NCBI GenBank assembly: GCA_008933615.1
Contig: WBUR01000005.1
Location: forward strand, 1 to 64,000
DNA from: a bacterium
GTDB lineage: Bacteria > CLD3 > SB21
Direction of reading: 5' to 3'
Length of the DNA: 64,000 nt
The notes below the pieces were generated by a model, which saw nothing but the letters and a program-made list of their open reading frames with translations, made no database searches and was not told the origin of the DNA. Both the position numbers and the translations under genes were made by a program. Shown here in pieces: positions 1-64,000 of this stretch (position 1 is the first letter of the stretch; every line of letters starts with the position of its first letter).

Positions 1-1
1 G

Positions 2-529
2 CGCACTAAGGTCGATCATTACGGTAACGATCCAACTGAATGGAAAGCATTTTTGCCTCCACACAATGAAGAAATTTACAAAATCAGTATTTCTACGATT
101 CTCAACGAACCCTTTACACCATCATGAGTACCTCCAGATGGTATTATTGATCATATTCAAGCTGCGGAACAAAAAAAACAGATCACAGTTGTTGTCATTG
201 ACCCATGGATGCTAAAAGGCGTTACCAATCAAAATGTTCTAAACCATCTTGACAAAACCAACTATAACGGATGTCTTATATTCCTTGTATGGAACTCTGA
301 AGACGAAGAGACTATCAAAGACAGACTGATTCTCGAATCCTTGGTTCGTAAAGCCTTTCCTCTGAGATGTGTAGCTGAAGATGATGGTGATGTGACTATC
401 TATTTTCAAAGTAATATTGTCGGGGCGCAACAATTCCAATCAAAATTACTAGAATCGTTATACAAGGTTAAAAACAGAATTTACAAAACCCTTGAAACAG
501 AGAAATTGTCTAGTCTACCCCAGCTTTAG
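2..529 (+). pseudogene. FxsC-like TIR-associated protein, 3' part, in-frame stop
   Basis: The reading frame enters from the left edge and ends at 529. It resembles the C-terminal half of the FxsC-type TIR-like proteins: an HYGNDPTEWKAF-type motif near the left edge, then VVVIDPW and a VWNSEDEETIKDR-like acidic motif about 90 residues later. The frame is interrupted by TGA at 125-127, between the two conserved halves. The next ATG (209) has no ribosome binding site and lies inside the conserved core, so independent translation of 209-529 (106 residues) is unlikely but possible. Known: FxsC proteins carry an N-terminal TIR-like domain and are often encoded beside KGGVGR-motif ATPases, as here. 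It is either a nonsense-mutated gene, a sequencing error (TGA for CGA) or a readthrough case. TGA acts as a normal stop elsewhere in the window, so genome-wide recoding is excluded. Confidence 0.65.
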
Positions 530-539
530 GTGGTGAGTT

Positions 540-3080
540 ATGCCAAACCGAGATGGTAAAATAATTACTTTCTACTCTTATAAAGGTGGAACTGGCCGCT
601 CAATGACAACAGCCAATATTGCTTGGATCATGGCATCGGTCGGTAAAAAGGTACTTGTGATTGACTGGGATTTAGAAGCACCTGGACTTAATCGTTATTT
701 CTATCCGTTTTTGTTGGATCCTAAATTAACTTCGAAGCGCGGGCTTATTGATCTTATTTGGAATTACAGTGACAGCTTCGCTGGAGCCGACGGAATCAGA
801 AAACGAGGAAAAATACAAGATGAGTTATGCAATTTTCAGAATGAGGCCGTAACTCTTCAATGGGAGTTTCAAAATGACGGGCAGGTGGATTTTCTTTGTC
901 CAGGAGCCCAGAATGAGGCATACGGCTCACGTGTCAACTCATTCGACTGGAAGACTTTTTATGAAAACTTGTCTGGGTGGTCATTCCTTGAAAAAGTACG
1001 GAAAACTCTAAAATATGAGTACGACTACGTCTTGATAGATAGCCGAACCGGTGTAAGCGACACTTCCGGTATTTGTACAGTTCAGATGCCAGACATTTTG
1101 GTTGTTTTCGCAACACTAAACAACCAGAGTATTGACGGCTGTCGACAAGTAGCGCTTTCTGTTTCTGGACAACGTAAAAAGTCAAACAGGCCCGTGACAA
1201 TTTGGCCAGTATTAACACGAATAGACAATTCAGAGAGCAAAATTCTAGAAATGAGAAAAACGTATGCACAGGAAATGCTCGGCGAATTTATTACTGATCA
1301 CGATAAAGAAGCTTACTGGAGTCAAACTCAGATACCTTATAAAGCATATTACTCATATTTTGAAACGCTTGCCGTTTTCAAGGAAGATCAAAACGATTCC
1401 TTATCTCCACTAAGATCGATGGTTTCACTAACTGGTTATATTACGGCGCATCGAGTTAAAGCACTTATCGTTCCAGGCAATCGTGATGAAACGGTGCGAA
1501 ATTTCGAAACAGCGGAAGGAGCTAAACAATTTATTTCTCATGGAATCATAGATGTCCCTTTTTACCGTCGTTTCTGGTGGACGATATTACCTGTGGTGTT
1601 TTTTTTCGTCGGTTATTTCTTGTACGACAACAGAACTAGAGATTTTGAATCATATTCGAGAATTACTAGGTACACTACGGCAGATGAAGTTGTCATTAAG
1701 ATACCGGTCAACGAGGAAATCTACTTTGGAATACTTGACGCTCAAATAATTTTTCCAGATTCAAAGACTGGTTTTATTTCAACCTCAATACATATTGATA
1801 AATTTGATGAACCTGTAGAGAAGACCCTATACCTTTTTGGATCATTTCCTTCACAAAAATTTGAATCAAAAATACTCCTTTTTTCTTCCCAAAACACTTT
1901 AAGTCTTACCACGGAACAACCGGGTTTCGAGATTAAAATGCCAATTCTAGACGATATTGTTCAGATTGATTTAAAGAACCAAGAAAAATTAAAATTAAAA
2001 ACATTCACACGCACAGACTCTCTTGTAATTATCAATTATGAAGGTTCTTTCGAAAGACAGTCGCCCAACCATTGGTCATTAGATTTAATTTCGTCCCGAA
2101 ACGATACGACTTCCGTTCCATTGGAAGTTGTTTATGCCCCAGTTGTTAATTCCCTGAAACTATTTGTTGGTCACCAGGGACATATTCAACATGTCGAATT
2201 CTCGCCAGATGGACTCAAGATTGCCTCAGCCGGTGCCGACAAGACAATTCGATTATGGACATTAGATGGAAAACTCTATCAGACTTTACTCGGGCACGAG
2301 AATGGCGTGTCTTGTGTGAAATTTCTCTCTACAACAACATTAGTCTCAAGTGGATGGGATTGGAGTATATATAGGTGGAGCATTAATAGTTCGAGTCCCT
2401 TGTTAAAACCTCTAACCATCCATTCCGCAGGAATTACATCAATCGGAATCAGCGGCAACTCGGTTATTTCATCAAGCTATGATCGGACAATTCGAATTAC
2501 AGAATTGAATACACAGCAAAGCGTCGTACTTTCGAGACCAAACTCATGGCCTCAAGCTGTTGCGACCACATCAGAGTATATTGCAGCAGGAGGGCGAGAT
2601 CAAACCGTTACTGTGTGGCACCGCGATAATAGTTCAGAAGTTGCAAAATGGACTCTAGGATCAACTATTTGGTGTCTAGCATTTTCACCTGATGGCAAAA
2701 TATTGGCCGCCGGGACCGCAGCTAACTCTATCGTCTTAGTTGAAGTGACATCTGGTGAAATAATTCGAACAATGAGCGTAGAAGGCGGTTCTGTGTGGAG
2801 CATTGCTTTTTCACCCTCCGGGCTTTTCATGGTATCAGGAGGAACTGATTCCTCATTGATTATCTGGGAGGTTGATTCTGGAGAACGGGTTAAAGTAATC
2901 AAGCAAGCCCACTCTGATTATATATCGGGGGTCGCCTGGTCAAATCGCAACGATTTCATCGTTTCATGTAGTTTTGATGGCACCATTAAATTGTGGCCTC
3001 AACTCTTGACAGGATTTGAAACGAAAATAGATGTAAAAAATAACAGCAATGCAGGAAAAAAAGGGGTAATCAAGAAATAA
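540..3080 (+). CDS. KGGTGR-motif P-loop ATPase fused to TM segment and WD40 propeller
   Basis: An 846-residue protein in three parts. Residues 1-300 are a MinD/ParA/SIMIBI-type ATPase: the deviant Walker A is K15-GGTGR-S21 (second lysine replaced by arginine), followed by VLVIDWDLEAPG and by YDYVLIDSRTG near residue 165. A single hydrophobic segment (WWTILPVVFFFVGYFL, about 344-360) follows, then a beta-rich stretch. From about 545 to the end there are about seven WD40 blades with typical SPDG...IRLW signatures. A GGTGAG-like ribosome binding site precedes the start 10 bases after the FxsC-like frame. Known: KGGVGR-variant ATPases partner with FxsC-like proteins, and WD40 propellers act as sensor or scaffold modules in NTP-dependent conflict systems. 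Inferred: a membrane-anchored regulator or sensor for the downstream effectors. Whether R20 permits ATP hydrolysis cannot be read from sequence. Confidence 0.85.
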   Translation: MPNRDGKIITFYSYKGGTGRSMTTANIAWIMASVGKKVLVIDWDLEAPGLNRYFYPFLLDPKLTSKRGLIDLIWNYSDSFAGADGIRKRGKIQDELCNFQNEAVTLQWEFQNDGQVDFLCPGAQNEAYGSRVNSFDWKTFYENLSGWSFLEKVRKTLKYEYDYVLIDSRTGVSDTSGICTVQMPDILVVFATLNNQSIDGCRQVALSVSGQRKKSNRPVTIWPVLTRIDNSESKILEMRKTYAQEMLGEFITDHDKEAYWSQTQIPYKAYYSYFETLAVFKEDQNDSLSPLRSMVSLTGYITAHRVKALIVPGNRDETVRNFETAEGAKQFISHGIIDVPFYRRFWWTILPVVFFFVGYFLYDNRTRDFESYSRITRYTTADEVVIKIPVNEEIYFGILDAQIIFPDSKTGFISTSIHIDKFDEPVEKTLYLFGSFPSQKFESKILLFSSQNTLSLTTEQPGFEIKMPILDDIVQIDLKNQEKLKLKTFTRTDSLVIINYEGSFERQSPNHWSLDLISSRNDTTSVPLEVVYAPVVNSLKLFVGHQGHIQHVEFSPDGLKIASAGADKTIRLWTLDGKLYQTLLGHENGVSCVKFLSTTTLVSSGWDWSIYRWSINSSSPLLKPLTIHSAGITSIGISGNSVISSSYDRTIRITELNTQQSVVLSRPNSWPQAVATTSEYIAAGGRDQTVTVWHRDNSSEVAKWTLGSTIWCLAFSPDGKILAAGTAANSIVLVEVTSGEIIRTMSVEGGSVWSIAFSPSGLFMVSGGTDSSLIIWEVDSGERVKVIKQAHSDYISGVAWSNRNDFIVSCSFDGTIKLWPQLLTGFETKIDVKNNSNAGKKGVIKK

Positions 3081-3100
3081 CTCAAGATAAAAGGAAAAAT

Positions 3101-3562
3101 ATGGATAAAGAACAATTCTCAAAATTTATTGAAGAGCGCTACAATAAAGAAACAAATTGGTATGATCATAAAGCCCAAAAATACAAGACCTACTATACTC
3201 GCTTTCAATTTTCAGTCATCATACTATCGACCTTGACTCCAGTCATCATAAGCCAAGAATCAAACATGAGTAGGTCGGGAGAATTCGATTATTGGAAATT
3301 GGTGGCCATCTCTCTTTCAACGGCTGTAGCAATTATCACGACACTTCTCAAAACCTTCAAGTTTCATGAAACCTGGATCAATTATAGAACAACATGCGAA
3401 ACCCTCAGGAAAGAAATTCATCTGTATAACGCAAGTGTTGGGGAATACGGGAGAACAGCTGAGAAGGAAAAACTGTTCGTTGAAAGAGTGGAGAGCCTTA
3501 TCTCAAGAGAAAACACCCTCTGGCTGTCCATATCACGGACAGAGAAGGAAAACAAGAATTGA
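3101..3562 (+). CDS. SLATT/DUF4231 two-TM protein, putative pore-forming effector
   Basis: A 153-residue protein with an N-terminal amphipathic helix, two membrane helices (about 36-52 and 69-87) and a C-terminal helical tail (HETWINYRTTCETLRKE). This is the layout of DUF4231 / SLATT proteins (SMODS and SLOG associating two-TM effectors). Known: SLATT proteins are predicted membrane-perforating effectors in nucleotide-signal-dependent conflict systems. The ribosome binding site AAGGA precedes the ATG, and the gene begins 20 bases after the ATPase-WD40 gene, suggesting one transcript. Its neighbours are TIR-like genes, which fits a two-part effector set (membrane disruption plus nucleotide degradation). 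Function is inferred from family only. Confidence 0.8.
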   Translation: MDKEQFSKFIEERYNKETNWYDHKAQKYKTYYTRFQFSVIILSTLTPVIISQESNMSRSGEFDYWKLVAISLSTAVAIITTLLKTFKFHETWINYRTTCETLRKEIHLYNASVGEYGRTAEKEKLFVERVESLISRENTLWLSISRTEKENKN

Positions 3563-3579
3563 AAGGAGAAACCGTGTCA

Positions 3580-3948
3580 ATGAGTGTGTTTGTATCTTTC
3601 AATTATAGCGATAAAGAGATGGTGGGAAATCTAAAAGGACTTGGAATCAGTGAGTTGAGTATCAAATGGCACTATATTGAAACAGACTTGAGTAACAGCG
3701 GAGAAAATGCTATCGATAATGAAATCAGAAGTCAAATCAGACAATGCTCTGTAGCTTTATTTCTCGTTGGTGATAATGCCCACAATAGCCCCTGGATTAA
3801 AAGAGAGGCAAAGTTAGCAGAGTCTTTAGCTGTTAAGCGGATCGTGGTTCGGCATCCTGGGACGACGGGAGCGCCACCTCCAGAATTATCAAGTATAAGA
3901 CCTATCAATTGGGATCGCGAAGAGATTATGAAATCATTAGGTCTGTAG
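3580..3948 (+). CDS. TIR-like (DUF1863/ThsB-like) protein
   Basis: A 122-residue single-domain protein: MSVFVSFNYSDKE as strand A, then IRQCSVALFLVGDNA and a WxxxE helix motif (W72...E76) typical of TIR/MTH538-like flavodoxin-fold domains (DUF1863). Known: such domains include Thoeris ThsB, which makes a cyclic ADP-ribose signal from NAD, and NAD-degrading TIRs. The start is ambiguous: AAAGGAG at 3562-3568 lies 11 bases from the ATG at 3580 and 5 bases from a GTG at 3574. The ATG gives a protein that begins directly at the TIR strand and is preferred. The SLATT gene stops 17 bases upstream, and a second TIR gene starts 2 bases downstream. Activity (NADase, cyclase or scaffold) is unknown. Confidence 0.8.
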   Translation: MSVFVSFNYSDKEMVGNLKGLGISELSIKWHYIETDLSNSGENAIDNEIRSQIRQCSVALFLVGDNAHNSPWIKREAKLAESLAVKRIVVRHPGTTGAPPPELSSIRPINWDREEIMKSLGL

Positions 3949-3950
3949 TA

Positions 3951-4529
3951 ATGTTCCGCTTTAAGAGATCAGATACAACCGTCGAATCTATTGAAAACAC
4001 CTATGGAATAGAGTTAAATGCACGCGCTGATATGCGACTTGCGAACCTGCTCCTTGAACGGGGTTTTGATTCTTTATCGCAGTTGCTCAGAGCATATCAT
4101 GGTCAACTTTCTAATCCATCGCGGACGCGTAAACTATTTCTCAGTTTCCACGCTGAAGACCGAATTCAAGTTACAGGATTCCGTCTCATGGCCCATAACA
4201 AATACGTCAACTTTGATTTTTATGATAATAGTGTAAGGGAAGCAATAAACAGCGACACCGCATCATATATAAAAATGGTTATTAGAGAAAAAATTCGAAA
4301 GGCTTCCATCTTAGTTTGTCTTATCGGGAATGGTACAGCATGGCGAGATTGGGTGGATTGGGAGATTAACACCGCTTATCTAATGCATAAGGGTGTTTGT
4401 GGAATTCGCCTCAAGGGATCTCGCGGTCGCGTTCCTCAAATTTTGCGTGAGCATAATGCGCCGATAGCACAATGGAACTTAGACAACATCACCGCTGTAA
4501 TTGAAAGAGCAGCAGCAAGAAGAAGCTGA
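3951..4529 (+). CDS. TIR-like (ThsB-type DUF1863) protein with N-terminal extension
   Basis: A 192-residue protein. Residues 1-58 are a short helical extension (VESIENTYGIELNARADMRL). Residues 60-165 are a ThsB-like TIR domain: KLFLSFHAEDRIQ, then IRKASILVCLIGNGTAW and WVDWEI with the WxxxE pair W134/E138. It is closer to Thoeris ThsB than its upstream neighbour is. The start is ATG 3951, two bases after the preceding stop, with AGG about 8 bases upstream; longer in-frame starts would run into the upstream gene. Known: ThsB TIRs produce a signal nucleotide that activates ThsA. No ThsA-like SIR2-SLOG protein is visible here, so if a signal is made its receptor must be another gene of the island (candidates: SLATT or the Nudix fusion). 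This last point is inference. Confidence 0.85.
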   Translation: MFRFKRSDTTVESIENTYGIELNARADMRLANLLLERGFDSLSQLLRAYHGQLSNPSRTRKLFLSFHAEDRIQVTGFRLMAHNKYVNFDFYDNSVREAINSDTASYIKMVIREKIRKASILVCLIGNGTAWRDWVDWEINTAYLMHKGVCGIRLKGSRGRVPQILREHNAPIAQWNLDNITAVIERAAARRS

Positions 4530-4602
4530 TTATTTTTTTAATATGGAAAAATGATACCAGCAGTAAGGAACTTCTACACTTAAATAATTAGGAGGAACTA
4601 CA

Positions 4603-5220
4603 ATGGTCAATCCAATTCTTTGGTGGTCAGCTATCGGATTTAGCATTTTAATCCTGACTAGCTCTTGGTTTTTGGTGAAACGTACTAATATCATCAAAGA
4701 CATGAGCTCTGCCAAAATAAGGCCATACAGTTTTAGCCGTGTCCAATTGCTATGGTGGACATTGATCGTTTTCATTACCTACATCTTTATATACGCACAT
4801 ATAGAGGAATTTAATCTTCTGAATTATTCAGTTCTCATCTTATTAGGCATTAGCACTTCCACAACTGCTTTTGCGAGATTAGTTGATGCTAACGAGGGAG
4901 CTTTCAAAACGCCCTCAGACAAAGATGAAAACAAAACAGGCGAAAGCGAACCAAGCAAGACCTATGCCAACCCACATATCGATAGACACCGCCATCAAGA
5001 TGAAGCTTCAGGTGGTTTTTTCAGAGACATCTTGTCTGACACAGAAGGAATTAGTATTCACCGCTTACAAAACTTGATGTTCACGGCTATTTTCGGGATA
5101 CTTTTCATCTATCGAGTGGTCCAGGACGGTCGGATGCCTGAGTTCGGAGAGACCGAGCTTATTCTGATGGGAATTAGTTCTGGAACATATCTAAGTCTGA
5201 AAACTTCTGAGAATAAGTAG
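4603..5220 (+). CDS. Multi-TM protein with internal hairpin duplication
   Basis: A 205-residue membrane protein of unknown function. Hydrophobic segments are at about 7-25, 49-67, 74-93, 160-176 and 186-200. Two parts resemble each other: RVQLLWWTLIVFITY...VLILLGISTSTTA (48-90) and RLQNLMFTAIFGILF...LILMGISSGTYLS (157-199), which looks like an internal repeat. Between them is a polar loop rich in charged residues and histidine (HIDRHRHQDE). AGGAGG lies 7 bases before the ATG, the strongest ribosome binding site of the island. It stands between the TIR genes and a secreted protein, about 70 bases after the second TIR stop. It could be a channel or membrane anchor for the system. I do not recognise a named family. 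Confidence 0.75.
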   Translation: MVNPILWWSAIGFSILILTSSWFLVKRTNIIKDMSSAKIRPYSFSRVQLLWWTLIVFITYIFIYAHIEEFNLLNYSVLILLGISTSTTAFARLVDANEGAFKTPSDKDENKTGESEPSKTYANPHIDRHRHQDEASGGFFRDILSDTEGISIHRLQNLMFTAIFGILFIYRVVQDGRMPEFGETELILMGISSGTYLSLKTSENK

Positions 5221-5256
5221 TCCGTTCAACTCACTATTAAAACGAGGATAAAATTT

Positions 5257-6183
5257 ATGAGATATGTACTCCAATTTCTCTTTTTCATTCTTATTAATTC
5301 TCTCAATCAAGAAACATTCGCTCAAAAAATATTTTCTGTTCCATACGATTTTCTTGAAAAATGCACCAAGGGAATCACAATTCGATTGGACAACGTTAAG
5401 ATAACGGGAAATTCTAATGTTCATGCACTTGAAGATGACTGTGAAATGCACTTTGGAGCGACGTGTGATGACTACAATGGAGATCCGCGAGGTTTGGTCC
5501 TAGAACCTATGAATTTGTGCGATATGCCATATTTCAATAAAGAAGAACAAAGCAATGCCGATTGGAATCAATTTGCCAAACAATTGAAAAATAGGAAAGT
5601 TTCTGTGGAAGGTGTTCCAAGGATTTGGCCAGAGCATTTAGCCGGAAAAGAAAGTCCATCAAACCCAAATCATGCTCTTGAAATTCATCCCGTGACAAAA
5701 ATCATTACCCCTCAAGAGACATTTGATTTCTCAGAATTCATATACATTCCCGGAGAATATGAGGGAGGTGTAAAAGAGGAATCAGCAAGAAAAATTATTA
5801 AAACTCTGTCAGTAATGGTAAGAAAAGAAGGAAACGAAGTAGAAATTGAATTTGAATCAAGCAGAATCGGCAATTTCACTACTCTTCAGCTACAGTTAGA
5901 AAAGAGTCTAATCAAAAAGGAAGCCGGCGGGCACTCCCTGAAGGGAAGTGTTAACTTTACTGGAGAATCGGTTGATGTGGACTGTGTAACCGTTGAGGGT
6001 AGTTTGGTTGACAAGAATTTAAATAAACTATTTGGAAAACGACGACAAAAGATCAAAAGAGAAGTTTTAGTGCTATTTAGCCTTAATCCATCAAGTCTGT
6101 TGGAGGCTGCTAATAGAAGCAATGGTCAACAAGTTACTGTAATTAATCCGCTACAGTTAATTATTTACGGTGTTTCCGAGTGA
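5257..6183 (+). CDS. Secreted or periplasmic protein of unknown function
   Basis: A 308-residue protein with a clear signal peptide (FLFFILINSL..., cleavage likely after TFAQ near residue 22). The mature part has a cysteine pair region (ALEDDCEMHFGATCDDY), a motif VEGVPRIWPEHL (about 126-137) followed by NPNHALEIHPVTKI, and a lysine-rich C-terminal half of probable beta structure. The EHL...NPNHALEIHP pattern suggests an OB-fold-like strand arrangement, but no enzyme family is recognised. The ribosome binding site is GAGG about 9 bases before the ATG; the gene starts 36 bases after the multi-TM gene. An exported protein inside an otherwise cytoplasmic/membrane conflict cassette is unusual. 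It may sense or act in the periplasm; this is speculation. Confidence 0.7.
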   Translation: MRYVLQFLFFILINSLNQETFAQKIFSVPYDFLEKCTKGITIRLDNVKITGNSNVHALEDDCEMHFGATCDDYNGDPRGLVLEPMNLCDMPYFNKEEQSNADWNQFAKQLKNRKVSVEGVPRIWPEHLAGKESPSNPNHALEIHPVTKIITPQETFDFSEFIYIPGEYEGGVKEESARKIIKTLSVMVRKEGNEVEIEFESSRIGNFTTLQLQLEKSLIKKEAGGHSLKGSVNFTGESVDVDCVTVEGSLVDKNLNKLFGKRRQKIKREVLVLFSLNPSSLLEAANRSNGQQVTVINPLQLIIYGVSE

Positions 6184-6205
6184 ACTTAAAATAGGAGCAA
6201 CTATC

Positions 6206-6409
6206 ATGGCACAAATTGGAGATCGTTTTAAAACTGGACAAACCTGCACCGATACAGGTGTGTATGCTTTTGATGGATATACCGATAACACAAATAGCCC
6301 TGCACCAACCAATGAAGAACGGGTTATTACATTGAGCCGAGGAGAAACCTTTCCTCCAATTAGGTCAGCAGCAAAAGCAGCGTGGTGGATGTTGAAAAGG
6401 ATAATTTAG
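6206..6409 (+). CDS. YjzC-like mini-protein
   Basis: A 67-residue protein: GDRFKTGQTCTDTGVYAFDGY, a short insert, then RVITLSRGETFPPIRSAAKAAWW. This matches the layout of YjzC-like small proteins (FKTGE...SGVY...GETFPP.RS..KAAYW), but the usual CxxC-type pair in the last hairpin is replaced by small residues (RSAAKAAW), so the zinc-binding form is lost. TAGGAG at about 6193 lies at good distance from this ATG; an earlier in-frame ATG at 6170 overlaps the upstream gene and lacks such a site. The role is unknown. Small beta-hairpin proteins of this kind are found next to stress and conflict genes; that link is inference. Confidence 0.7.
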   Translation: MAQIGDRFKTGQTCTDTGVYAFDGYTDNTNSPAPTNEERVITLSRGETFPPIRSAAKAAWWMLKRII

Positions 6410-6474
6410 TAGGTTGAAATACCACGCATCAAGAACAAGCATCATGTAGACGTAATGATGCAAGGAGATCAGTG

Positions 6475-7530
6475 ATGAAACGAATTGTGATTTGCTGTGA
6501 TGGTACTTGGAATTCGCCCGATGAAGAAAAAGACGGAGTTCCAATCACAACTAATGTCGTAAAACTAGCCCAAGCTGTTTTGCCACTTGATCCTACCGGC
6601 ATAGAACAGGTTATGTATTACGACCCAGGAGTTGGAACAAGCGGTAATTGGTTCAAGAAGTTATTTGACGGTGCTACCGGCACCGGTTTGTCTCGAAATA
6701 TTCTTGAAGCTTACTATTATTTAATTCTGAACTACCATAAAGACGATGAACTATTCTTTTTTGGTTTCAGCCGTGGCGCCTACACCGTGCGGAGCCTTGC
6801 CGGATTGATTCGCAACTGCGGTATATTACGCCCTGAATTTGCTGAAATGACAAACCGCGCATATGAATTATACCGTTCGGGAAGGAAATCAACGCACCCG
6901 AAGGAGAAGGAAGCGATCCTCTTTCGTCGGACCTATGCCGTCTCCGATATAACTCGAATCAAGTTTATTGGTGTTTGGGATACAGTAGGTTCTCTAGGTA
7001 ATCCACTGTTGTTAAATGGAATACTCAGTCGGCGCAATCGGTTTCACGATACGGAATTAAGTTCGACAATTGATAATGCGTATCAAGCTCTGGCAATTGA
7101 CGAAAAACGACGACACTTCAAGGCGGCGATGTGGCACAAACAAGCTCATTCTGATGGTCAAATACTTGAACAGGTTTGGTTTGTTGGCGTACACTCAAAT
7201 GTCGGCGGAGGGTATAAGTCAACTGGTTTATCGGATATTGCACTGGACTGGTTAGCACAAAAGGCAGCGAATTGTGGTCTACTATTAAACTCAATTTCTC
7301 TAAACAAGGATCCCCTGGAAGCCCCGAAAGAATCTCGCAAGAGTTTCTATCTCACAATCCCTTCTTTTTATCGCCCAATTAATAATTATGCTGACCAAAA
7401 CAAAGGAATAACCAACGAATCCCTTCACGAATCCGTTTTAGTTCGATATTCAAATGATCAAAAATATAGGCCAAAAAATTTGGAAGTCTATTTCATACAA
7501 TTTCCAGAAAAACGACCTAAAACCAAATGA
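6475..7530 (+). CDS. DUF2235 alpha/beta hydrolase (Tle1-like lipase family)
   Basis: A 351-residue protein of the DUF2235 family. It opens with RIVICCDGTWN, the family signature. The nucleophile elbow is GFSRGAY (S99), the acidic residue lies in GVWDTVGSLG (D169) and the histidine in VGVHSNVGGGY (H240), giving a complete Ser-Asp-His set. Known: DUF2235 includes the type VI secretion phospholipase effectors Tle1 and many stand-alone hydrolases in defence islands. The start is ATG 6475 with AAGGAG 7 bases upstream; the GTG just before it is less likely. No type VI genes are nearby, so a cytoplasmic membrane-lipid-attacking or ester-cleaving effector is the simplest reading. Substrate unknown. 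Confidence 0.85.
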   Translation: MKRIVICCDGTWNSPDEEKDGVPITTNVVKLAQAVLPLDPTGIEQVMYYDPGVGTSGNWFKKLFDGATGTGLSRNILEAYYYLILNYHKDDELFFFGFSRGAYTVRSLAGLIRNCGILRPEFAEMTNRAYELYRSGRKSTHPKEKEAILFRRTYAVSDITRIKFIGVWDTVGSLGNPLLLNGILSRRNRFHDTELSSTIDNAYQALAIDEKRRHFKAAMWHKQAHSDGQILEQVWFVGVHSNVGGGYKSTGLSDIALDWLAQKAANCGLLLNSISLNKDPLEAPKESRKSFYLTIPSFYRPINNYADQNKGITNESLHESVLVRYSNDQKYRPKNLEVYFIQFPEKRPKTK

Positions 7531-7627
7531 ATGACCTTATTGAAACATCAATAATTAAATCTTAAGAACATTTATTGAACCCGTTTTTTAACTGTGACAG
7601 ATTCAACCATTACATAAGAGGTAAATT

Positions 7628-8032
7628 ATGAGTCTAGACATTATCCTTAACACTATCTTCTCGGGAGTATCGGCATTGTCCTCTGTAATTCAAACTTGGA
7701 GTGAAGCACGAAATAGAAACGAGACACTTGGTCCAAACGAAGTCCGGAATAATTTCATAAAAATTAAGACGGAATCAATACAATCACACTATCAATTTAA
7801 CTTAGTTATTAATAGCAAAATATTGGACGTAATCAGAGGCAACGTAGAAAAGGCAACAGAAGACTTAATTAAATCACTGTCCGATCCAAATAACGATGAC
7901 ACTTCTAAAGACAAGGCAGTTGAAAGAGCAAAATACACAATTTGTAACGAGTTAAAGAGATTAAAAGACTTAAATAATGACGAGCTCCCAGACCAGTTTG
8001 ATGATGTCTGGAAGTCAAACAGATGTCTTTAG
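7628..8032 (+). CDS. Small helical protein, unknown
   Basis: A 134-residue protein with no recognised domain. The N-terminus (IILNTIFSGVSALSSVIQTW) is weakly hydrophobic/amphipathic. The remainder is polar and mostly helical, with an acidic-lysine-rich middle (SLSDPNNDDTSKDKAVERAK). AGAGG precedes the ATG at normal distance, which supports real translation. It lies 97 bases after the DUF2235 gene and about 70 bases before the Nudix fusion. The N-terminal helix could attach to a membrane or to a neighbour of the system. No function can be assigned. Confidence 0.6.
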   Translation: MSLDIILNTIFSGVSALSSVIQTWSEARNRNETLGPNEVRNNFIKIKTESIQSHYQFNLVINSKILDVIRGNVEKATEDLIKSLSDPNNDDTSKDKAVERAKYTICNELKRLKDLNNDELPDQFDDVWKSNRCL

Positions 8033-8102
8033 AATCGTATTCTCATAATTATTGAATATAGCAATATATTTTCCAATCGTTTTCATAAGTTTGGAGTCTT
8101 AT

Positions 8103-9035
8103 ATGCAGAAAGGTCGGATGAATACCAAAAGCCAAATCAAACAAATTTTAGGAAACATTAATTACAAACCATTAATTAGCTACAGAGATGGCATCAAACA
8201 AAAATTGATGGAAACAGAATACGCTCGCAATGTTTTTCTTATGATGAAATTTCGCGATGAAAACAAGAAAATTAGCGACGTAATATTGAGAGCCCTTAAA
8301 AAGAAAGGCCTCAATGGCGTCAGAGCCGATATGAAAGAGTGGAGTATTACTGATGACACTTACAACTCAATTGCCGTTAGTTATTGCTGCAAATATGGCA
8401 TAGCTCTATTCGATGAGCCCGAAAAAGGTCAGCTCTATAACCCTAACGTTTGTTATGAATTAGGTTTTATTCATGCGGATGATAAACCTTGTTTGATAAT
8501 AATCAATAACCAAATATTGAAAAAAAAGCCCTTTGATTTAATAAGTCGTATTCACAAAAGCTACTCTGATAGACTGCAGATAGAAGACTTAGTAATAGAT
8601 TGGATTCAGGAACTTGGATTGAAAAAGAAATTAAAAACCAATCAGAAACCTCTTAAGGTTTCGGTTGGCATTGTTCAAAGAAATAATTGTTTTTTGATAA
8701 CCCAGAGAAAACAAACACAGGGGTCCTTAGAATGGTCATTCCCAACTGGCATAATCAAACCGCATGAAACACCAAGATCAGCCATTGAACGGGAATGTTA
8801 CGATGAAACCAACATTAAAATAAAAGCAAAATATGAAATGGGACGCAGGTTGCACCCCGATACTAATGTGTTTGCACATTACTATTTTTGTGATTATACT
8901 GATGGGAAGATTCGAATTAGACAACCACATGAATTAAAGAAAGCCAAGTGGGTAACGGCTCAAGAGGCGAAAAGGCTCATTACTTCAAATTTATATCAAC
9001 CAGTTAAGCAACTTCTTAATCATGCCAAAAAATAA
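8103..9035 (+). CDS. Nucleotide-binding/TIR-like domain fused to Nudix domain
   Basis: A 310-residue two-domain protein. Residues 40-170 form a Rossmann-like domain (ARNVFLMMKF, NGVRADMKEW, then NPNVCYELGFIHA at 113-125). The NPN-x-YELG-x-AHA pattern is typical of TIR-like / nucleoside-deoxyribosyltransferase-like nucleotide-binding domains. Residues 184-305 are a Nudix hydrolase with box GIIKPHE...RECYDE (216-235). The usual REUXEE is RECYDE here, so one metal ligand is Asp instead of Glu. The start is uncertain: ATG 8103 has GGAG 7 bases upstream, ATG 8118 has AAAGG very near, and a TTG at 8052 would add a hydrophobic leader. Inferred: the first domain may make or bind a NAD-derived nucleotide and the Nudix part may bind or degrade it. 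Confidence 0.8.
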   Translation: MQKGRMNTKSQIKQILGNINYKPLISYRDGIKQKLMETEYARNVFLMMKFRDENKKISDVILRALKKKGLNGVRADMKEWSITDDTYNSIAVSYCCKYGIALFDEPEKGQLYNPNVCYELGFIHADDKPCLIIINNQILKKKPFDLISRIHKSYSDRLQIEDLVIDWIQELGLKKKLKTNQKPLKVSVGIVQRNNCFLITQRKQTQGSLEWSFPTGIIKPHETPRSAIERECYDETNIKIKAKYEMGRRLHPDTNVFAHYYFCDYTDGKIRIRQPHELKKAKWVTAQEAKRLITSNLYQPVKQLLNHAKK

Positions 9036-9426
9036 TATTCAAGGAATAGCAGCCGGTATTGTAATTAGGAGGAAAAAAATCCTTCTGATAAAACGTCGGA
9101 AGCCGGAAGGAATCCTTACTTGGCAGTTTCCTGCAGGAAAAATCGAAGCCAATGAATCACCAAAAAATGCAGCAGTCAGAGAAGTTCGTGAAGAAACAGG
9201 CATTAGATGTAAAATAGTAAAAAAATTAGGAAGTCGATTACATCCTAATACAAATGTTGAGATTTATTATTGGTTGTGCAAGCAGACTGCGAAATGTCAA
9301 AGGGTCAGAAATAGTGAAGAAGTTGAAACTTTAAAATGGTGTTCATATCACGAGCTTAGAAGCATAATCACTTCTGATTTGTTTGAACCTGTGGACAAAT
9401 ATTTGAAGAAAGTAGTAAAAGTTTAA
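9022..9426 (+). CDS. Nudix hydrolase
   Basis: A 134-residue stand-alone Nudix protein with a perfect box: G39-KIEANE-...-REVREETGI61. It overlaps the 3' end of the preceding fusion by 14 bases, so translation is probably coupled; no clear ribosome binding site is seen. It resembles the Nudix half of that fusion (both have SRLHPNTNV / RRLHPDTNV and a C-terminal ITSDLFEPV / ITSNLYQPV), so the pair arose by duplication. Unlike the fused copy, all metal-binding glutamates are present. The likely reaction is hydrolysis of a nucleoside diphosphate linked to X; NAD, ADP-ribose or a TIR-made signal are natural guesses from context only. It could be the off-switch of the system. Confidence 0.85.
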   Translation: MPKNNIQGIAAGIVIRRKKILLIKRRKPEGILTWQFPAGKIEANESPKNAAVREVREETGIRCKIVKKLGSRLHPNTNVEIYYWLCKQTAKCQRVRNSEEVETLKWCSYHELRSIITSDLFEPVDKYLKKVVKV

Positions 9427-9587
9427 TTATTTCAAAGAGTATATCATCAGCATATTTGAAAATGGGAATTAAGGTTATAGTGTTGAGGGTCTGAATAGGC
9501 AAAATTAAATTCAGTAATTCTTTTACGTTTAGAAGCTAATTGATTTATATTTTGAATAATAAATGAGGTAGGTCTTATTTTTTTAAG

Positions 9588-11087
9588 TTGACTTCAAGTA
9601 AACAAATAGGCATCTGGCTTCGCGTTTCTACCGAAGATCAGGTCAAAGGAGACAGCCCAGAACATCATGAAAAGCGTGCGCGAGCTTATGCGGAGTCCAA
9701 AGGTTGGGAAGTAAAAGAGGTTTATCGACTGGACGCCTTAAGTGGTAAGAGCGTGATGGCTTATCCTGAAACAAAGAGAATGCTTTCAGATATTCGTTCG
9801 GGAAAGATCACAGGAATCATCTTCTCTAAACTCGCTCGTCTCGCTCGAAACACAAAAGAACTTCTCGACTTTGCGGACATATTTCGAGAAAATGAAGCTG
9901 ATCTCATAAGCCTTCAAGAAAGCATAGATACATCAACTCCTGCGGGTCGACTCTTCTATACCATGATAGCCGCTATGGCGCAATGGGAAAGGGAAGAAAT
10001 TGCAGAGCGCGTTGCCGCTTCCGTTCCCATACGAGCAAAACTTGGTAAACCACTTGGTGGTGCAGCTCCATTTGGCTACCAGTGGGTAGATCGAAAACTC
10101 ATTCCCCATCCGGAAGAAGCACCTGTAAGAAAACTCATCTACGAACTATTTCTTAAGAATAAGAGAAAAAAATTGGTTGCCCGGTTGCTCAACGAGAAAG
10201 GCTATCGAACTCGAAATGGCGGTAAGTTTTCAGATACAACCGTAGATAGACTCCTCCGCGATCCATCAGCAAAAGGAAAGCGCCGTGCCAATTATACTAA
10301 ATCCCTTGGGGACAATAAGAAATGGGTGATGAAACCAAAAAAAGAATGGGTCTTTTTGGATATAGAACCCATTGTGACGGAAGAATTATGGAATGAATGT
10401 AATAAAATTCTAGACGATCAAAGGAAAAACCATAAAGCCCCGGGACCAAAACCGGTCCATCTCTTTACCGGTATCCTCCATTGCTCTTGTGGAGGAAGAA
10501 TGTATATACCCTCAGATTCGTCAAAATACACCTGTGTCAAATGCAGGAATAAGATTGGCAGTTCTGATATGGAGACGATATTCCAAGAACAACTAAAATC
10601 ATTTTTGTTCTCAAAAGAGGACATCATGGATTACCTCAGTAAGGCCGATGAAACTATCAAAGAAAAAGAAGAACTAATAGAGTCTTTGGTCAAGGAATCC
10701 AGAAAAGTCAAAGAAGAAATGGAAAAATTGGTTCGACTTCACTTAGACGGAGAGATACCTAAAGATGGCTTTGGAAGGCATTACAAGCCCATGGAAGAGA
10801 GATTCAATCAACTGGAGGAGCAAATCCCTACTCTCCAAGGGGAAATCGATTTCCTCAAAATTCAGTATCTTTCGGGAGATGAAGTTTTGAACGAAGCTCA
10901 AGACCTTCACACCAGATGGCCTGACCTTTCTACTGAAGACAAAAGACATATTATTGAAACAGTGACAGAAAAGATTGAAGTAGGACAAGAGGACATCAAA
11001 ATACAGTTCTGCTACTCTCCCTCTCCTTATAAATTGCCAACAGAAAGTCAACGCAACCTCACGGATTCATCGCACAGGCCAACATGA
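9588..11087 (+). CDS. Large serine recombinase (integrase)
   Basis: A 499-residue serine integrase. The resolvase domain is at 5-150 with nucleophile S14 (LRVSTEDQ) and the [11 protein letters not shown] motif; the recombinase DNA-binding domain is at about 160-285 ([22 protein letters not shown]); a zinc ribbon is at about 298-325 (HCSCGG...CVKC); a long coiled coil lies at 345-430. It catalyses site-specific integration and, with a directionality factor, excision. No ATG exists before the resolvase core and the frame is closed upstream at 9564, so TTG 9588 is the likely start; AGGTAGG lies rather far upstream. The last eight codons and the stop codon (11061-11087) lie in sequence derived from comM, so the C-terminus is host-specified after integration. 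No excisionase candidate is recognised. Confidence 0.93.
11057..11074. other. attR: junction of island with comM
   Basis: On the minus strand the comM frame runs ...GCG ATG AAT CCG TGA. In intact ComM proteins the conserved sequence is AMNP followed by CPCG, so the codon after CCG should be TGC. The match breaks at TG|A, placing the crossover in or just before the CCGTG stretch (11060-11068). Large serine integrases exchange strands at a central dinucleotide inside such a short shared core. attL, with the remaining part of comM starting at Cys-Pro-Cys-Gly, should lie left of position 1. Confidence 0.75.
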
Positions 11088-12114
11088 AATTCGCCGGATA
11101 AGTCAGCGAAACTTCCGCGCGGCTGATCGTCACTTTCCCATCCTCGAGCGGCTGGCGCATTACTTCGAGAACATTCTTTTTGAATTCGGGTAATTCGTCC
11201 AGAAACAAAACGCCGTGATGCGCGAGACTGACCTCGCCCGGTTTTGGAATATGCCCGCCGCCGATCAGCCCGGCATCGGAAATCGTATGATGCGGTGAGC
11301 GGTAAGGGCGCGTCGTGATCAAAGCTTCGTTTTTTTCTAAAAGCCCCGCTACAGAGTGAATCTTTGTCGTTTCGAGAGATTCTTCCAAAGTCAGGTTGGG
11401 TAATATGGTCGGCAATCGTTTGGCCAACATGGTCTTGCCGCTGCCGGGAGGGCCGATCATGATAATATTGTGCCCGCCGGCCGCCGCGATCTCCAGCGCG
11501 CGCTTGGCATGTTCCTGCCCCTTTACATCGAGAAAATCTATCACGTGACGGTGGTTGGATTCAAACAGGGCATTTACGTCTACTTTGGTCGGCGCAATAT
11601 GAAGCTCACCGTTTAGCAGAGCAACAGCTTCCTGCAACGATTTCACGCCATATACATCCAACCCGCTGGTCATGGCAGCTTCGCCGGCGTTTTCCGCGGG
11701 CAGGATAAGGCCTCGCAATTTTTCAGATTGTGCTTTCACCGAGATCGACAAAGCGCCCGTTATCGGACGTAAACTCCCGTCCAGACTAAGTTCGCCGAGA
11801 ATCACAAAACCTTTGAGCATGTCGCTTTTAACTTGTTCATTGGCGGCAAGGATACCGATTGCAATGGGCAGATCGAACGCAGATCCTTCTTTACGAATAT
11901 CTGCCGGCGCTAAATTGATCGTAATACGTTTAAGCGGAAAAATGAATCCGGAATTTTTGATTGCGGCGTTGACGCGTTCTTTACTTTCTTTCACCGCGCC
12001 GTCGGGAAGGCCGACGGTAATAAAATAAGGCGCGGCGCCTTCCAGATGCGTTTCGACTTCAACGATGTAAGCGTCAATACCGAATGTAGTTGCGCTTAGA
12101 ACTTGTGACAACAT
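11059..12114 (-). pseudogene. comM: ComM/YifB Mg-chelatase-like ATPase, 3' truncated by island
   Basis: 351 residues remain of a protein normally about 500-510 long. The N-terminal LonC-like domain (about 1-190) and the AAA+ core are intact up to the break: Walker A GPPGSGKT near 221-228, Walker B VLFLDE near 305, then the frame ends at FMLACAMNP followed by an in-frame TGA supplied by the island. The missing part is the CPCG segment and the C-terminal Mg-chelatase lid domain. Known: ComM is a hexameric helicase that extends heteroduplex branches during natural transformation. Loss of its C-terminus should inactivate it, so this strain would integrate foreign DNA poorly unless the island excises and restores the gene. 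Confidence 0.92.
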
Positions 12115-12174
12115 AGCATACTCTTTTTCCGCAAAGAGCGCGGAGACACACAGCGGTTTATGGTTTTGTACGGG

Positions 12175-14322
12175 CTATTGAAGAGGCACGTTCATTTCCT
12201 GTAACAAATGTCCTGCGCCGCCGAATTGCGACGTGACCCACAGAACATAGCGAACATCCACTCCTATAGAACGGCTGTAGGCCTCGCTCCATGCATAATC
12301 GTTGACCGTCGCTTCGAACGTCCTGTCAAAATTCAGCCCGATCAGTTCTCCGCGCGCATTCAACACAGGGCTTCCGGAATTACCTCCGGTCGTGTCCGTG
12401 TTGTATAGCATCGCAACCGGAAGATTGTTCAATCGTTTGTGTTTAAACAAACCGAATTTTTTTTCATTAAATAAATCCAGCAACCGGGTTGGCGTGTCAA
12501 ACGGCTCGGTTCCGGTTGTCTTGTCCTTTATTCCTGAAACTGTAGTAAATGGCAGATGATACGTTGCATCCGCCGGCGCGTATCCGCGGATAAATCCGTA
12601 TGTGAATCGCAATGTACGATTAGCGTCGGGAATAAAATCGGCTTTTTGATACATCTGTTTGGCTTCTGCATACAATCCATAATATTTATTTAAAACCCCG
12701 TCCCGCCGATCTTTCGTTTCGCGCAGCGCCAAAATCAAAGGCGTTAATCGGCGAACTAAATCGATCATTGGATCTTTGAGTTTCTCCATTTCCCCCGGAG
12801 TTTTTTTCAAAAACAATTCCAGTTCAGCGGCAGTACGGATATTGGATTTGACATAAGCCTTGCGCACCCATTCGGAGATCCTATCATGCGAAGTCTTTCC
12901 CTTTAATAATTCATCCAACGGTTCGATTCGCTCATCCGCCGGAAGCGCCGATGCGCGGTATAACATCTCGGTGAGAATAAGTTGGTCCGTCGGTTCGTGA
13001 TGATTTTTGTAATGGTCCAGCAGTGATTGTCTGGTACGGTCCCAATTAACGGCTTGAAAAGCGGAAGAACGTAAGCTGTCCGGCTTTTGCAATTGACCGA
13101 TGGCGTTATTCAACAGATAATACAGATTAAACAGACGGGAAGATCCCAGGAAATCAAGCGTTGCTTCATACGATGCTTTCTTTTTCATATCTTCATAAAC
13201 CGTGCGAATCTCTTTGATGGCTCCGCCGTACTTTTTTTGACGCACGGCATCCGTATCAATAAAGGATTGAAGCGCGCGATCTTCATTTCGTTTTTGTTTA
13301 ACCAATCCGAGTCGATTCATGCCCTTCAGTTTACCTTTATAATTTTTCATCGTATTCGCCAGACTTTTGATGCGGGATGCAAGCAGAATTTCAACCGCAC
13401 GATCCTCTTTACCCATCGATTCCATCACGCCGATCTGCCAATCATACCATTGCGCAACGTAGGGCAATCGTATATCTTCTTCATACTGCAAATAATCCGA
13501 TGTACGATGGCGGAATGTGCGGCCGGGATAACCGAGGATAAACACAAAATCGTTTTCATCAGCGCCTTCGTAATGTACTTTCAAATGTTTTTTCGGCGTA
13601 TATGGGATATTTTCAGGAGAATAGCCGGAGGGACTGCCGTCCGGCGCAACGTAAGCGCGTAAAAACGAAAAATCGCCTGTATGACGGGGCCAAACCCAAT
13701 TATCCGCCTCGCCGCCAAATTCCCCTACGGATCGCGGCGGTACATAAACCATACGAATATCGCGAAGCATGGCGTAGATAAACAACACATAGCTTTGACC
13801 GATCACCATCTCGGCAACTTCGGCGCTTTTACCGGGATATTGTTTCTCCGTCTGAGCGGCTATAGCTCGCATTTTGGAAGTAATCGTCCGGCTGCGCACA
13901 GACCATTCCATGCTGTCATTGACCGTTCCCAGAACTTCTGCTGACACATCACGATAGGATTCCATAATACGTGCGGTATAGCCTTTGGCCGGAATTTCTT
14001 CCGCCCGTGATTTAGCATAAAAACCGTTTTGAATATAATCGTTATCCACGTTACTTGCGTTCTGAACGGCGCCGAATGCGCAGTGGTGATTCGTCAGGAT
14101 CAAACCCTCGGGTGAAACAAATGAACCGGTACATCCGCCAACCATAACGATCGCATGGGCGATGCCGATACTGTCCATACTGAATATCTGCGAAGTCTCT
14201 AGCTGCAATCCTTTTGGACGTAAATTAAGTTTCCTTATCTCGCTAATAGGATACATGCCCTCGTCTGCACGCAAAGGCAGCATACCTGAGATCACAAGCA
14301 ACAACGCCATCAATCTTTTCAT
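12175..14322 (-). CDS. S46 family dipeptidyl-peptidase (DPP11-like)
   Basis: A 715-residue exported serine peptidase. Signal peptide MKRLMALLLVISGMLPLRA. The chymotrypsin-fold halves carry GSFVSPEGLILTNHHCAFG (catalytic His near 79) and TTGGNSGSP (catalytic Ser near 646). Eighteen residues after that serine stands an Arg (GLNFDRTF). In the family this position is Gly in DPP7 and Arg in DPP11, so removal of dipeptides after Asp/Glu is predicted. The second ATG (14322) is chosen because AAGGA lies about 7 bases before it and only one or two bases before the upstream ATG 14328. S46 enzymes are typical of asaccharolytic, peptide-using FCB bacteria and act in the periplasm. Nearby M61 peptidases and two glutamate dehydrogenases fit amino-acid catabolism. 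Confidence 0.93.
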   Translation of the reverse strand: MKRLMALLLVISGMLPLRADEGMYPISEIRKLNLRPKGLQLETSQIFSMDSIGIAHAIVMVGGCTGSFVSPEGLILTNHHCAFGAVQNASNVDNDYIQNGFYAKSRAEEIPAKGYTARIMESYRDVSAEVLGTVNDSMEWSVRSRTITSKMRAIAAQTEKQYPGKSAEVAEMVIGQSYVLFIYAMLRDIRMVYVPPRSVGEFGGEADNWVWPRHTGDFSFLRAYVAPDGSPSGYSPENIPYTPKKHLKVHYEGADENDFVFILGYPGRTFRHRTSDYLQYEEDIRLPYVAQWYDWQIGVMESMGKEDRAVEILLASRIKSLANTMKNYKGKLKGMNRLGLVKQKRNEDRALQSFIDTDAVRQKKYGGAIKEIRTVYEDMKKKASYEATLDFLGSSRLFNLYYLLNNAIGQLQKPDSLRSSAFQAVNWDRTRQSLLDHYKNHHEPTDQLILTEMLYRASALPADERIEPLDELLKGKTSHDRISEWVRKAYVKSNIRTAAELELFLKKTPGEMEKLKDPMIDLVRRLTPLILALRETKDRRDGVLNKYYGLYAEAKQMYQKADFIPDANRTLRFTYGFIRGYAPADATYHLPFTTVSGIKDKTTGTEPFDTPTRLLDLFNEKKFGLFKHKRLNNLPVAMLYNTDTTGGNSGSPVLNARGELIGLNFDRTFEATVNDYAWSEAYSRSIGVDVRYVLWVTSQFGGAGHLLQEMNVPLQ

Positions 14323-14399
14323 AATCATTTCCTTAAATCATTAAGAGATTATTCGGATACAATAGAGTTTTCTGATACTTTCGTAATTTAAATTGGCAG

Positions 14400-15272
14400 C
14401 TACATATCGCTGATACGCTCTTTCAAAAAGAACCGAATGGCAATAAAACTTCCGATGAAACCGAGCAGAATTCCAAAGCCAAGCACGACCAAAAAAATTT
14501 CGTATTGCACGGTGACGCTGGATAAAACATACCGTTGCACGGCGCGAATGAGACCATAAGATATACCCACAGCCAATGCGCTGCCCATAACACCTTGAAT
14601 AATACCTTCCATCAGAAACGGCCCTGCAATGAAGGCGTTCGTCGCGCCGACCAGTTTCATCGTTTTAATAAGATCGCGATTGGAATAAATACTCAGTTTG
14701 ATGGTGTTGGATACCAGAAGAATAGCCGCCAGTGCGGCAATACATCCCAGCCCCAAACTGATATAATGGTAGGTTTCAATTTTTTCATCCAGAACCTGCA
14801 GCAGTTCTTTCTGATAACTCACCTCTTCGACGCCGTCGATATTTTCCAACTGCTGCGCGACGAATGCGGCGCTTTTCATATTGCGAAATTCCGGACGCAA
14901 ACGGATCTTAAACGAAGCGGGCAGAGGATTGCTCTCGACCAGATCGAATATATCATCCTCGCCCATGATTTTTTTCAGGATGCCGGCCGCCTCGGCTTTG
15001 GAAATGAAATGCGTAGAGTCGACGCCGTCGATCTGAATAATGGCCTGTTGAATTTTTTTTGATGCTTCGACGTCCAGCGATTTGTCAAGAAACGCTTCGA
15101 GTTCAACCCTGCTTCGGATATCTTCGATGACGCGCGAAATATTTGACGTGATGATCAGAAAAAAACTGAGAAGGCTTAGCGCAATGCAAATGATCGTGAT
15201 CGCAACAAAACTCGACAGCGTGGCCTTTCGCAGCCCGCTGAAACCTTCTTTGATGATATATCCGAAACTCAA
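14400..15272 (-). CDS. ftsX: Cell-division protein FtsX
   Basis: A 290-residue permease-like protein with the FtsX layout: cytoplasmic N-terminus, TM1 at about 22-44, a large extracytoplasmic domain (45-165: VELEAFLDKSLD...NPLPASFKIRL), then three TM segments with SNTIKLSIYSNRDLIKTMKL...GATNAFI between them. FtsX with the ATPase FtsE activates cell-wall hydrolases at the division site. FtsE is not next to it, which is unusual but seen in FCB bacteria. The start is TTG 15272, with GAGGAA about 7 bases upstream. It is followed, with a 77-base gap, by the S46 peptidase gene. Confidence 0.93.
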   Translation of the reverse strand: MSFGYIIKEGFSGLRKATLSSFVAITIICIALSLLSFFLIITSNISRVIEDIRSRVELEAFLDKSLDVEASKKIQQAIIQIDGVDSTHFISKAEAAGILKKIMGEDDIFDLVESNPLPASFKIRLRPEFRNMKSAAFVAQQLENIDGVEEVSYQKELLQVLDEKIETYHYISLGLGCIAALAAILLVSNTIKLSIYSNRDLIKTMKLVGATNAFIAGPFLMEGIIQGVMGSALAVGISYGLIRAVQRYVLSSVTVQYEIFLVVLGFGILLGFIGSFIAIRFFLKERISDM

Positions 15273-15352
15273 TCTTATTCCTCAATCAAATAACGCTGTA
15301 ACTTAAATTTTTTCCAGGTACCAATCCATATTTGGATCAATCTTCCGTATAA

Positions 15353-15469
15353 TTACGAATCAGAATCTTTTTTTGGCGGCGTATTTAATACCCTGTAAAA
15401 AAAATATCCCGTAAACGAAATCACCGTACTCATGGTCACTATCATCATGATCAAAGCTGAAGTTTTCAT
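15353..15469 (-). CDS. MetS-like small subunit of NSS transporter
   Basis: A 38-residue protein overlapping the transporter stop by four bases (ATGA), so translation is coupled. It consists of one membrane helix (ALIMMIVTMSTVISFTGYFF) followed by a short basic-polar tail ending in PPKKDSDS. Known: MetS-type small subunits (about 30-60 residues, MxxxAIxMM start, one helix) accompany NSS-family methionine/alanine transporters such as MetPS and are needed for their activity. The position, size and SALIMM start fit this well. It is followed by an 80-base gap before ftsX. Confidence 0.7.
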   Translation of the reverse strand: MKTSALIMMIVTMSTVISFTGYFFYRVLNTPPKKDSDS

Positions 15470-17136
15470 GTTGTTCTCCCGTTAGCGTGGCGTCGCCGGT
15501 ATGCGAGATAGACTGCAACGCATAAACCTGCAAACACCGCTGTTAATAATACTCGCGCAAAACTAATATACATCAGGCGCGTCTCCAATGCCTCTTTCGC
15601 ATCCATATCTGTCGCTGCCGCAATCTGTTCACGCAAGCCGCTGTTGAAAAGCTGTCGAATAATAGATCCGTCGTCCAACGGCCAGCCATTTCCGCTCAAA
15701 AAGCTTGAAAACGCCGCCGTCCAATCGCCGCCGTGCGGAGAAAAGATAGAACCGACAAAGACCATCAACAAAAACAGAGGTGTGATCCATTTAATAACAA
15801 ATTTGTAGAAATCGGGCACTTTCATGTCTGCGCCGTCCGTAATTTCTTTCCAGCCTTTGTCCATACCAAAAACCCATGCAAAGAGAATAGATTCGGCAAG
15901 CGCAAAGACGACGAGCGAAACCGTCCCCGCCCAATAATCGTATTCGTCAAAGACTCCGTAATTATAAAAGAACACGGTCGGCAAGCCGAGGATCAGGACG
16001 ATCAGGCCAAATGACCATGCGGCTTTTTCACGGCCCCATTGAAATTCGTCGCGCATAAATCCCATCCACGGCGTGCCCATGGCAAGCGAGGATGTAATAC
16101 CGGCAAAAAATAAAAGCCCGAACCAGAACACGCCGGACAAGGTCGCAAGAAAAGGTCCCCAATTTTCAAAAAGAAACGGCATCGTCTGAAACGCCATACC
16201 AAAGCTCGCATTTTCTTTTACCCAGTCCAGTCCGAGATAACCGGCCGCGATAGGTATTACGATCAAGCTTCCCAAACATACTTCTACAAATTCATTCATC
16301 CACCCCGCGCTCATGGCATTCAATGCAACATCGTCTTTCGATTTCATATATGCCGCATAACAATGAATGGTTCCCATACCCACCGACAAAGTAAAGAAAA
16401 TCTGCCCGGCCGCTGCAAGCCAAACTTTGGGATTGCCGAGAGAATCAAACTGCGGATCCCATAAATAATTGATGCCGGCCCAGGCGCTCGCATCCGGATG
16501 CTCAGGTGATGCTCCGGACGTGCCAAGCGTGACGCCTCTTATCGCAAGAAAAAATCCGAATATAATCAACAGCGGCATTCCTATTTTAGCAGTTTTTTCC
16601 ACGCCGCCGCTGAGGCCGCGAGAGAGAATCCATGTGTTGAGCAACAGGCATAGAACATAAAAAATAACTGCTTCATACGGAATACCGCTATGCGTGCTGC
16701 TCACATCAAGATATTCGACAAAGAATTGTGCAACTTGTGTTTGTGATAACCCGTCGAACGTGCGCGCCAATGAATGGTACACATAAGACATAGTCCATGA
16801 TTCGATGTAACAATAATAGGCTGCGACGGCAAGATTCGTCCAAATACCGAAGACGCCGAAATATTTAAACAGCCTTCCCTTGGCCATGCTGTCGAGAATA
16901 TACGGCGTGGAATGATTATTCGACTTTCCGCCGAATCGCCCCATCGACCATTCGATCCATAGCAACGGAATGCCCATCAGCAGAAACGATACGAGGTAAG
17001 GTATGATAAACGCACCGCCTCCGTTATTAACTGCCTGAACGGGAAATCGTAGAAAATTCCCAAGTCCTACGGCGTTACCCGCCATGGCAAGAATTAGTCC
17101 TACACGCGAACCCCATGCTTCTTTGTTGGTACTCAT
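15466..17136 (-). CDS. Neurotransmitter:sodium symporter family transporter
   Basis: A 556-residue inner-membrane transporter with about 11-12 TM segments. The N-terminal signature WGSRVGLILAMAGNAVGLGN followed by FLRFPVQAVNNGGGAF is the NSS (SLC6-like, LeuT-fold) sodium and substrate site of TM1. It should import an amino acid with Na+; the substrate cannot be read from the sequence. The ATGA overlap with a MetS-like small subunit suggests the MetP/hydrophobic amino-acid subgroup. It is divergent from the M61 peptidase genes and shares their upstream region of about 400 bases; peptide degradation and amino-acid uptake may therefore be linked, which is inference. Confidence 0.93.
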   Translation of the reverse strand: MSTNKEAWGSRVGLILAMAGNAVGLGNFLRFPVQAVNNGGGAFIIPYLVSFLLMGIPLLWIEWSMGRFGGKSNNHSTPYILDSMAKGRLFKYFGVFGIWTNLAVAAYYCYIESWTMSYVYHSLARTFDGLSQTQVAQFFVEYLDVSSTHSGIPYEAVIFYVLCLLLNTWILSRGLSGGVEKTAKIGMPLLIIFGFFLAIRGVTLGTSGASPEHPDASAWAGINYLWDPQFDSLGNPKVWLAAAGQIFFTLSVGMGTIHCYAAYMKSKDDVALNAMSAGWMNEFVEVCLGSLIVIPIAAGYLGLDWVKENASFGMAFQTMPFLFENWGPFLATLSGVFWFGLLFFAGITSSLAMGTPWMGFMRDEFQWGREKAAWSFGLIVLILGLPTVFFYNYGVFDEYDYWAGTVSLVVFALAESILFAWVFGMDKGWKEITDGADMKVPDFYKFVIKWITPLFLLMVFVGSIFSPHGGDWTAAFSSFLSGNGWPLDDGSIIRQLFNSGLREQIAAATDMDAKEALETRLMYISFARVLLTAVFAGLCVAVYLAYRRRHANGRTT

Positions 17137-17479
17137 GCGTTCATTTTCTTTTAGTTGATGTTTTCGTTATTTAATTTTCTGGCCGTTTGATAAATTGCAC
17201 TTTGAGCGTATTAAATGAACATGATCAAAAATTTAATTAATGATTCCGGCTTCGAGAATAATTGAAATGTATTTTTTACCGGAGAAGTTCGAGAACATGT
17301 GATCACAGATTAAGTGATTCGGATATGATTGTTGGATTGTGCACAAAAGATGATACATCAATCGCAGGCGTATTATTATAGTTAAGGCATGTTAAAAAGT
17401 CAATCCACATTTTGGGTAATATCCAAAAGCGTGTGCCGGTTTTTTCAAGGAGCCCTCCAGCCTGTTTCAAGTTTATTCG
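17137..17479. promoter_or_regulatory. Divergent intergenic region with palindrome TGTGATCACA
   Basis: AT-rich region between the NSS transporter (minus) and the first M61 gene (plus). A perfect ten-base palindrome TGTGATCACA lies at 17298-17307. It lacks the six-base spacer of a CRP site, so a regulator cannot be named. The strong promoter for the plus-strand gene follows directly at 17480. No small gene is seen. Confidence 0.35.
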
Positions 17480-17508
17480 TTGACAAACGCTCAATCATTC
17501 TTTAATAT
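17480..17508 (+). promoter_or_regulatory. Sigma-70-type promoter of the M61 gene
   Basis: The -35 box TTGACA (17480-17485) and -10 box TAATAT (17503-17508) are separated by exactly 17 bases. Transcription should begin near 17515, leaving a leader of about 28 bases before ATG 17543. This also shows that the in-frame TTG at 17480 is a promoter element, not a start codon. A promoter this close to the enterobacterial consensus argues against the Bacteroidota-type -33/-7 promoter system. Confidence 0.75.
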
Positions 17509-17542
17509 GGAGAAATACCAATTGGAAGATCGGTGCACCCTC

Positions 17543-19360
17543 ATGAGAAAATCTGTTTACGTCATACTTGTTTTGTTGTTAATACTAAACGCCGTTCCTC
17601 TGTTTCCCAATACGCCGAAACTCTCACTTAGTTACACGGTGGACATTACAAAATTTGACGAAGATTCTTTTTTTGTAAAACTCGATGTAAGAAATTTTGA
17701 TAAGGACACGGCGGTATTTCAATTTGCCGTCACCGCGCCCGGTACGTATTCGATACTCGATGCCGGGCGTTTTGTAGGGAGCTTCAAAGCAATGGATACG
17801 TCCGGGAACCCTTTGATGATCGTTCGCGCCGGCGTTAATCAATTTTTGATATATCCGGCGCGTCAACTTTCACGCGTTACGTACCGCGTCGACGATACAT
17901 TCGATTCACCGCTGCCGGACAATCCCGTCGCTCCGATGAGCGGCACCAATATCGAGCGCACCAATGCGGTCATCAACGGGCAAATGGTGTTTGGTTTTTT
18001 TCAAGGCCATCAATCCGATCCGATTTCCGTAAGGTACGTCTATCCGGAAAATTGGAGCGTCGGCACCGCACTGCAAAAAAAGAACGGCGAATACTTCGCG
18101 GTGTCTTTTGATGAGCTCGTGGACTCACCAGTTATGTTCGGCAACATCAGCCGGTCAACGATCAAAATGAGAAAAACAAAAATTGACATTTATACCTTCT
18201 CTGAAAGCCAGAAGTTCAATGCAGAATTTGTAGCGGCGCGTTTAAATAACGTACTTAGTGCAGCCGATCAGTTTCTCGGCGGTTTACCCGTTGATCGATA
18301 TGTTTTTCTATTCCACTTTCGTGAATATACCGGCCCGGTTTACGGAGCCTGGGAACATAACTATTCTTCTTTTTACGTTATCCCGGAGTGGAACGAATCC
18401 TATATTTCCCAAACGATCACCAGCATGGCTGCACACGAGTTTTTTCATATCGTGATTCCGCTGAATATCCACAGCGAACTTATCGTGCCGTTCAATTTTG
18501 AAAAGACCGTTCCGTCACAGCACTTATGGTTTTACGAAGGCGTGACGGAATGGGCCAGCGACCTGATGCAGGTTCGCTTCGGCACGATGAGCGACACGGA
18601 ACTGATGGATCAGATCACTGAAAAACTGAGGCGTAATGATTATTATGATAATTCCGTCAGCCTGGTCGATATGAGTTTGGGTTCGTATGACCGTTATGAA
18701 AAATTGTACGGAAATATCTATGAACGAGGCGCTCTGACGGCAATGTTGCTCGACATGCGATTGCTGGAATTGTCAGAAGGTAAAACCGGTTTGCGTGATG
18801 TTATCAATAAATTATCTCAACAATTCGGCCCCGCGCGGCCTTTTCCTGAGAATGGTTTTTTTGACATACTCGTTAAGCTTACCTATCCTGAGATTGAAGA
18901 TTTTATAAACCGCTACATTAAAGGAACTGAGTCCCTGCCGGTAAACGAATATTTATTGAAGGCAGGTTATAATTATCAGGCAGAAGCGCGAACGGGCCTC
19001 TATGAAAGCACTCTCGGAAAATTCTCATTCGATCTCAAAAACGACAGCATCATCGTCTCGCATGTTGACACGAAGGACAGCGTAAATCAAAGGCTCGGCA
19101 TTCACCAAGGCGACGTTATTCAAAAACTGAATTATGCCGGTGTAGACCTTCGCATGCGAGACACCGCTATGATAAGAGCGATGAATTTTGCGCTCATTGG
19201 CGAACCGTTCGAATGGGTCGTCATGAGAGGTGGCTCTAAACTCCGTTTGAAAGCGTTTGTCGGACAACGGGATATTTTAGAGTATCATGTCATCAAATCC
19301 CGCCCTTCCTTTACCGCGGAACAAAAGCGTTTTTGCTCATGGTGGCTTGGCCGCCCGTAA
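17543..19360 (+). CDS. M61 family metallopeptidase with PDZ domain (first copy)
   Basis: A 605-residue exported protein. Signal peptide MRKSVYVILVLLLILN; N-terminal beta domain (about 25-190, KLSLSYTVDITKFDEDSFFV); glycyl-aminopeptidase-like catalytic domain with the zinc motif HEFFH near 297-301 and the third ligand in WFYEGVTEW; C-terminal PDZ-like domain from about 500 (SVNQRLGIHQGDVIQKL). All zinc ligands are present. Earlier in-frame starts overlap the promoter and are rejected. Known: M61 enzymes cleave peptides with an N-terminal Gly or Ala, and FCB members are usually periplasmic or surface-bound. A paralogue with the same architecture follows after 108 bases. Confidence 0.9.
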   Translation: MRKSVYVILVLLLILNAVPLFPNTPKLSLSYTVDITKFDEDSFFVKLDVRNFDKDTAVFQFAVTAPGTYSILDAGRFVGSFKAMDTSGNPLMIVRAGVNQFLIYPARQLSRVTYRVDDTFDSPLPDNPVAPMSGTNIERTNAVINGQMVFGFFQGHQSDPISVRYVYPENWSVGTALQKKNGEYFAVSFDELVDSPVMFGNISRSTIKMRKTKIDIYTFSESQKFNAEFVAARLNNVLSAADQFLGGLPVDRYVFLFHFREYTGPVYGAWEHNYSSFYVIPEWNESYISQTITSMAAHEFFHIVIPLNIHSELIVPFNFEKTVPSQHLWFYEGVTEWASDLMQVRFGTMSDTELMDQITEKLRRNDYYDNSVSLVDMSLGSYDRYEKLYGNIYERGALTAMLLDMRLLELSEGKTGLRDVINKLSQQFGPARPFPENGFFDILVKLTYPEIEDFINRYIKGTESLPVNEYLLKAGYNYQAEARTGLYESTLGKFSFDLKNDSIIVSHVDTKDSVNQRLGIHQGDVIQKLNYAGVDLRMRDTAMIRAMNFALIGEPFEWVVMRGGSKLRLKAFVGQRDILEYHVIKSRPSFTAEQKRFCSWWLGRP

Positions 19361-19409
19361 CTTCATCCTAGGACTTCTATACCCCAAAAATGACCCGCAA
19401 CTTTATAAT

Positions 19410-19439
19410 TTGACCTCCGTAAGCGGTTTACAGTCATAT
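19410..19439 (+). promoter_or_regulatory. Possible promoter of the second M61 gene
   Basis: TTGACC (19410-19415) and TCATAT (19434-19439) are separated by 18 bases and lie 30 bases before the ATG; GGAGGGG at 19457-19463 is a strong ribosome binding site. The -10 box is weak, so the second gene may also be read through from the first. Confidence 0.4.
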
Positions 19440-19468
19440 TAAAGTTCATTCTAATTGGAGGGGTCTTT

Positions 19469-21292
19469 ATGCGTTTTGTGTTTTGCGTTCTGTCGGGGCT
19501 TTGCCTTTTTGGGTTTAGTTTAGAAAACCAGGCCGCTGCATCCGAAAATAAACTGAAGCTGATATATCATGTGGATCTAACTAAACTCGAAACGGATTCG
19601 TTTTTTGTTAATCTGGATATCAAGGGGTTTTCCTCCGACAGCGCCATTTTTCAATTTGCATCTACGGCTCCAGGAACCTATCAGGTGATGGACGTCGGAC
19701 GATTTACGGGAAATTTCAAAGCGTTCAATTCGTCCGGAATTGCTTTACCGGTCTACCGAATCAGCACCAATCAATACGTCATCAAAAACGCACAAACGCT
19801 TGGCCGAATCAGTTACCAGGTCGAAGATACCTACGATTCGCAAATCACGGAACACCCGGTATACCCCATGTCCGGTTCCAATCTTGAAAACGACAACGCA
19901 ATGGTCAACAGTCAAATGGTATTCGGATTTATCAAAGGTCATCAGTCTAATCCGATCCAGATAAAATTTAATTACCCCAAGGGCTGGAAAGTTGGAACTG
20001 CACTCGAAGAGAACAAAGAAATATATTCAGCTCAAACGTATGATGAACTCGTTGATTCCCCTTTCATGTTTGGAAACCTGTCGCACGCTGCTTCTAATGT
20101 TGGCGGAACCAGTATTCATATTTATTGTTATTCCCAAAACGGAATGATCACAGCGGACTCTCTGAAAGCCGGCATGATGAACATGCTTACTGCTGCTGAA
20201 AAATTCATCGGTAAACTGCCGGTCAAGCATTATACGTTTCTCTTCCATTTTAGAAAAGACCTGCCGCCAGCCTACGGGGCATGGGAACACAGTTACTCAT
20301 CTTTTTATGCAATGCCGGAAACTCCTTTCCGCGAATCTGCCGAACAGATCCTGAGCTTTGCATCGCACGAGTTCTTTCATATTATTACGCCGCTAAACAT
20401 TCACAGCGAAATCGTTGAACGGTTCAATTTTGAAAAACCGGTTCCGTCGCAGCATCTGTGGCTGTATGAAGGCACAACAGAGTGGGCGGCGCAGATGATG
20501 CAGATCAGGGGAGGCCTCATATCGCAAGATGAATTTACGCAAAGAATTGCCCAGAAATTAAATATCAATGATGCTTTTCGACAAGATATCAGCTTGGTCG
20601 ATTTGAGTTTAGGTTCATATGACAAACTGACAAGTCAGTATACCAATATCTATATGAAGGGCGCCGTGACCGCCATGATGCTGGATATGCGGTTACTGGA
20701 ACTATCTCATGGAAAAAGCGGGCTGCGCGAGGTGATTCAAAAATTATCCAAGAAATACGGGCCAAAAAAAGCGTTTTCGGAAAAAGATTTTTTTGATGAA
20801 TTCACACAAATGACTTATCCGGAAATTTCAGATTTTATTAACCTATACATCAAAGGCGTAGAAACTTTACCGCTCAAAAATACGTTGGCCCTGGCCGGAT
20901 TTGAATATATGGCCGACTATAAAACAGGCCGGTTTACGTCCTCCCGTGGGGACTTTAAAGTTGATTTCATAAATAATGCGCTGGTCATAAGAGACGTCAA
21001 CCCCGCCGACAGCGTCAATATGCAGTTGGGAGTTCAAAACGGGGATGTATTAATGAAAATAAAATACAAAGAAGAAACGTTATCGCTGTTTGATCCGCAA
21101 ACACAGCGCCTGATTAAGTCTATTCAGCCGCGCGATACTTTCACATGGATTGTTATGAGAGATGGGACGGAGTTTGAATTGACCGCGCAGGCCGGGCAAA
21201 AAGAAGTGAGCGTCAAACACCGCATCGTATCCATGACGGAACCGACCAAGGAACAAATGGAATTCAGGAAGTGGTGGCTTAGCAATCGATAG
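19469..21292 (+). CDS. M61 family metallopeptidase with PDZ domain (second copy)
   Basis: A 607-residue paralogue of the preceding gene, colinear with it along the whole length: signal peptide ending near NQAAA, beta domain beginning KLKLIYHVDLTKLETDSFFV, zinc motif HEFFH near 299-303 with LYEGTTEW, and a C-terminal PDZ-like domain (SVNMQLGVQNGDVLMKI). The copies differ mostly in surface-exposed regions and the C-terminal domain, so they may have diverged in substrate. Both active sites look intact. The gene ends in front of a strong hairpin shared with the convergent ppx gene. Confidence 0.9.
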   Translation: MRFVFCVLSGLCLFGFSLENQAAASENKLKLIYHVDLTKLETDSFFVNLDIKGFSSDSAIFQFASTAPGTYQVMDVGRFTGNFKAFNSSGIALPVYRISTNQYVIKNAQTLGRISYQVEDTYDSQITEHPVYPMSGSNLENDNAMVNSQMVFGFIKGHQSNPIQIKFNYPKGWKVGTALEENKEIYSAQTYDELVDSPFMFGNLSHAASNVGGTSIHIYCYSQNGMITADSLKAGMMNMLTAAEKFIGKLPVKHYTFLFHFRKDLPPAYGAWEHSYSSFYAMPETPFRESAEQILSFASHEFFHIITPLNIHSEIVERFNFEKPVPSQHLWLYEGTTEWAAQMMQIRGGLISQDEFTQRIAQKLNINDAFRQDISLVDLSLGSYDKLTSQYTNIYMKGAVTAMMLDMRLLELSHGKSGLREVIQKLSKKYGPKKAFSEKDFFDEFTQMTYPEISDFINLYIKGVETLPLKNTLALAGFEYMADYKTGRFTSSRGDFKVDFINNALVIRDVNPADSVNMQLGVQNGDVLMKIKYKEETLSLFDPQTQRLIKSIQPRDTFTWIVMRDGTEFELTAQAGQKEVSVKHRIVSMTEPTKEQMEFRKWWLSNR

Positions 21293-21309
21293 AGTTTATT
21301 TATCAATAA

Positions 21310-21346
21310 AAATCCCCTTGTAAATTCAAACAAGGGGATTTTTTAT
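21310..21346. terminator. Bidirectional terminator between M61 and ppx
   Basis: AAATCCCCTTG pairs with CAAGGGGATTT around a 10-12-base loop; a T-run follows on the + strand and an A/T-rich run on the minus side. The stop codon of the minus-strand ppx gene (21326-21328) lies in the loop, so the left stem arm serves ppx as a downstream hairpin while the right arm is inside its coding region. Confidence 0.85.
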
Positions 21347-22276
21347 TTTACGTAAGATTAATCCGTAACGAAGTCCATAATTACTCACCAGAACTTCCTG
21401 CAGTTGAAAGTACGCCAACGCCTCCTTTAAAATAACTGCTCCGGCGAAGATCACGTCGGCGCGTTCGTGTTGCAGCCCTTTTATGTTTTTTCTGTCCTGT
21501 ATCGTCATCGGCCTTAAATCAATAATAATCTTATTAAGAATGTCTTTTGACAGCACATAACCATTAATCTTATCCGGTTGATATTGCTCCATCTTTTGTT
21601 CCATCGCCGCCAGCGTAGTGATTGTCCCCGCAACGCCAATACATCGAATATTTTTGTTCAACCTGTAATGTTCCAATTTTTCCGTAAGTAAAGATGCAAC
21701 GAATTGTTGCAGGGAGAGTTCCTCTTGTGGCTTTACGGGGTCGTTTTTGATAAACATTTCTGTCAGACGAACCGCGCCGATATCAAGGCTGATCTTGTGC
21801 TCGATTCCCGTTTTGTTCCCTACGATGAATTCCGTACTACCTCCGCCGATATCAATGACCAGCGTATTCTGATCATCGATCAGCGTTTTGGGCAAAACCA
21901 GACATCCTCCATGATACGTCCACAACGCCTCATCGTCGCCGCTCAATATTTCTATTTGCACGCCGGATTGCTTTTTGATTTCCTCTAAAAACCAATCTCG
22001 GTTGTGGGCGTCCCGCAACGCACTGGTGCCGCAAGCCGTTAATTCAACGCACGCGTACTTTTCTGCGATCGCGCGATAAGCCTGCAACACACCTACGCAT
22101 TTCATTAACCCCTCGATACCGATATTGCGATTGGTGTCCACATTTTTTCCGAGTCGAATGATCCTCTGTTCCTCATGAACGGTCGTAATTTTTCCTTCGG
22201 GGTTCACGTCTGCGATCAGAAGCAGCACGGTATTCGTCCCAATGTCGATAGATGCTATTCGTTGGAGTTGTTTCAT
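21326..22276 (-). CDS. ppx: Ppx/GppA family phosphatase (exopolyphosphatase-like)
   Basis: A 316-residue member of the ASKHA (actin/Hsp70-like) fold. The phosphate-1 loop IASIDIGTNTVLLLIADV is at about 6-23, ACGTSALRDAHN near 90, and the DIGGGSTEFIV loop near 140. Members hydrolyse polyphosphate (Ppx) or pppGpp (GppA); short single-module forms of about 310 residues like this cannot be separated by sequence. ATG 22276 is chosen because the longer frame would overlap prmA and the conserved motif starts here. It follows prmA by eight bases, so the two are likely co-transcribed. Confidence 0.88.
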   Translation of the reverse strand: MKQLQRIASIDIGTNTVLLLIADVNPEGKITTVHEEQRIIRLGKNVDTNRNIGIEGLMKCVGVLQAYRAIAEKYACVELTACGTSALRDAHNRDWFLEEIKKQSGVQIEILSGDDEALWTYHGGCLVLPKTLIDDQNTLVIDIGGGSTEFIVGNKTGIEHKISLDIGAVRLTEMFIKNDPVKPQEELSLQQFVASLLTEKLEHYRLNKNIRCIGVAGTITTLAAMEQKMEQYQPDKINGYVLSKDILNKIIIDLRPMTIQDRKNIKGLQHERADVIFAGAVILKEALAYFQLQEVLVSNYGLRYGLILRKIKNPLV

Positions 22277-22284
22277 GCGATTCC

Positions 22285-23187
22285 TTAGACGTAATGCATC
22301 GAATCGTGCTGCAGAACGTATGCAACCCACTCGCCGTCCTGTTTTGATTCGATTAAATTGAGTCCATGATTTGCAAATGCTTGGCGCATGCTCTCATCCT
22401 CAACTGTTAATATACCTGAAACCAGCAATATCCCGTCGTTCGACAGTAAGCTGCGGATCGTATCCAATATTTCCAGGATAACGCTTTTCTGAATATTGGC
22501 CAATACCATATCGTATTTTTTTGGCCAGGCCGGTGACAGTTGCCGAACTTGTCCCTGCAATACTTCAATTCGCCGCCCGCACCGATTACGCGTAATATTT
22601 TCAACGGCATTATCGTACGAATGCTCATCTACATCGAATGCGAATATTTTTTTGCAACCAAGTTTGGCCGATGCAATCGCCAGAATGCCGGTACCCGTTC
22701 CAATATCCAGCACATACCCTTTCTTGATATGATGCTCCATCAACTGCAATACTAATTGCGTCGTTTCATGGGTTCCTGTGCCAAAGGACATCTTAGGGTC
22801 TATTACGAGAACGAGTTCGTTTTTTTTCTTCTTATATTTTTCCCAGGAAGGCCTGACGACGAATCGTTTGGATATTTTTCGCGGCTTGAAATTTTTTTTC
22901 CATTCCGATTCCCAGTCCTGCGCGGGAATTTTATTAATCTTGATGCGGCATTGCGTTGCCTGATGCAGAACCTCAGCCAGCTTACCTGAATGCGGGTACT
23001 TGGCAGCTTCAAAGTATGCTGTCAGGTGCGATGTTTCTTCCACCAGCCCTGTGGAGCCTAACCGAAAAAGTGTTTCCTGCACGGCGTCCCTGTTGCCAAC
23101 ATCATACAACGAAGCTTCCCACCAAAATAATTGGGCTTTTCTTGCTTTCGATTTTTTCTTTGGAGCTTTATTTTTATTTTTTTTCAT
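22285..23187 (-). CDS. prmA: Ribosomal protein L11 methyltransferase
   Basis: A 300-residue class I SAM methyltransferase. Family motifs are DPKMSFGTGTHETT (about 131-144, the PrmA signature) and VLDIGTGTGILAIASAKLG (SAM loop), with VLANIQKSVI as the post-motif. The N-terminus carries a lysine-rich extension (KKNKNKAPKKKSKARK) before the L11-binding domain, which could help ribosome contact. The enzyme trimethylates ribosomal protein L11. It is the first gene of a pair with ppx. Confidence 0.9.
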   Translation of the reverse strand: MKKNKNKAPKKKSKARKAQLFWWEASLYDVGNRDAVQETLFRLGSTGLVEETSHLTAYFEAAKYPHSGKLAEVLHQATQCRIKINKIPAQDWESEWKKNFKPRKISKRFVVRPSWEKYKKKKNELVLVIDPKMSFGTGTHETTQLVLQLMEHHIKKGYVLDIGTGTGILAIASAKLGCKKIFAFDVDEHSYDNAVENITRNRCGRRIEVLQGQVRQLSPAWPKKYDMVLANIQKSVILEILDTIRSLLSNDGILLVSGILTVEDESMRQAFANHGLNLIESKQDGEWVAYVLQHDSMHYV

Positions 23188-23227
23188 CGCGCGAGGATAC
23201 TAGGGAAAGAATCCGTGCAGAATATAG

Positions 23228-23301
23228 TCAGCCTGAGCCGTTCGAAGGCTGATTTTGTTGATTTTCTCGTCATGCTTCGACAAACTCAGCATGAGTGACG
23301 G
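23228..23301 (+). repeat. Two-hairpin intergenic repeat, copy 1
   Basis: Begins with TCAGCCTGAGC...TCGAAGGCTGA, a seven-base-stem palindrome, followed after a T-rich spacer by a second partly palindromic part starting CATGCTTCGACAAACTCAG. It is a degenerate copy of the element at 25246-25333 and 53066-53152, in the same orientation as the latter. It lies between prmA and the REC regulator and downstream of the latter. Confidence 0.75.
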
Positions 23302-23328
23302 GAGTACAACGGGATAAGAACCCAAAAT

Positions 23329-24411
23329 TCAGGCCATCTTTTTCAATCCCTGATAGACCACGTGCGACAGGGACTGATCAATTTGGGTTTTTGAAATAAA
23401 TGCATCAATTTTAAATTCGCCTATGTGATCCATTCCGTCAAATTGATCCAGATGGTCCTGATCACTGTAAATGATAATCGCAGCATTTTTGGGCGCCATG
23501 CCGTTTTTGATTTTGTTCAGGATCAATTCGGCGTGACCATGATCGACGACAATCACATCCGGGTTGTACTTGCGGACGGTTTCCGCACTAATTTCTTCCG
23601 TACTCGTTACCATGGTATTGTACCCGCTTGCTTTCAAGGCACGGCTGGCAAGTATACGCGGAATACGGTCGGGATCGATCACTAATACGCGTTTCTGACT
23701 ATCATCGCGAATTTCCTTGGCCTCCAGTTCGTCTATGATCTTTGACGCTTCAAGAATCAGGCTGGTAATATTAGCGGACAAGGACTTGGTCGGAGTTTTT
23801 ACATCGTCCTGGAAAATATAACATGCATGACGGGTTGAAGCTAATTGAAGGAACGCGTCGTCTTTGATCGCATCACGGCTCGTAGCGTAAACGACTTTGC
23901 CATCCTCAACATAAATGTCGCCGATCTTGGTTTTTGCGTGATCGTAAAATTCAAACAATCCGGTGCGGCGGCTTTGTTCCTTTTCCTGAGCTTCCGAAAA
24001 AAAATGGGTGACCGCGGTGTAACGCCGTTTCAGTTTTGCTTCCGCCATACGAACTTTGCTCCGCATGATAACTTCCGAAATATGGAACGGTTTGCTGATG
24101 GCGTCAACAGCTCCGGAACCGAGCCCTTTCACGATCTCCTCCGCGTTAAAATGCCCGGTCACAAAAATAACCGGAATATACGCCGTCTCTTCGTCTTCCC
24201 GCAATCTTTCCAGCGTTTCGTATCCGTTCAGTCGCGGCATCATAATGTCCATCAGAATCAGGTTGAACGGAATTTTTTTTACCAGATCCAATGCCTGAAT
24301 GCCGTCGGCGGCATAATGCACTTCAAATCCGTCATGCTTCAAAGCTTTTATCAGCGGATCAATGGCGTCAAATTCGTCATCGACCACAAGTACGGTATCT
24401 TTTGTAACCAT
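23329..24411 (-). CDS. Two-receiver response regulator
   Basis: A 360-residue regulator. The N-terminal receiver domain (5-125) has the phosphorylation site D55 (NLILMDIMMP), the acidic pair VVDDE and the lysine in SKPFH. The middle part (about 150-235: RTGLFEFYDHAKTKIGDIYVEDGKVVYA) resembles a DUF4388-like output module. A second receiver-like domain (243-358: KRVLVIDPDRIPRILASRAL...PDVIVVDHG) follows. There is no DNA-binding or enzymatic domain, so it probably works by protein contact. It stands with two smaller REC-DUF4388 genes; the three are likely one signalling group. Confidence 0.8.
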   Translation of the reverse strand: MVTKDTVLVVDDEFDAIDPLIKALKHDGFEVHYAADGIQALDLVKKIPFNLILMDIMMPRLNGYETLERLREDEETAYIPVIFVTGHFNAEEIVKGLGSGAVDAISKPFHISEVIMRSKVRMAEAKLKRRYTAVTHFFSEAQEKEQSRRTGLFEFYDHAKTKIGDIYVEDGKVVYATSRDAIKDDAFLQLASTRHACYIFQDDVKTPTKSLSANITSLILEASKIIDELEAKEIRDDSQKRVLVIDPDRIPRILASRALKASGYNTMVTSTEEISAETVRKYNPDVIVVDHGHAELILNKIKNGMAPKNAAIIIYSDQDHLDQFDGMDHIGEFKIDAFISKTQIDQSLSHVVYQGLKKMA

Positions 24412-24453
24412 GAATTCAGAACCTCGGATGTTAAGAAAAGCGTAGATAGAAAA

Positions 24454-25185
24454 TCAGGCTTTGCCAAGCAACCGCTGGCATTTGCTGAGAATCTTATTGG
24501 TCGGCGACGCAATAATATCCTGACGCGGAATTTCTCCCTGATTAAATCTGAAAAACCCGTCCTCCCAAAAGATCATGTCGTAAATTGCATCTTCGCCTTT
24601 AACCTGGCCAAGCTCGGCGTAAAAAATACGGCCTTTCATAAAATACACGTTGCCTTCGACCGTTCCGTCGGAGATCAGCAGATTTCCCGTCTTATTGGTA
24701 TTACAAAGCAGTTGCAGAATATCAATTACGCTGACATCGCCCAATTTTCCAAGAAACCCTTCGCGCAGTGTCGCTTTTTCTTTTTCAAATGCATTAACAT
24801 TGCTGAGCATGCCGTCAATCCGTACCAGGAGATCCTGTCGTTTGGTATTACGTTTGACCATGTACTCATTGGCGCCTGCCCGAAAGGCGCGTATCTCCGT
24901 GAGCATGTCGTCAATAGCCGTAAAAAAAATGAACGGCACGGTTGGGATATTGCTGGTATCCCGGATTCGCTGACATAATTCAAACCCGTTCATTTCCGGA
25001 AGAAAAATATCACTGATCACGAGATCGGGCTTTTCACGATTCACAATATCAAACGCAACGTTTCCGTTGCCGGAATCAAAAACTATGTAATCTTCTTTTG
25101 CGAGATTCTCTTTTAGCAGCGCGCGCGTCGAATCATCGGAATCCACAATCAGGATTTTACAGGGGCTTTTTTTTGTTTCTACCAT
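24454..25185 (-). CDS. Response regulator, REC-DUF4388
   Basis: A 243-residue protein with a receiver domain (about 9-125; phospho-site D59 in LVISDIFLPEMNGFE) and a C-terminal DUF4388 (PATAN-type) module (about 145-235: GDVSVIDILQLLCNTNKTGNL...VYFMKGRIFYA). Known: DUF4388 modules are common output or partner-binding domains in Myxococcota, cyanobacteria and related groups, often in motility or type IV pilus control. The canonical switch Lys appears shifted (YMVKRNTK). It lies 42 bases upstream of the larger two-receiver regulator. Confidence 0.88.
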   Translation of the reverse strand: MVETKKSPCKILIVDSDDSTRALLKENLAKEDYIVFDSGNGNVAFDIVNREKPDLVISDIFLPEMNGFELCQRIRDTSNIPTVPFIFFTAIDDMLTEIRAFRAGANEYMVKRNTKRQDLLVRIDGMLSNVNAFEKEKATLREGFLGKLGDVSVIDILQLLCNTNKTGNLLISDGTVEGNVYFMKGRIFYAELGQVKGEDAIYDMIFWEDGFFRFNQGEIPRQDIIASPTNKILSKCQRLLGKA

Positions 25186-25245
25186 ATGAAGGCCTTATAC
25201 AACGTATGAAAAATGAATGCGCTTATCCGCTTTACCCACCTACTT

Positions 25246-25333
25246 CATGGTGAGCCCTTCGACAGGGCTCAAGACAAGCTTGTCGAACCATGACAAATAG
25301 TAAAATCAGCCTTCGACTGCGCTCGGGCTGAAC
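25246..25333 (-). repeat. Two-hairpin intergenic repeat, copy 2
   Basis: The reverse complement reads GGCTGATTTTACTATTTG then CATGGTTCGACAAGCTTGTC and on to GGGCTCACCATG. It matches copy 3 at 53066-53152 closely over about 85 bases. The second half is a CATGG...CCATG palindrome with an AAGCTT centre, the first half a GCC...GGC palindrome. It lies between two regulator genes and may fold in RNA. Confidence 0.85.
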
Positions 25334-25381
25334 CTATCTTTTCCATTTGTGAGTCAACCGGACATGCACGAAAAATTAATC

Positions 25382-26104
25382 CTATCTTGTTTTCTGTTCG
25401 TCGGTGATGCGACAATATTCCATCAATAAGTTCATAGTCACCGTGTGAATAGTCGGCGACACATTTACGTCCGTTCGTTCAAAACGGAATACGCCTTCTT
25501 TCCATTCGCCTAAATTGTACACCGCTTCTTCGCCTACAAATTTTTTGTACTCCGCGTGAAGCATTCTACCGTCATCAAAATACAATTCCGCCTTTTCACC
25601 GTCACGGGTGATCGTGAGAATGCCCGTTTTTTTATTCATGATGAGCAACTGAAGAACGTCGATAAGGCTCAAATCGCTGAATTTCCCGTATAACCCGTCC
25701 TGAATTTCCTGCTCTGCTTGCTTGTACTCATTCGCTTTATTGAGCATCGCCTGAACTTTGCCGACCAGTTCTTCTTTTTTGATATTTGACTTGATCAGAT
25801 AATCATCCGCGCCGGTGCGTAGCCCGCGTAACTCGGTGGCAACCTGATCGATCGAGGTCAGGAACATAAAGGGAACCATCGGAACTTTGGAGGTGGTGCG
25901 AACCTGTTTGCAAAATTCAAATCCGTCCATCTGCGGCATAATGATATCGGAGATCACGAGATCGGGTAATTGTTCATTGACAACTTCAAGTCCTTCCACG
26001 CCGTTTTCCGCTTCGAGAACTTCAAAATTTTCCTTTCGAAGGTTTATGCTCAGCAGGGTGCGAACGGTTTTATTATCATCCACGATTAAAATCTTTTTTG
26101 GCAT
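25382..26104 (-). CDS. Response regulator, REC-DUF4388
   Basis: A 240-residue protein colinear with the preceding regulator: receiver domain (1-120, D53 in LVISDIIMPQMDGFE, acidic pair VDD, Lys in YLIKSNIK) and a DUF4388 module (about 138-225: SDLSLIDVLQLLIMNKKTGIL...LYFDDGRMLHAEY). The two probably arose by tandem duplication. It follows the glutamate dehydrogenase gene by 18 bases, so both may share a transcript. Kinase and output partner are not in the window. Confidence 0.88.
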   Translation of the reverse strand: MPKKILIVDDNKTVRTLLSINLRKENFEVLEAENGVEGLEVVNEQLPDLVISDIIMPQMDGFEFCKQVRTTSKVPMVPFMFLTSIDQVATELRGLRTGADDYLIKSNIKKEELVGKVQAMLNKANEYKQAEQEIQDGLYGKFSDLSLIDVLQLLIMNKKTGILTITRDGEKAELYFDDGRMLHAEYKKFVGEEAVYNLGEWKEGVFRFERTDVNVSPTIHTVTMNLLMEYCRITDEQKTR

Positions 26105-26122
26105 ACTACTTTCCTTATTACC

Positions 26123-27424
26123 TTACGCGTAAATTCCGCGCAATTTCAATACTTGTGCTACGCGATCAATTCCCAAGACATACGCACCGATCCGCAGCGG
26201 TTGTTTGTGCGTCATCGCGGTGGCATACACCGCTTCAAAACTTTCCGCCATGATTCTTTCAAGCCGTTCATTAACCTCTTGCTCTGTCCAGAAAAATCCC
26301 ATACGATCCTGAACCCATTCAAAGTACGACACGGTCACGCCCCCGGCATTCGCCAGAATATCCGGAATGACCATGATTCCTTTTTCCTGTAAGATCGGAT
26401 CTGCCAATGCGCTGGTGGGCCCGTTAGCTCCTTCACAGACGATTTTCGCCTTAATGTTTTTTGCATTATGCTTTTTGATCTGATCTTCCAGCGCGGCCGG
26501 GATCAGTACGTCGCATTCGAGTTCCAGTAATTCCGCGTTCGTGATTTTTTCCGCTTTTGTATATCCGGCCAGCGTGCGTTTATTTTTTGCTGCAAACGCC
26601 AAGGCATCAGAAATATCAATCCCTTGTTTATTATAATATGCTCCGGTCACGTCGCTGATACCGATGATTTTACAACCTTGGGTTTGAAGCAATTGGGCTG
26701 CAACCGATCCGACATTGCCGAACCCCTGCACAACGACCGTTGACTTTTTCGGATCCAGATTCAACTTTCTCATCGCAGCGAGCGTAACAATCATCACGCC
26801 GCGCCCCGTTGCTTCCCGTCGTCCGTGCGATCCGCCCATGATCACCGGTTTACCGGTCACGACCGCGGTCTCTGTATGTCGCACGTGCATGCTGTACGTA
26901 TCCATCAGCCAACCCATTTCGCGTTCACCGGTATTGACATCCGGCGCAGGAACGTCTTTATCCGGCCCGAAAATTTCACTTAAATTCGCCGTATACCGGC
27001 GGATAATTTTTTCATATTGCGTTTCCGTGAGGCGAGACGGGTCGCATTTAATGCCGCCTTTCGCTCCGCCGAACGGAATATTAACTACGGCGCATTTCCA
27101 CGTCATCCAACCCGCCAAGGCCTTTACTTCGTTCAGGTTCACTGTATTTGTTACGCGAATGCCGCCTTTCGACGGGCCGCGAACCGTGCTGTGAATGACG
27201 CGATATCCTTTGAACACCTGAATGCTGCCGTCATCCATGGCGATCGGAATGGAAATGATTACCTGTTTCTCCGGCGTCTTCAAATATTCATAAATTCCAG
27301 GATCCAATTCCAGAATATCTGCGGCTATATCAAACCGCCGCATCATGGATTCAAACGGCTTATCATCGCCCGCTATTACAGGAGCCTGCGCGTCTTGCGC
27401 CATGAGCTTCTCCGTTGCAATCAT
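26123..27424 (-). CDS. Glutamate dehydrogenase (Glu/Leu/Phe/Val family, RocG-like)
   Basis: A 433-residue dehydrogenase. KGGIRV and the active-site loop PFGGAKGGIKCDP (about 100-115) carry the substrate-binding and catalytic lysines; the NAD(P) domain has VVQGFGNVGSVAAQLL (about 230). Length and motifs fit catabolic NAD-type GluDH (RocG/GudB) rather than the GdhA type, which is present at 45.3 kb. It converts glutamate to 2-oxoglutarate and ammonia. The exact amino-acid specificity is inferred. Confidence 0.9.
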   Translation of the reverse strand: MIATEKLMAQDAQAPVIAGDDKPFESMMRRFDIAADILELDPGIYEYLKTPEKQVIISIPIAMDDGSIQVFKGYRVIHSTVRGPSKGGIRVTNTVNLNEVKALAGWMTWKCAVVNIPFGGAKGGIKCDPSRLTETQYEKIIRRYTANLSEIFGPDKDVPAPDVNTGEREMGWLMDTYSMHVRHTETAVVTGKPVIMGGSHGRREATGRGVMIVTLAAMRKLNLDPKKSTVVVQGFGNVGSVAAQLLQTQGCKIIGISDVTGAYYNKQGIDISDALAFAAKNKRTLAGYTKAEKITNAELLELECDVLIPAALEDQIKKHNAKNIKAKIVCEGANGPTSALADPILQEKGIMVIPDILANAGGVTVSYFEWVQDRMGFFWTEQEVNERLERIMAESFEAVYATAMTHKQPLRIGAYVLGIDRVAQVLKLRGIYA

Positions 27425-27563
27425 TAATAATACCTTCAGGATACCGCCGCAACTGTCGTCGGAATCAATATAATACGGGCGTTTTGAACATATTAAGAAT
27501 TGATTTTAAAATCAATTTTTTTTTCGGAAGGTGTAATGCGAATTTAACGCCTGCAGAAGTATT

Positions 27564-28925
27564 TTAGTTGGTCAACCCGCCGGTCGGCGCGGGAATACGT
27601 CCTCCGCGGGTGATGAATTTTTTCGGAGAGAGCGTCCGTAATGCCATGATCGGCGCCCGGCCGAGCAATCCGCCGTAATCCACGGAATCTCCGACTTTCT
27701 TGCCCGGAACCGGAATAATCCGGACTGCCGTGGTCTTATTATTGATCATGCCGATAGCCGCTTCATCCGCGATCAGTCCCGCGATGTTTTCCCATGGCGT
27801 GTCGCCGGGAACGGCCACCATGTCAAGGCCGACGGAACAAACGCAGGTCATCGCTTCCAGCTTTTCCATGGTTAAATTTCCTTTTTCAACCGCCGCGATC
27901 ATGCCTTGATCTTCGCTCACCGGAATAAACGCTCCGCTCAATCCGCCGACATAAGACGACGCCATTAACCCGCCCTTTTTCACCGCGTCATTCAGCATTG
28001 CAAGAGCCGCCGTAGTACCGCAGGCGCCTACGTCCTCTAGACCCATTTCAACCAAAATATCCGCAATGCTGTCACCCGCCGCAGGCGTCGGCGCAAGTGA
28101 AAGATCCACAATCCCAAAATCGACATGCTGCATTTTTGCAACTTCCCGCCCGATCAATTCTCCCGCGCGAGTGATCTTAAATGTCATGCGTTTGATAATT
28201 TCCGACAATTCGCCCAGATCCGCATCGGGCGCTTCTTTGATCGCAGTCAGAACCACGCCGGGTCCGCTGATGCCGACGTTGACCACGACTTCGCCTTCGC
28301 TGACACCGTGAAACGCGCCGGCTACGAACGGGTTGTCCTCTACCGCATTACAGAAAACAACGAACTTTGCGCATCCGATCGCGCCTTCCGACGCCGTTCG
28401 TTCGGCCAGATCCTTGACTACTTTAGCGATAGCGATGACGGCATCCATATTGATCCCAGCTTTAGTGGAACCGATATTAACGGACGAGCAGACGCGTTTC
28501 GTCGTGCCGATAGCTTCCGGTATCGAGTCGATAAAAGCCTTATCGCCTCTGGTAAATCCTTTTTGAACCAGCGCTGAAAAACCGGCAAGAAAATCAACGC
28601 CGATCACGGCCGCGGCCTCATCGAGTTTACGCGCGAGCAAAACAAATTCATTCGTTGTAAACGAATCGCACGGAATGGATACCGGCGTGATGGATACGCG
28701 TTTATTGGCAATGGCGATACCGTATTTCAATTCCACCTCGCGTGCCGTCGCAACATGCTTTTCAGCGCACTTACATATCTTGTCGTAAATTGCCTGGATC
28801 GTGGTCTGAGCCGAGCCGCGCGCGCAATCGCGTAAACTGATGCCCATCGTCGTCGTTCGAATGTCAAAATGTTCGACCTCGGTCATTCGAACGGTTTCAA
28901 GAATTTCCTGAATTTCAAATGGCAT
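27564..28925 (-). CDS. UPF0210 (PFL family, DUF711) protein
   Basis: A 453-residue cytoplasmic protein of the highly conserved UPF0210 family: [15 protein letters not shown] at the N-terminus, [29 protein letters not shown], and the C-terminal [16 protein letters not shown]. The family is distantly related to glycyl-radical (PFL-like) folds but lacks the radical glycine segment; its biochemical role is unsettled. In many bacteria it follows an ACT-domain UPF0237 gene; none is seen here. The gene stands alone between the glutamate dehydrogenase and a phosphatase gene. Confidence 0.9.
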
Positions 28926-28962
28926 ACTTTACTCCAAAATTAAACGTTAAATTTGCCGGATT

Positions 28963-29766
28963 TCAGAAATCTGACAAATTTTGAATATCCAATAACTCTA
29001 CGACCTCATGCTCCAGCTCCGCATTACATGCGAGCGCATCGTCAATATACAATCCGTTTGTCCCATTCCAATCAAAAAATTTTCCTCCGGCCTCTTCGAT
29101 GATCGGTTTCAGCGCGGCAACATCCCATAAATGCATTTTCGGATCAAGCATGATCTCCGCGCGCCCCGCAGCCACCAGCATGTGTCCGTAACAATCGCCC
29201 CAGGTGCGAACAAACTTCGACCCTCTTTGAATGGCGTCATAGCACTCCGCTTTTGGATGATCGTATGCCTGCGTCATATCCGTGACCAATACTACCGCAT
29301 CTTTTAACTTCTGCACTGAAGAAACCTGTATCCGCCTCCCATTGCAATAAGCGCCGAGCCCTTTTGCCGCAGAGTACAATTCGTTGAGCGCCGGAAAATA
29401 AACGACGCCCGCCACTGCGTCTTCGATACGCCGGTCTTCGATCCCGATCATGGTACCGTAAAGCGGAACGCCGTGAATAAAAGATTTTGTTCCGTCGATG
29501 GGGTCTATGATCCAGCGATACGGCGACGTTCCAGGAATCTCGCCAAATTCCTCTCCGAGCATTGCATGATACGGAAAACGCGTCTGGATAAACTGCCTTA
29601 TGAATTGTTCCGCTTTTTTGTCAGCCAGCGTCACCGGCGAGTCGTCCGCCTTGGTCTCCACTTCAATATGCGCGGTTTGAAAATAACTTAAAGTAATTTT
29701 CCCCGCCTGATAAGCCGCTTCCGAAGCAGCTTCAAGCAGATCCTTAAGAACGGTGTTTTCGGGCAT
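28963..29766 (-). CDS. Inositol-monophosphatase family; probably histidinol-phosphatase
   Basis: A 267-residue Mg-dependent sugar phosphatase fold: metal ligands in GEEFG (about 72), DPIDGTKSFIHGVPLYGTMIG (about 87-107) and WDVAALKPIIEEAGG (near 217). The SFIHG and TWGDCYGH motifs are those of HisN-type histidinol-phosphate phosphatases rather than SuhB. It would give histidinol from histidinol phosphate; no other his genes are near, so a general inositol or sugar phosphatase remains possible. Confidence 0.82.
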   Translation of the reverse strand: MPENTVLKDLLEAASEAAYQAGKITLSYFQTAHIEVETKADDSPVTLADKKAEQFIRQFIQTRFPYHAMLGEEFGEIPGTSPYRWIIDPIDGTKSFIHGVPLYGTMIGIEDRRIEDAVAGVVYFPALNELYSAAKGLGAYCNGRRIQVSSVQKLKDAVVLVTDMTQAYDHPKAECYDAIQRGSKFVRTWGDCYGHMLVAAGRAEIMLDPKMHLWDVAALKPIIEEAGGKFFDWNGTNGLYIDDALACNAELEHEVVELLDIQNLSDF

Positions 29767-30006
29767 AGGTATGTCGTGTAAAAACTCTGGCGCAATTTAT
29801 TGATCTTCGTTATGATAATCAATTAAGAAGTTCCGCGGAAAATACCTTAACCGCAAAGGACGCAAAAATCGCGGAGGAAATCAGGCTTTATCCCTACGAG
29901 CTTTTCGGTAAAAATTCCCATGAATTCACAATCCGCATCACAATTTAGCTTTTGCATTCCAGCCATACCAGGTTTATATTGGGACGAATTCAAAAAAATA
30001 AAGTTC

Positions 30007-30723
30007 ATGAGTTTAGAACCCGAAATAATAACCGTTCCCGCGAAACCGGCGTCCACAATGGAAAATGCCGATTCGAATCTGATCAATGAGATCAAGCGGA
30101 AAGGATTTCATTTCTTATCGGCAGCAATTCCTATCGGATATTACCTTACGGATTATGCTACGGCATTGTGGACTATAGGCGCGTTACTTGGATTTGCCGT
30201 TTTGATCGAATATGCGCGTTTGGCCCACACTTCGATCAACCGTTTCTTTCATAAAATATTCGGCTCTATGCTCCGCGATACAGAATCGTTTCATTATTCC
30301 GGTGCAACCTATTTACTGATTTCCTCTTTTCTCGTGATCCTTGTTTTTCACAAAGAGATCGCGATCCTTTGTTTGCTTTTTTTAATTTTCGGCGACGGTT
30401 TCGCGGCGATCATCGGAAAAACATTCGGCAGAACAAAACTGTTCAACAAAACGCTCGAAGGAACTTTAGCTTTTTTGATCATCGCGGTCGGAATCGGATT
30501 TTTTTTCAATTATATTCCGATGTCGATACGACTCACGGGCGCTTTGGCGGCGGCAGTAATTGAACTGCTTCCGATGCGCACCAGCGATAATCTGCGTATA
30601 CCGATCATCAGCGGAAGTATTATGGAACTTATGCTGGTAAGTCATTTGCAGAATCAAATTCCAGTAAATTCGACAGATATGATTGTTGCCGTACACTATG
30701 CCTTTATGACGTTCATAATGTGA
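30007..30723 (+). CDS. Dolichol/phytol-kinase-like CTP-dependent membrane protein
   Basis: About 238 residues, six to seven TM segments. NEIKRKGFHFLSA near the N-terminus and the FGDGFAAIIGKTFGRTKLFNKTLEGTLA block are the signature of the SEC59/DGK1/VTE5 family of CTP-dependent lipid kinases (dolichol, phytol, diacylglycerol). The kinase substrate is an isoprenoid alcohol or a lipid. ATG 30007 is preferred; longer and shorter starts (29920, 30058) are possible and none has a good ribosome binding site. It is followed after 24 bases by dnaG. Confidence 0.75.
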   Translation: MSLEPEIITVPAKPASTMENADSNLINEIKRKGFHFLSAAIPIGYYLTDYATALWTIGALLGFAVLIEYARLAHTSINRFFHKIFGSMLRDTESFHYSGATYLLISSFLVILVFHKEIAILCLLFLIFGDGFAAIIGKTFGRTKLFNKTLEGTLAFLIIAVGIGFFFNYIPMSIRLTGALAAAVIELLPMRTSDNLRIPIISGSIMELMLVSHLQNQIPVNSTDMIVAVHYAFMTFIM

Positions 30724-30747
30724 TCCATAAATATTTAATACTACCAA

Positions 30748-32601
30748 ATGAAAATCCCTCAATCTAAAATAGACGAGATCAAGCAAGCCGCAGATATTGT
30801 GGAAGTGGTATCGCAGTATGTTGCGATCAAACTGCGCGGGCGTAATTACGTCGGGCTCTGTCCGTTTCATAATGAAAAAACGCCGTCGTTTACCGTCAGT
30901 CCGGACAAACAAATTTTCTATTGTTTCGGCTGCAGCGTGGGCGGCGATGCGATTGCATTTATCAAGAATTATGAGAAGATCAATTATCCCGAGGCGATCC
31001 GGTTTCTGGCGGACCGGTATAATATAGAATTGCCGCGTTTTGCTTCCGACGAGGATGAAAAAGATAAATCGGAAATTGAAACGCTGTTCTATGTTCACAA
31101 AGCGGCGGCGCGGTTTTTTTACGATCAGCTTCAAAGTTCGGTCGGTACGATCGCGCGGGAGTATTTGAATCAGCGTGGATTCAGCGAGCCCGTTCTGAAA
31201 TCATTCGGCGTGGGCTACGCACCCGATACATGGGATTCTTTGTTCACTTTTGCTAAATCCCAGTCGCTCGACATGCCGTCATTGGAAAAAGCGGGACTGA
31301 TTATGAAAAAAAACGACGGCGGATATTACGACCGGTTTCGCCACCGGATCATGTTTCCGATATTCAGCGCAACAGGCCGCGTGATGGCGTTTGGCGGACG
31401 GATTCTGCGTCAGGAACCAACTTCACCGAAATACGTAAACTCGCCGGAACATCCGATTTATCAAAAAGGAAAAGTCCTGTACGGGTTGTTCCAGGCTAAA
31501 GAAACGATCCGAAAACAGGACGAGATCATCATCGTCGAAGGATACGCCGACTGCATGTCGCTTCATCAGTTCGGTATTACCAACGCGGCCGCGTCGAGCG
31601 GAACGGCATTCACCATGGATCAGGCCAATCTGATCAAACGTTACACACAAAACGTGACGCTGATCTACGACGGAGATGATGCCGGCATTCATGCGGCGGA
31701 ACGCGGCGGCGCAATCATGCTGCAAGCGGGCCTCGAAGTGAAGATCGTGGTTCTGTCGAAAGAACACGATCCGGATACTTTCGTTCGCGCAAAGGGCGCC
31801 GAAGCGTTTCGCGAACTGATCAAACAGGGAAAACAGTACATTGATTTTCGAATCGAACAATGGCATAAGGATAAGAAGCTCGACACGGTTAACGGACGAA
31901 CTTTTGCCGCGCGGGAATTGATCAATGTGACCGCCAACATACGCGACCCGATCAAAGTCAGTTTATTCGCATCCGAGATCGCAGAAAAACTTCGGGTTAA
32001 TGAATCGCTGATATATCAGGAACTGAAAAAAGTTTCCAAAGGCCATGATTCCTTACGCAGCGCCATAACGACGGCGCATACAAAATCTCCCGATCGGGAA
32101 AAATTGCCTGTAAACATCATAAGAGCAGAACGCGGTTTGTTGAAATTGCTTTTGGATGGAGGTTTACCGGGAGCAGAAAAAATTTTTTCATTCCTAAGGC
32201 CGGATGATTTTCAGAACTCTGCAATCCAAAAAGTCGTTCAGTTTATTTATACTCAATGGAATCTAAACGAATCCTATAGTGAGTCGGATGTGGTTAATTC
32301 ATTTCCGGAAGATATTCAAAAAGCGATACTGCGTTTGAGCATGGATGAGTTGCTGGAATTCGACATGCACGACTGCGTTGCAACTATTCAGTACGCTCAA
32401 TTGGAAACAAAATTGACCGCTCTTCGCGAAACTATAAAAACGATGGAGGAACAGAATGAGGACACGACACAGCTTGAGGAAGTGTCGAGCCTGCTTATCA
32501 AACAGATATTCAATCTGAAAACAAAAAAACAACTCATCACCGTTCGCGACACGCCTGCACAGGAGAGAATAACGTTTGAACACAGCCACACCCCTTTTTG
32601 A
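30748..32601 (+). CDS. dnaG: DNA primase
   Basis: A 617-residue bacterial primase. The CHC2 zinc finger is C38-H41-C59-C62 (LCPFHNEKTPSF...FYCFGC). The TOPRIM core has IIVEGYADCMSLHQFG near 258-273 and LIYDGDDAG near 306-314. The C-terminal helicase-binding region is longer and less conserved. It synthesises RNA primers for replication. The 3' end overlaps the next gene by 26 bases; unlike the usual rpsU-dnaG-rpoD arrangement, neither rpsU nor rpoD is next to it. Confidence 0.95.
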   Translation: MKIPQSKIDEIKQAADIVEVVSQYVAIKLRGRNYVGLCPFHNEKTPSFTVSPDKQIFYCFGCSVGGDAIAFIKNYEKINYPEAIRFLADRYNIELPRFASDEDEKDKSEIETLFYVHKAAARFFYDQLQSSVGTIAREYLNQRGFSEPVLKSFGVGYAPDTWDSLFTFAKSQSLDMPSLEKAGLIMKKNDGGYYDRFRHRIMFPIFSATGRVMAFGGRILRQEPTSPKYVNSPEHPIYQKGKVLYGLFQAKETIRKQDEIIIVEGYADCMSLHQFGITNAAASSGTAFTMDQANLIKRYTQNVTLIYDGDDAGIHAAERGGAIMLQAGLEVKIVVLSKEHDPDTFVRAKGAEAFRELIKQGKQYIDFRIEQWHKDKKLDTVNGRTFAARELINVTANIRDPIKVSLFASEIAEKLRVNESLIYQELKKVSKGHDSLRSAITTAHTKSPDREKLPVNIIRAERGLLKLLLDGGLPGAEKIFSFLRPDDFQNSAIQKVVQFIYTQWNLNESYSESDVVNSFPEDIQKAILRLSMDELLEFDMHDCVATIQYAQLETKLTALRETIKTMEEQNEDTTQLEEVSSLLIKQIFNLKTKKQLITVRDTPAQERITFEHSHTPF

Positions 32602-33574
32602 CGTCATCATCATTGGCGCGGGCCCGACCGGTCTTTCCTGCGCCGTCGAATGTAAAAAAACCGGCTTGAACGCGCTTACGATCGAAAAAGGATCGCTGAC
32701 TAATTCGATCTATCATTTTCCATCAAATATGATTTTTTTTACTACGTCGGATCTATTGGAGATCGGGGATATTCCTTTTTCGACAACAAACCCTAAACCG
32801 ACGCGCGAGGAAGGACTGAATTATTACAAACGAGTCGTTCAGCATCATGGCCTCAATATTCATACGTTCGAAAAAGTGGTGTCCATTGAAAAGAATGGAA
32901 ACGAGTTCGCAATACAAACGCAAAACCAGCACGGTGAAGTTTCCAATTATCGCTCACGGTTTGTTATTATTTCTACCGGATACTATGATCAGCCCAACGC
33001 GCTGAACATTCCGGGTGAACAGCTTTCAAAGGTCTCACATTACTATACCGATCCGCATCCTTTTTTTGATAAAGATGTTTTGATCATCGGAGGGAAAAAT
33101 TCCGCTTGCATCGCCGCATTGGAATTATTTCGTTATGGCGCGCGCGTGACCATGGTTCATCGAAGAGCCGAAATCAAAGAAAGCGTTAAATACTGGATAC
33201 TGCCGGACATTCAAAATCGCGTGAAGGAAGGCGTTATAAAGCTGCATCTCAATTCCATCGTAACCGGTATTACGAAAACGGCCGTTTCAATCCGAAATTT
33301 GTATACAAACGATTCGTTGGAAATAAAAAATGATTTTGTATTTGCATTGACGGGCTACCGCCCCAATGCCGCATTTCTGAAGTCCTGTAATATCGCCGTG
33401 GATCCGGTAACGTTTGTTCCACAACATCATACGGAGACGCTTGAAACAAATGTAGAAGGGTTGTATGTGGCGGGGTCCGTCTCGGCGGGAATTAACACCA
33501 ATAAATTATTTATTGAAAACGGGAGATTTCACGGGAAGATCATTGCAGAACAGATTGCAAAAAGAATTATGTAG
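32576..33574 (+). CDS. ypdA: YpdA-type bacillithiol disulfide reductase
   Basis: A 332-residue FAD/NAD(P) oxidoreductase without CxxC. FAD loop VIIIGAGPTGLSCAVE (about 10-25); NADPH loop LIIGGKNSACIAALELF (about 172); C-terminal GLYVAGSVSAGINTNKLFIE. Members reduce bacillithiol disulfide with NADPH. Its presence suggests a bacillithiol-type thiol in this organism, in line with FCB relatives. The TTG 32576 start has AGGAGAG about 9 bases upstream and overlaps dnaG, so coupled expression is likely. Confidence 0.85.
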   Translation: MNTATPLFDVIIIGAGPTGLSCAVECKKTGLNALTIEKGSLTNSIYHFPSNMIFFTTSDLLEIGDIPFSTTNPKPTREEGLNYYKRVVQHHGLNIHTFEKVVSIEKNGNEFAIQTQNQHGEVSNYRSRFVIISTGYYDQPNALNIPGEQLSKVSHYYTDPHPFFDKDVLIIGGKNSACIAALELFRYGARVTMVHRRAEIKESVKYWILPDIQNRVKEGVIKLHLNSIVTGITKTAVSIRNLYTNDSLEIKNDFVFALTGYRPNAAFLKSCNIAVDPVTFVPQHHTETLETNVEGLYVAGSVSAGINTNKLFIENGRFHGKIIAEQIAKRIM

Positions 33575-33589
33575 TATTCGCGTATTATT

Positions 33590-33607
33590 CCCCCTTAGCC
33601 AAGGGGG
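33590..33607. repeat. Short GC-rich hairpin
   Basis: CCCCCTT and AAGGGGG form a seven-base stem with a four-base loop, followed by a further GGGGG run. It lies between the convergent ypdA and glutamate-synthase-like genes and could act as a terminator, but there is no T-run on either side. Similar sequences are dispersed repeats in many genomes. Confidence 0.5.
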
Positions 33608-33729
33608 CTAGGGGGTTGTCATGAACAAACACAAATTGCCAAACCGATTTGACTTAATTTCAGAAATTTGAATCTATTTGGATTTAATATTATTGTGATT
33701 TGGAATTTCTATTTTTTATGTAGATCCTT

Positions 33730-35310
33730 TCAAGCCAATATGGTTTCCACTTCCTCCTTGTCCACATCCATGACGTATCGAATTCCGGTCATTTCCGCAG
33801 ATTCTTTTGTAAGGCATGCAATATCATCACGTGTGATGTGATCAAGGGTAAATTTCCTGCTGCCGGCCATGAGTTGACGTAACCCTTGCGCAAGCCGTTC
33901 ATAGTAGGTATATAATCCCAGCGCGCCGGCCGGTACTTTCTCGAATTCATCGTTGCCAAGTTCCTGGCGTAACATGCTGGCCGTTACGAATATTTCATCT
34001 TTGGTGTTGCCAAATCGTTCGACATAAACGGGTAATTCATCCTCTGCAATGGCATAACCGATGGTCTTCCCGACCATGGCCGCCGCAATGGGCGCGCGCG
34101 CCATACCGACTAATTTTACAAACGGAGCGCCAAGGGACAATCCCTTGAAAATCTGATCTTCAAATACAAATCCTCCGGCAACCGCCAACGCGGGAACATG
34201 CAGCTTTTTCTTGGACAGTTGCAGTACATAGGAATAAAGAAGCGAGTGCAGTTCCACGGGCGGCACGCCCCACTCGTTCATCATCCGCCAAGGGCTCATT
34301 CCGGTACCTCCGCCCGCGCCATCTACCGTCAGCAGATCAAGTTTATATTTAGAAGTGAACTTCACTGCGCGGGCCAGATCGGCCGGCCGATACGCACCGG
34401 TCTTGAGAAAAATGTACTTCGCACCGGCTTTACGTAATTCTTCAATCCTCTTCGCAAAGGATTCTTCCGTCACCATCCCGACGCGCGAGTGGCGCTCGAA
34501 CTCCTTGAACGCGCCGCGCTCAAACGCTTTGATTATATTCTCATCCATGGGGTTTGGAAGTACGACATATCCTCGCTCATAAAGTGCCTGGGCTTTTTTT
34601 AAGCTCTTGATCTTTACTTCGCCGCCGATATCTTTTGCGCCTTGTCCCCATTTTAATTCGACAACCTGAACACCTAGTTTATCGATCGCATATTCCTGCA
34701 CGCCAAGCCGGGTATCTTCAACATTGGCCTGAACGATAATGGCTCCGTATCCATCACGCATATGGTCCTTGTACAGATTCACACGACGTTTTAAGTCCAT
34801 GGTGTCAATTACTTTGCCATTGGAAATCACAGCCTCCATATCCATCCCTACGACGTTTTCGCCAATCGTAAGACCTGTTCCGGAAATAGCGGATCCAATA
34901 GCGAGCCCTTCCCAGTTGTTTTTTGCAATGTCAGTCGATCCTATACCGGGAATGATCCACGGATAGCGGAACTTCAGTCCTTTATCATGTCCAATACGAA
35001 CTTCCAGGTTGACGTTCGGGAATATGGCCTTGTCGCTGTCCGCCTCGATGCCGTGTGCGCCGACTGCCGTGCCCATGATGTTAAAGTGAGAATAGTCGAC
35101 TGGATAGGCTTTTTCTCCGGCGGTTGTAATGACTCCGAACGGTTGCGGATAAATGCATTCATGGCCCCGGTAGGCCGACTTTCCGATTTCGCACATTCCT
35201 ATACATCCGTCTACACAAGTAACACACATACCTGAAGTAGGTACTACCGAACCGTCCGTTCGATTCTTTGTAAGTGTAGCAGCGGTCGCGTTAATTCTTG
35301 AGAGTGACAT
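33730..35310 (-). CDS. FMN-binding glutamate-synthase-like protein
   Basis: A 526-residue protein holding the central/FMN domain of glutamate synthase large subunits (PF01645-like), without the glutaminase domain. KDIGGEVKIKS, LTVDGAGGGTGMSPW and VPALAVAGGFVFEDQIFKG mark the TIM barrel. The N-terminal cysteine run (MCVTCVDGCIGMC, about 27-41) should bind an iron-sulfur cluster. It is the last gene of a four-gene operon with NuoE-, NuoF-GltD- and HoxU-like proteins, so electrons probably reach its FMN through these subunits. It may make glutamate from 2-oxoglutarate and ammonia or reduce another substrate; the sequence does not decide. Confidence 0.85.
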   Translation of the reverse strand: MSLSRINATAATLTKNRTDGSVVPTSGMCVTCVDGCIGMCEIGKSAYRGHECIYPQPFGVITTAGEKAYPVDYSHFNIMGTAVGAHGIEADSDKAIFPNVNLEVRIGHDKGLKFRYPWIIPGIGSTDIAKNNWEGLAIGSAISGTGLTIGENVVGMDMEAVISNGKVIDTMDLKRRVNLYKDHMRDGYGAIIVQANVEDTRLGVQEYAIDKLGVQVVELKWGQGAKDIGGEVKIKSLKKAQALYERGYVVLPNPMDENIIKAFERGAFKEFERHSRVGMVTEESFAKRIEELRKAGAKYIFLKTGAYRPADLARAVKFTSKYKLDLLTVDGAGGGTGMSPWRMMNEWGVPPVELHSLLYSYVLQLSKKKLHVPALAVAGGFVFEDQIFKGLSLGAPFVKLVGMARAPIAAAMVGKTIGYAIAEDELPVYVERFGNTKDEIFVTASMLRQELGNDEFEKVPAGALGLYTYYERLAQGLRQLMAGSRKFTLDHITRDDIACLTKESAEMTGIRYVMDVDKEEVETILA

Positions 35311-35329
35311 GGCTGGATCTCCTTTTCAT

Positions 35330-36007
35330 TTAATCTCGTTTGATTTCACAGGCAGCGCACGGATTCATATAACACATCATGTCGTGAAAGATATCTTTTT
35401 CCAGGCAAGGCGGGCTGATATTAGCGCAGCCGCCGCACACCGCAAGTTCCGGCTGGGTATAGGTACACCGCAACTGGCATGCAGGACAAGCATAAATGCA
35501 GGCTCCGCACGTACGGCACTTCTCCGATTTGATGTCGAAGGGAGTTCCGATGCTTCGGTGGTCGCCTCGTCCATGAAAGCCTATAGCGCCTGCATTCATT
35601 TGTTCTTTGCAGATTCGAACGCAGAGCCCGCACAGAATGCAGTCTTCATGTTCCTGCCGGAATCTCTGCTGACGCACATCAAACTGCGCAGCTATATCCT
35701 GAATGGTCTTGGACTGCGGACAGGTTGCCAGCAGAAGTTCGATCACCATTCTCCTGGAGCGCATGACCCGTTCGGAAGCGGTACGCACTTTTAATCCTTC
35801 TTCGGCAGGATAAGTGCAAGACGAAACCAGTTTTGATTTTAAACCCTCACCGATCTCCACGACGCAAAGCCGGCATGCCCCGTAAGGCGTTAGCCCATCC
35901 ATGTGACAAAGCGTCGGAATGGGAAAACCGATAAACCGCGCCGCTTCGAGCAGCGTCGATCCTTCCTCCACACTGACCCGTAATCCGTTGATATTCAGCG
36001 TGATCAT
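35330..36007 (-). CDS. HoxU/NuoG-type 2Fe-2S and 4Fe-4S protein
   Basis: A 225-residue electron-transfer protein: plant-type 2Fe-2S ferredoxin domain (1-80; cysteines in TLCHMD, GACRLC and SSCTYP), then two 4Fe-4S sites CILCGLCVRICKE (about 143) and CRTCGACIYACP (about 183). The HxxxCxxC... cluster usual in NuoG/HydA is not seen. An extra C-terminal cysteine set (CGGC...CYMNPCAAC) might hold another cluster or metal. ATG overlaps the NuoF-GltD stop (ATGA), so the subunits are translated together. It is the likely bridge between the NADH-binding subunit and the FMN protein. Confidence 0.85.
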   Translation of the reverse strand: MITLNINGLRVSVEEGSTLLEAARFIGFPIPTLCHMDGLTPYGACRLCVVEIGEGLKSKLVSSCTYPAEEGLKVRTASERVMRSRRMVIELLLATCPQSKTIQDIAAQFDVRQQRFRQEHEDCILCGLCVRICKEQMNAGAIGFHGRGDHRSIGTPFDIKSEKCRTCGACIYACPACQLRCTYTQPELAVCGGCANISPPCLEKDIFHDMMCYMNPCAACEIKRD

Positions 36008-39000
36008 ATAAGTTGTTCCTTTATCTCTTGAAGTTCGTGTTTATCGTGATTCTTCTGCGTAAACTCCAGATCACATCTAAGACAGCGCCGGGCTTCATTG
36101 GCCGCCTCTTCGGGAGAAATCGTCTTTTCCACTTCTTCGAAGCACCGGGTTCTTTGGTAAACCGGTATCCTCGGAACATCCGCCCGCTTAGTTGATAGAT
36201 GAGAGCCATTGATGTTAGATGGAGCGAGATATTGTTTAGGTAATTTATGTACGGCCGGCTGACGGAGTGTTTCGCCGCATAAATAACGATCGATCATGAT
36301 GGCGGCTTTCTTCCCTGCAGCAATGGCGTCAACTACCGTATTGGGACCGGTGATCACATCGCCCCCGGCGAAAACTCCCTCGCGGTTGGTGCATAAAGTG
36401 TTGGGATCGGCGATGACCGTGTTCCTTTTGCTGTCAATGTCGAGCCGATTGGCTCCTGCAACGGTAACGCAATCCGTATCGGAACCTTCACTGATCGCAA
36501 CAATCAACGTGTCGAGATTGATCACTTCCTGACTTCCGGGAATTGCGACCGGGCGACGGCGACCGGTGGCGTCCAATTCGCCCAATTCATTCTTTATACA
36601 CTCGATTCCGGATAAGTGGTTATTCCTGGAAAGAATTCCGGTTGGAGACATCAGCGTCTCGATCACGATGCCTTCCTGCAGCGCAGCTTCCACTTCTTCG
36701 GCGAATGCGGGCATTTCTTCGAGCGTTCGGCGATAATAAATGGTCACACTTACCACCCCCGGCTGCCGAATGGCAATGCGCGCCGCATCCACCGCCGAGT
36801 TGCCTCCGCCGATCACGCCGACGCATCCTTTGGCGAGTTGCTCGCCGTTGAGATTGAATGCTTTTAAAAATTGGATGGAGGGATATACACCCGGCAACTC
36901 TTCTCCCTTCAATTGCAGCCGCAGGCTTTTGTGCGCCCCGATGGCAACAAAGATCGCTTTGTAGCCATCAGCAAAAAGACTATCAAGTGTAATGTCGCGC
37001 CCAAGCGTTGTGTTGCATGTGATGGTGATGTTCTCGTCCAAAAGGGATTGGATTTCTTTTTTGATGATATTATGCGGAAGCCGATAAGACGGTATTGCGC
37101 TGAAGAGCATGCCTCCGGGTTGAGCGTCGGATTCGAATACGGTAACTTCATAACCCTTCAACGAGAGAAAATGCGCCGCCGTAAGTCCCGCAGGCCCTGC
37201 ACCTACAACAGCTACAGGTCCAAGACCAACCGAAGAAGTTTCGCGGACCGGCCGGCGATAAACGGAGGGATCGATACGATCGGTAATGAATCGTTTCAGA
37301 GCGCGGACGGCGATCGGTTGGCCGCCATTCGTGCCGGCCTTACATCGATCCTCACAGGGGTGGTTACAAACACGGGCGCAAACCGATGGAAATGGATTCG
37401 CTTCACGAATCACTTGATAAGCCTCTTCAAATTCTCCGCGCTCGATGTGGGCAATGTACCTCCATGCCTCCGTTCCAACCGGACATGCGGCTGCGCACGG
37501 AGCGCCGACCAACCCTTTGCACACAAAAGCATCGCACCGTTTATCAAAAAGATGCCGTCTGAATTCCTCACGAAAATATCGCAGCGCACTGAGCACCGGA
37601 TTAGGTGCAGATTGGCCTAATCCGCACATGGAGGTATCCCTCACAACTTGAGCCAATTCATCGAGCAGCAACAATGTCTTTTCATTCCCGGTGCCGTTGG
37701 AAATATCCTCAAGAATTTCGAACATACGTTGGGTACCCTTGCGGCATGTGAAGCATTTGCCGCAGGATTCATCTTTCAGAAAGCTCATAAAATATTTTGC
37801 GACATCCACCATACACGTATTGTCATCCATCACGATCATGCCACCGGAACCCATAATGGATCCTGCGGCGCTCAGGCTGTCATAATCGATAGGCAGATCA
37901 AACATATTCGCAGGAATGCATCCGCCCGAAGGTCCGCCGGTTTGGACCGCTTTGATCTTTGCGTGGCTGACTGGACCGCCGCCGATATCGTTTACAATCG
38001 TGTTAATCGTCGCTCCCATCGGGATCTCCACAAGCCCAGTGTTCCTGACCTTACCTACCAAGCTGAAAATCTTGGTACCGGAGTTTTTCTTCGTGCCGAT
38101 TCGTGCGTATTCATCTCCGGATAAGCCGATCAGCACGGGGATATTAGCCCAAGTCTCGACATTGTTGATGGCCGTAGGTTTTTTCTGTATTCCCCGATGT
38201 ACTGGGTAAGGTGGCCGTTGGCGCGGTTCACCTGTTTTTCCTTCGATGGATCTTATGAGAGCCGTTTCCTCACCGCAAACAAAGGCACCGGCGCCCTTAA
38301 TAATTCCGATATCAAATGAAAACCCGGTTCCAAGAATGTTCGATCCAAGCAGTCCGAGTTCGCGAGCCTGCCGCAGAGCAATCGTCAGATGCTTGATGGC
38401 CAGCGGATATTCATGACGAACATAAACGACACCTTCCGTAGCACCGGTTGCGTAAGCGCCGATGATCATACCCTCGATGATACTGTGAGGATTGCCTTCC
38501 AGCACGCTGCGATCCATGTATGCGCCAGGGTCTCCTTCGTCCGCATTGCAGACGAGGAATTTTCCAGCGGCACTCTTCTGTGCCGCCATCATTTCCCATT
38601 TTAAGCCTGTTGGAAACCCGGCCCCGCCGCGTCCGCGAAGCCCGGATACTTTCACCTCATTCACTACCCATGACGCATCACCCCGCTCCAGGGCAATCTC
38701 AAGGGCGGCATACCCGCCCGCTTCGATGTAAGAGGTAATCTTAATGGGATCTACAGCCTCATTCCTGGAAAGAATAGTGCGAGTCTGTTTTTTAAAAAAA
38801 GGAATATCCCGCTGCAGTTCGGTGAGTTCTCCGGTTGCGGAATCTTTGTACAGCAAGTCCTCGAGAATTCGACCGGCTTCGACAGCTTCCACTATACGCA
38901 CCATGTGCTCGCCGCGCAATCTTGGATACAACGTGCCGCGCGGTTCGACCAGTACGGACGGCTCCATCTGGCAGTATCCGTGACATCCGGTTACCCTGAG

Positions 39001-39186
39001 GTAGACTTTTGATTGAAGGCCTCTGGAAAGGATCTCCCGTTTGGCGATGCGAATGAGATCATTGGCCCCGCTCGCCTGGCCGCATGTTCCTGCGGGGATG
39101 ATTATGGTTGGAAGTTCTGGATTTCTGTGATTTATTAATTGTTCTCGGTATTCCCTAAGTGATCGAATTGAATTGATCTTTTCCAT
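36004..39186 (-). CDS. NuoF-GltD fusion: NADH/FMN flavoprotein with FAD/NAD(P) reductase half
   Basis: A 1060-residue fusion. Residues 25-115: thioredoxin-like 2Fe-2S domain (GTCGQ, TGCHGYCQMEP). Residues 130-510: NuoF core with GLRGRGGAGFPTG (FMN/NADH), NADEGDPGAYMD, CGEETALI, and the 4Fe-4S site ESCGKCFTCRKGTQR. Residues from about 550: GltD/NfnB-like half with CAAACPVGTEAWRY...CEDRC clusters, FAD loop VAVVGAGPAGLTAAHFL (about 655), NAD(P) loop GVIGGGNSAVDAARIA (about 795) and a last cysteine set ARRCLRCD. Two pyridine-nucleotide sites on one chain suggest transfer between NADH and NADPH or ferredoxin pools. The same parts occur in NADH-linked hydrogenases and Nfn/Stn-type bifurcating transhydrogenases; bifurcation here is a hypothesis. 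Confidence 0.9.
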   Translation of the reverse strand: MEKINSIRSLREYREQLINHRNPELPTIIIPAGTCGQASGANDLIRIAKREILSRGLQSKVYLRVTGCHGYCQMEPSVLVEPRGTLYPRLRGEHMVRIVEAVEAGRILEDLLYKDSATGELTELQRDIPFFKKQTRTILSRNEAVDPIKITSYIEAGGYAALEIALERGDASWVVNEVKVSGLRGRGGAGFPTGLKWEMMAAQKSAAGKFLVCNADEGDPGAYMDRSVLEGNPHSIIEGMIIGAYATGATEGVVYVRHEYPLAIKHLTIALRQARELGLLGSNILGTGFSFDIGIIKGAGAFVCGEETALIRSIEGKTGEPRQRPPYPVHRGIQKKPTAINNVETWANIPVLIGLSGDEYARIGTKKNSGTKIFSLVGKVRNTGLVEIPMGATINTIVNDIGGGPVSHAKIKAVQTGGPSGGCIPANMFDLPIDYDSLSAAGSIMGSGGMIVMDDNTCMVDVAKYFMSFLKDESCGKCFTCRKGTQRMFEILEDISNGTGNEKTLLLLDELAQVVRDTSMCGLGQSAPNPVLSALRYFREEFRRHLFDKRCDAFVCKGLVGAPCAAACPVGTEAWRYIAHIERGEFEEAYQVIREANPFPSVCARVCNHPCEDRCKAGTNGGQPIAVRALKRFITDRIDPSVYRRPVRETSSVGLGPVAVVGAGPAGLTAAHFLSLKGYEVTVFESDAQPGGMLFSAIPSYRLPHNIIKKEIQSLLDENITITCNTTLGRDITLDSLFADGYKAIFVAIGAHKSLRLQLKGEELPGVYPSIQFLKAFNLNGEQLAKGCVGVIGGGNSAVDAARIAIRQPGVVSVTIYYRRTLEEMPAFAEEVEAALQEGIVIETLMSPTGILSRNNHLSGIECIKNELGELDATGRRRPVAIPGSQEVINLDTLIVAISEGSDTDCVTVAGANRLDIDSKRNTVIADPNTLCTNREGVFAGGDVITGPNTVVDAIAAGKKAAIMIDRYLCGETLRQPAVHKLPKQYLAPSNINGSHLSTKRADVPRIPVYQRTRCFEEVEKTISPEEAANEARRCLRCDLEFTQKNHDKHELQEIKEQLI

Positions 39187-39227
39187 AAGTGATTTCCGTT
39201 ATAATCTTGGAATATTCAAATCTTGAC

Positions 39228-40079
39228 TTATCCTGGTTTCCCTTCCAGGTCCAACAAGTGGCTTTTGCAACCTCGTCGTGAACAAATCTGTACTATGCCG
39301 CCTCCGCGTACGATCATTGGAACCATGGGGGCATCACAGACTACACAATTCCATGCGCCGATCAGTTCAGCATGACAATGAGGACAGAAAAAATGCACTA
39401 CGGCGTCTATTGGAATTTCAATACCCGACTCGATGGTGTAGCTTCCGTAGAGCGAGGACAGTCTAACCCAGCCATGTTCAGCTCTATAAGAAACGGTCAA
39501 ACGAATCGACGGATGGCCGTCAATCAGATGTTTATGATCTGCAAGACTGTGGTTACACAGCGGACAATTAACTTCTAAGGGAAATATTCTTTCATCGTGA
39601 TCAACGGTAACTTTATCCAGTCCGTTCCTGGTTTTTGAAATGATCTCATCAACCTGCGAAGTGTTAACGTTCGGAAAGTAATGCCCATCCACGACCACGA
39701 TAGGCGCCAGCGCGCAGGCTCCCAGACATCTGACCGTTTCGAGTGTGAACTCTTTATCCGTTGTTGTCTGACCCGTGCCTTTTACTTTCAATCGTGATTC
39801 AAATTCTTCGACAATGCCGGGGCCACCTCTGACGTGGCAAGCGGTGCCAAGACATACGGATGCGAGGTGCTGTCCCCGCGGCTTCAGGCGAAAAGCTCGG
39901 TAGAACGTCGCCACGCCGTAGATATCCACCATGTCGTGATTGGTTTTATCGGCCACTTGGCGTAATGCATCTTCAGGTAGATAGCCGTATTTGGATTGTA
40001 TTTCTTCAAGTATCGAGATCAATCCTCCACGGCGCTCCTGGAATTTCTGAATAACCGGAATAATTTCATCGGTGTTCAT
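39228..40079 (-). CDS. NuoE-like 2Fe-2S protein with zinc-ribbon C-terminal extension
   Basis: A 283-residue protein. Residues 1-155 are the 24-kDa NuoE fold: GGLISILEEIQSKYGYLPE and cluster cysteines in SVCLGTACHVRGG and VRCLGACALAPIV. The last ~110 residues are not part of NuoE and contain four CxxC-like pairs (CPLC, CPHC, CVVC, CSRRGC), so a metal-binding (zinc-ribbon) extension is likely. First gene of the four-gene redox operon, with 41 bases to the NuoF fusion. The extension may tether the subunit to another protein or sense redox state. Confidence 0.88.
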   Translation of the reverse strand: MNTDEIIPVIQKFQERRGGLISILEEIQSKYGYLPEDALRQVADKTNHDMVDIYGVATFYRAFRLKPRGQHLASVCLGTACHVRGGPGIVEEFESRLKVKGTGQTTTDKEFTLETVRCLGACALAPIVVVDGHYFPNVNTSQVDEIISKTRNGLDKVTVDHDERIFPLEVNCPLCNHSLADHKHLIDGHPSIRLTVSYRAEHGWVRLSSLYGSYTIESGIEIPIDAVVHFFCPHCHAELIGAWNCVVCDAPMVPMIVRGGGIVQICSRRGCKSHLLDLEGKPG

Positions 40080-40101
40080 GGTGTACCTCTATCGGTTCGC
40101 A

Positions 40102-40175
40102 TATAAATAACGTTTTGCTGGAGCGTCGTGAAAGCAAAATGTGGCGAAGCCCGAAGCGTCAGCGGAGTATTTATA
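40102..40175. repeat. Composite palindromic element (attC-like layout)
   Basis: TATAAATA (40102-40109) pairs with TATTTATA (40168-40175). Inside, ACGTTTTGCT (40110-40119) pairs with AGCAAAATGT (40133-40142) apart from one G-T position, followed by CGAAGC repeated twice. Such imperfect folded palindromes of 60-90 bases resemble integron attC sites in shape, but the consensus GTTRRRY end is not exact, and no integrase of that type is seen. It may also be a dispersed repeat. Confidence 0.35.
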
Positions 40176-40310
40176 CGTTGTTGTGTGTCTGTACTTTTTC
40201 TCAAGTTTAGATTGCAGTATCTTCCGTGGGATGGACATTGATTCATGGTCTCAAATAGTCGCAACTTATTTACAATACCGTTAGATAGAACCTCTTTAAT
40301 TACATTTGGA

Positions 40311-40340
40311 ACTACCCCTTACCTGCCTCGAGGTAGTTCC
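40311..40340. terminator. Hairpin downstream of calpain gene
   Basis: GGAACTACC (40311-40319) and GGTAGTTCC (40332-40340) form a perfect nine-base stem with a 12-base loop, 40 bases after the stop of the minus-strand calpain gene. On the minus strand no long T-run follows, so termination would be weak; together with the adjacent ATCCGA/TCGGAT stem it may still end or protect the transcript. Confidence 0.5.
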
Positions 40341-40378
40341 TTTAGATTAACCATCCGAGTTATTAATCGGATCTAAGA

Positions 40379-41590
40379 TTAGATTGCTTTAGTTGTATAT
40401 TCAATGCATGAGAACCACTCGTTAAACTTATCTTCACGCAATCCAAAGATTCCATTCTTATTTAGTTCAATTACCGTTTCAGTATCGTTCGGATCTGGAG
40501 TAGTAAGTGTCCATTTAGTTGCACTAGGACGATATTTCTTGGCACCTGCTTTGCCCCAGGGGTTCCTCAGAATTATATAGAAATTAGAATCTTCCTTCAT
40601 CCAACCCAGTACAGAATACGCATGCCATGCGTAGATGCCATTCGTACCACCATAATCACTCCCAGAGGGAAATGTTGTCGCAGTAATCGGTACAAGTGTT
40701 TTTTTAGTCATTGGATCACATCTTACCATTATCTGCGTAGTAACATTATGTGGAGTAGCAGTATTTGTGTTATATGCCTTATTACTAACCCCTGTAAGCT
40801 CTGTGAGGGCTCCCCCAGGGCTACCGCCATGAATTACTGAATAATCGGGATAATCGGAGCTAGTATTATTTTTCCATTTTGCATATGCTTTTTCATAGAA
40901 GGAGGGATAGAATTCATCGTTATCGTAAGATCGAGCATACACAAGAGAATCAGTTGCTATCGCAACTGGAACCTTTTCAGTGCAAGTTATATAAACTGGA
41001 TTGCTGCCAGCATAGAACTTTACCTTATTTTTATCCGGATTTGAACTTACCGTTTGACGATAAATTTTTGATTTTTTAACCCATACGACAGAACACATCG
41101 CGGAAATGAAGTAGCAGTCCCCTATAGCACCTTGCACAGGGTCCGTAACTTCTTTGTCACTACTTCCTCCAGAACCATAAAAGCTACCTGGATCTTTCCA
41201 AACAAAAGGGGGCGGGGGGGTAGGAGAGGATTCAGCAAATTGTGTAGCACGGAAAAGATGTAAGAGCCTTTTTTGTTTTTTATCAGGAAGTGATGAAACC
41301 CACTTGGATGAAAGGCCATGAATTTTACCCTGCTTTATTTTTTGGAAAGCACTGTCTTCATCAAGGGATTTTAAATCTTTAAATGGCGAATTAAATTTTA
41401 CATTGGTTTTGGAGACATTTAGCCCAGCGTATATCGGACTACCCTTTGTAGGTTTTAGCAGCTGTGAAATCGGCATACCAAATGCCTTTTCAAGCTGCGG
41501 TTGAGGATTATCGGCCCAACGTATTTTTTTGCCCTCGAGAGCCTCTGCCATCGCAAAAGGATTGATGACTCCAGAAGAAGGTATGCTCAT
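40379..41590 (-). CDS. Calpain-family (C2) cysteine protease
   Basis: A 403-residue protein with a calpain-like catalytic domain: VQGAIGDCYFISA (catalytic Cys near 158), WHAYSVLG (His near 321) and LRNPWG (Asn near 346), the full triad of papain-fold calpains. There is no signal peptide and no calcium-binding EF hand or C2 domain. The N-terminal 130 residues (IRWADNPQPQLEKAFGMP...) are of unknown function. AAAGGAG precedes the ATG. The gene is single, AT-rich and flanked by long AT-rich spacers with palindromes, which suggests recent arrival. Bacterial calpain-like proteases are sporadic; roles in signalling or toxicity have been proposed for relatives, not shown here. Confidence 0.85.
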   Translation of the reverse strand: MSIPSSGVINPFAMAEALEGKKIRWADNPQPQLEKAFGMPISQLLKPTKGSPIYAGLNVSKTNVKFNSPFKDLKSLDEDSAFQKIKQGKIHGLSSKWVSSLPDKKQKRLLHLFRATQFAESSPTPPPPFVWKDPGSFYGSGGSSDKEVTDPVQGAIGDCYFISAMCSVVWVKKSKIYRQTVSSNPDKNKVKFYAGSNPVYITCTEKVPVAIATDSLVYARSYDNDEFYPSFYEKAYAKWKNNTSSDYPDYSVIHGGSPGGALTELTGVSNKAYNTNTATPHNVTTQIMVRCDPMTKKTLVPITATTFPSGSDYGGTNGIYAWHAYSVLGWMKEDSNFYIILRNPWGKAGAKKYRPSATKWTLTTPDPNDTETVIELNKNGIFGLREDKFNEWFSCIEYTTKAI

Positions 41591-41700
41591 CTTGCACTCC
41601 TTTCATTAATTGATAAGAGTTTATTTTTTGTTGATAAGCTCATGCTAACTTGAATATAATTTGAAACCTTTATTCTTTTCAGATGAATTTTCCTCTTCCT

Positions 41701-41718
41701 CAGAATATATATATTCTG
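41701..41718. promoter_or_regulatory. Perfect 18-base palindrome upstream of calpain gene
   Basis: CAGAATATATATATTCTG is its own reverse complement. A second short inverted repeat, CAGAC-TTT-GTCTG, lies at 41729-41741. Both are 110-150 bases upstream of the calpain start on its coding strand, where an operator could lie. The regulator is unknown; the AT-rich centre also makes chance palindromy likely. Confidence 0.35.
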
Positions 41719-41858
41719 TAATCGATATCAGACTTTGTCTGCTCAACAAATAATATTTGGTATCAATCATATCACATACTATTGATAGATAAATACAGTT
41801 TTTCAATTTCATTTGCTTCAATTACAATTTATATTCTTTTCTTTATTTTCATCATGGA

Positions 41859-41993
41859 TGGCGTTCTCTTGGCCATCTCAACTTGCGAAAAGGTATTGCG
41901 CCCAACTCTGACGTAACTGTCGAATTTGCCATCTACGCCGAAGGCGGGCGCACAAATAAAAGGGAGAGATTGATTCAGGTAGGTGATTTGTAA
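41859..41993 (+). pseudogene. Possible C-terminal gene remnant
   Basis: A 44-codon open stretch ending at TAA 41993 translates to WRSLGHLNLRKGIAPNSDVT and on to EFAIYAEGGRT...RLIQVGDL. It is GC-richer than its surroundings and has a normal beta-strand-like amino-acid pattern, unlike random AT-rich sequence. The upstream part of the frame is low-complexity (F/Y/N-rich) and has no plausible start. This looks like the tail of a decayed gene; no family is recognised. Confidence 0.25.
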
Positions 41994-42066
41994 TCCACTA
42001 TCCAGCATGAGGATATTCCCGGAAACAGGGCCGTTTCAGGAAGCAAGTGTTTACTCATGTGAATAT

Positions 42067-42103
42067 ATTATCATTTTAATTTAAAAGCAAATAAAATGAT
42101 AAT
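42067..42103. terminator. Perfect 12-base-stem hairpin after PEP-synthase-like gene
   Basis: ATTATCATTTTA (42067-42078) and TAAAATGATAAT (42092-42103) pair perfectly around 13 bases, 38 bases after the stop of the minus-strand gene. The T-run (CGTTTTTTA) is on the + side, so as a classical terminator it points the wrong way for this gene. It may act as an RNA-protecting structure. Confidence 0.45.
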
Positions 42104-42140
42104 CGTTTTTTATTAAGGCTGGTTTTATGGAAACGTGTGC

Positions 42141-45140
42141 TCAGATTTCCGGTTTTAGGATGACTCCTTTGTTTTGATGCCCGTTGATCCGAACAACAAT
42201 CGGAGAATCAAACTGCAAATGACGCGTATACTGCAATTCTTCCACTGCATTTTGCTGTGTCAGCCAATCCCAGTTAATGAACCCCTCGTGCAAAAAAGAA
42301 TTGACCGTAAAATAACCAATTCTAAATGACGTAATATTTTGAAAAAAATGAGAACCCTGCGAAGGCGTCACGTCAAAATCTTTGAACCCGGATTCTACAA
42401 TTGCGCTGGCTCCGGAAATCTGATCCCACGTCACAGGAATCCCCAACCAATGATCAAGTGAACCCCAGCGTCCCACGCCGATGAGAATATAAGGCCGTTT
42501 AAGCGAAAGCAATTTTGCGTTTAATTTTCCAACCTCTTCGGCCGTTTCCTGACTTTTCGACCTGTCAAATTTTTCAATGTCGACGACCACGATGTCAAAT
42601 ATATCGTCGATAGCCCCATTGCCCAACGCATGCTGACTGTAACACACCAGTTGGTCCGAACTGGAATTATCGACATTTAATTCTTCCGATTCCTGGCTCA
42701 ATACCAACGGCCGCAACTGCAAAACGCAAAATTCTTTGGGCGCGCCGGATGCCACATTCATGTTCACCGCAAATTCGATTTCAACGGGCGTTCCAACGCC
42801 CCAACTTCCTAATTCTAACAAAAGGTCTAATATTTCAGGCAATGGAAAAATTTTGTGTTTCAAAACAGGTGCAAACGTGACAACGCGAGTCCCCGCTCTC
42901 GAAATACCGTCATATACCATTTCGTTTTCGGGAGAGTAAGTTGAGCCTGCCCAGTGTAACGTACCGTCTTTTTCAGCCTCGGTGAGATCAAATCGCTGAA
43001 CAAGTAAGTCATGCGTTTCGATGACATTTTTAGATAGGCGATAATTCATATTCAGCGCAAAAAAATCATGCTGGGCGTTTTTGATCGTTTCCTTGGTAGA
43101 AAAAAATTGAAGCAGGTGCCGTGGATATTTGGGGCAAAATCTCACGGTATTCCCTCCCTCAACAACCGTCTTACCTAATCCTAAAGCTAAAAGCACAATT
43201 CCGTCTTCTGCCTTTTGGGGGGGCACAGGATAGAAATTGTATGACTTGGCTACACCGGCAAAAGTAGGATAAAATCGGCCGTTGTTATGCGATCCAACCA
43301 TCCGCTGAACGATAACCGCCATTTTTTCTTCTTCCAGACGATGCGCAGTGACTTTCATATAATCCTTGGCAGCCCTATAAAAGGTCGAGGCATAAACACG
43401 TTTGATACTGTCCAGCAATTCATCAAGACGAATCTTTAGGCTCTTATCGTTGTTAGGAATCATGAACGTTTCATAGACCCCGGCAAACGGCTGGTATTGT
43501 GAATCTTCCAATAGACTGGAAGAACGCACAGCGAGAGGTTCTTTGACCAACTCCAGATAGTCTTTTAATTTCCGAATGACCTCTCTCGGAAATTTTTTTG
43601 CCTCGACAAAGCGTCGATTGGTCTCCACATCGTCATTAGACTGGAGCGCAAAACTTTCAAGATTATTTTCATGCAAAAACTGATCAAACACATCCGTTCC
43701 GATGACGACGGCAGACGGAACGGTGATATGGGTGTCTTCAAATTTTTCATATACATCGTAATTATTAATTAATACATTGGCAAAGCCTAAACCTCGAGCT
43801 TTACCGCCGATAGATCCGCCGCCGATTCGCGCAAACCCATTTCGAATATCAAAAGTTTCTTTTGAAAAATCGGTCATGACTCCGCGCTTGCGTAGATCCA
43901 AATACAATCGTAAGGAATTGATCAGCACTTCACGCAGGTCATTGATAGAATTGAATTCTGATACGGTTCGCGGCTTTAATTTCTGTGCAAGCCAGAATTC
44001 CGTGCGCGCTTTTAACCAGTTTGAAAAATGGTTACGGTCGGCGTGATATCGAATACTTTCCTCAGGAACCGTGCAGAGTTGTTCTCCCAGCTCTTTCAGA
44101 TTATGCGCGCGGCCGACTTCCGTTCCGTCAGGAAGTCGAAAAACAAAGTCACCGAAACCGAAGTTGTTGACCATAAAACTCCGCAGTTCGTGCAGAAGCC
44201 GCGGCGAACCTTTCTGAATAAAAGCGCATCCAATCTCCTGCGCTCGCTCGGCAAATCCCGCATTGCTTGATTGGAGAAGAATTGGAATATCCGGATGTTT
44301 CTCACGCACGTTGATTGCGAATGAAATACCGCCCAGGGGATCCTTGACCCCGTTACGTTTGAAATTGATATCGGAAATGATGCCCAGCACGTTTTCCTGA
44401 TATTTTTCAAAACATGCCCACGCATCTTCGTAGTTGGTGCATAAAAGTATTTTCGGGCGCGCCCGCATACGTAAGGATTTATGGCTCAGATTAACACCTT
44501 CGGATATTAATTCCTGCGATTGTTTGAGTATCTCTTTGTAGATCAGCGGAAGATAAGATGAAAAAAATTTAACGTTGTCCTCCACCAGAATGATCGTTTG
44601 AACGCCGATAGTCTGCGTATCGTGCTCGACATTGGCTCTGTCTTCAACCAATTTGATAATCGCGATGAGTAAACGGTAATCACCCTGCCAGATAAAAATA
44701 TTTTCAAAGATCGATGTGTCGAAATTAGATACCAGTTCCTTACGTTCACGGTTATCATACGCCAGTAAAATGATCGGCGCTGAAAAACCGGCCTCGCGGA
44801 TCATTTTAGCCAGTTTAACCACATGCATATCTTCGATATGCATCGATGTGATGATCAGATCAAATCGATTTTCCTCACTCAACAGTTCCAACGCTTCTTT
44901 GCCGTTTAATGCGTGCGTGATCTCCGGCGCATGGCTGAGATTGAGGCCTTGATATTCGTTGTAGATCAATTCGAACAGGCGTCCGTCTTCTTCGAATAAG
45001 TACGAGTCGTACAAACTTGACACGAGCAGGATATCCCGTACTTTAAAGCGCATCAGTTTTTGAAAACGGTGAATACGCGTGCTGTAGCCTCCGCTCTGCG
45101 GGCTGTGATCCAAGTTATTTGAGCTAAGATCGCGGTACAT
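42141..45140 (-). CDS. Pseudo-receiver/PEP-synthase N-domain protein
   Basis: A 999-residue cytoplasmic protein. Residues 34-165 are a receiver-like domain in which the phospho-accepting Asp is replaced (DLIITSMHIED). Residues 175-330 are a second receiver-like domain with long insertions (IILVEDNVKFF...LGIISDINFKRNG), retaining an Asp. After about 440 comes the pyruvate phosphate dikinase/PEP-synthase ATP-binding domain (GGGSIGGKARGLGFANVL, EPLAVRSSSLLEDSQYQPFAG). The phosphohistidine (swivelling) and PEP-binding barrel domains are absent, so it cannot be a complete PEP synthase. Similar long proteins exist in FCB bacteria; their job is unknown. A phosphotransferase or nucleotide-binding signalling role is plausible. 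Confidence 0.85.
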   Translation of the reverse strand: MYRDLSSNNLDHSPQSGGYSTRIHRFQKLMRFKVRDILLVSSLYDSYLFEEDGRLFELIYNEYQGLNLSHAPEITHALNGKEALELLSEENRFDLIITSMHIEDMHVVKLAKMIREAGFSAPIILLAYDNRERKELVSNFDTSIFENIFIWQGDYRLLIAIIKLVEDRANVEHDTQTIGVQTIILVEDNVKFFSSYLPLIYKEILKQSQELISEGVNLSHKSLRMRARPKILLCTNYEDAWACFEKYQENVLGIISDINFKRNGVKDPLGGISFAINVREKHPDIPILLQSSNAGFAERAQEIGCAFIQKGSPRLLHELRSFMVNNFGFGDFVFRLPDGTEVGRAHNLKELGEQLCTVPEESIRYHADRNHFSNWLKARTEFWLAQKLKPRTVSEFNSINDLREVLINSLRLYLDLRKRGVMTDFSKETFDIRNGFARIGGGSIGGKARGLGFANVLINNYDVYEKFEDTHITVPSAVVIGTDVFDQFLHENNLESFALQSNDDVETNRRFVEAKKFPREVIRKLKDYLELVKEPLAVRSSSLLEDSQYQPFAGVYETFMIPNNDKSLKIRLDELLDSIKRVYASTFYRAAKDYMKVTAHRLEEEKMAVIVQRMVGSHNNGRFYPTFAGVAKSYNFYPVPPQKAEDGIVLLALGLGKTVVEGGNTVRFCPKYPRHLLQFFSTKETIKNAQHDFFALNMNYRLSKNVIETHDLLVQRFDLTEAEKDGTLHWAGSTYSPENEMVYDGISRAGTRVVTFAPVLKHKIFPLPEILDLLLELGSWGVGTPVEIEFAVNMNVASGAPKEFCVLQLRPLVLSQESEELNVDNSSSDQLVCYSQHALGNGAIDDIFDIVVVDIEKFDRSKSQETAEEVGKLNAKLLSLKRPYILIGVGRWGSLDHWLGIPVTWDQISGASAIVESGFKDFDVTPSQGSHFFQNITSFRIGYFTVNSFLHEGFINWDWLTQQNAVEELQYTRHLQFDSPIVVRINGHQNKGVILKPEI

Positions 45141-45230
45141 ATTATTTTTTATGCATTCCCGGTTTACTCACAATTTGAAAATAAAAGTAACTGATGTTCT
45201 TCTTTCGCGCAATAGTTTCTTTTTTTTGAG

Positions 45231-45261
45231 AAAAAAAATCGGAGCGTTTTGGCGCTCCGAT
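45231..45261 (-). terminator. Rho-independent terminator of gdhA
   Basis: ATCGGAGCG (45238-45246) pairs with CGCTCCGAT (45253-45261) around a six-base loop; on the minus strand the stem is followed by a run of eight T. It is 30 bases after the gdhA stop. Confidence 0.93.
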
Positions 45262-45290
45262 CATTAATGCAATCTGTATGAAAATCGAAA

Positions 45291-46658
<1,368 letters not shown>

Positions 46659-46877
46659 TTAGCGTATCAGTCTAAGTGGTGGCAATTTAAGCATAAGTTA
46701 GTCACTTGTAAATGATTTTTGTCATGTTCCTAAAATAATTCTATCTATAAAAAAAACAAATATTAACGGATCTAATTAGAAAATGTATTATGTGGAGAAT
46801 TTCAACACTTAAATTATTTTACATTGACTACTCAATAGGATTATCTGCGTAAATTTGCGCCATCCGCGGGAAAGTGA

Positions 46878-47750
46878 CTATGCTTCTATAAGACACTGAA
46901 TATGTTTCGGTGTTGTTCCACAGCATCCGCCGACGACTTTCATTTGAAAGCGGTTGATCCAGTCTTTGACACGTTTTGCATAATCCTGCGCCGTTACATC
47001 AGATTCCGCCGTATATCCTTTTTTGAGAATGTTCGCATACCCGCCGATAGGTAAACTCGTCAGACTTCGAAGCGCTTCCAAATTTCTTTCCATCAAATTT
47101 ACTTCAACGCAATTGATTAAAATGACATCGGGCTTGAAGAGTTCACAGCTTTCAACTGCGTTTTCTAAAGACTCACCGCTCAGCAGATGTTCCGGGTCTT
47201 TGCAGATGAAACTAACCAGAACGGGCAACTCCGTCTGTTTCGCATACTCCAGCGCGATGACCGCTTCGCGAATCGTGTTCATCGTTTCAATTAAAAAAAT
47301 ATCCACACCGGAATTATATAAATTATCAATGTGCCGGCGTTGCTCGTCGAAAAGTTCTTCGTTTGTTGGAACAAGTTCCGGCGAGTAACAATCCTCCACG
47401 GGCGCAACGGAACCGGCGATAAGAACCGGTGAGGTTACTTTTGATTCTTCCCGGGCAAATCGAACTTCATCAACGGCGATACGCGTCAAATCAAAGGCGC
47501 GCGGCTCCATGCTTTCCTTTTTTAACGCGCGGTAATTGGTGCGAAACGTGTTTGCGGTAATGATTTCCGCTCCCGCGCGAATGTAATCGCGATGAATCGA
47601 TCGCAGAATTTGCCTCCCTTCGCGGCTCAGCAAAGCGACCGTTGACCACAAAGGCAATAGGGTCTTGACTCCACGCGCCTCGAGTTCACTACCCGTCGCG
47701 CCGTCAAGAATAATAATGGATGGCTGAGAGAGTCGCTCTGAAAAGGTCAT
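46878..47750 (-). CDS. Homocysteine S-methyltransferase family protein
   Basis: A 290-residue TIM-barrel methyltransferase. ILDGATGSELEARG at the N-terminus; zinc-binding cysteines in LINCVEVN (about 215) and the C-terminal GGCCGTTPKHI. It resembles the N-terminal module of MetH and the BhmT/MmuM group. It transfers a methyl group from S-methylmethionine, betaine or another donor to homocysteine. The donor cannot be deduced. It is followed on the same strand by gdhA after about 250 bases. Confidence 0.85.
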   Translation of the reverse strand: MTFSERLSQPSIIILDGATGSELEARGVKTLLPLWSTVALLSREGRQILRSIHRDYIRAGAEIITANTFRTNYRALKKESMEPRAFDLTRIAVDEVRFAREESKVTSPVLIAGSVAPVEDCYSPELVPTNEELFDEQRRHIDNLYNSGVDIFLIETMNTIREAVIALEYAKQTELPVLVSFICKDPEHLLSGESLENAVESCELFKPDVILINCVEVNLMERNLEALRSLTSLPIGGYANILKKGYTAESDVTAQDYAKRVKDWINRFQMKVVGGCCGTTPKHIQCLIEA

Positions 47751-47820
47751 AAATTGATAAGATTTGATATGAATAAAACGTATTCACATCTCTATCGAAT
47801 TAGGGGGAGGAGCCGTGGCA

Positions 47821-50520
47821 TTAACTCTTAAACTGTTCTAAACTTCCGCGTAACGTTTTTATCGTTTCGCGGAAATTCCGTAATTTTGCTTTTTCTTTTT
47901 CAATCACCTGTGGCGGAGCCTTGGCAACAAAATCCGCGTTATCAAGTTTTCTTGAGATGCCTTCTACCTGATTTTCCAACCGGGCAATCTCCTTGCTCAA
48001 TCTCGCGCGTTCCGCTTCGGCGTCAATTATACCCTCGAGCGGAATGTACAATTCCACACCCGCCACCACCGCGCTGGCGGAATTTTTTGGTTTTTGAAGT
48101 GTTGCCACCGTGGTCATATTCTCCACACGCGCAAGATTCTTGATGTATGAATCTGCGCTATGCAGCAGCGCGGTCATTTGGTCATCATCGGTTACGATGA
48201 ACGCATCGGTTTTTTTTGCAGGTGAAATATTCATTTCGGAACGGATATTACGAATCGACACAATAATATTTTGAATCTGTTCGAATTCTTTTTCTACCGC
48301 CGAATTCACTCGTTTTGAATCGGTCTTTTCCCATGCTTGCGTCATGATGCTTTCACCGTCTTTTCGCGGCGCCAATCGCTGCCAAATTTCCTCGCTAATA
48401 AAAGGAACGATCGGATGCATGAGTTTCATGATTCCTTCCATGAGATACAGCGCAGTGGACAGTGTCTGAATTTTTACTTCTTCGGAACCGTTATACATTC
48501 GTTCTTTGATCATTTCGAGATACCAGTCGCAGTAATCATTCCAAAAAAACTGATAAACGGAATTCATGGCCTCATGCAATTTGTAATTTTCCAATCCATC
48601 CGTTATGCCGGCAACTGCCCGATTGTATCGGCTCAATATCCAATGATCCGCCAGTTCCGTGATCTTGGATGCGTCGGGTAATTGCGGTTTCGCCTGCGGG
48701 CAATTTTCCATCTGCATTGCGATAAATCGAAATGAGTTCCATACTTTGTTTGAAAAATTTCTTCCGATCTCAAACTGCTTTTCACTTAAATTAATATCCT
48801 GCCCTTCTGCGCTCAAGTCAACGAGTGTAAAACGCAACGCATCAGCAGAATAGGTATTGATCACCGCGATCGGGTCGATGCCGTTGCCGAGCGATTTGCT
48901 CATCTTACGCCCTTTTTCATCACGTACAATGCCGTTAAAATAAACCTGCGTGAAAGGCGGTTTCTTCGTGAACTCCAGTCCTGCCATGATCATGCGCGCC
49001 ACCCAGAAAAAAATGATATCCGGGCCGGTCACAAGCAAATTGGTCGGATAAAAATAATCCAGATTTTCTGTTTTTTTAGGCCAACCCATGGAGGAAAACG
49101 GCACTAACCAGGAAGAAAACCATGTGTCCAGTACGTCGTCATCCTGACGGATGTCTTCGATTTTGAATTTTAAATTCTTAATTCTAAATTTTTCGGCGGC
49201 ATCTTCTCTCGATTTGGCCACAACCATTTCTCCCGAAGGCAAATAGTACGCAGGAATTCTGTGCCCCCACCAAAGTTGACGCGAGATACACCAGTCGCGA
49301 ATGGATGTCATCCAATGTTCGTACGTCTTTATCCATTTCTCCGGATGAATTTTGATCTCGCCGTTTTGAACCGCCTCCAGCGCCGGTCTGGCGAGTTCAT
49401 CCATTTTGAGAAACCATTGTTCCGATACCAGCGGCTCGATTGGAACATTTCCCCTCTGAGAATAACCGACACGGTTAAGATGATCCTCGATCTTTTCGAG
49501 AAAACCGAGTTGCTGCATTTCCTCTACGACTTTTTTACGCGCGGTAAAACGATCGAGGCCTTGAAACCGTTCCGGAACATTTTTATTCAGCGACGCATCC
49601 ACATTCATGATGTTAACAAACTCTAACTGATGACGTTTGCCCATTTGAAAATCGTTCGGATCATGCGATGGCGTTACCTTAACGGCTCCGGTTCCAAATT
49701 CTTTATCTACGTAGGCATCGGCAAAAATAGGTATCTCCCGACCTACAATTGGAAGAATAACTTTTTTTCCATTCAGATGTTTGTAGCGTTCATCGTCGGG
49801 ATGAACAGCCACGCCGGTATCGCCGAGCATGGTTTCCGGGCGCGTGGTTGCCACGATCATAAATTCGTCGGAGTCTTTCACAGGATATTTGAAATGCCAG
49901 AGTTTCCCATTCACCTCTTTATATTCCACTTCCTCATCGGAAATAGCGGATTGGGAAAACGGGCACCAGTTGACAATATAATTTCCTTTATAAATCCATC
50001 CTTTTTCGTAGAAATGAACAAATACTTCCAGCACGGCATCGGACAACGTTTCATCCATCGTAAACCATTCCCTGTCCCAGTCACAGGAACATCCCATTTT
50101 CTGCAATTGCCCGATGATACGCGCACGGTAAATTTCTTTATGTTTCCAAACCTCACCGACAAACGCGTCGCGTCCCATTTGCCGCCGGTCTTTTCCTTCG
50201 GATTTTAGTTGTTTCTCCACGACGGTCTGCGTCGCAATACCCGCGTGATCCGTTCCCGGTGACCATAACGTTTCGAACCCCTGCATACGTTTGAAGCGAA
50301 CGTAAATATCCTGCACGGAATTATTATACGCATGGCCGATATGCAATGCCCCGGTTACATTCGGCGGCGGAATGACAATCGTGAACGGCTTTTTATTCTT
50401 ATTCACTTCGGCGTGAAACAGACGGTGCTTCATCCAATAGGCATACCATTTATCTTCCACCGTTTTGGGATCGTATGCTTTCGGAATCTCTTGTGTTGTA
50501 TTTTTGATCAAATCGCTCAT
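47821..50520 (-). CDS. valS: Valyl-tRNA synthetase
   Basis: An 899-residue class I synthetase. HIGH motif as PPPNVTGALHIGHAYNN (51-67), editing (CP1) domain with TTRPETMLGDTGVAVHP, KMSKS motif as GRKMSKSLGNGIDP near 536-549, anticodon-binding domain, and a C-terminal coiled coil (EAERARLSKEIARLENQVEG). It charges tRNA-Val. There is no T-box or other leader structure before it. Normal length for the family. Confidence 0.97.
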   Translation of the reverse strand: MSDLIKNTTQEIPKAYDPKTVEDKWYAYWMKHRLFHAEVNKNKKPFTIVIPPPNVTGALHIGHAYNNSVQDIYVRFKRMQGFETLWSPGTDHAGIATQTVVEKQLKSEGKDRRQMGRDAFVGEVWKHKEIYRARIIGQLQKMGCSCDWDREWFTMDETLSDAVLEVFVHFYEKGWIYKGNYIVNWCPFSQSAISDEEVEYKEVNGKLWHFKYPVKDSDEFMIVATTRPETMLGDTGVAVHPDDERYKHLNGKKVILPIVGREIPIFADAYVDKEFGTGAVKVTPSHDPNDFQMGKRHQLEFVNIMNVDASLNKNVPERFQGLDRFTARKKVVEEMQQLGFLEKIEDHLNRVGYSQRGNVPIEPLVSEQWFLKMDELARPALEAVQNGEIKIHPEKWIKTYEHWMTSIRDWCISRQLWWGHRIPAYYLPSGEMVVAKSREDAAEKFRIKNLKFKIEDIRQDDDVLDTWFSSWLVPFSSMGWPKKTENLDYFYPTNLLVTGPDIIFFWVARMIMAGLEFTKKPPFTQVYFNGIVRDEKGRKMSKSLGNGIDPIAVINTYSADALRFTLVDLSAEGQDINLSEKQFEIGRNFSNKVWNSFRFIAMQMENCPQAKPQLPDASKITELADHWILSRYNRAVAGITDGLENYKLHEAMNSVYQFFWNDYCDWYLEMIKERMYNGSEEVKIQTLSTALYLMEGIMKLMHPIVPFISEEIWQRLAPRKDGESIMTQAWEKTDSKRVNSAVEKEFEQIQNIIVSIRNIRSEMNISPAKKTDAFIVTDDDQMTALLHSADSYIKNLARVENMTTVATLQKPKNSASAVVAGVELYIPLEGIIDAEAERARLSKEIARLENQVEGISRKLDNADFVAKAPPQVIEKEKAKLRNFRETIKTLRGSLEQFKS

Positions 50521-50616
50521 TCATTCTCCGTTATAAATCAGTTCCCTTCTAATCGAGGCGCAATATAAAAAAAGTTTTTTCATTTTCAAACAGGATGTTC
50601 GGTTTGGCTTTCCAGC

Positions 50617-51210
50617 TTACAAAGCATTAAACTTGTTTTTAGTCACATAACTGTTGCCATGAATAAAGAAACGCCAGCGTTTGTCAACAGCATATTGAAT
50701 GCCGATGCGAGGGGATCTTTTGATTCTGAAACCGGCGTAACCGTCATCAACAATGAACAAAGTGTTCCCCAAATAATCTTCCCCATTCAAAGCGAGATTG
50801 ATTGACATCGCTTGGCATAATTTTCCAGGCCCGTTTGCGAGGTCTATTGTTTTTTCAATATGGCGCCGCTTTTTCATAACGCCGATTCCGTCCAAAGGTT
50901 CCAATGCCCGGATCAGGCAAGCCCCGGCAGTGCCGGTCCTTTCCGTCACTACATTCACGCAAAAATACATGCCGTAAATAAAATAAACGTACGCGTGCCC
51001 TGCCTCGCCGAACATGAGGATATTGCGCGGCGTTTTTCCCGGATGCGCGTGCGACGCCGGGTCGTCGGCATTACGATAGGCTTCAACCTCTACAATACGT
51101 CCGGAGGTTACCGTTTTACCTTTGATGCGAACAAGAATTTTCCCAAGCAGGTCCGGCGCCACATCAAGAGTAGGGCGGCTATAAAAAGAACGGGGGAGCT
51201 TAGCGGGCAT
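50617..51210 (-). CDS. 3-methyladenine DNA glycosylase (AAG/MPG family)
   Basis: A 197-residue enzyme: FYSRPTLDVAPDLLGKIL at the start, RIVEVEAY (the catalytic glutamate), HAYVYFIYGMYFCVNVV, GPGKLCQAM near 145. It removes 3-methyladenine and other alkylated bases in base excision repair. ATG 51210 is chosen; longer in-frame reading runs through the upstream gene. It overlaps the end of that gene by 11 bases, so translation is coupled. Confidence 0.93.
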   Translation of the reverse strand: MPAKLPRSFYSRPTLDVAPDLLGKILVRIKGKTVTSGRIVEVEAYRNADDPASHAHPGKTPRNILMFGEAGHAYVYFIYGMYFCVNVVTERTGTAGACLIRALEPLDGIGVMKKRRHIEKTIDLANGPGKLCQAMSINLALNGEDYLGNTLFIVDDGYAGFRIKRSPRIGIQYAVDKRWRFFIHGNSYVTKNKFNAL

Positions 51211-53014
51211 GATTGGCGGATTTTTGCTTACCGAAATTAACGTTGATCTCGTCGAGAAGAAAATCGACCTGGTGCAGAAAGCGCTCCGACGCGCATCCGC
51301 GGCGCTTACATTCACGGCACGGTATCTTTAACTTACACTCCACGTCGTTTTTATGCGCAGCTTCAATTTCGCCAAAGGCTTCATATAATTCGCTTTCAAT
51401 GGCTTCCATTTTCTGTTTGGAATTAGTTTCACTGATGAGTTTCGTCCATTTCATGCGAAGCATTTCCTCGAGGTCCTTGACACGTCCCAGAAATACGCTG
51501 ATGGTGGCGCGCCATATCATGACGGCTTTATTCAGTATTTCCTCATCGACGTCTTCGGCTTTTTGATTCTCCTCTTCGAATTTGAAATTTTTCAAATCCA
51601 AAATATGCTGCACCATGCCTTGAATTTCTTCAATTTCACTGAAAACTTCTTTTTTCGTGTCTCCGTACAGGTCTGTAACAGAGTGATCAAAATGTTCGAT
51701 CGCTTTTCGCAGCACGCCCTGCGTCACCGTCACCGCGCTCTGCTCCAGGTCATTGGATTCCTGGGCAAACTGCTGAAGATAGTTTAACGCAATGCGAAGG
51801 TTCTGCGCCGCTTCTTTTTCATTGTTAATTTTTGAATAATTGAGCGATTGAAAAATGACATCGAAATACGCATTGATGCTGACTTCGATTTCTTTCATTT
51901 TTTTATTCAGCTTTTCGGCTCCTTTGATCCGAATTTCCTGCGCCCGCGCCTGAATTTGTTTGTTCGGATGCCTTTCCAGCATCTTCAAAATCGTTACCGA
52001 AACATGGCGCGGAGTAGAATCGTCGCTCAGCAAATCAAATATATCATCCAATGACAAAACGTCCTGCGCAATATCGCTGACCGCTTCATCATTTTCCAAA
52101 TGCATGTACACGATCACACTCAAATTGAAAAAGTCAGACGGATCGTCTTTACTCTTTTCGAGGGTCTTAAGTTTTCTCTCATTTAGGTCGGCGGTCAAAT
52201 CCGCTTCAATTTCAATTTCTTCTTCCTCTTCCATCATTTTGCTGGTGTCTTTGGAAGTAAGAATGATCTTGACGGCGGACTGCATGATATCAAAAAACTC
52301 GTTGCCCAAAAGCGTCGGTTGCCTCTGCCGCATTAAATCTGCAAATTCATCGCTTTTAATTATTTTTTGCAGAAATTTGATCGACATCATGGAAATAACA
52401 TTGGCGGCAGCTTGTCGGATCTGCGGATCTTCGTCAATAAGATACGAAAACAAAATGGCCGCATTTTCAATACTCAGGCTCTGGAAAGCCAACCCGTGAA
52501 TTTCCCTCGCCTTGACAATGCGCCGGCTGCGGCGTTTCATCACACGTTGCGCCGTTTTTAATATCTTATCGTCTTCACGATCGATGTCGCGTTCCTTGAT
52601 CAGATTGATATAATCCATCAGAACTTTTGTCGGAAGCCTTGGATTATTGAAGACAGCGTCCAATACCTCAAGGTTTTTTTCAAACAACAAAAATACCATG
52701 AGATTCTGGCATTCCGAATCGCGGGCAAATTTTAGTCTTTCCAGCTCGCTGAAATCAAGCACCTGAATGTAACGTCCGACGCGGGTCCAGAAGGTATCGT
52801 TCTGGATGGTCATTCGTAATTCAACCGGCTGATCCAGAAAGTTTCGGTAAACGTCGAGTTGATACGGCAGCGGCAAGCGGTAGTATTTGGTTAGAATTTC
52901 TTTCAGAGCCGCGCTTTCGGATTTCGACAGCTTCGCATCCGTTTGCTCCAACGCATCGGCCTGCGCGCGCAATGCAGAAAGTTCTTCCTGAGTTTGTAAT
53001 AATGATTCGTCCAT
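51200..53014 (-). CDS. Helical repeat-like protein, unknown
   Basis: A 604-residue soluble protein, almost all helix. The middle part (about 90-370) resembles HEAT-like repeats (DEDPQIRQAAANVISMMS, TPRHVSVTILKMLERHP). An acidic stretch EEEEEIEIEAD is at about 255. A cysteine set near the C-terminus (CKLKIPCRECKRRGC) could bind a metal. No enzyme motif is seen. It begins before, and overlaps, a DNA-repair glycosylase gene. A scaffold role is plausible. Confidence 0.75.
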   Translation of the reverse strand: MDESLLQTQEELSALRAQADALEQTDAKLSKSESAALKEILTKYYRLPLPYQLDVYRNFLDQPVELRMTIQNDTFWTRVGRYIQVLDFSELERLKFARDSECQNLMVFLLFEKNLEVLDAVFNNPRLPTKVLMDYINLIKERDIDREDDKILKTAQRVMKRRSRRIVKAREIHGLAFQSLSIENAAILFSYLIDEDPQIRQAAANVISMMSIKFLQKIIKSDEFADLMRQRQPTLLGNEFFDIMQSAVKIILTSKDTSKMMEEEEEIEIEADLTADLNERKLKTLEKSKDDPSDFFNLSVIVYMHLENDEAVSDIAQDVLSLDDIFDLLSDDSTPRHVSVTILKMLERHPNKQIQARAQEIRIKGAEKLNKKMKEIEVSINAYFDVIFQSLNYSKINNEKEAAQNLRIALNYLQQFAQESNDLEQSAVTVTQGVLRKAIEHFDHSVTDLYGDTKKEVFSEIEEIQGMVQHILDLKNFKFEEENQKAEDVDEEILNKAVMIWRATISVFLGRVKDLEEMLRMKWTKLISETNSKQKMEAIESELYEAFGEIEAAHKNDVECKLKIPCRECKRRGCASERFLHQVDFLLDEINVNFGKQKSANHAR

Positions 53015-53065
53015 GAATACCTATAATAAAATAACATGCTTATCGGGTTGGCTCATAATAAGAAA

Positions 53066-53152
53066 GCCTGAGCAAAATCGAAGGCTGAATTTACTATACT
53101 TTGCCATGGTTCGACAAGCTTGTCCTGAGGCCTGCCGAAGGGCCCGCCATGA
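53066..53152 (+). repeat. Two-hairpin intergenic repeat, copy 3
   Basis: GCCTGAGC...TCGAAGGCTGA forms the first palindrome, and CATGGTTCGACAAGCTTGTC...CCGCCATG the second, with a spacer TTTACTATACTTTGC. It matches the reverse complement of copy 2 over about 85 bases and lies between the helical-repeat gene and the metallohydrolase gene. Confidence 0.85.
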
Positions 53153-53197
53153 CGTATGTGAGTAAACCCGATAGGCTCTTAAAATAAAGAGAAATTA

Positions 53198-53977
53198 TCA
53201 GATAGAAACTAATTCACTAACCCTACTCTGATGTGTCATGATCAACGCGGGACAATTTAATTGTAAATTAGAAAAATGCGACCCGACGGTTTCCAATGCC
53301 AGTTTCGGCGAATTGTTTTCTGCGCTTAAATGGGCCAGAAAAACATGCCGTAACCGCACGCTCGTAACTTCGGCCAGCGTTTGCGCAGCTTGTAAATTGG
53401 AAAGATGTCCAAGTTTGCCTGCGATGCGTTGTTTCAAGGGCCACGGATAAATGCCTTTTTTCAGCATTTCTTCATCGTGGTTACATTCCAATACCATAAC
53501 ATCGCTGTTCTTGATCTGTTCCTTAACCAAGTTGGTGGCGTATCCCGTATCGGTCACAACGCTGATTTTTTTTTCTAAAAAGCTGAAACTGAATGCCATT
53601 GGATCAACGGCATCATGTGAGACCGCAAAAGGCGTTACTCTAATGTCGTTAATTTCGAACGCCGTGTCAAATACATTTACAGGATAATGCGCTGGAAGCT
53701 CCGAACTCACACGGAGATAGGTCTGCGCGTTTACATGAACCGTCGCTGTATTATTCTTGGCAAATTTCTTCAAACCGCTGATATGGTCAATATGTTCATG
53801 CGTGATGAATACATGCTGAATGTCTTTTGTGCTCACGTCAATGTCGCGCAGGCGATTTTCGACTTCATTGTAACGCAGCCCGGCGTCAACCAGAAAATGC
53901 ACACCGCCCGCGCGGAGATAAACGCAGTTTCCTTTGCTTCCGCTTCCGAGAACGCAGATATAAAAATCAGACGGCAT
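53198..53977 (-). CDS. MBL-fold metallohydrolase (YycJ/WalJ-like)
   Basis: A 259-residue beta-lactamase-fold hydrolase: LGSGSKGNCVYL, FLVDAGL, metal motif THEHIDHISGL (about 58-68), then VTDTGYATN and FLAHLSAENN. This is the YycJ family, cytoplasmic two-metal phosphodiesterases/5'-exonucleases linked to DNA repair or cell-wall control in Bacillota. The substrate here is unknown. It lies upstream of the helical-repeat gene on the same strand, separated by the repeat copy 3. Confidence 0.88.
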   Translation of the reverse strand: MPSDFYICVLGSGSKGNCVYLRAGGVHFLVDAGLRYNEVENRLRDIDVSTKDIQHVFITHEHIDHISGLKKFAKNNTATVHVNAQTYLRVSSELPAHYPVNVFDTAFEINDIRVTPFAVSHDAVDPMAFSFSFLEKKISVVTDTGYATNLVKEQIKNSDVMVLECNHDEEMLKKGIYPWPLKQRIAGKLGHLSNLQAAQTLAEVTSVRLRHVFLAHLSAENNSPKLALETVGSHFSNLQLNCPALIMTHQSRVSELVSI

Positions 53978-54040
53978 AATGTTTAATAGAAAAATTGATC
54001 ATCTAAAAATTCACATGCAAAAATATTTAACATTTTTCAT

Positions 54041-54616
54041 TTATAGCGTGCGGCTGCCGGGTTTGACGGCCGGAAGTTCGCCATTTTTACATAGCGGACA
54101 TTCCCGCGGTTCGTATTTTACAACGTCCACGGACACGAGAGAATATTTCGGCACGCCGAATTCCACTTTTCCGTTACTTCGGTCGACCAAAAATCCCACG
54201 CCGATCACGTTGGCATTGGCGTCGCGGCATAACTGCACGACCTCTTTGATCGAACCGCCCGTCGTGACCACATCCTCAACCACCAGCACGTTTTCATCGC
54301 GTTTGATCTCAAAACCGCGCCGAAAACTCATTACGCCGTTTTCCCGTTCCGAAAAAACACACCGCGCATTCAATGTCCGCGCTACTTCATGGCCGACAAT
54401 GATGCCGCCAACCGCCGGTGCCGCAACCGCATGAATTTTGTGGTCTTTGAAGAACATTGCGATCTCCGCGCACAAGATCTGCGCCCAATTCGGGTACTGC
54501 AATACCTTGGCGCATTGAAAATAATTAGGACTGTGCGCGCCCGACGTCAGGATGAAATGCCCTTCCAGTAGAGCGCCGCTTTTACGGAAAATATCGAGTA
54601 CTTCGTTATCATTCAA
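54041..54616 (-). CDS. pyrE: Orotate phosphoribosyltransferase
   Basis: A 191-residue type I phosphoribosyltransferase: FILTSGAHSPNYFQCAKVL near the N-terminus, the PRPP loop VLVVEDVVTTGGSIKEVV (about 109-126), and a C-terminal cysteine-containing extension ECPLCKNGELPAVKPGS typical of many PyrE. It makes orotidylate from orotate and PRPP. The start is TTG 54616 with GGAGGA about 9 bases upstream. It follows the pseudo-GH2 gene by 17 bases. Confidence 0.94.
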   Translation of the reverse strand: MNDNEVLDIFRKSGALLEGHFILTSGAHSPNYFQCAKVLQYPNWAQILCAEIAMFFKDHKIHAVAAPAVGGIIVGHEVARTLNARCVFSERENGVMSFRRGFEIKRDENVLVVEDVVTTGGSIKEVVQLCRDANANVIGVGFLVDRSNGKVEFGVPKYSLVSVDVVKYEPRECPLCKNGELPAVKPGSRTL

Positions 54617-54633
54617 CGCCGACGATCCTCCGG

Positions 54634-57318
54634 TTATTCATAAGAATAATTTTTGCTGTCGTGAATTTCTTTTACGTATTCCATAATATTGAAAAAATCG
54701 TATTTCTTGGAGTATGAATAACTTGACGTAAAAATCAAGATCAGCCATAAGCCGCCATACACCACGACTACTTTTAACCACGAAACATCGTAGAGAATTT
54801 TGAGAATACGCATCAGACGAACGCAGTGCCAGAGGATCATGGCAAAAGAAATCCAAATGGAAAGATAAAGAAAAACGTCGACTTTCATTAAGCGCTGAAA
54901 GAGGATCACGCAGGGTATCAGGAATAAATAATGAGAACTGCTCCACAAACCCGCGATGAGCGACTGCTGGAATGACAGCGGTTTTAAAAAAACAAAACTA
55001 AGCAGTTTGATAATAACAGAAATGATCAGGAACGCAAAACAAAAAATGAACCAAAACTGAAATACAAACGCTTCCGGGCTCCATGCCAGTCCGTCTATCC
55101 AGCCTTTCAATGTATCGGCCACGATCCCGTTGGCCATCACTTCGTCAAATATCTGATGTCGGCGCAATTCGTAAAAAAGAATCGATAGATGAGAAGCCAG
55201 CGCAAGACTGCTGAGAAATCCGATCACAAGCGCCGGCCATACCGTGATAACACGGCTTTCACGAATATCGCTGTAAAAACTTAAAATTTTCGTGATCGAT
55301 CTGAAAACACTGTTCTTGAATTTTCCGCTTTGACGGTAAAAACTTATAAATACGATAACAAGCAGAAGGCCCATTAACGGATATGTTTTGGGATAAATGG
55401 TCTGATACGACCCTATTGCGATGGCATCGAACTTGTCATCACTGTAAACCGATTTGGCAATGTCATAAGCAAATCGATCTTTGCGGTCATAGGTGACAAG
55501 GCCGGAAGTGTAAATAGTCGCGTCGTAATGCGGATTAGCGTGAACATAAGGCCGGTTCACGGAAAAGTCATTATAGGAACGAATGAGTCCGCCCGCAACT
55601 TTCCATTCATCAAGTTTCTTGTACATATCCACTATGTGTTTGGCCTGGAACTTGGTCGACATCGGGTCGCTGTAGCCGTTCTGATTGTTAGAAAATATCT
55701 GAGCTCCATACAAGCAGATCACTGCACGGTTGGGCCATCGCGATAAGCTTCTGTTGATAAATGAATTGATCCAGAGAGGATTATTTCCGCGAATATCCAA
55801 ATTGATAATATCGACATTATCGAGATACGTGTCCTGGCTGCCAAGTACCGAAGTGTAAAAAATAGGACGATCATCCAGCGTTCGTATCCATTGGGTCAGA
55901 GTTGAGAAATAATCCAACGACGCCTTCTGACTGTGATCCGATGCGCTGCCCACGCCCCATGCAATAATACACGGGTTCATCCGGTCATACTGAATCATGG
56001 ACTTGAAATAGCTCTTCAGGTCTTCCACATAGGCCGGCTGCTGAATGACATTAGTAGTCAGACTATGCAGCGGCGCTTCGTACATAAGGTACATGCCATA
56101 TCGGTTGCATAGTTCTATAAAATAGGGATGCGGCGGATGATGCTTAAAGTAAATAGTATTGGCTCCCATTTTCTTGATCTTCTGAATATCCTGCTCCATC
56201 ACCGCATAAGGGATGCTGTTTCCCGTTCCTGGAAAATCTTCATAATAAACCACGCCTTTGATACTTAAAGGCTGTGCGTTAAATAACAAATACTGCTCAT
56301 GCGCCTCGGACCTGGCAATTCCGAGCTGCGTGGAAACCTGATCCACCATCTCATTTCCGATCATGATGGAAATAATGAGTCGATAACGGTAAGGATTTAC
56401 CGTCGCCCAAAAAATAGGTTTCTCTATGGTAAAACGAGTGTCAAAATTTGTAAAATTCGTAACCGAAACCACATTTTCCTGATTCAATTCTCTAATCTTC
56501 GGTATTTCCCAGACATTACGGTAGCGTTTGTATCGATTCGTATAAACAGGTTCAGGGTCTTCTTCATTAAATATTTCTATAAGATAACGGACATTCTCGT
56601 TTTTATTAATAATTCCCGCGACTCCGGATGTGTCCTTGATCTGAAAGCCAAAATCATAATTGCGCAATTGTAAATTCAAAACCATATCGCAGCTTCTTTG
56701 ATCCGCTGCGATTTCGTATGCAACATGATATTTGCTTATAGCTAATTTAGGCGTCGCGATGAGAAATATTTCTCTGAAAATCCCGCCGTATAATTTTGGT
56801 TGGAGCGTTCTGGCATAACGCGGTATACCCGTGCGCGAGTCCAAACGGCTGTCTACGACAATTTCGATCGTGTTGGGTTCTTCCGCATGGATCAGCGTTT
56901 CATCAAGATCTATTTCCGTATGCAGATAAGCGCTGTTGACATTGGCGATAAAGTCGCCGTTGATGCGTATCTCGGAACGAAAGTTGATGCCAAAGCTGAC
57001 CAAACGAAAGTGCTTGTTTCTGAATTCGGGCCCCGGAGTAAATGTTTTTCTGTAAATCACTTTCCCTTCGTAATCGTAATTACTGGGAACATTGATCGAA
57101 CGGGTAACGCCGTCGATGGTGATGGTCCATTCACCGGACAGATCAAGCAGCAGTCGCTGCTCCGAAAGAGATAGATGGTTTATCAACAACTGTTCATCAT
57201 ATCCGTTTTTATCGCCATAAAAACGAATATCATCTTCAGCGCGCGCTAATGAACCAAGAATCAAGAATGGAATTAAAATAATAATGAGCAACTGCGGATA
57301 AAAGCGATGCATATTCAA
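54634..57318 (-). CDS. GH2-like membrane protein lacking catalytic glutamates
   Basis: An 894-residue protein. After a signal peptide (LLIIILIPFLILGSLARA) come the GH2 jelly-roll sugar-binding domain (LSGEWTITIDGVTRSINVP, about 62-180), an immunoglobulin-like domain and the TIM-barrel region (340-600). Two normally invariant glutamates are missing: the acid/base motif WSLGNE reads WGVGSA, and the nucleophile motif ends in ICLYGAQ with no Glu. From about 640 to the end are about seven TM segments. Inferred: a catalytically dead carbohydrate-binding or sensing protein anchored in the inner membrane, or a permease-like fusion. The start is TTG 57318 (GAGGA 5 bases upstream) or ATG 57312. Confidence 0.8.
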   Translation of the reverse strand: MNMHRFYPQLLIIILIPFLILGSLARAEDDIRFYGDKNGYDEQLLINHLSLSEQRLLLDLSGEWTITIDGVTRSINVPSNYDYEGKVIYRKTFTPGPEFRNKHFRLVSFGINFRSEIRINGDFIANVNSAYLHTEIDLDETLIHAEEPNTIEIVVDSRLDSRTGIPRYARTLQPKLYGGIFREIFLIATPKLAISKYHVAYEIAADQRSCDMVLNLQLRNYDFGFQIKDTSGVAGIINKNENVRYLIEIFNEEDPEPVYTNRYKRYRNVWEIPKIRELNQENVVSVTNFTNFDTRFTIEKPIFWATVNPYRYRLIISIMIGNEMVDQVSTQLGIARSEAHEQYLLFNAQPLSIKGVVYYEDFPGTGNSIPYAVMEQDIQKIKKMGANTIYFKHHPPHPYFIELCNRYGMYLMYEAPLHSLTTNVIQQPAYVEDLKSYFKSMIQYDRMNPCIIAWGVGSASDHSQKASLDYFSTLTQWIRTLDDRPIFYTSVLGSQDTYLDNVDIINLDIRGNNPLWINSFINRSLSRWPNRAVICLYGAQIFSNNQNGYSDPMSTKFQAKHIVDMYKKLDEWKVAGGLIRSYNDFSVNRPYVHANPHYDATIYTSGLVTYDRKDRFAYDIAKSVYSDDKFDAIAIGSYQTIYPKTYPLMGLLLVIVFISFYRQSGKFKNSVFRSITKILSFYSDIRESRVITVWPALVIGFLSSLALASHLSILFYELRRHQIFDEVMANGIVADTLKGWIDGLAWSPEAFVFQFWFIFCFAFLIISVIIKLLSFVFLKPLSFQQSLIAGLWSSSHYLFLIPCVILFQRLMKVDVFLYLSIWISFAMILWHCVRLMRILKILYDVSWLKVVVVYGGLWLILIFTSSYSYSKKYDFFNIMEYVKEIHDSKNYSYE

Positions 57319-57338
57319 CAGAGTCCTCTCTTTGCAAG

Positions 57339-58250
57339 TTAGATGATTCTTTTTCCGAAAAACGAAGCCATAAGCTCTACCCCGATCTTGGCGGTTTGAT
57401 TTTTCGTATCGAGAATCGGATTGGCTTCGACAAATTCGGCAGATACTACGCGTTTACAATTATGCAGCGATTCCATCACATAATGCGCCTCGCGGTAGGT
57501 CAGGCCTCCATGAACCGGAGTTCCGACTCCGGGTGCTACCGACGGATCAATGCTGTCGGCATCAAAACTAAGATGGATACCGGCCGTGTCCCCGGATGCG
57601 ATTTGAATGGCCTTTTCAATAATGTCATGAATACCTTGTTCGTCAATATCCCGCATGGTAAAAACGGTCACGCCCATTTCACGGATATGGTTGATCTCAC
57701 CCTGATCCAGCGTCCGGATACCCACCAATACCGTGTTGGACGGATCAACCTTAATAAAACTTCCTCCAACCGAAGTTAATTTAGGGTGGCCTACGCCCAT
57801 GGAAATAGCGAGCGGCATCCCGTGAATATTTCCTGATGGCGACGTTTCCGGTGTATTCATGTCCCCATGCGCATCTACCCAGATAACCCCGATTTTCTTA
57901 TGTTGTTTTCTGAAATGAGAAGACACCCCGGCTAAGGTTCCAATGGCAATCGAATGATCGCCGCCCAGGATCAGAGGAAATTCGTGATCGTGAAAACTTT
58001 TTTCAACCGCATCCGACAGCGTGGTTACGGCCCTGACGATCTCATTGAGATATTTGAGACGTTCATGGCCTATTCTTAGAATTTCCGGGGTTTTCGATAC
58101 GATATCCCCGCTATCCTTGACGGTATAACCTAATTCATTTAGACGTTCCCTTAGGCCAGCGATACGCATGGCCGAAGGACCCATATCGGTTCCGCGTCTT
58201 CCTGCCCCCAAATCCAAAGGAACACCGATTAACCGTATTGTACGCATCAT
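57339..58250 (-). CDS. rocF: Arginase
   Basis: A 303-residue ureohydrolase: GGDHSIAIGT (about 97), WVDAHGDMNTPE (about 125) and SFDADSIDPSVAPGVGTPVHGGL (about 230) hold the two-manganese ligands. GAGRRGTDMGPSAMR near the start fits arginases (RocF) rather than agmatinases. It splits arginine to ornithine and urea. Together with the catabolic glutamate dehydrogenase this fits amino-acid use. ATG 58250 with AGAGG upstream. Confidence 0.93.
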   Translation of the reverse strand: MMRTIRLIGVPLDLGAGRRGTDMGPSAMRIAGLRERLNELGYTVKDSGDIVSKTPEILRIGHERLKYLNEIVRAVTTLSDAVEKSFHDHEFPLILGGDHSIAIGTLAGVSSHFRKQHKKIGVIWVDAHGDMNTPETSPSGNIHGMPLAISMGVGHPKLTSVGGSFIKVDPSNTVLVGIRTLDQGEINHIREMGVTVFTMRDIDEQGIHDIIEKAIQIASGDTAGIHLSFDADSIDPSVAPGVGTPVHGGLTYREAHYVMESLHNCKRVVSAEFVEANPILDTKNQTAKIGVELMASFFGKRII

Positions 58251-58662
58251 GAACCTCTATGGGTTTATGTTCTCTTAAACGGTTTATTAGAAATTATTCG
58301 AGAAATTGTTTAGGATGTAGAAATTAAGAATGAAATATTAGAATGTAAAAATACAAATCAAAAAGTTAAAAAATAGAATCCGCAATATTTTTTCATGAAT
58401 TGATAGCCATTTAAATTTCATACAAAGAACTAATATTTTAATATTTTATTTAGATAACTCCCACAAAAACTTCACGGAATGAAGTTAAGACATTGGGTTT
58501 TTTGATATTTAATTTGTCATTTTGATTTTTGACTTTTAATTTTTACGTAAATGACAATGTCTTTAAAAGCCTAAATACTTTCATGTCCACAAAGAACTTC
58601 CCTCGATAAATAACCTCTGAATTGATTTACTTTTTGGAGTGTGTAATATATTCTAACAGAGT
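58251..58662. other. AT-rich intergenic region
   Basis: 412 bases between the minus-strand Wzi-family gene (downstream side) and arginase (upstream side). Very AT-rich, no open frame of note, no clear hairpin with T-run. It should carry the arginase promoter; no consensus boxes stand out. Confidence 0.5.
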
Positions 58663-60360
58663 CTAATAATCAAGCTTATAGCCCATAAGAAAGCGGTTTT
58701 GTATAGCAGTGCGATTTCGAATATGTTCAAAACCCTGAATGTGTGTCCACTGATAGATCAAGTACAAATATTGTTGGCGAAACGTTTCCCATTGGAATTG
58801 GGTGGAAATAATATTTTTGGTTTCATTAATGCCCTGCAGAAACGTTTTGTTTTGTTTTCCGGGTGTACCTGCATCCACGAACCCGTCCTCATAGCCAAAT
58901 ACTTCTATATTACCATTGCCGTGACGCAATAATTCATAATTTAATCCAAAAAATAGTTTTCGCATCGGACGATATCTGATTTCGAAAAAATAGTCATCGG
59001 AATTGGGCGGAAGGGACGACCCAATACTGGAACGAAAATGGGCATAGTTAAGAAGGCCGTATTTGTGAGAATAAACGTACGGTTCGATTCTGGAATATTC
59101 AAACCGGAAATCGGTATCCTGCACATTAAACGGCTCAACCCAATAAACGCCGGCCATTACGGCCCAAGTTTGCTTCCAATAAGTAAATGGATTTCGGACA
59201 GTAGTAAAATCGTCAAGGTATAATGCAGCGTAGGCCTTGACGTTTGGAACCATAAAAGCAGTCGCGTCAAAACTCATCGTATTATTGTCTTTATCTCCGA
59301 GATATTGTTCTGAAATATGATACGGAATGATAGGGTTCAAATACTGAATTTCAACGTCCCGTCCACCGTATATCACGCTTTCATTACCTGCCAGAAAGAA
59401 CCAGGGCAAAGCTTTCCATTCCAGCCGGTGCGCCACGATATACTTCCTATCGCTGGCATCTCCTGCGCCGTTATAGACAAGTGGTTTACTCCGGAGCCAA
59501 CCGTGCAAATAAGTGAACTTAAGTCGATCAAACGTGACGTCCAACCTTAAATTATCAAAAGCGCCTGCATTTTCGGATAGAAATAAATTGGAGTGTTTTC
59601 CGGGGCCAATAATAATAGGATCTTTCCCAAATTGAAGTCGAAACCATTTTGGCTCAATGACAAGATAGGCGTTTGCGTTTAGGGAATATACGTTGTCACT
59701 TGATGGATTATAATTTATTACGCCACCCTGGCTGCTTTCGCCAAAACGATAAGCCTTGTCCGATCCTTTGATTAGCGTGCTGGAAAAATCTGAATAAAAT
59801 GCAATGGTATTTTTTAATACGCCGCGCACACGCCCGGAAGCACGAGTAAAGCTAACTGCTTCATTTATTGTGTCTTCCTGCCCTCCATACCGGTTGATAT
59901 CCACCGCCTGTTCAAGAATAGCATCTCCGAGAACATAACTCATGCCGCCAGAAATATCCGGTTCAAAATCGATAATGTGTTTTTCAATTTCGTCAACCGA
60001 GACATCATTGCTCGTCTGTTTCAATTCAAAATGAAATTCGCCTTTGAGTTTTTGAAAGAGCCCCATTTCCGATCGGGAAAGTAACAGCGGGTTATTGGTT
60101 AACTTTTCGTCTAATTCAATGATGATTTTTAGAACGGTATTACGGGTATACGGTTTATTGCGTAATTCGATGGACGGAGCAATGACATTCTTCGCCTCGA
60201 GTTTTTCTATGAAATCATATACAAAATGATATAGTGGAAGATTGACTGACGGAGTGGTTTTACCGCTTTCTGAAATGATGTTTTCCTGACCTTGGCCTAA
60301 CAGAGAAAGTGTGCAAAGAAACATCAAGAATCCGGATACAGACCGTTTAATTTTGAACAA
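58663..60360 (-). CDS. Capsule assembly Wzi family outer-membrane protein
   Basis: A 565-residue exported protein (signal peptide FLMFLCTLSLLGQG). It has the Wzi-like beta-barrel pattern: alternating aromatic strands ending KLDY, with LQFGKDPIIIGPGKHSNLFLS (about 245-265) and NPIIPYHISEQYLGD (about 340) as family-typical motifs. Known: Wzi anchors capsular or exopolysaccharide at the cell surface. The location beside a sugar-transferase and GDP-fucose genes fits. The C-terminus ends in an aromatic residue, as barrel proteins do. Confidence 0.88.
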   Translation of the reverse strand: MFKIKRSVSGFLMFLCTLSLLGQGQENIISESGKTTPSVNLPLYHFVYDFIEKLEAKNVIAPSIELRNKPYTRNTVLKIIIELDEKLTNNPLLLSRSEMGLFQKLKGEFHFELKQTSNDVSVDEIEKHIIDFEPDISGGMSYVLGDAILEQAVDINRYGGQEDTINEAVSFTRASGRVRGVLKNTIAFYSDFSSTLIKGSDKAYRFGESSQGGVINYNPSSDNVYSLNANAYLVIEPKWFRLQFGKDPIIIGPGKHSNLFLSENAGAFDNLRLDVTFDRLKFTYLHGWLRSKPLVYNGAGDASDRKYIVAHRLEWKALPWFFLAGNESVIYGGRDVEIQYLNPIIPYHISEQYLGDKDNNTMSFDATAFMVPNVKAYAALYLDDFTTVRNPFTYWKQTWAVMAGVYWVEPFNVQDTDFRFEYSRIEPYVYSHKYGLLNYAHFRSSIGSSLPPNSDDYFFEIRYRPMRKLFFGLNYELLRHGNGNIEVFGYEDGFVDAGTPGKQNKTFLQGINETKNIISTQFQWETFRQQYLYLIYQWTHIQGFEHIRNRTAIQNRFLMGYKLDY

Positions 60361-60560
60361 GTAATTAACTCCTAAGAATTACTATCCGTTTTAACGCTTT
60401 GCGTTATTCTTTGAGAATCTTTTTGGAATTAAGCGCAACTAAACCATAAAGAATCCTGTGGCGTATCTATCACCGCTCCTGGAGCCCAATATGTTTTCCT
60501 ATGGAAAAAAAATAGATTTTAAAGAATCACGGGAGCTTACAATTAAGCTGCCGACATCAC

Positions 60561-61961
60561 CTAATATCCCTTCGTGTCCCACTTGAGCATTTGCCAGACT
60601 GTCATGAATATGATTTCAACATCAAGGGAAAAAGACCAGTTTTCTATATACCAAATATCATGATTAACGCGTTTTTGCATCAAATCCGGATCTTTAGTTT
60701 CTCCGCGAAACCCATTCACTTGCGCCCATCCGGTAATTCCCGGTTTCACAAGATGGCGCAGCATATAATTATCTATAATGTTTTTCGATTCCATATTAAG
60801 CGGCGTCGGATGCGGACGCGGACCGACAACGGACATTTGCCCTTTTAAAACATTCCAGAATTGCGGAAGTTCGTCCAAATTGGTCTTACGTAGAAATTTT
60901 CCAAGCGATGTGATACGCGGGTCGTTCTTAGTAGCCTGTTGGTATTTTCCTTCGCTGTTGGTATCCCGACTGTCTGAAACCATGGAGCGGAATTTGTAAC
61001 AAGTAATTTTTTTGTTATTTCGCCCCCATCGCTCTTGTTTAAAAAATACCGGCCCCTTCGAAAACAACTTAATAACTATTGCAATTAACGGAACAAGCCA
61101 TGAAAGAAAGAATACGATCATAACAAGCGAGAATAGGGCGTCGAACGCACGCTTTAAGACATACCAATGCATCTCGTCTAACTTATCTTTCCGAACTGAA
61201 ATAACCGGAAACCGGTCAAACATGGTGATCTCAAACTTGTCGGAAATAAATCTGAAATAATCCGGAATGATCTTGACACGTGTGGTATGACTGGTACACG
61301 TTTTTATAACCTCGTCAATTTTTTCAACCGCATAAGCCGGCAACGCAATAATCACATCATCGACCGGGTGATCGGTAAGCATTTTTTCCAGTTGATCTAT
61401 GGTTCCAAGATATTGGCCATTGAGCGATGTTTTGCTGTGATCATCCAAAAACCCGACAAGTCTGTAACCAAAATGCGGATTCGTAAGAATGGATTCATGA
61501 AAACTTTGTCCAACTTCTCCTGCGCCAATAATAAGAATATTTCTTAAATTTCTTCCGCGCTTTCGAAGCAGATACAAAAATCCTCTTAAAAGAAATCTTT
61601 CAAATGTCACAAGACTGAGCGACCCGATGGCGTACATTAAAACAAATGAGCGAGATAACGGATGGTTTTTCATTAAAAACAAGATCAGAATCGCCGCAAT
61701 TACTTGTATTAGTACGTTCTTGATCAAACCGATAAATTCAATTCCAAAAGAACGGGAGCGGAATTCATCATACAAATTCGTTATACGCGCTGAAAAAAAC
61801 CAGATAAGTATCAATGAAAAGGAAAGAAAATAGTCGCGAGTGGTAAGTTCAATGGCATTGCGGGTTGCAAAATAGTTTGCAGCTGATATAAAGGCTATGA
61901 GGATGGCCGCTATATCTGCAGTGAATCGAAATACATAGAGAGACTTGCGATGAATATGCAT
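60561..61961 (-). CDS. Undecaprenyl-phosphate sugar phosphotransferase (WbaP/WcaJ type)
   Basis: A 466-residue polyprenyl glycosylphosphotransferase. Four or five TM segments in the N-terminal part, a Rossmann-like CoA-binding fold ([20 protein letters not shown], about 137-156), one TM ([19 protein letters not shown]), then the catalytic domain with [34 protein letters not shown] and VGPRPHP, ending [10 protein letters not shown]. It transfers the first sugar phosphate (glucose or galactose type) to undecaprenyl phosphate to start exopolysaccharide repeat synthesis. The sugar is not certain. Confidence 0.93.
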
Positions 61962-62098
61962 AAGAAAACTACAGAATTCAATTTAAGCTAAATCATCGAG
62001 ACTCAAAACTCAATGCCATGTCTTTGTAGAATCTGAAAAAGATTATACAGCTATTGCAATGGTAATGTAGAAAAAAAAAATATGAAATGGAATCTATT

Positions 62099-63028
62099 TT
62101 ATTGGATATGATTCATATACCAACTTATTGTCTTTCGTAATCCCTCTTCCAAAGTAGTTTTTGCCTTCCATCCCAATGAATTTAATTTTGAAACATCCAT
62201 CAATTTTCTTGGCGTACCATCCAGCTTGGTGGTATCAAAAATCAATTTTCCTCCGTATCCTATCAACTTCTTAATTAATTCAGCCAGATTTTTGATTGAA
62301 ATTTCTTCTCCGACGCCTATATTGATAAATTCATTCCCAGAGTAACTGTTCATCAGAAAAACACAAGCGTCAGCCATGTCATCAACATAGAGAAACTCCC
62401 GCAAAGGCACACCGGAACCCCATATAATCACAGAAGGCTCATCTTTGGTTTTAGCTTCTATGAATTTACGAATAAGAGCCGGTAATACGTGTGCATTCTG
62501 CAAATCAAAATTATCATTCTCGCCGTATAAATTTGTCGGCATCACGGATATGTAGTTAGTCCCGTATTGACGATTGTATGACTCACATAATTTGATACCG
62601 GCTATCTTAGCAATCGCATAAGGCTCGTTTGTCGGCTCCAAGGTACCGGTAAGTAAGTAGGACTCTTTAAGAGGTTGAGGCGCTAATCTCGGGTAAATAC
62701 AAGAGCTCCCCAGAAACATTAGTTTTTTGACTGATGTGATATAGGATGACTCGATTATATTGTTCTGGATCTTAAGATTCTTGATCAAAAAATCGGCGCG
62801 ATACGTGTTGTTGGCGTGGATTCCGCCGACCTTCGCCGCGGCCATAAAAACAAATTCGGGATGTTCATCTTCAAAGAACTTACTGACCGCGTCTTGTTTT
62901 TCCAGGTCCAATTCTGCATGGGAACGCGTAACCAGGTTTATGTAACCGTCCGCTTCAAGTCGACGCACTAAAGCTGATCCGACTAAACCGCGATGCCCGG
63001 CAACAAATATCTTTGAGTTTTTTTCCAA
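62099..63028 (-). CDS. fcl: GDP-L-fucose synthase
   Basis: About 309-321 residues of an extended SDR: NAD(P) loop [36 protein letters not shown], catalytic Ser-Tyr-Lys in [12 protein letters not shown] and [23 protein letters not shown]. It converts GDP-4-keto-6-deoxymannose to GDP-L-fucose by epimerisation and reduction. Two TTG starts are possible: 63028, directly after the gmd stop with AAGAGA upstream, and 63064, inside gmd. The first gives a typical length and is used here. It is co-transcribed with gmd. Confidence 0.9.
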
Positions 63029-63029
63029 G

Positions 63030-64000
63030 CTATCTCTTAATTTTGATTTTGTGAATGCGTTCAAGTAGTTCTATGTCAGCCTCCACCATTAAGTGGACCA
63101 ATTCTTTGAATGATGTCTTAAACTTCCAAGGTAGTTTGCTTTCTGCCTTGGAGGCATCCCCTACTAACACGTCGACTTCACTTGGTCGAAAATAAATCGG
63201 GTCGATTTTGACAAATTCCCGGTAATCCCGACCAACATAATGAAATGCTTCATCTAAAAATTCTCGTACCGTATGAGTCTCACCTGTTGCAATTACGAAA
63301 TCATCAGCTTTTTCCTGCTGCAGAATGAGCCACATAGCTTCCACATATTCTTTTGCATATCCCCAGTCGCGCTTAGCATCCAAATTTCCAAGATATATAC
63401 TATCCTGCATTCCTGCCAGAATATGAGCGAGCGCTCGGGTTATCTTTCTGGTCACAAAGGTTTCCCCTCTGCGCGGAGATTCATGATTGAACAAAATCCC
63501 GTTTGCAGCAAACATGTTGTATGATTCACGGTAGTTGACCGTTAGCCAGTACGCATAGACTTTGGCGGCACCGTAAGGGCTGCGTGGATAAAACGGTGTT
63601 GTTTCTTTCTGAGGAATTTCCTGAACCAGACCGTACATCTCGGAACTGGAGGCCTGATAAAACTTGGTCTTTGGATTGATCATACGAGCCGCCTCCAGAA
63701 TACGTGCGGTTCCAAGTCCGGACACATCACCTGTATATTCCGGAATATCAAATGAAACACGCACATGCGATTGCGCCGCTAAATGATAGATCTCCTCTGG
63801 TTCGATCTGATGGATCAGTTTGATTAGGTTTGCGGAATCAGCTATATCCCCGTAATGAAGGAACATGCTTACGCCGTTGACGTGTGGATCCTTATACAGG
63901 TGGTCGATTCGGTCGGTATTAAATGTTGAGGCACGGCGAATAATACCATGCACTTCATACCCTTTTCCAAGCAATAATTCTGCTAAATAGGACCCGTCCT
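63030..64000 (-). CDS. gmd: GDP-mannose 4,6-dehydratase, 5' end beyond the window
   Basis: About 323 residues visible. The N-terminal NAD loop (GxxGQDGSY type) begins outside; the visible frame starts [20 protein letters not shown], so only some ten residues are missing. [44 protein letters not shown] (active-site Thr/Ser, Glu and Tyr), [21 protein letters not shown] and [20 protein letters not shown] are all GMD signatures. It makes GDP-4-keto-6-deoxymannose for the fcl product next to it. Confidence 0.95.

Follow-up and report, generated by a model that had tools for sequence, protein, structure and literature searches.

The window, as we call the whole 64,000-nucleotide stretch of bacterial DNA analysed here, encodes a GH2-like membrane protein without either catalytic glutamate, which belongs to one clade, spread over several bacterial phyla, in which a broken GH2 module is joined to a shared membrane tail. 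The family is real and widespread, and the protein is probably a non-hydrolytic binding or scaffold protein of the inner membrane. The open reading frame (54637..57318 on the minus strand, stop codon 54634-54636, 894 amino acids) lies exactly where the initial annotation had drawn it, at 54634-57318, and has homologous full-length frames in relatives; its start codon is TTG, with an ATG two codons downstream.

The protein begins with a predicted signal peptide (residues 1 to ~27; 57238..57318, minus strand) containing a hydrophobic segment at residues 6-24, whose end, in the sequence ..GSLARA/EDD, was placed by eye. Three domains follow in GH2 order according to Pfam, an AlphaFold2 model and Foldseek, all encoded on the minus strand: an N-terminal sugar-binding-type beta-sandwich (residues 75-190; 56749..57096), an Ig-like domain (residues 280-334; 56317..56481) and a TIM barrel (residues 341-626; 55441..56298). 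It had been claimed that the sugar-binding domain and the barrel were kept, and this is borne out, the barrel being strongly recognized (PF02836, E 2.1e-22) and the other domains more weakly: PF00703 scores above its cut-off (E 9.6e-6), as does PF22666 (29.6 vs 27 bits), and PF02837 remains slightly below (27.4 vs 28 bits). In a Foldseek search, the AlphaFold2 model, built with 29 sequences (mean pLDDT 82, pTM 0.80), matches GH2 structures; its ten best rows have target-normalised TM-scores of 0.72-0.83, including 0.81-0.83 to 6ncw, 6xxw and 6jz4, and the PDB sequence matches listed for the protein are GH2-type beta-galactosidases, glucuronidases and a galacturonidase. The window protein therefore shares its three-domain fold with the GH2 glycosidases (beta-glucuronidase, beta-galactosidase and beta-galacturonidase); unlike them, it is devoid of both catalytic Glu, carries a six-helix membrane tail and belongs to a family that falls outside the 12 intact GH2 enzymes used for comparison, which came from other genomes and have no membrane tail by hydropathy.

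Structure prediction, which had been proposed as a check, places the two missing catalytic sites at the ends of barrel strand 4 (residues 451-458) and strand 7 (residues 532-537), with six membrane helices after the barrel. The first of these sites lies in the motif WGVGSA (residues 454-459), where the acid/base Glu is replaced by Ala459 (codon 55942..55944, minus strand), and the second in ICLYGAQ (residues 534-540), where Leu536 (codon 55711..55713, minus strand) occupies the position of the nucleophile. Both alignment columns hold Glu in 12/12 intact enzymes, as expected from the claim that both glutamates are missing. Judged by its sequence, the window protein cannot act as a normal GH2 hydrolase.

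Whether both positions are always non-Glu among relatives had been left to an alignment, and the answer is mixed: neither Glu is present in 78 of the 137 distinct members, but one of the two is kept in the other 59, the acid/base residue only in 31 and the nucleophile only in 28, the latter count having been obtained after one misaligned row was set aside. A relative with an intact catalytic pair, which would have pointed to decay or misalignment, was found in 0/137 members of the clade. These counts derive from 139 rows (79 with neither Glu, 31 with the acid/base only, 28 with the nucleophile only and 1 apparently with both) from which the identical copies L158 and L160 were removed. The row that seemed to keep both, L143, proved to be an alignment artefact: its Glu adjoins strand 6, and inspection of strand 7 by eye shows Lys, so its nucleophile was set to "absent" by hand for the tree and the counts of changes. 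Strand 7 was inspected by eye in the 31 keepers of the acid/base residue as well, and the nucleophile site there is Lys, Arg, Asn, Gly or Ser, never Glu. Automatic alignment of this strand is poor in the Calditrichota-type rows, where the letter counts of the nucleophile column are distorted; across the family the site is highly diverse (Arg, Lys, Ser, Asn, Gly, Leu and others). Loss of the nucleophile in every member, which was true of the first 40 (nucleophile Glu in 0/40, acid/base Glu in 11/40), was wrong for the larger set, given the 28 members that keep the nucleophile without the acid/base residue.

On the tree, at least 12 changes are required at the acid/base site and at least 9 at the nucleophile site. 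Since the half of the pair that is kept differs between lineages, the distribution suggests an ancestor with both Glu that was followed by more than one inactivation, provided that Glu was not regained; an independent-pairs test of mutual exclusion of the two Glu had no power. The retained halves also bear on whether a residual enzyme persists, in which the remaining carboxylate or another residue would support a different reaction (transglycosylation, lyase-like or phosphorolytic). Such an activity would be in keeping with the single Glu of the 59 members and with a further barrel carboxylate, Asp584, kept in 126/137; however, the majority with neither Glu includes the window protein itself, and the nucleophile site is occupied by very different residues, so we consider it quite improbable.

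The gene is present in 8/9 genomes examined from the window's phylum, the ninth being 85% complete, and an initial homology search recovered proteins of identical architecture from a number of other families. When named genomes were scanned with a single conserved stretch, 32 loci were obtained, whose hosts include Ignavibacteria and other Bacteroidota-type MAGs, KSB1, Delongbacteria, UBP11 and one Cloacimonadota-named MAG, together with a "Calditrichaeota" MAG within the window's own class. Two large groups were searched with thresholds so strict (1e-60 and 1e-100) that the prevalences obtained are lower bounds. In the phylum of genome G347, a match at E<=1e-60 was found in 21/40 genomes; taken as loci (n=20, leaving out the match in G389), 18 are members and two, L151 and L152, are GH2 proteins that are intact and lack the tail, and G347, G081 and G222 are members from this phylum that fall below the threshold. 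In the phylum of an Ignavibacteria member, 81/296 genomes have a match at E<=1e-100, and two residues of the tail, Trp792 and Arg834, are present in 81/81 of these; the FMO protein of green sulfur bacteria was detected in 4/36 of the genomes with matches that were tested for it.

Trees of the GH2 part place this group in one clade apart from the intact GH2 enzymes. A branch with support 100/100 sets the 40 core members apart, the 135 core members of a larger, quick tree do likewise (SH-aLRT 100), and the window protein lies inside the clade by its GH2 part. Loci dropped as duplicate genomes were L092, L108, L109, L112, L115, L117, L118, L120 and L121, and those dropped as broken or partial members were L122, L123 and L043. 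L100 was dropped needlessly, being of full length with strands that read GIGSD and GRYG, and the large tree was also built without L044, L151, L152 and one short row. The member of G006 is split over two contigs and stands outside all counts.

Strong purifying selection acts on the gene, which is not decaying. Against two close relatives, G001 and G002, dN/dS is 0.044 and 0.047 for the whole gene and 0.033 and 0.037 for the GH2 part, and the neighbouring genes give 0.024 (arginase) and 0.165 (pyrE) against G002. This selection, together with the recurrence of the architecture in a large clade, places the initial observation beyond chance. A functionless enzyme in decay, that is, a pseudogene in progress, or a misalignment would be in line with the missing catalytic residues and with one relative split into two ORFs, but the overall dN/dS of ~0.045, the low values of the GH2 part and the open frames across a wide clade in which the pair is always broken speak against it. 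As an intact pair was seen in none of the relatives compared within the clade, this explanation is very unlikely, close to nil, and it was rejected on the strength of the dN/dS values and the breadth of the clade. The split member, L122:10007-12482, comes from a Delongbacteria MAG and represents either a real break or an assembly error.

Conservation is not confined to one part of the protein. The residues that give the barrel and the N-terminal domain their shape are nearly constant among the 137 members (Trp64 in 131, Trp304 in 136, Asn387 in 136 and Gly606 in 134), and so are Trp792 (codon 54943..54945, minus strand; 136/137) and Arg834 (codon 54817..54819, minus strand; 137/137) in the tail, the latter being the sole position among the twelve tabulated that is kept in every member. 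Over a set of 58, the tail has the highest mean conservation (1.75), followed by the GH2 N-terminal domain (1.60) and then the barrel (1.48); the equal constancy of single residues of the GH2 part, namely Trp304 and Asn387, was counted against our preferred reading.

The state of the old active-site pocket is relevant to the proposal, already made in the initial annotation, of a sugar-recognising sensor, in which the dead barrel would bind a glycan in the old pocket and the membrane tail would signal. The logic would resemble that of the Klotho-type pseudoglycosidase receptors, membrane-anchored proteins with a glycosidase fold and without an intact catalytic pair, which have a GH1 fold and a single membrane helix and serve as animal hormone co-receptors; the likeness resides in the membrane-anchored glycosidase fold and the broken pair, whereas the window protein is of the GH2 type with a six-helix tail. 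The intact GH2 fold is consistent with a sensor, as are the capsule genes found nearby in the window's own family and the pocket residues that are constant within lineages: Arg390, His397 and Asp584 are each present in 15/15 Ignavibacteria, and Arg390 and Glu459 in 14/14 Calditrichota-type rows. Parts of the old pocket being constant within single lineages, sugar binding or residual chemistry there is possible. However, His359, Arg390, His393, Asn458 and Trp580, all fixed in the 12 intact enzymes, vary between the lineages of the family, and a search of the window protein with Pfam revealed no known signalling domain. A measure of conservation at the barrel mouth did not single out the mouth in the family; the measure failed to do so in the intact control enzymes as well and is thus uninformative. 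A sensor is a possible but less likely alternative.

The membrane tail spans residues 641-869 (54712..55398, minus strand) and comprises six helices by hydropathy and in the AlphaFold2 model; the seven transmembrane segments reported at first are reached only if the N-terminal signal peptide is counted. Within it, residues 680-863 (54730..55281, minus strand) resemble the Yip1 domain (PF04893), a domain of the eukaryotic YIPF proteins and of bacterial proteins of unknown function, although the window tail itself scores far below the Pfam cut-off (7 bits, E 6.5, vs 28.6 bits). PF04893 matches 25/29 tails at E<=10. When 20 tails were scanned singly, 15 matched at E<=1 and five had no match; fourteen of the matches score 10.5-25.7 bits and one, L106, lies above the cut-off (31.5 bits), and the matches mostly span nearly the whole profile. 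A profile of all tails aligned collinearly with five stand-alone Yip1 proteins at an hhalign probability of 44.5%, and profiles of single subgroups reached 0.2-1.1%, no better than unrelated tails (0.2 and 2.4%). No Yip1-type match was found in NCBIfam, and Foldseek found no PDB fold resembling the tail at E<=0.001; the best VIA-align matches, with Z up to 5.3, were helical bundles, among them a designed GPCR-like fold. In view of the scores below the cut-off, the weak profile matches and the lack of a significant PDB fold, we speak of a Yip1-like tail and not of a Yip1 domain, and even this label is weak. The tails of nine subgroups are homologous to that of the window family (hhalign E 2.7e-10 to 1.6e-38).

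Compared with Yip1 domain proteins, the window protein has an extra first helix and a large GH2 module that is predicted to be extracytoplasmic. The YIPF proteins, as described in PMC6682643, have five helices that start in the cytoplasm and end in the lumen. Helices 2-6 of the tail would fit this orientation if the GH2 module is periplasmic and a single helix comes before them; the loop charges agree with the proposed orientation only mildly.

Membrane tails occur in other GH2 proteins too. L040:6092-8626 and L085:4038-6659 combine an intact Glu pair with C-terminal membrane helices, and L039:8282-10771, L083:633-3122 and L084:7968-10514 lack both Glu and carry a different C-terminal membrane tail; the GH2 genes of L039 and L083 adjoin a gyrB-like gene, identified by eye. 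The tails of both groups have no detectable kinship to those of the family (hhalign probability 0.1-0.2%), Pfam found no Yip1 match in four of the membrane tails of these groups, and both groups branch with the intact GH2 enzymes, outside the family. L039, L083 and L084 appear to be a second, independent instance of a pseudo-GH2 in the membrane. Full-text literature searches, evaluated by title and the start of the abstract, retrieved no description of a GH2-membrane pseudoenzyme or of such a gene next to smc.

In the window, the gene is followed after 17 bp by a pyrE-like phosphoribosyltransferase gene (54041..54616; PF00156) and preceded, at a distance of 20 bp, by an arginase-family gene (57339..58250; PF00491, E 6.8e-80). 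Further upstream are the genes of a Wzi-type capsule assembly protein (58663..60360; PF14052, E 9.5e-23) and a bacterial sugar transferase of the capsule/EPS type (60561..61961; PF02397, E 2.7e-69), all of them on the minus strand. The order of sugar transferase, Wzi, arginase, GH2-like gene and pyrE is that of the window's family, as assigned by Pfam in the window and by eye in L031, L032 and L045, the last of which has one additional gene between Wzi and the transferase. A 604-aa protein encoded at 51200-53014 of the window is also kept in this family and has weak HEAT-like Pfam matches only. The position beside pyrE and a capsule locus, as first described, was seen only in the window's own family; elsewhere in the clade smc is the commonest next gene. 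Nothing in the data points specifically to an export system, the other role suggested at first.

The GH2-like gene lies directly upstream of smc in 97/140 loci, a figure that combines 41/61 in the first sets, after removal of same-genome duplicates, with 58/81 in the last set, two shared loci being counted once. The gap to smc is <=25 bp in 29/41 and 45/58 of these, with some overlaps that stem from uncertain starts, and the loci concerned include Ignavibacteria, the four FMO-bearing genomes, the Calditrichota-type phylum and KSB1. In the other 43/140 loci smc is not next door. This class includes L078, L107 and L123, which end within <=511 bases, and the broken L122, all counted as without smc; in the 23 such loci of the last set ~1.5 kb was available downstream of each and only the next gene was judged. 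In two of the 43, a gene with a GWxTD domain (PF20094) directly follows the GH2-like gene instead, and in six other loci a GWxTD gene follows smc; three of these assignments were tested with PF20094 and the others made with a profile built from six of them. The GWxTD gene recurs in several lineages (e.g., L036:14539-15939, L041:13500-15047 and L086:3199-4608), and a literature search for "GWxTD" returned no paper. In six Ignavibacteria-type loci (L093, L095, L097, L101, L102 and L105), the gene pair is followed, as judged by eye, by a HAD-type phosphatase gene and then by genes for a small methyltransferase-like membrane protein and for lpxB- and lpxK-like proteins, with an extra gene in L105.

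The persistence of the adjacency to smc over such divergence hints at a shared need or regulation, and old vertical inheritance of the gene order, free of any functional tie, may also explain it. One reading of this arrangement is that the protein is a functional partner of SMC or has a part in chromosome segregation, such as that of a membrane anchor or a regulator co-produced with SMC. The frequency of the arrangement in several lineages and its mostly short gaps agree with such a partnership, but the link is absent from the window's family, where smc of the window's genome (G000) is on another contig, from the Delongbacteria-type loci, which have a DUF4301 gene upstream (PF14134 in L035, by eye in the others), and from three loci with hrcA- and grpE-like genes downstream of the GH2-like gene (by eye). 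Moreover, genes that adjoin smc need not work with it, and we regard a direct partnership as unlikely.

The preferred reading, a non-hydrolytic binding or scaffold protein, starts from what sequence and prediction provide: a signal peptide, a GH2 module that is complete yet catalytically broken, with the pair incomplete in all 137 members, a six-helix tail that is conserved, and purifying selection on the gene. The GH2 module would be periplasmic and kept as a binding or scaffold surface, and the tail, made of one helix and a five-helix Yip1-like unit, would act in the membrane, by oligomerising or by relaying a binding event. The gene order suggests that an older role of the protein may have been of use in coordination with SMC and general growth; in the window's lineage the gene instead stands beside arginase, pyrE and the capsule locus. 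Beyond this, we can imagine a link from envelope to nucleoid, in which the pseudo-glycosidase would sense, on the periplasmic side, a sugar of the cell wall or one that is lipid-linked, and the Yip1-like unit would act on SMC. We consider this distinctly unlikely; if true, chromosome organisation would follow envelope growth.

Automatic annotation would probably name a protein of this kind an ordinary glycoside hydrolase. The place of the gene before smc permits a concrete and testable guess about its function, and a family that extends over several phyla, with the catalytic pair broken in every member examined and not always in the same half, offers material for the study of repeated enzyme inactivation.
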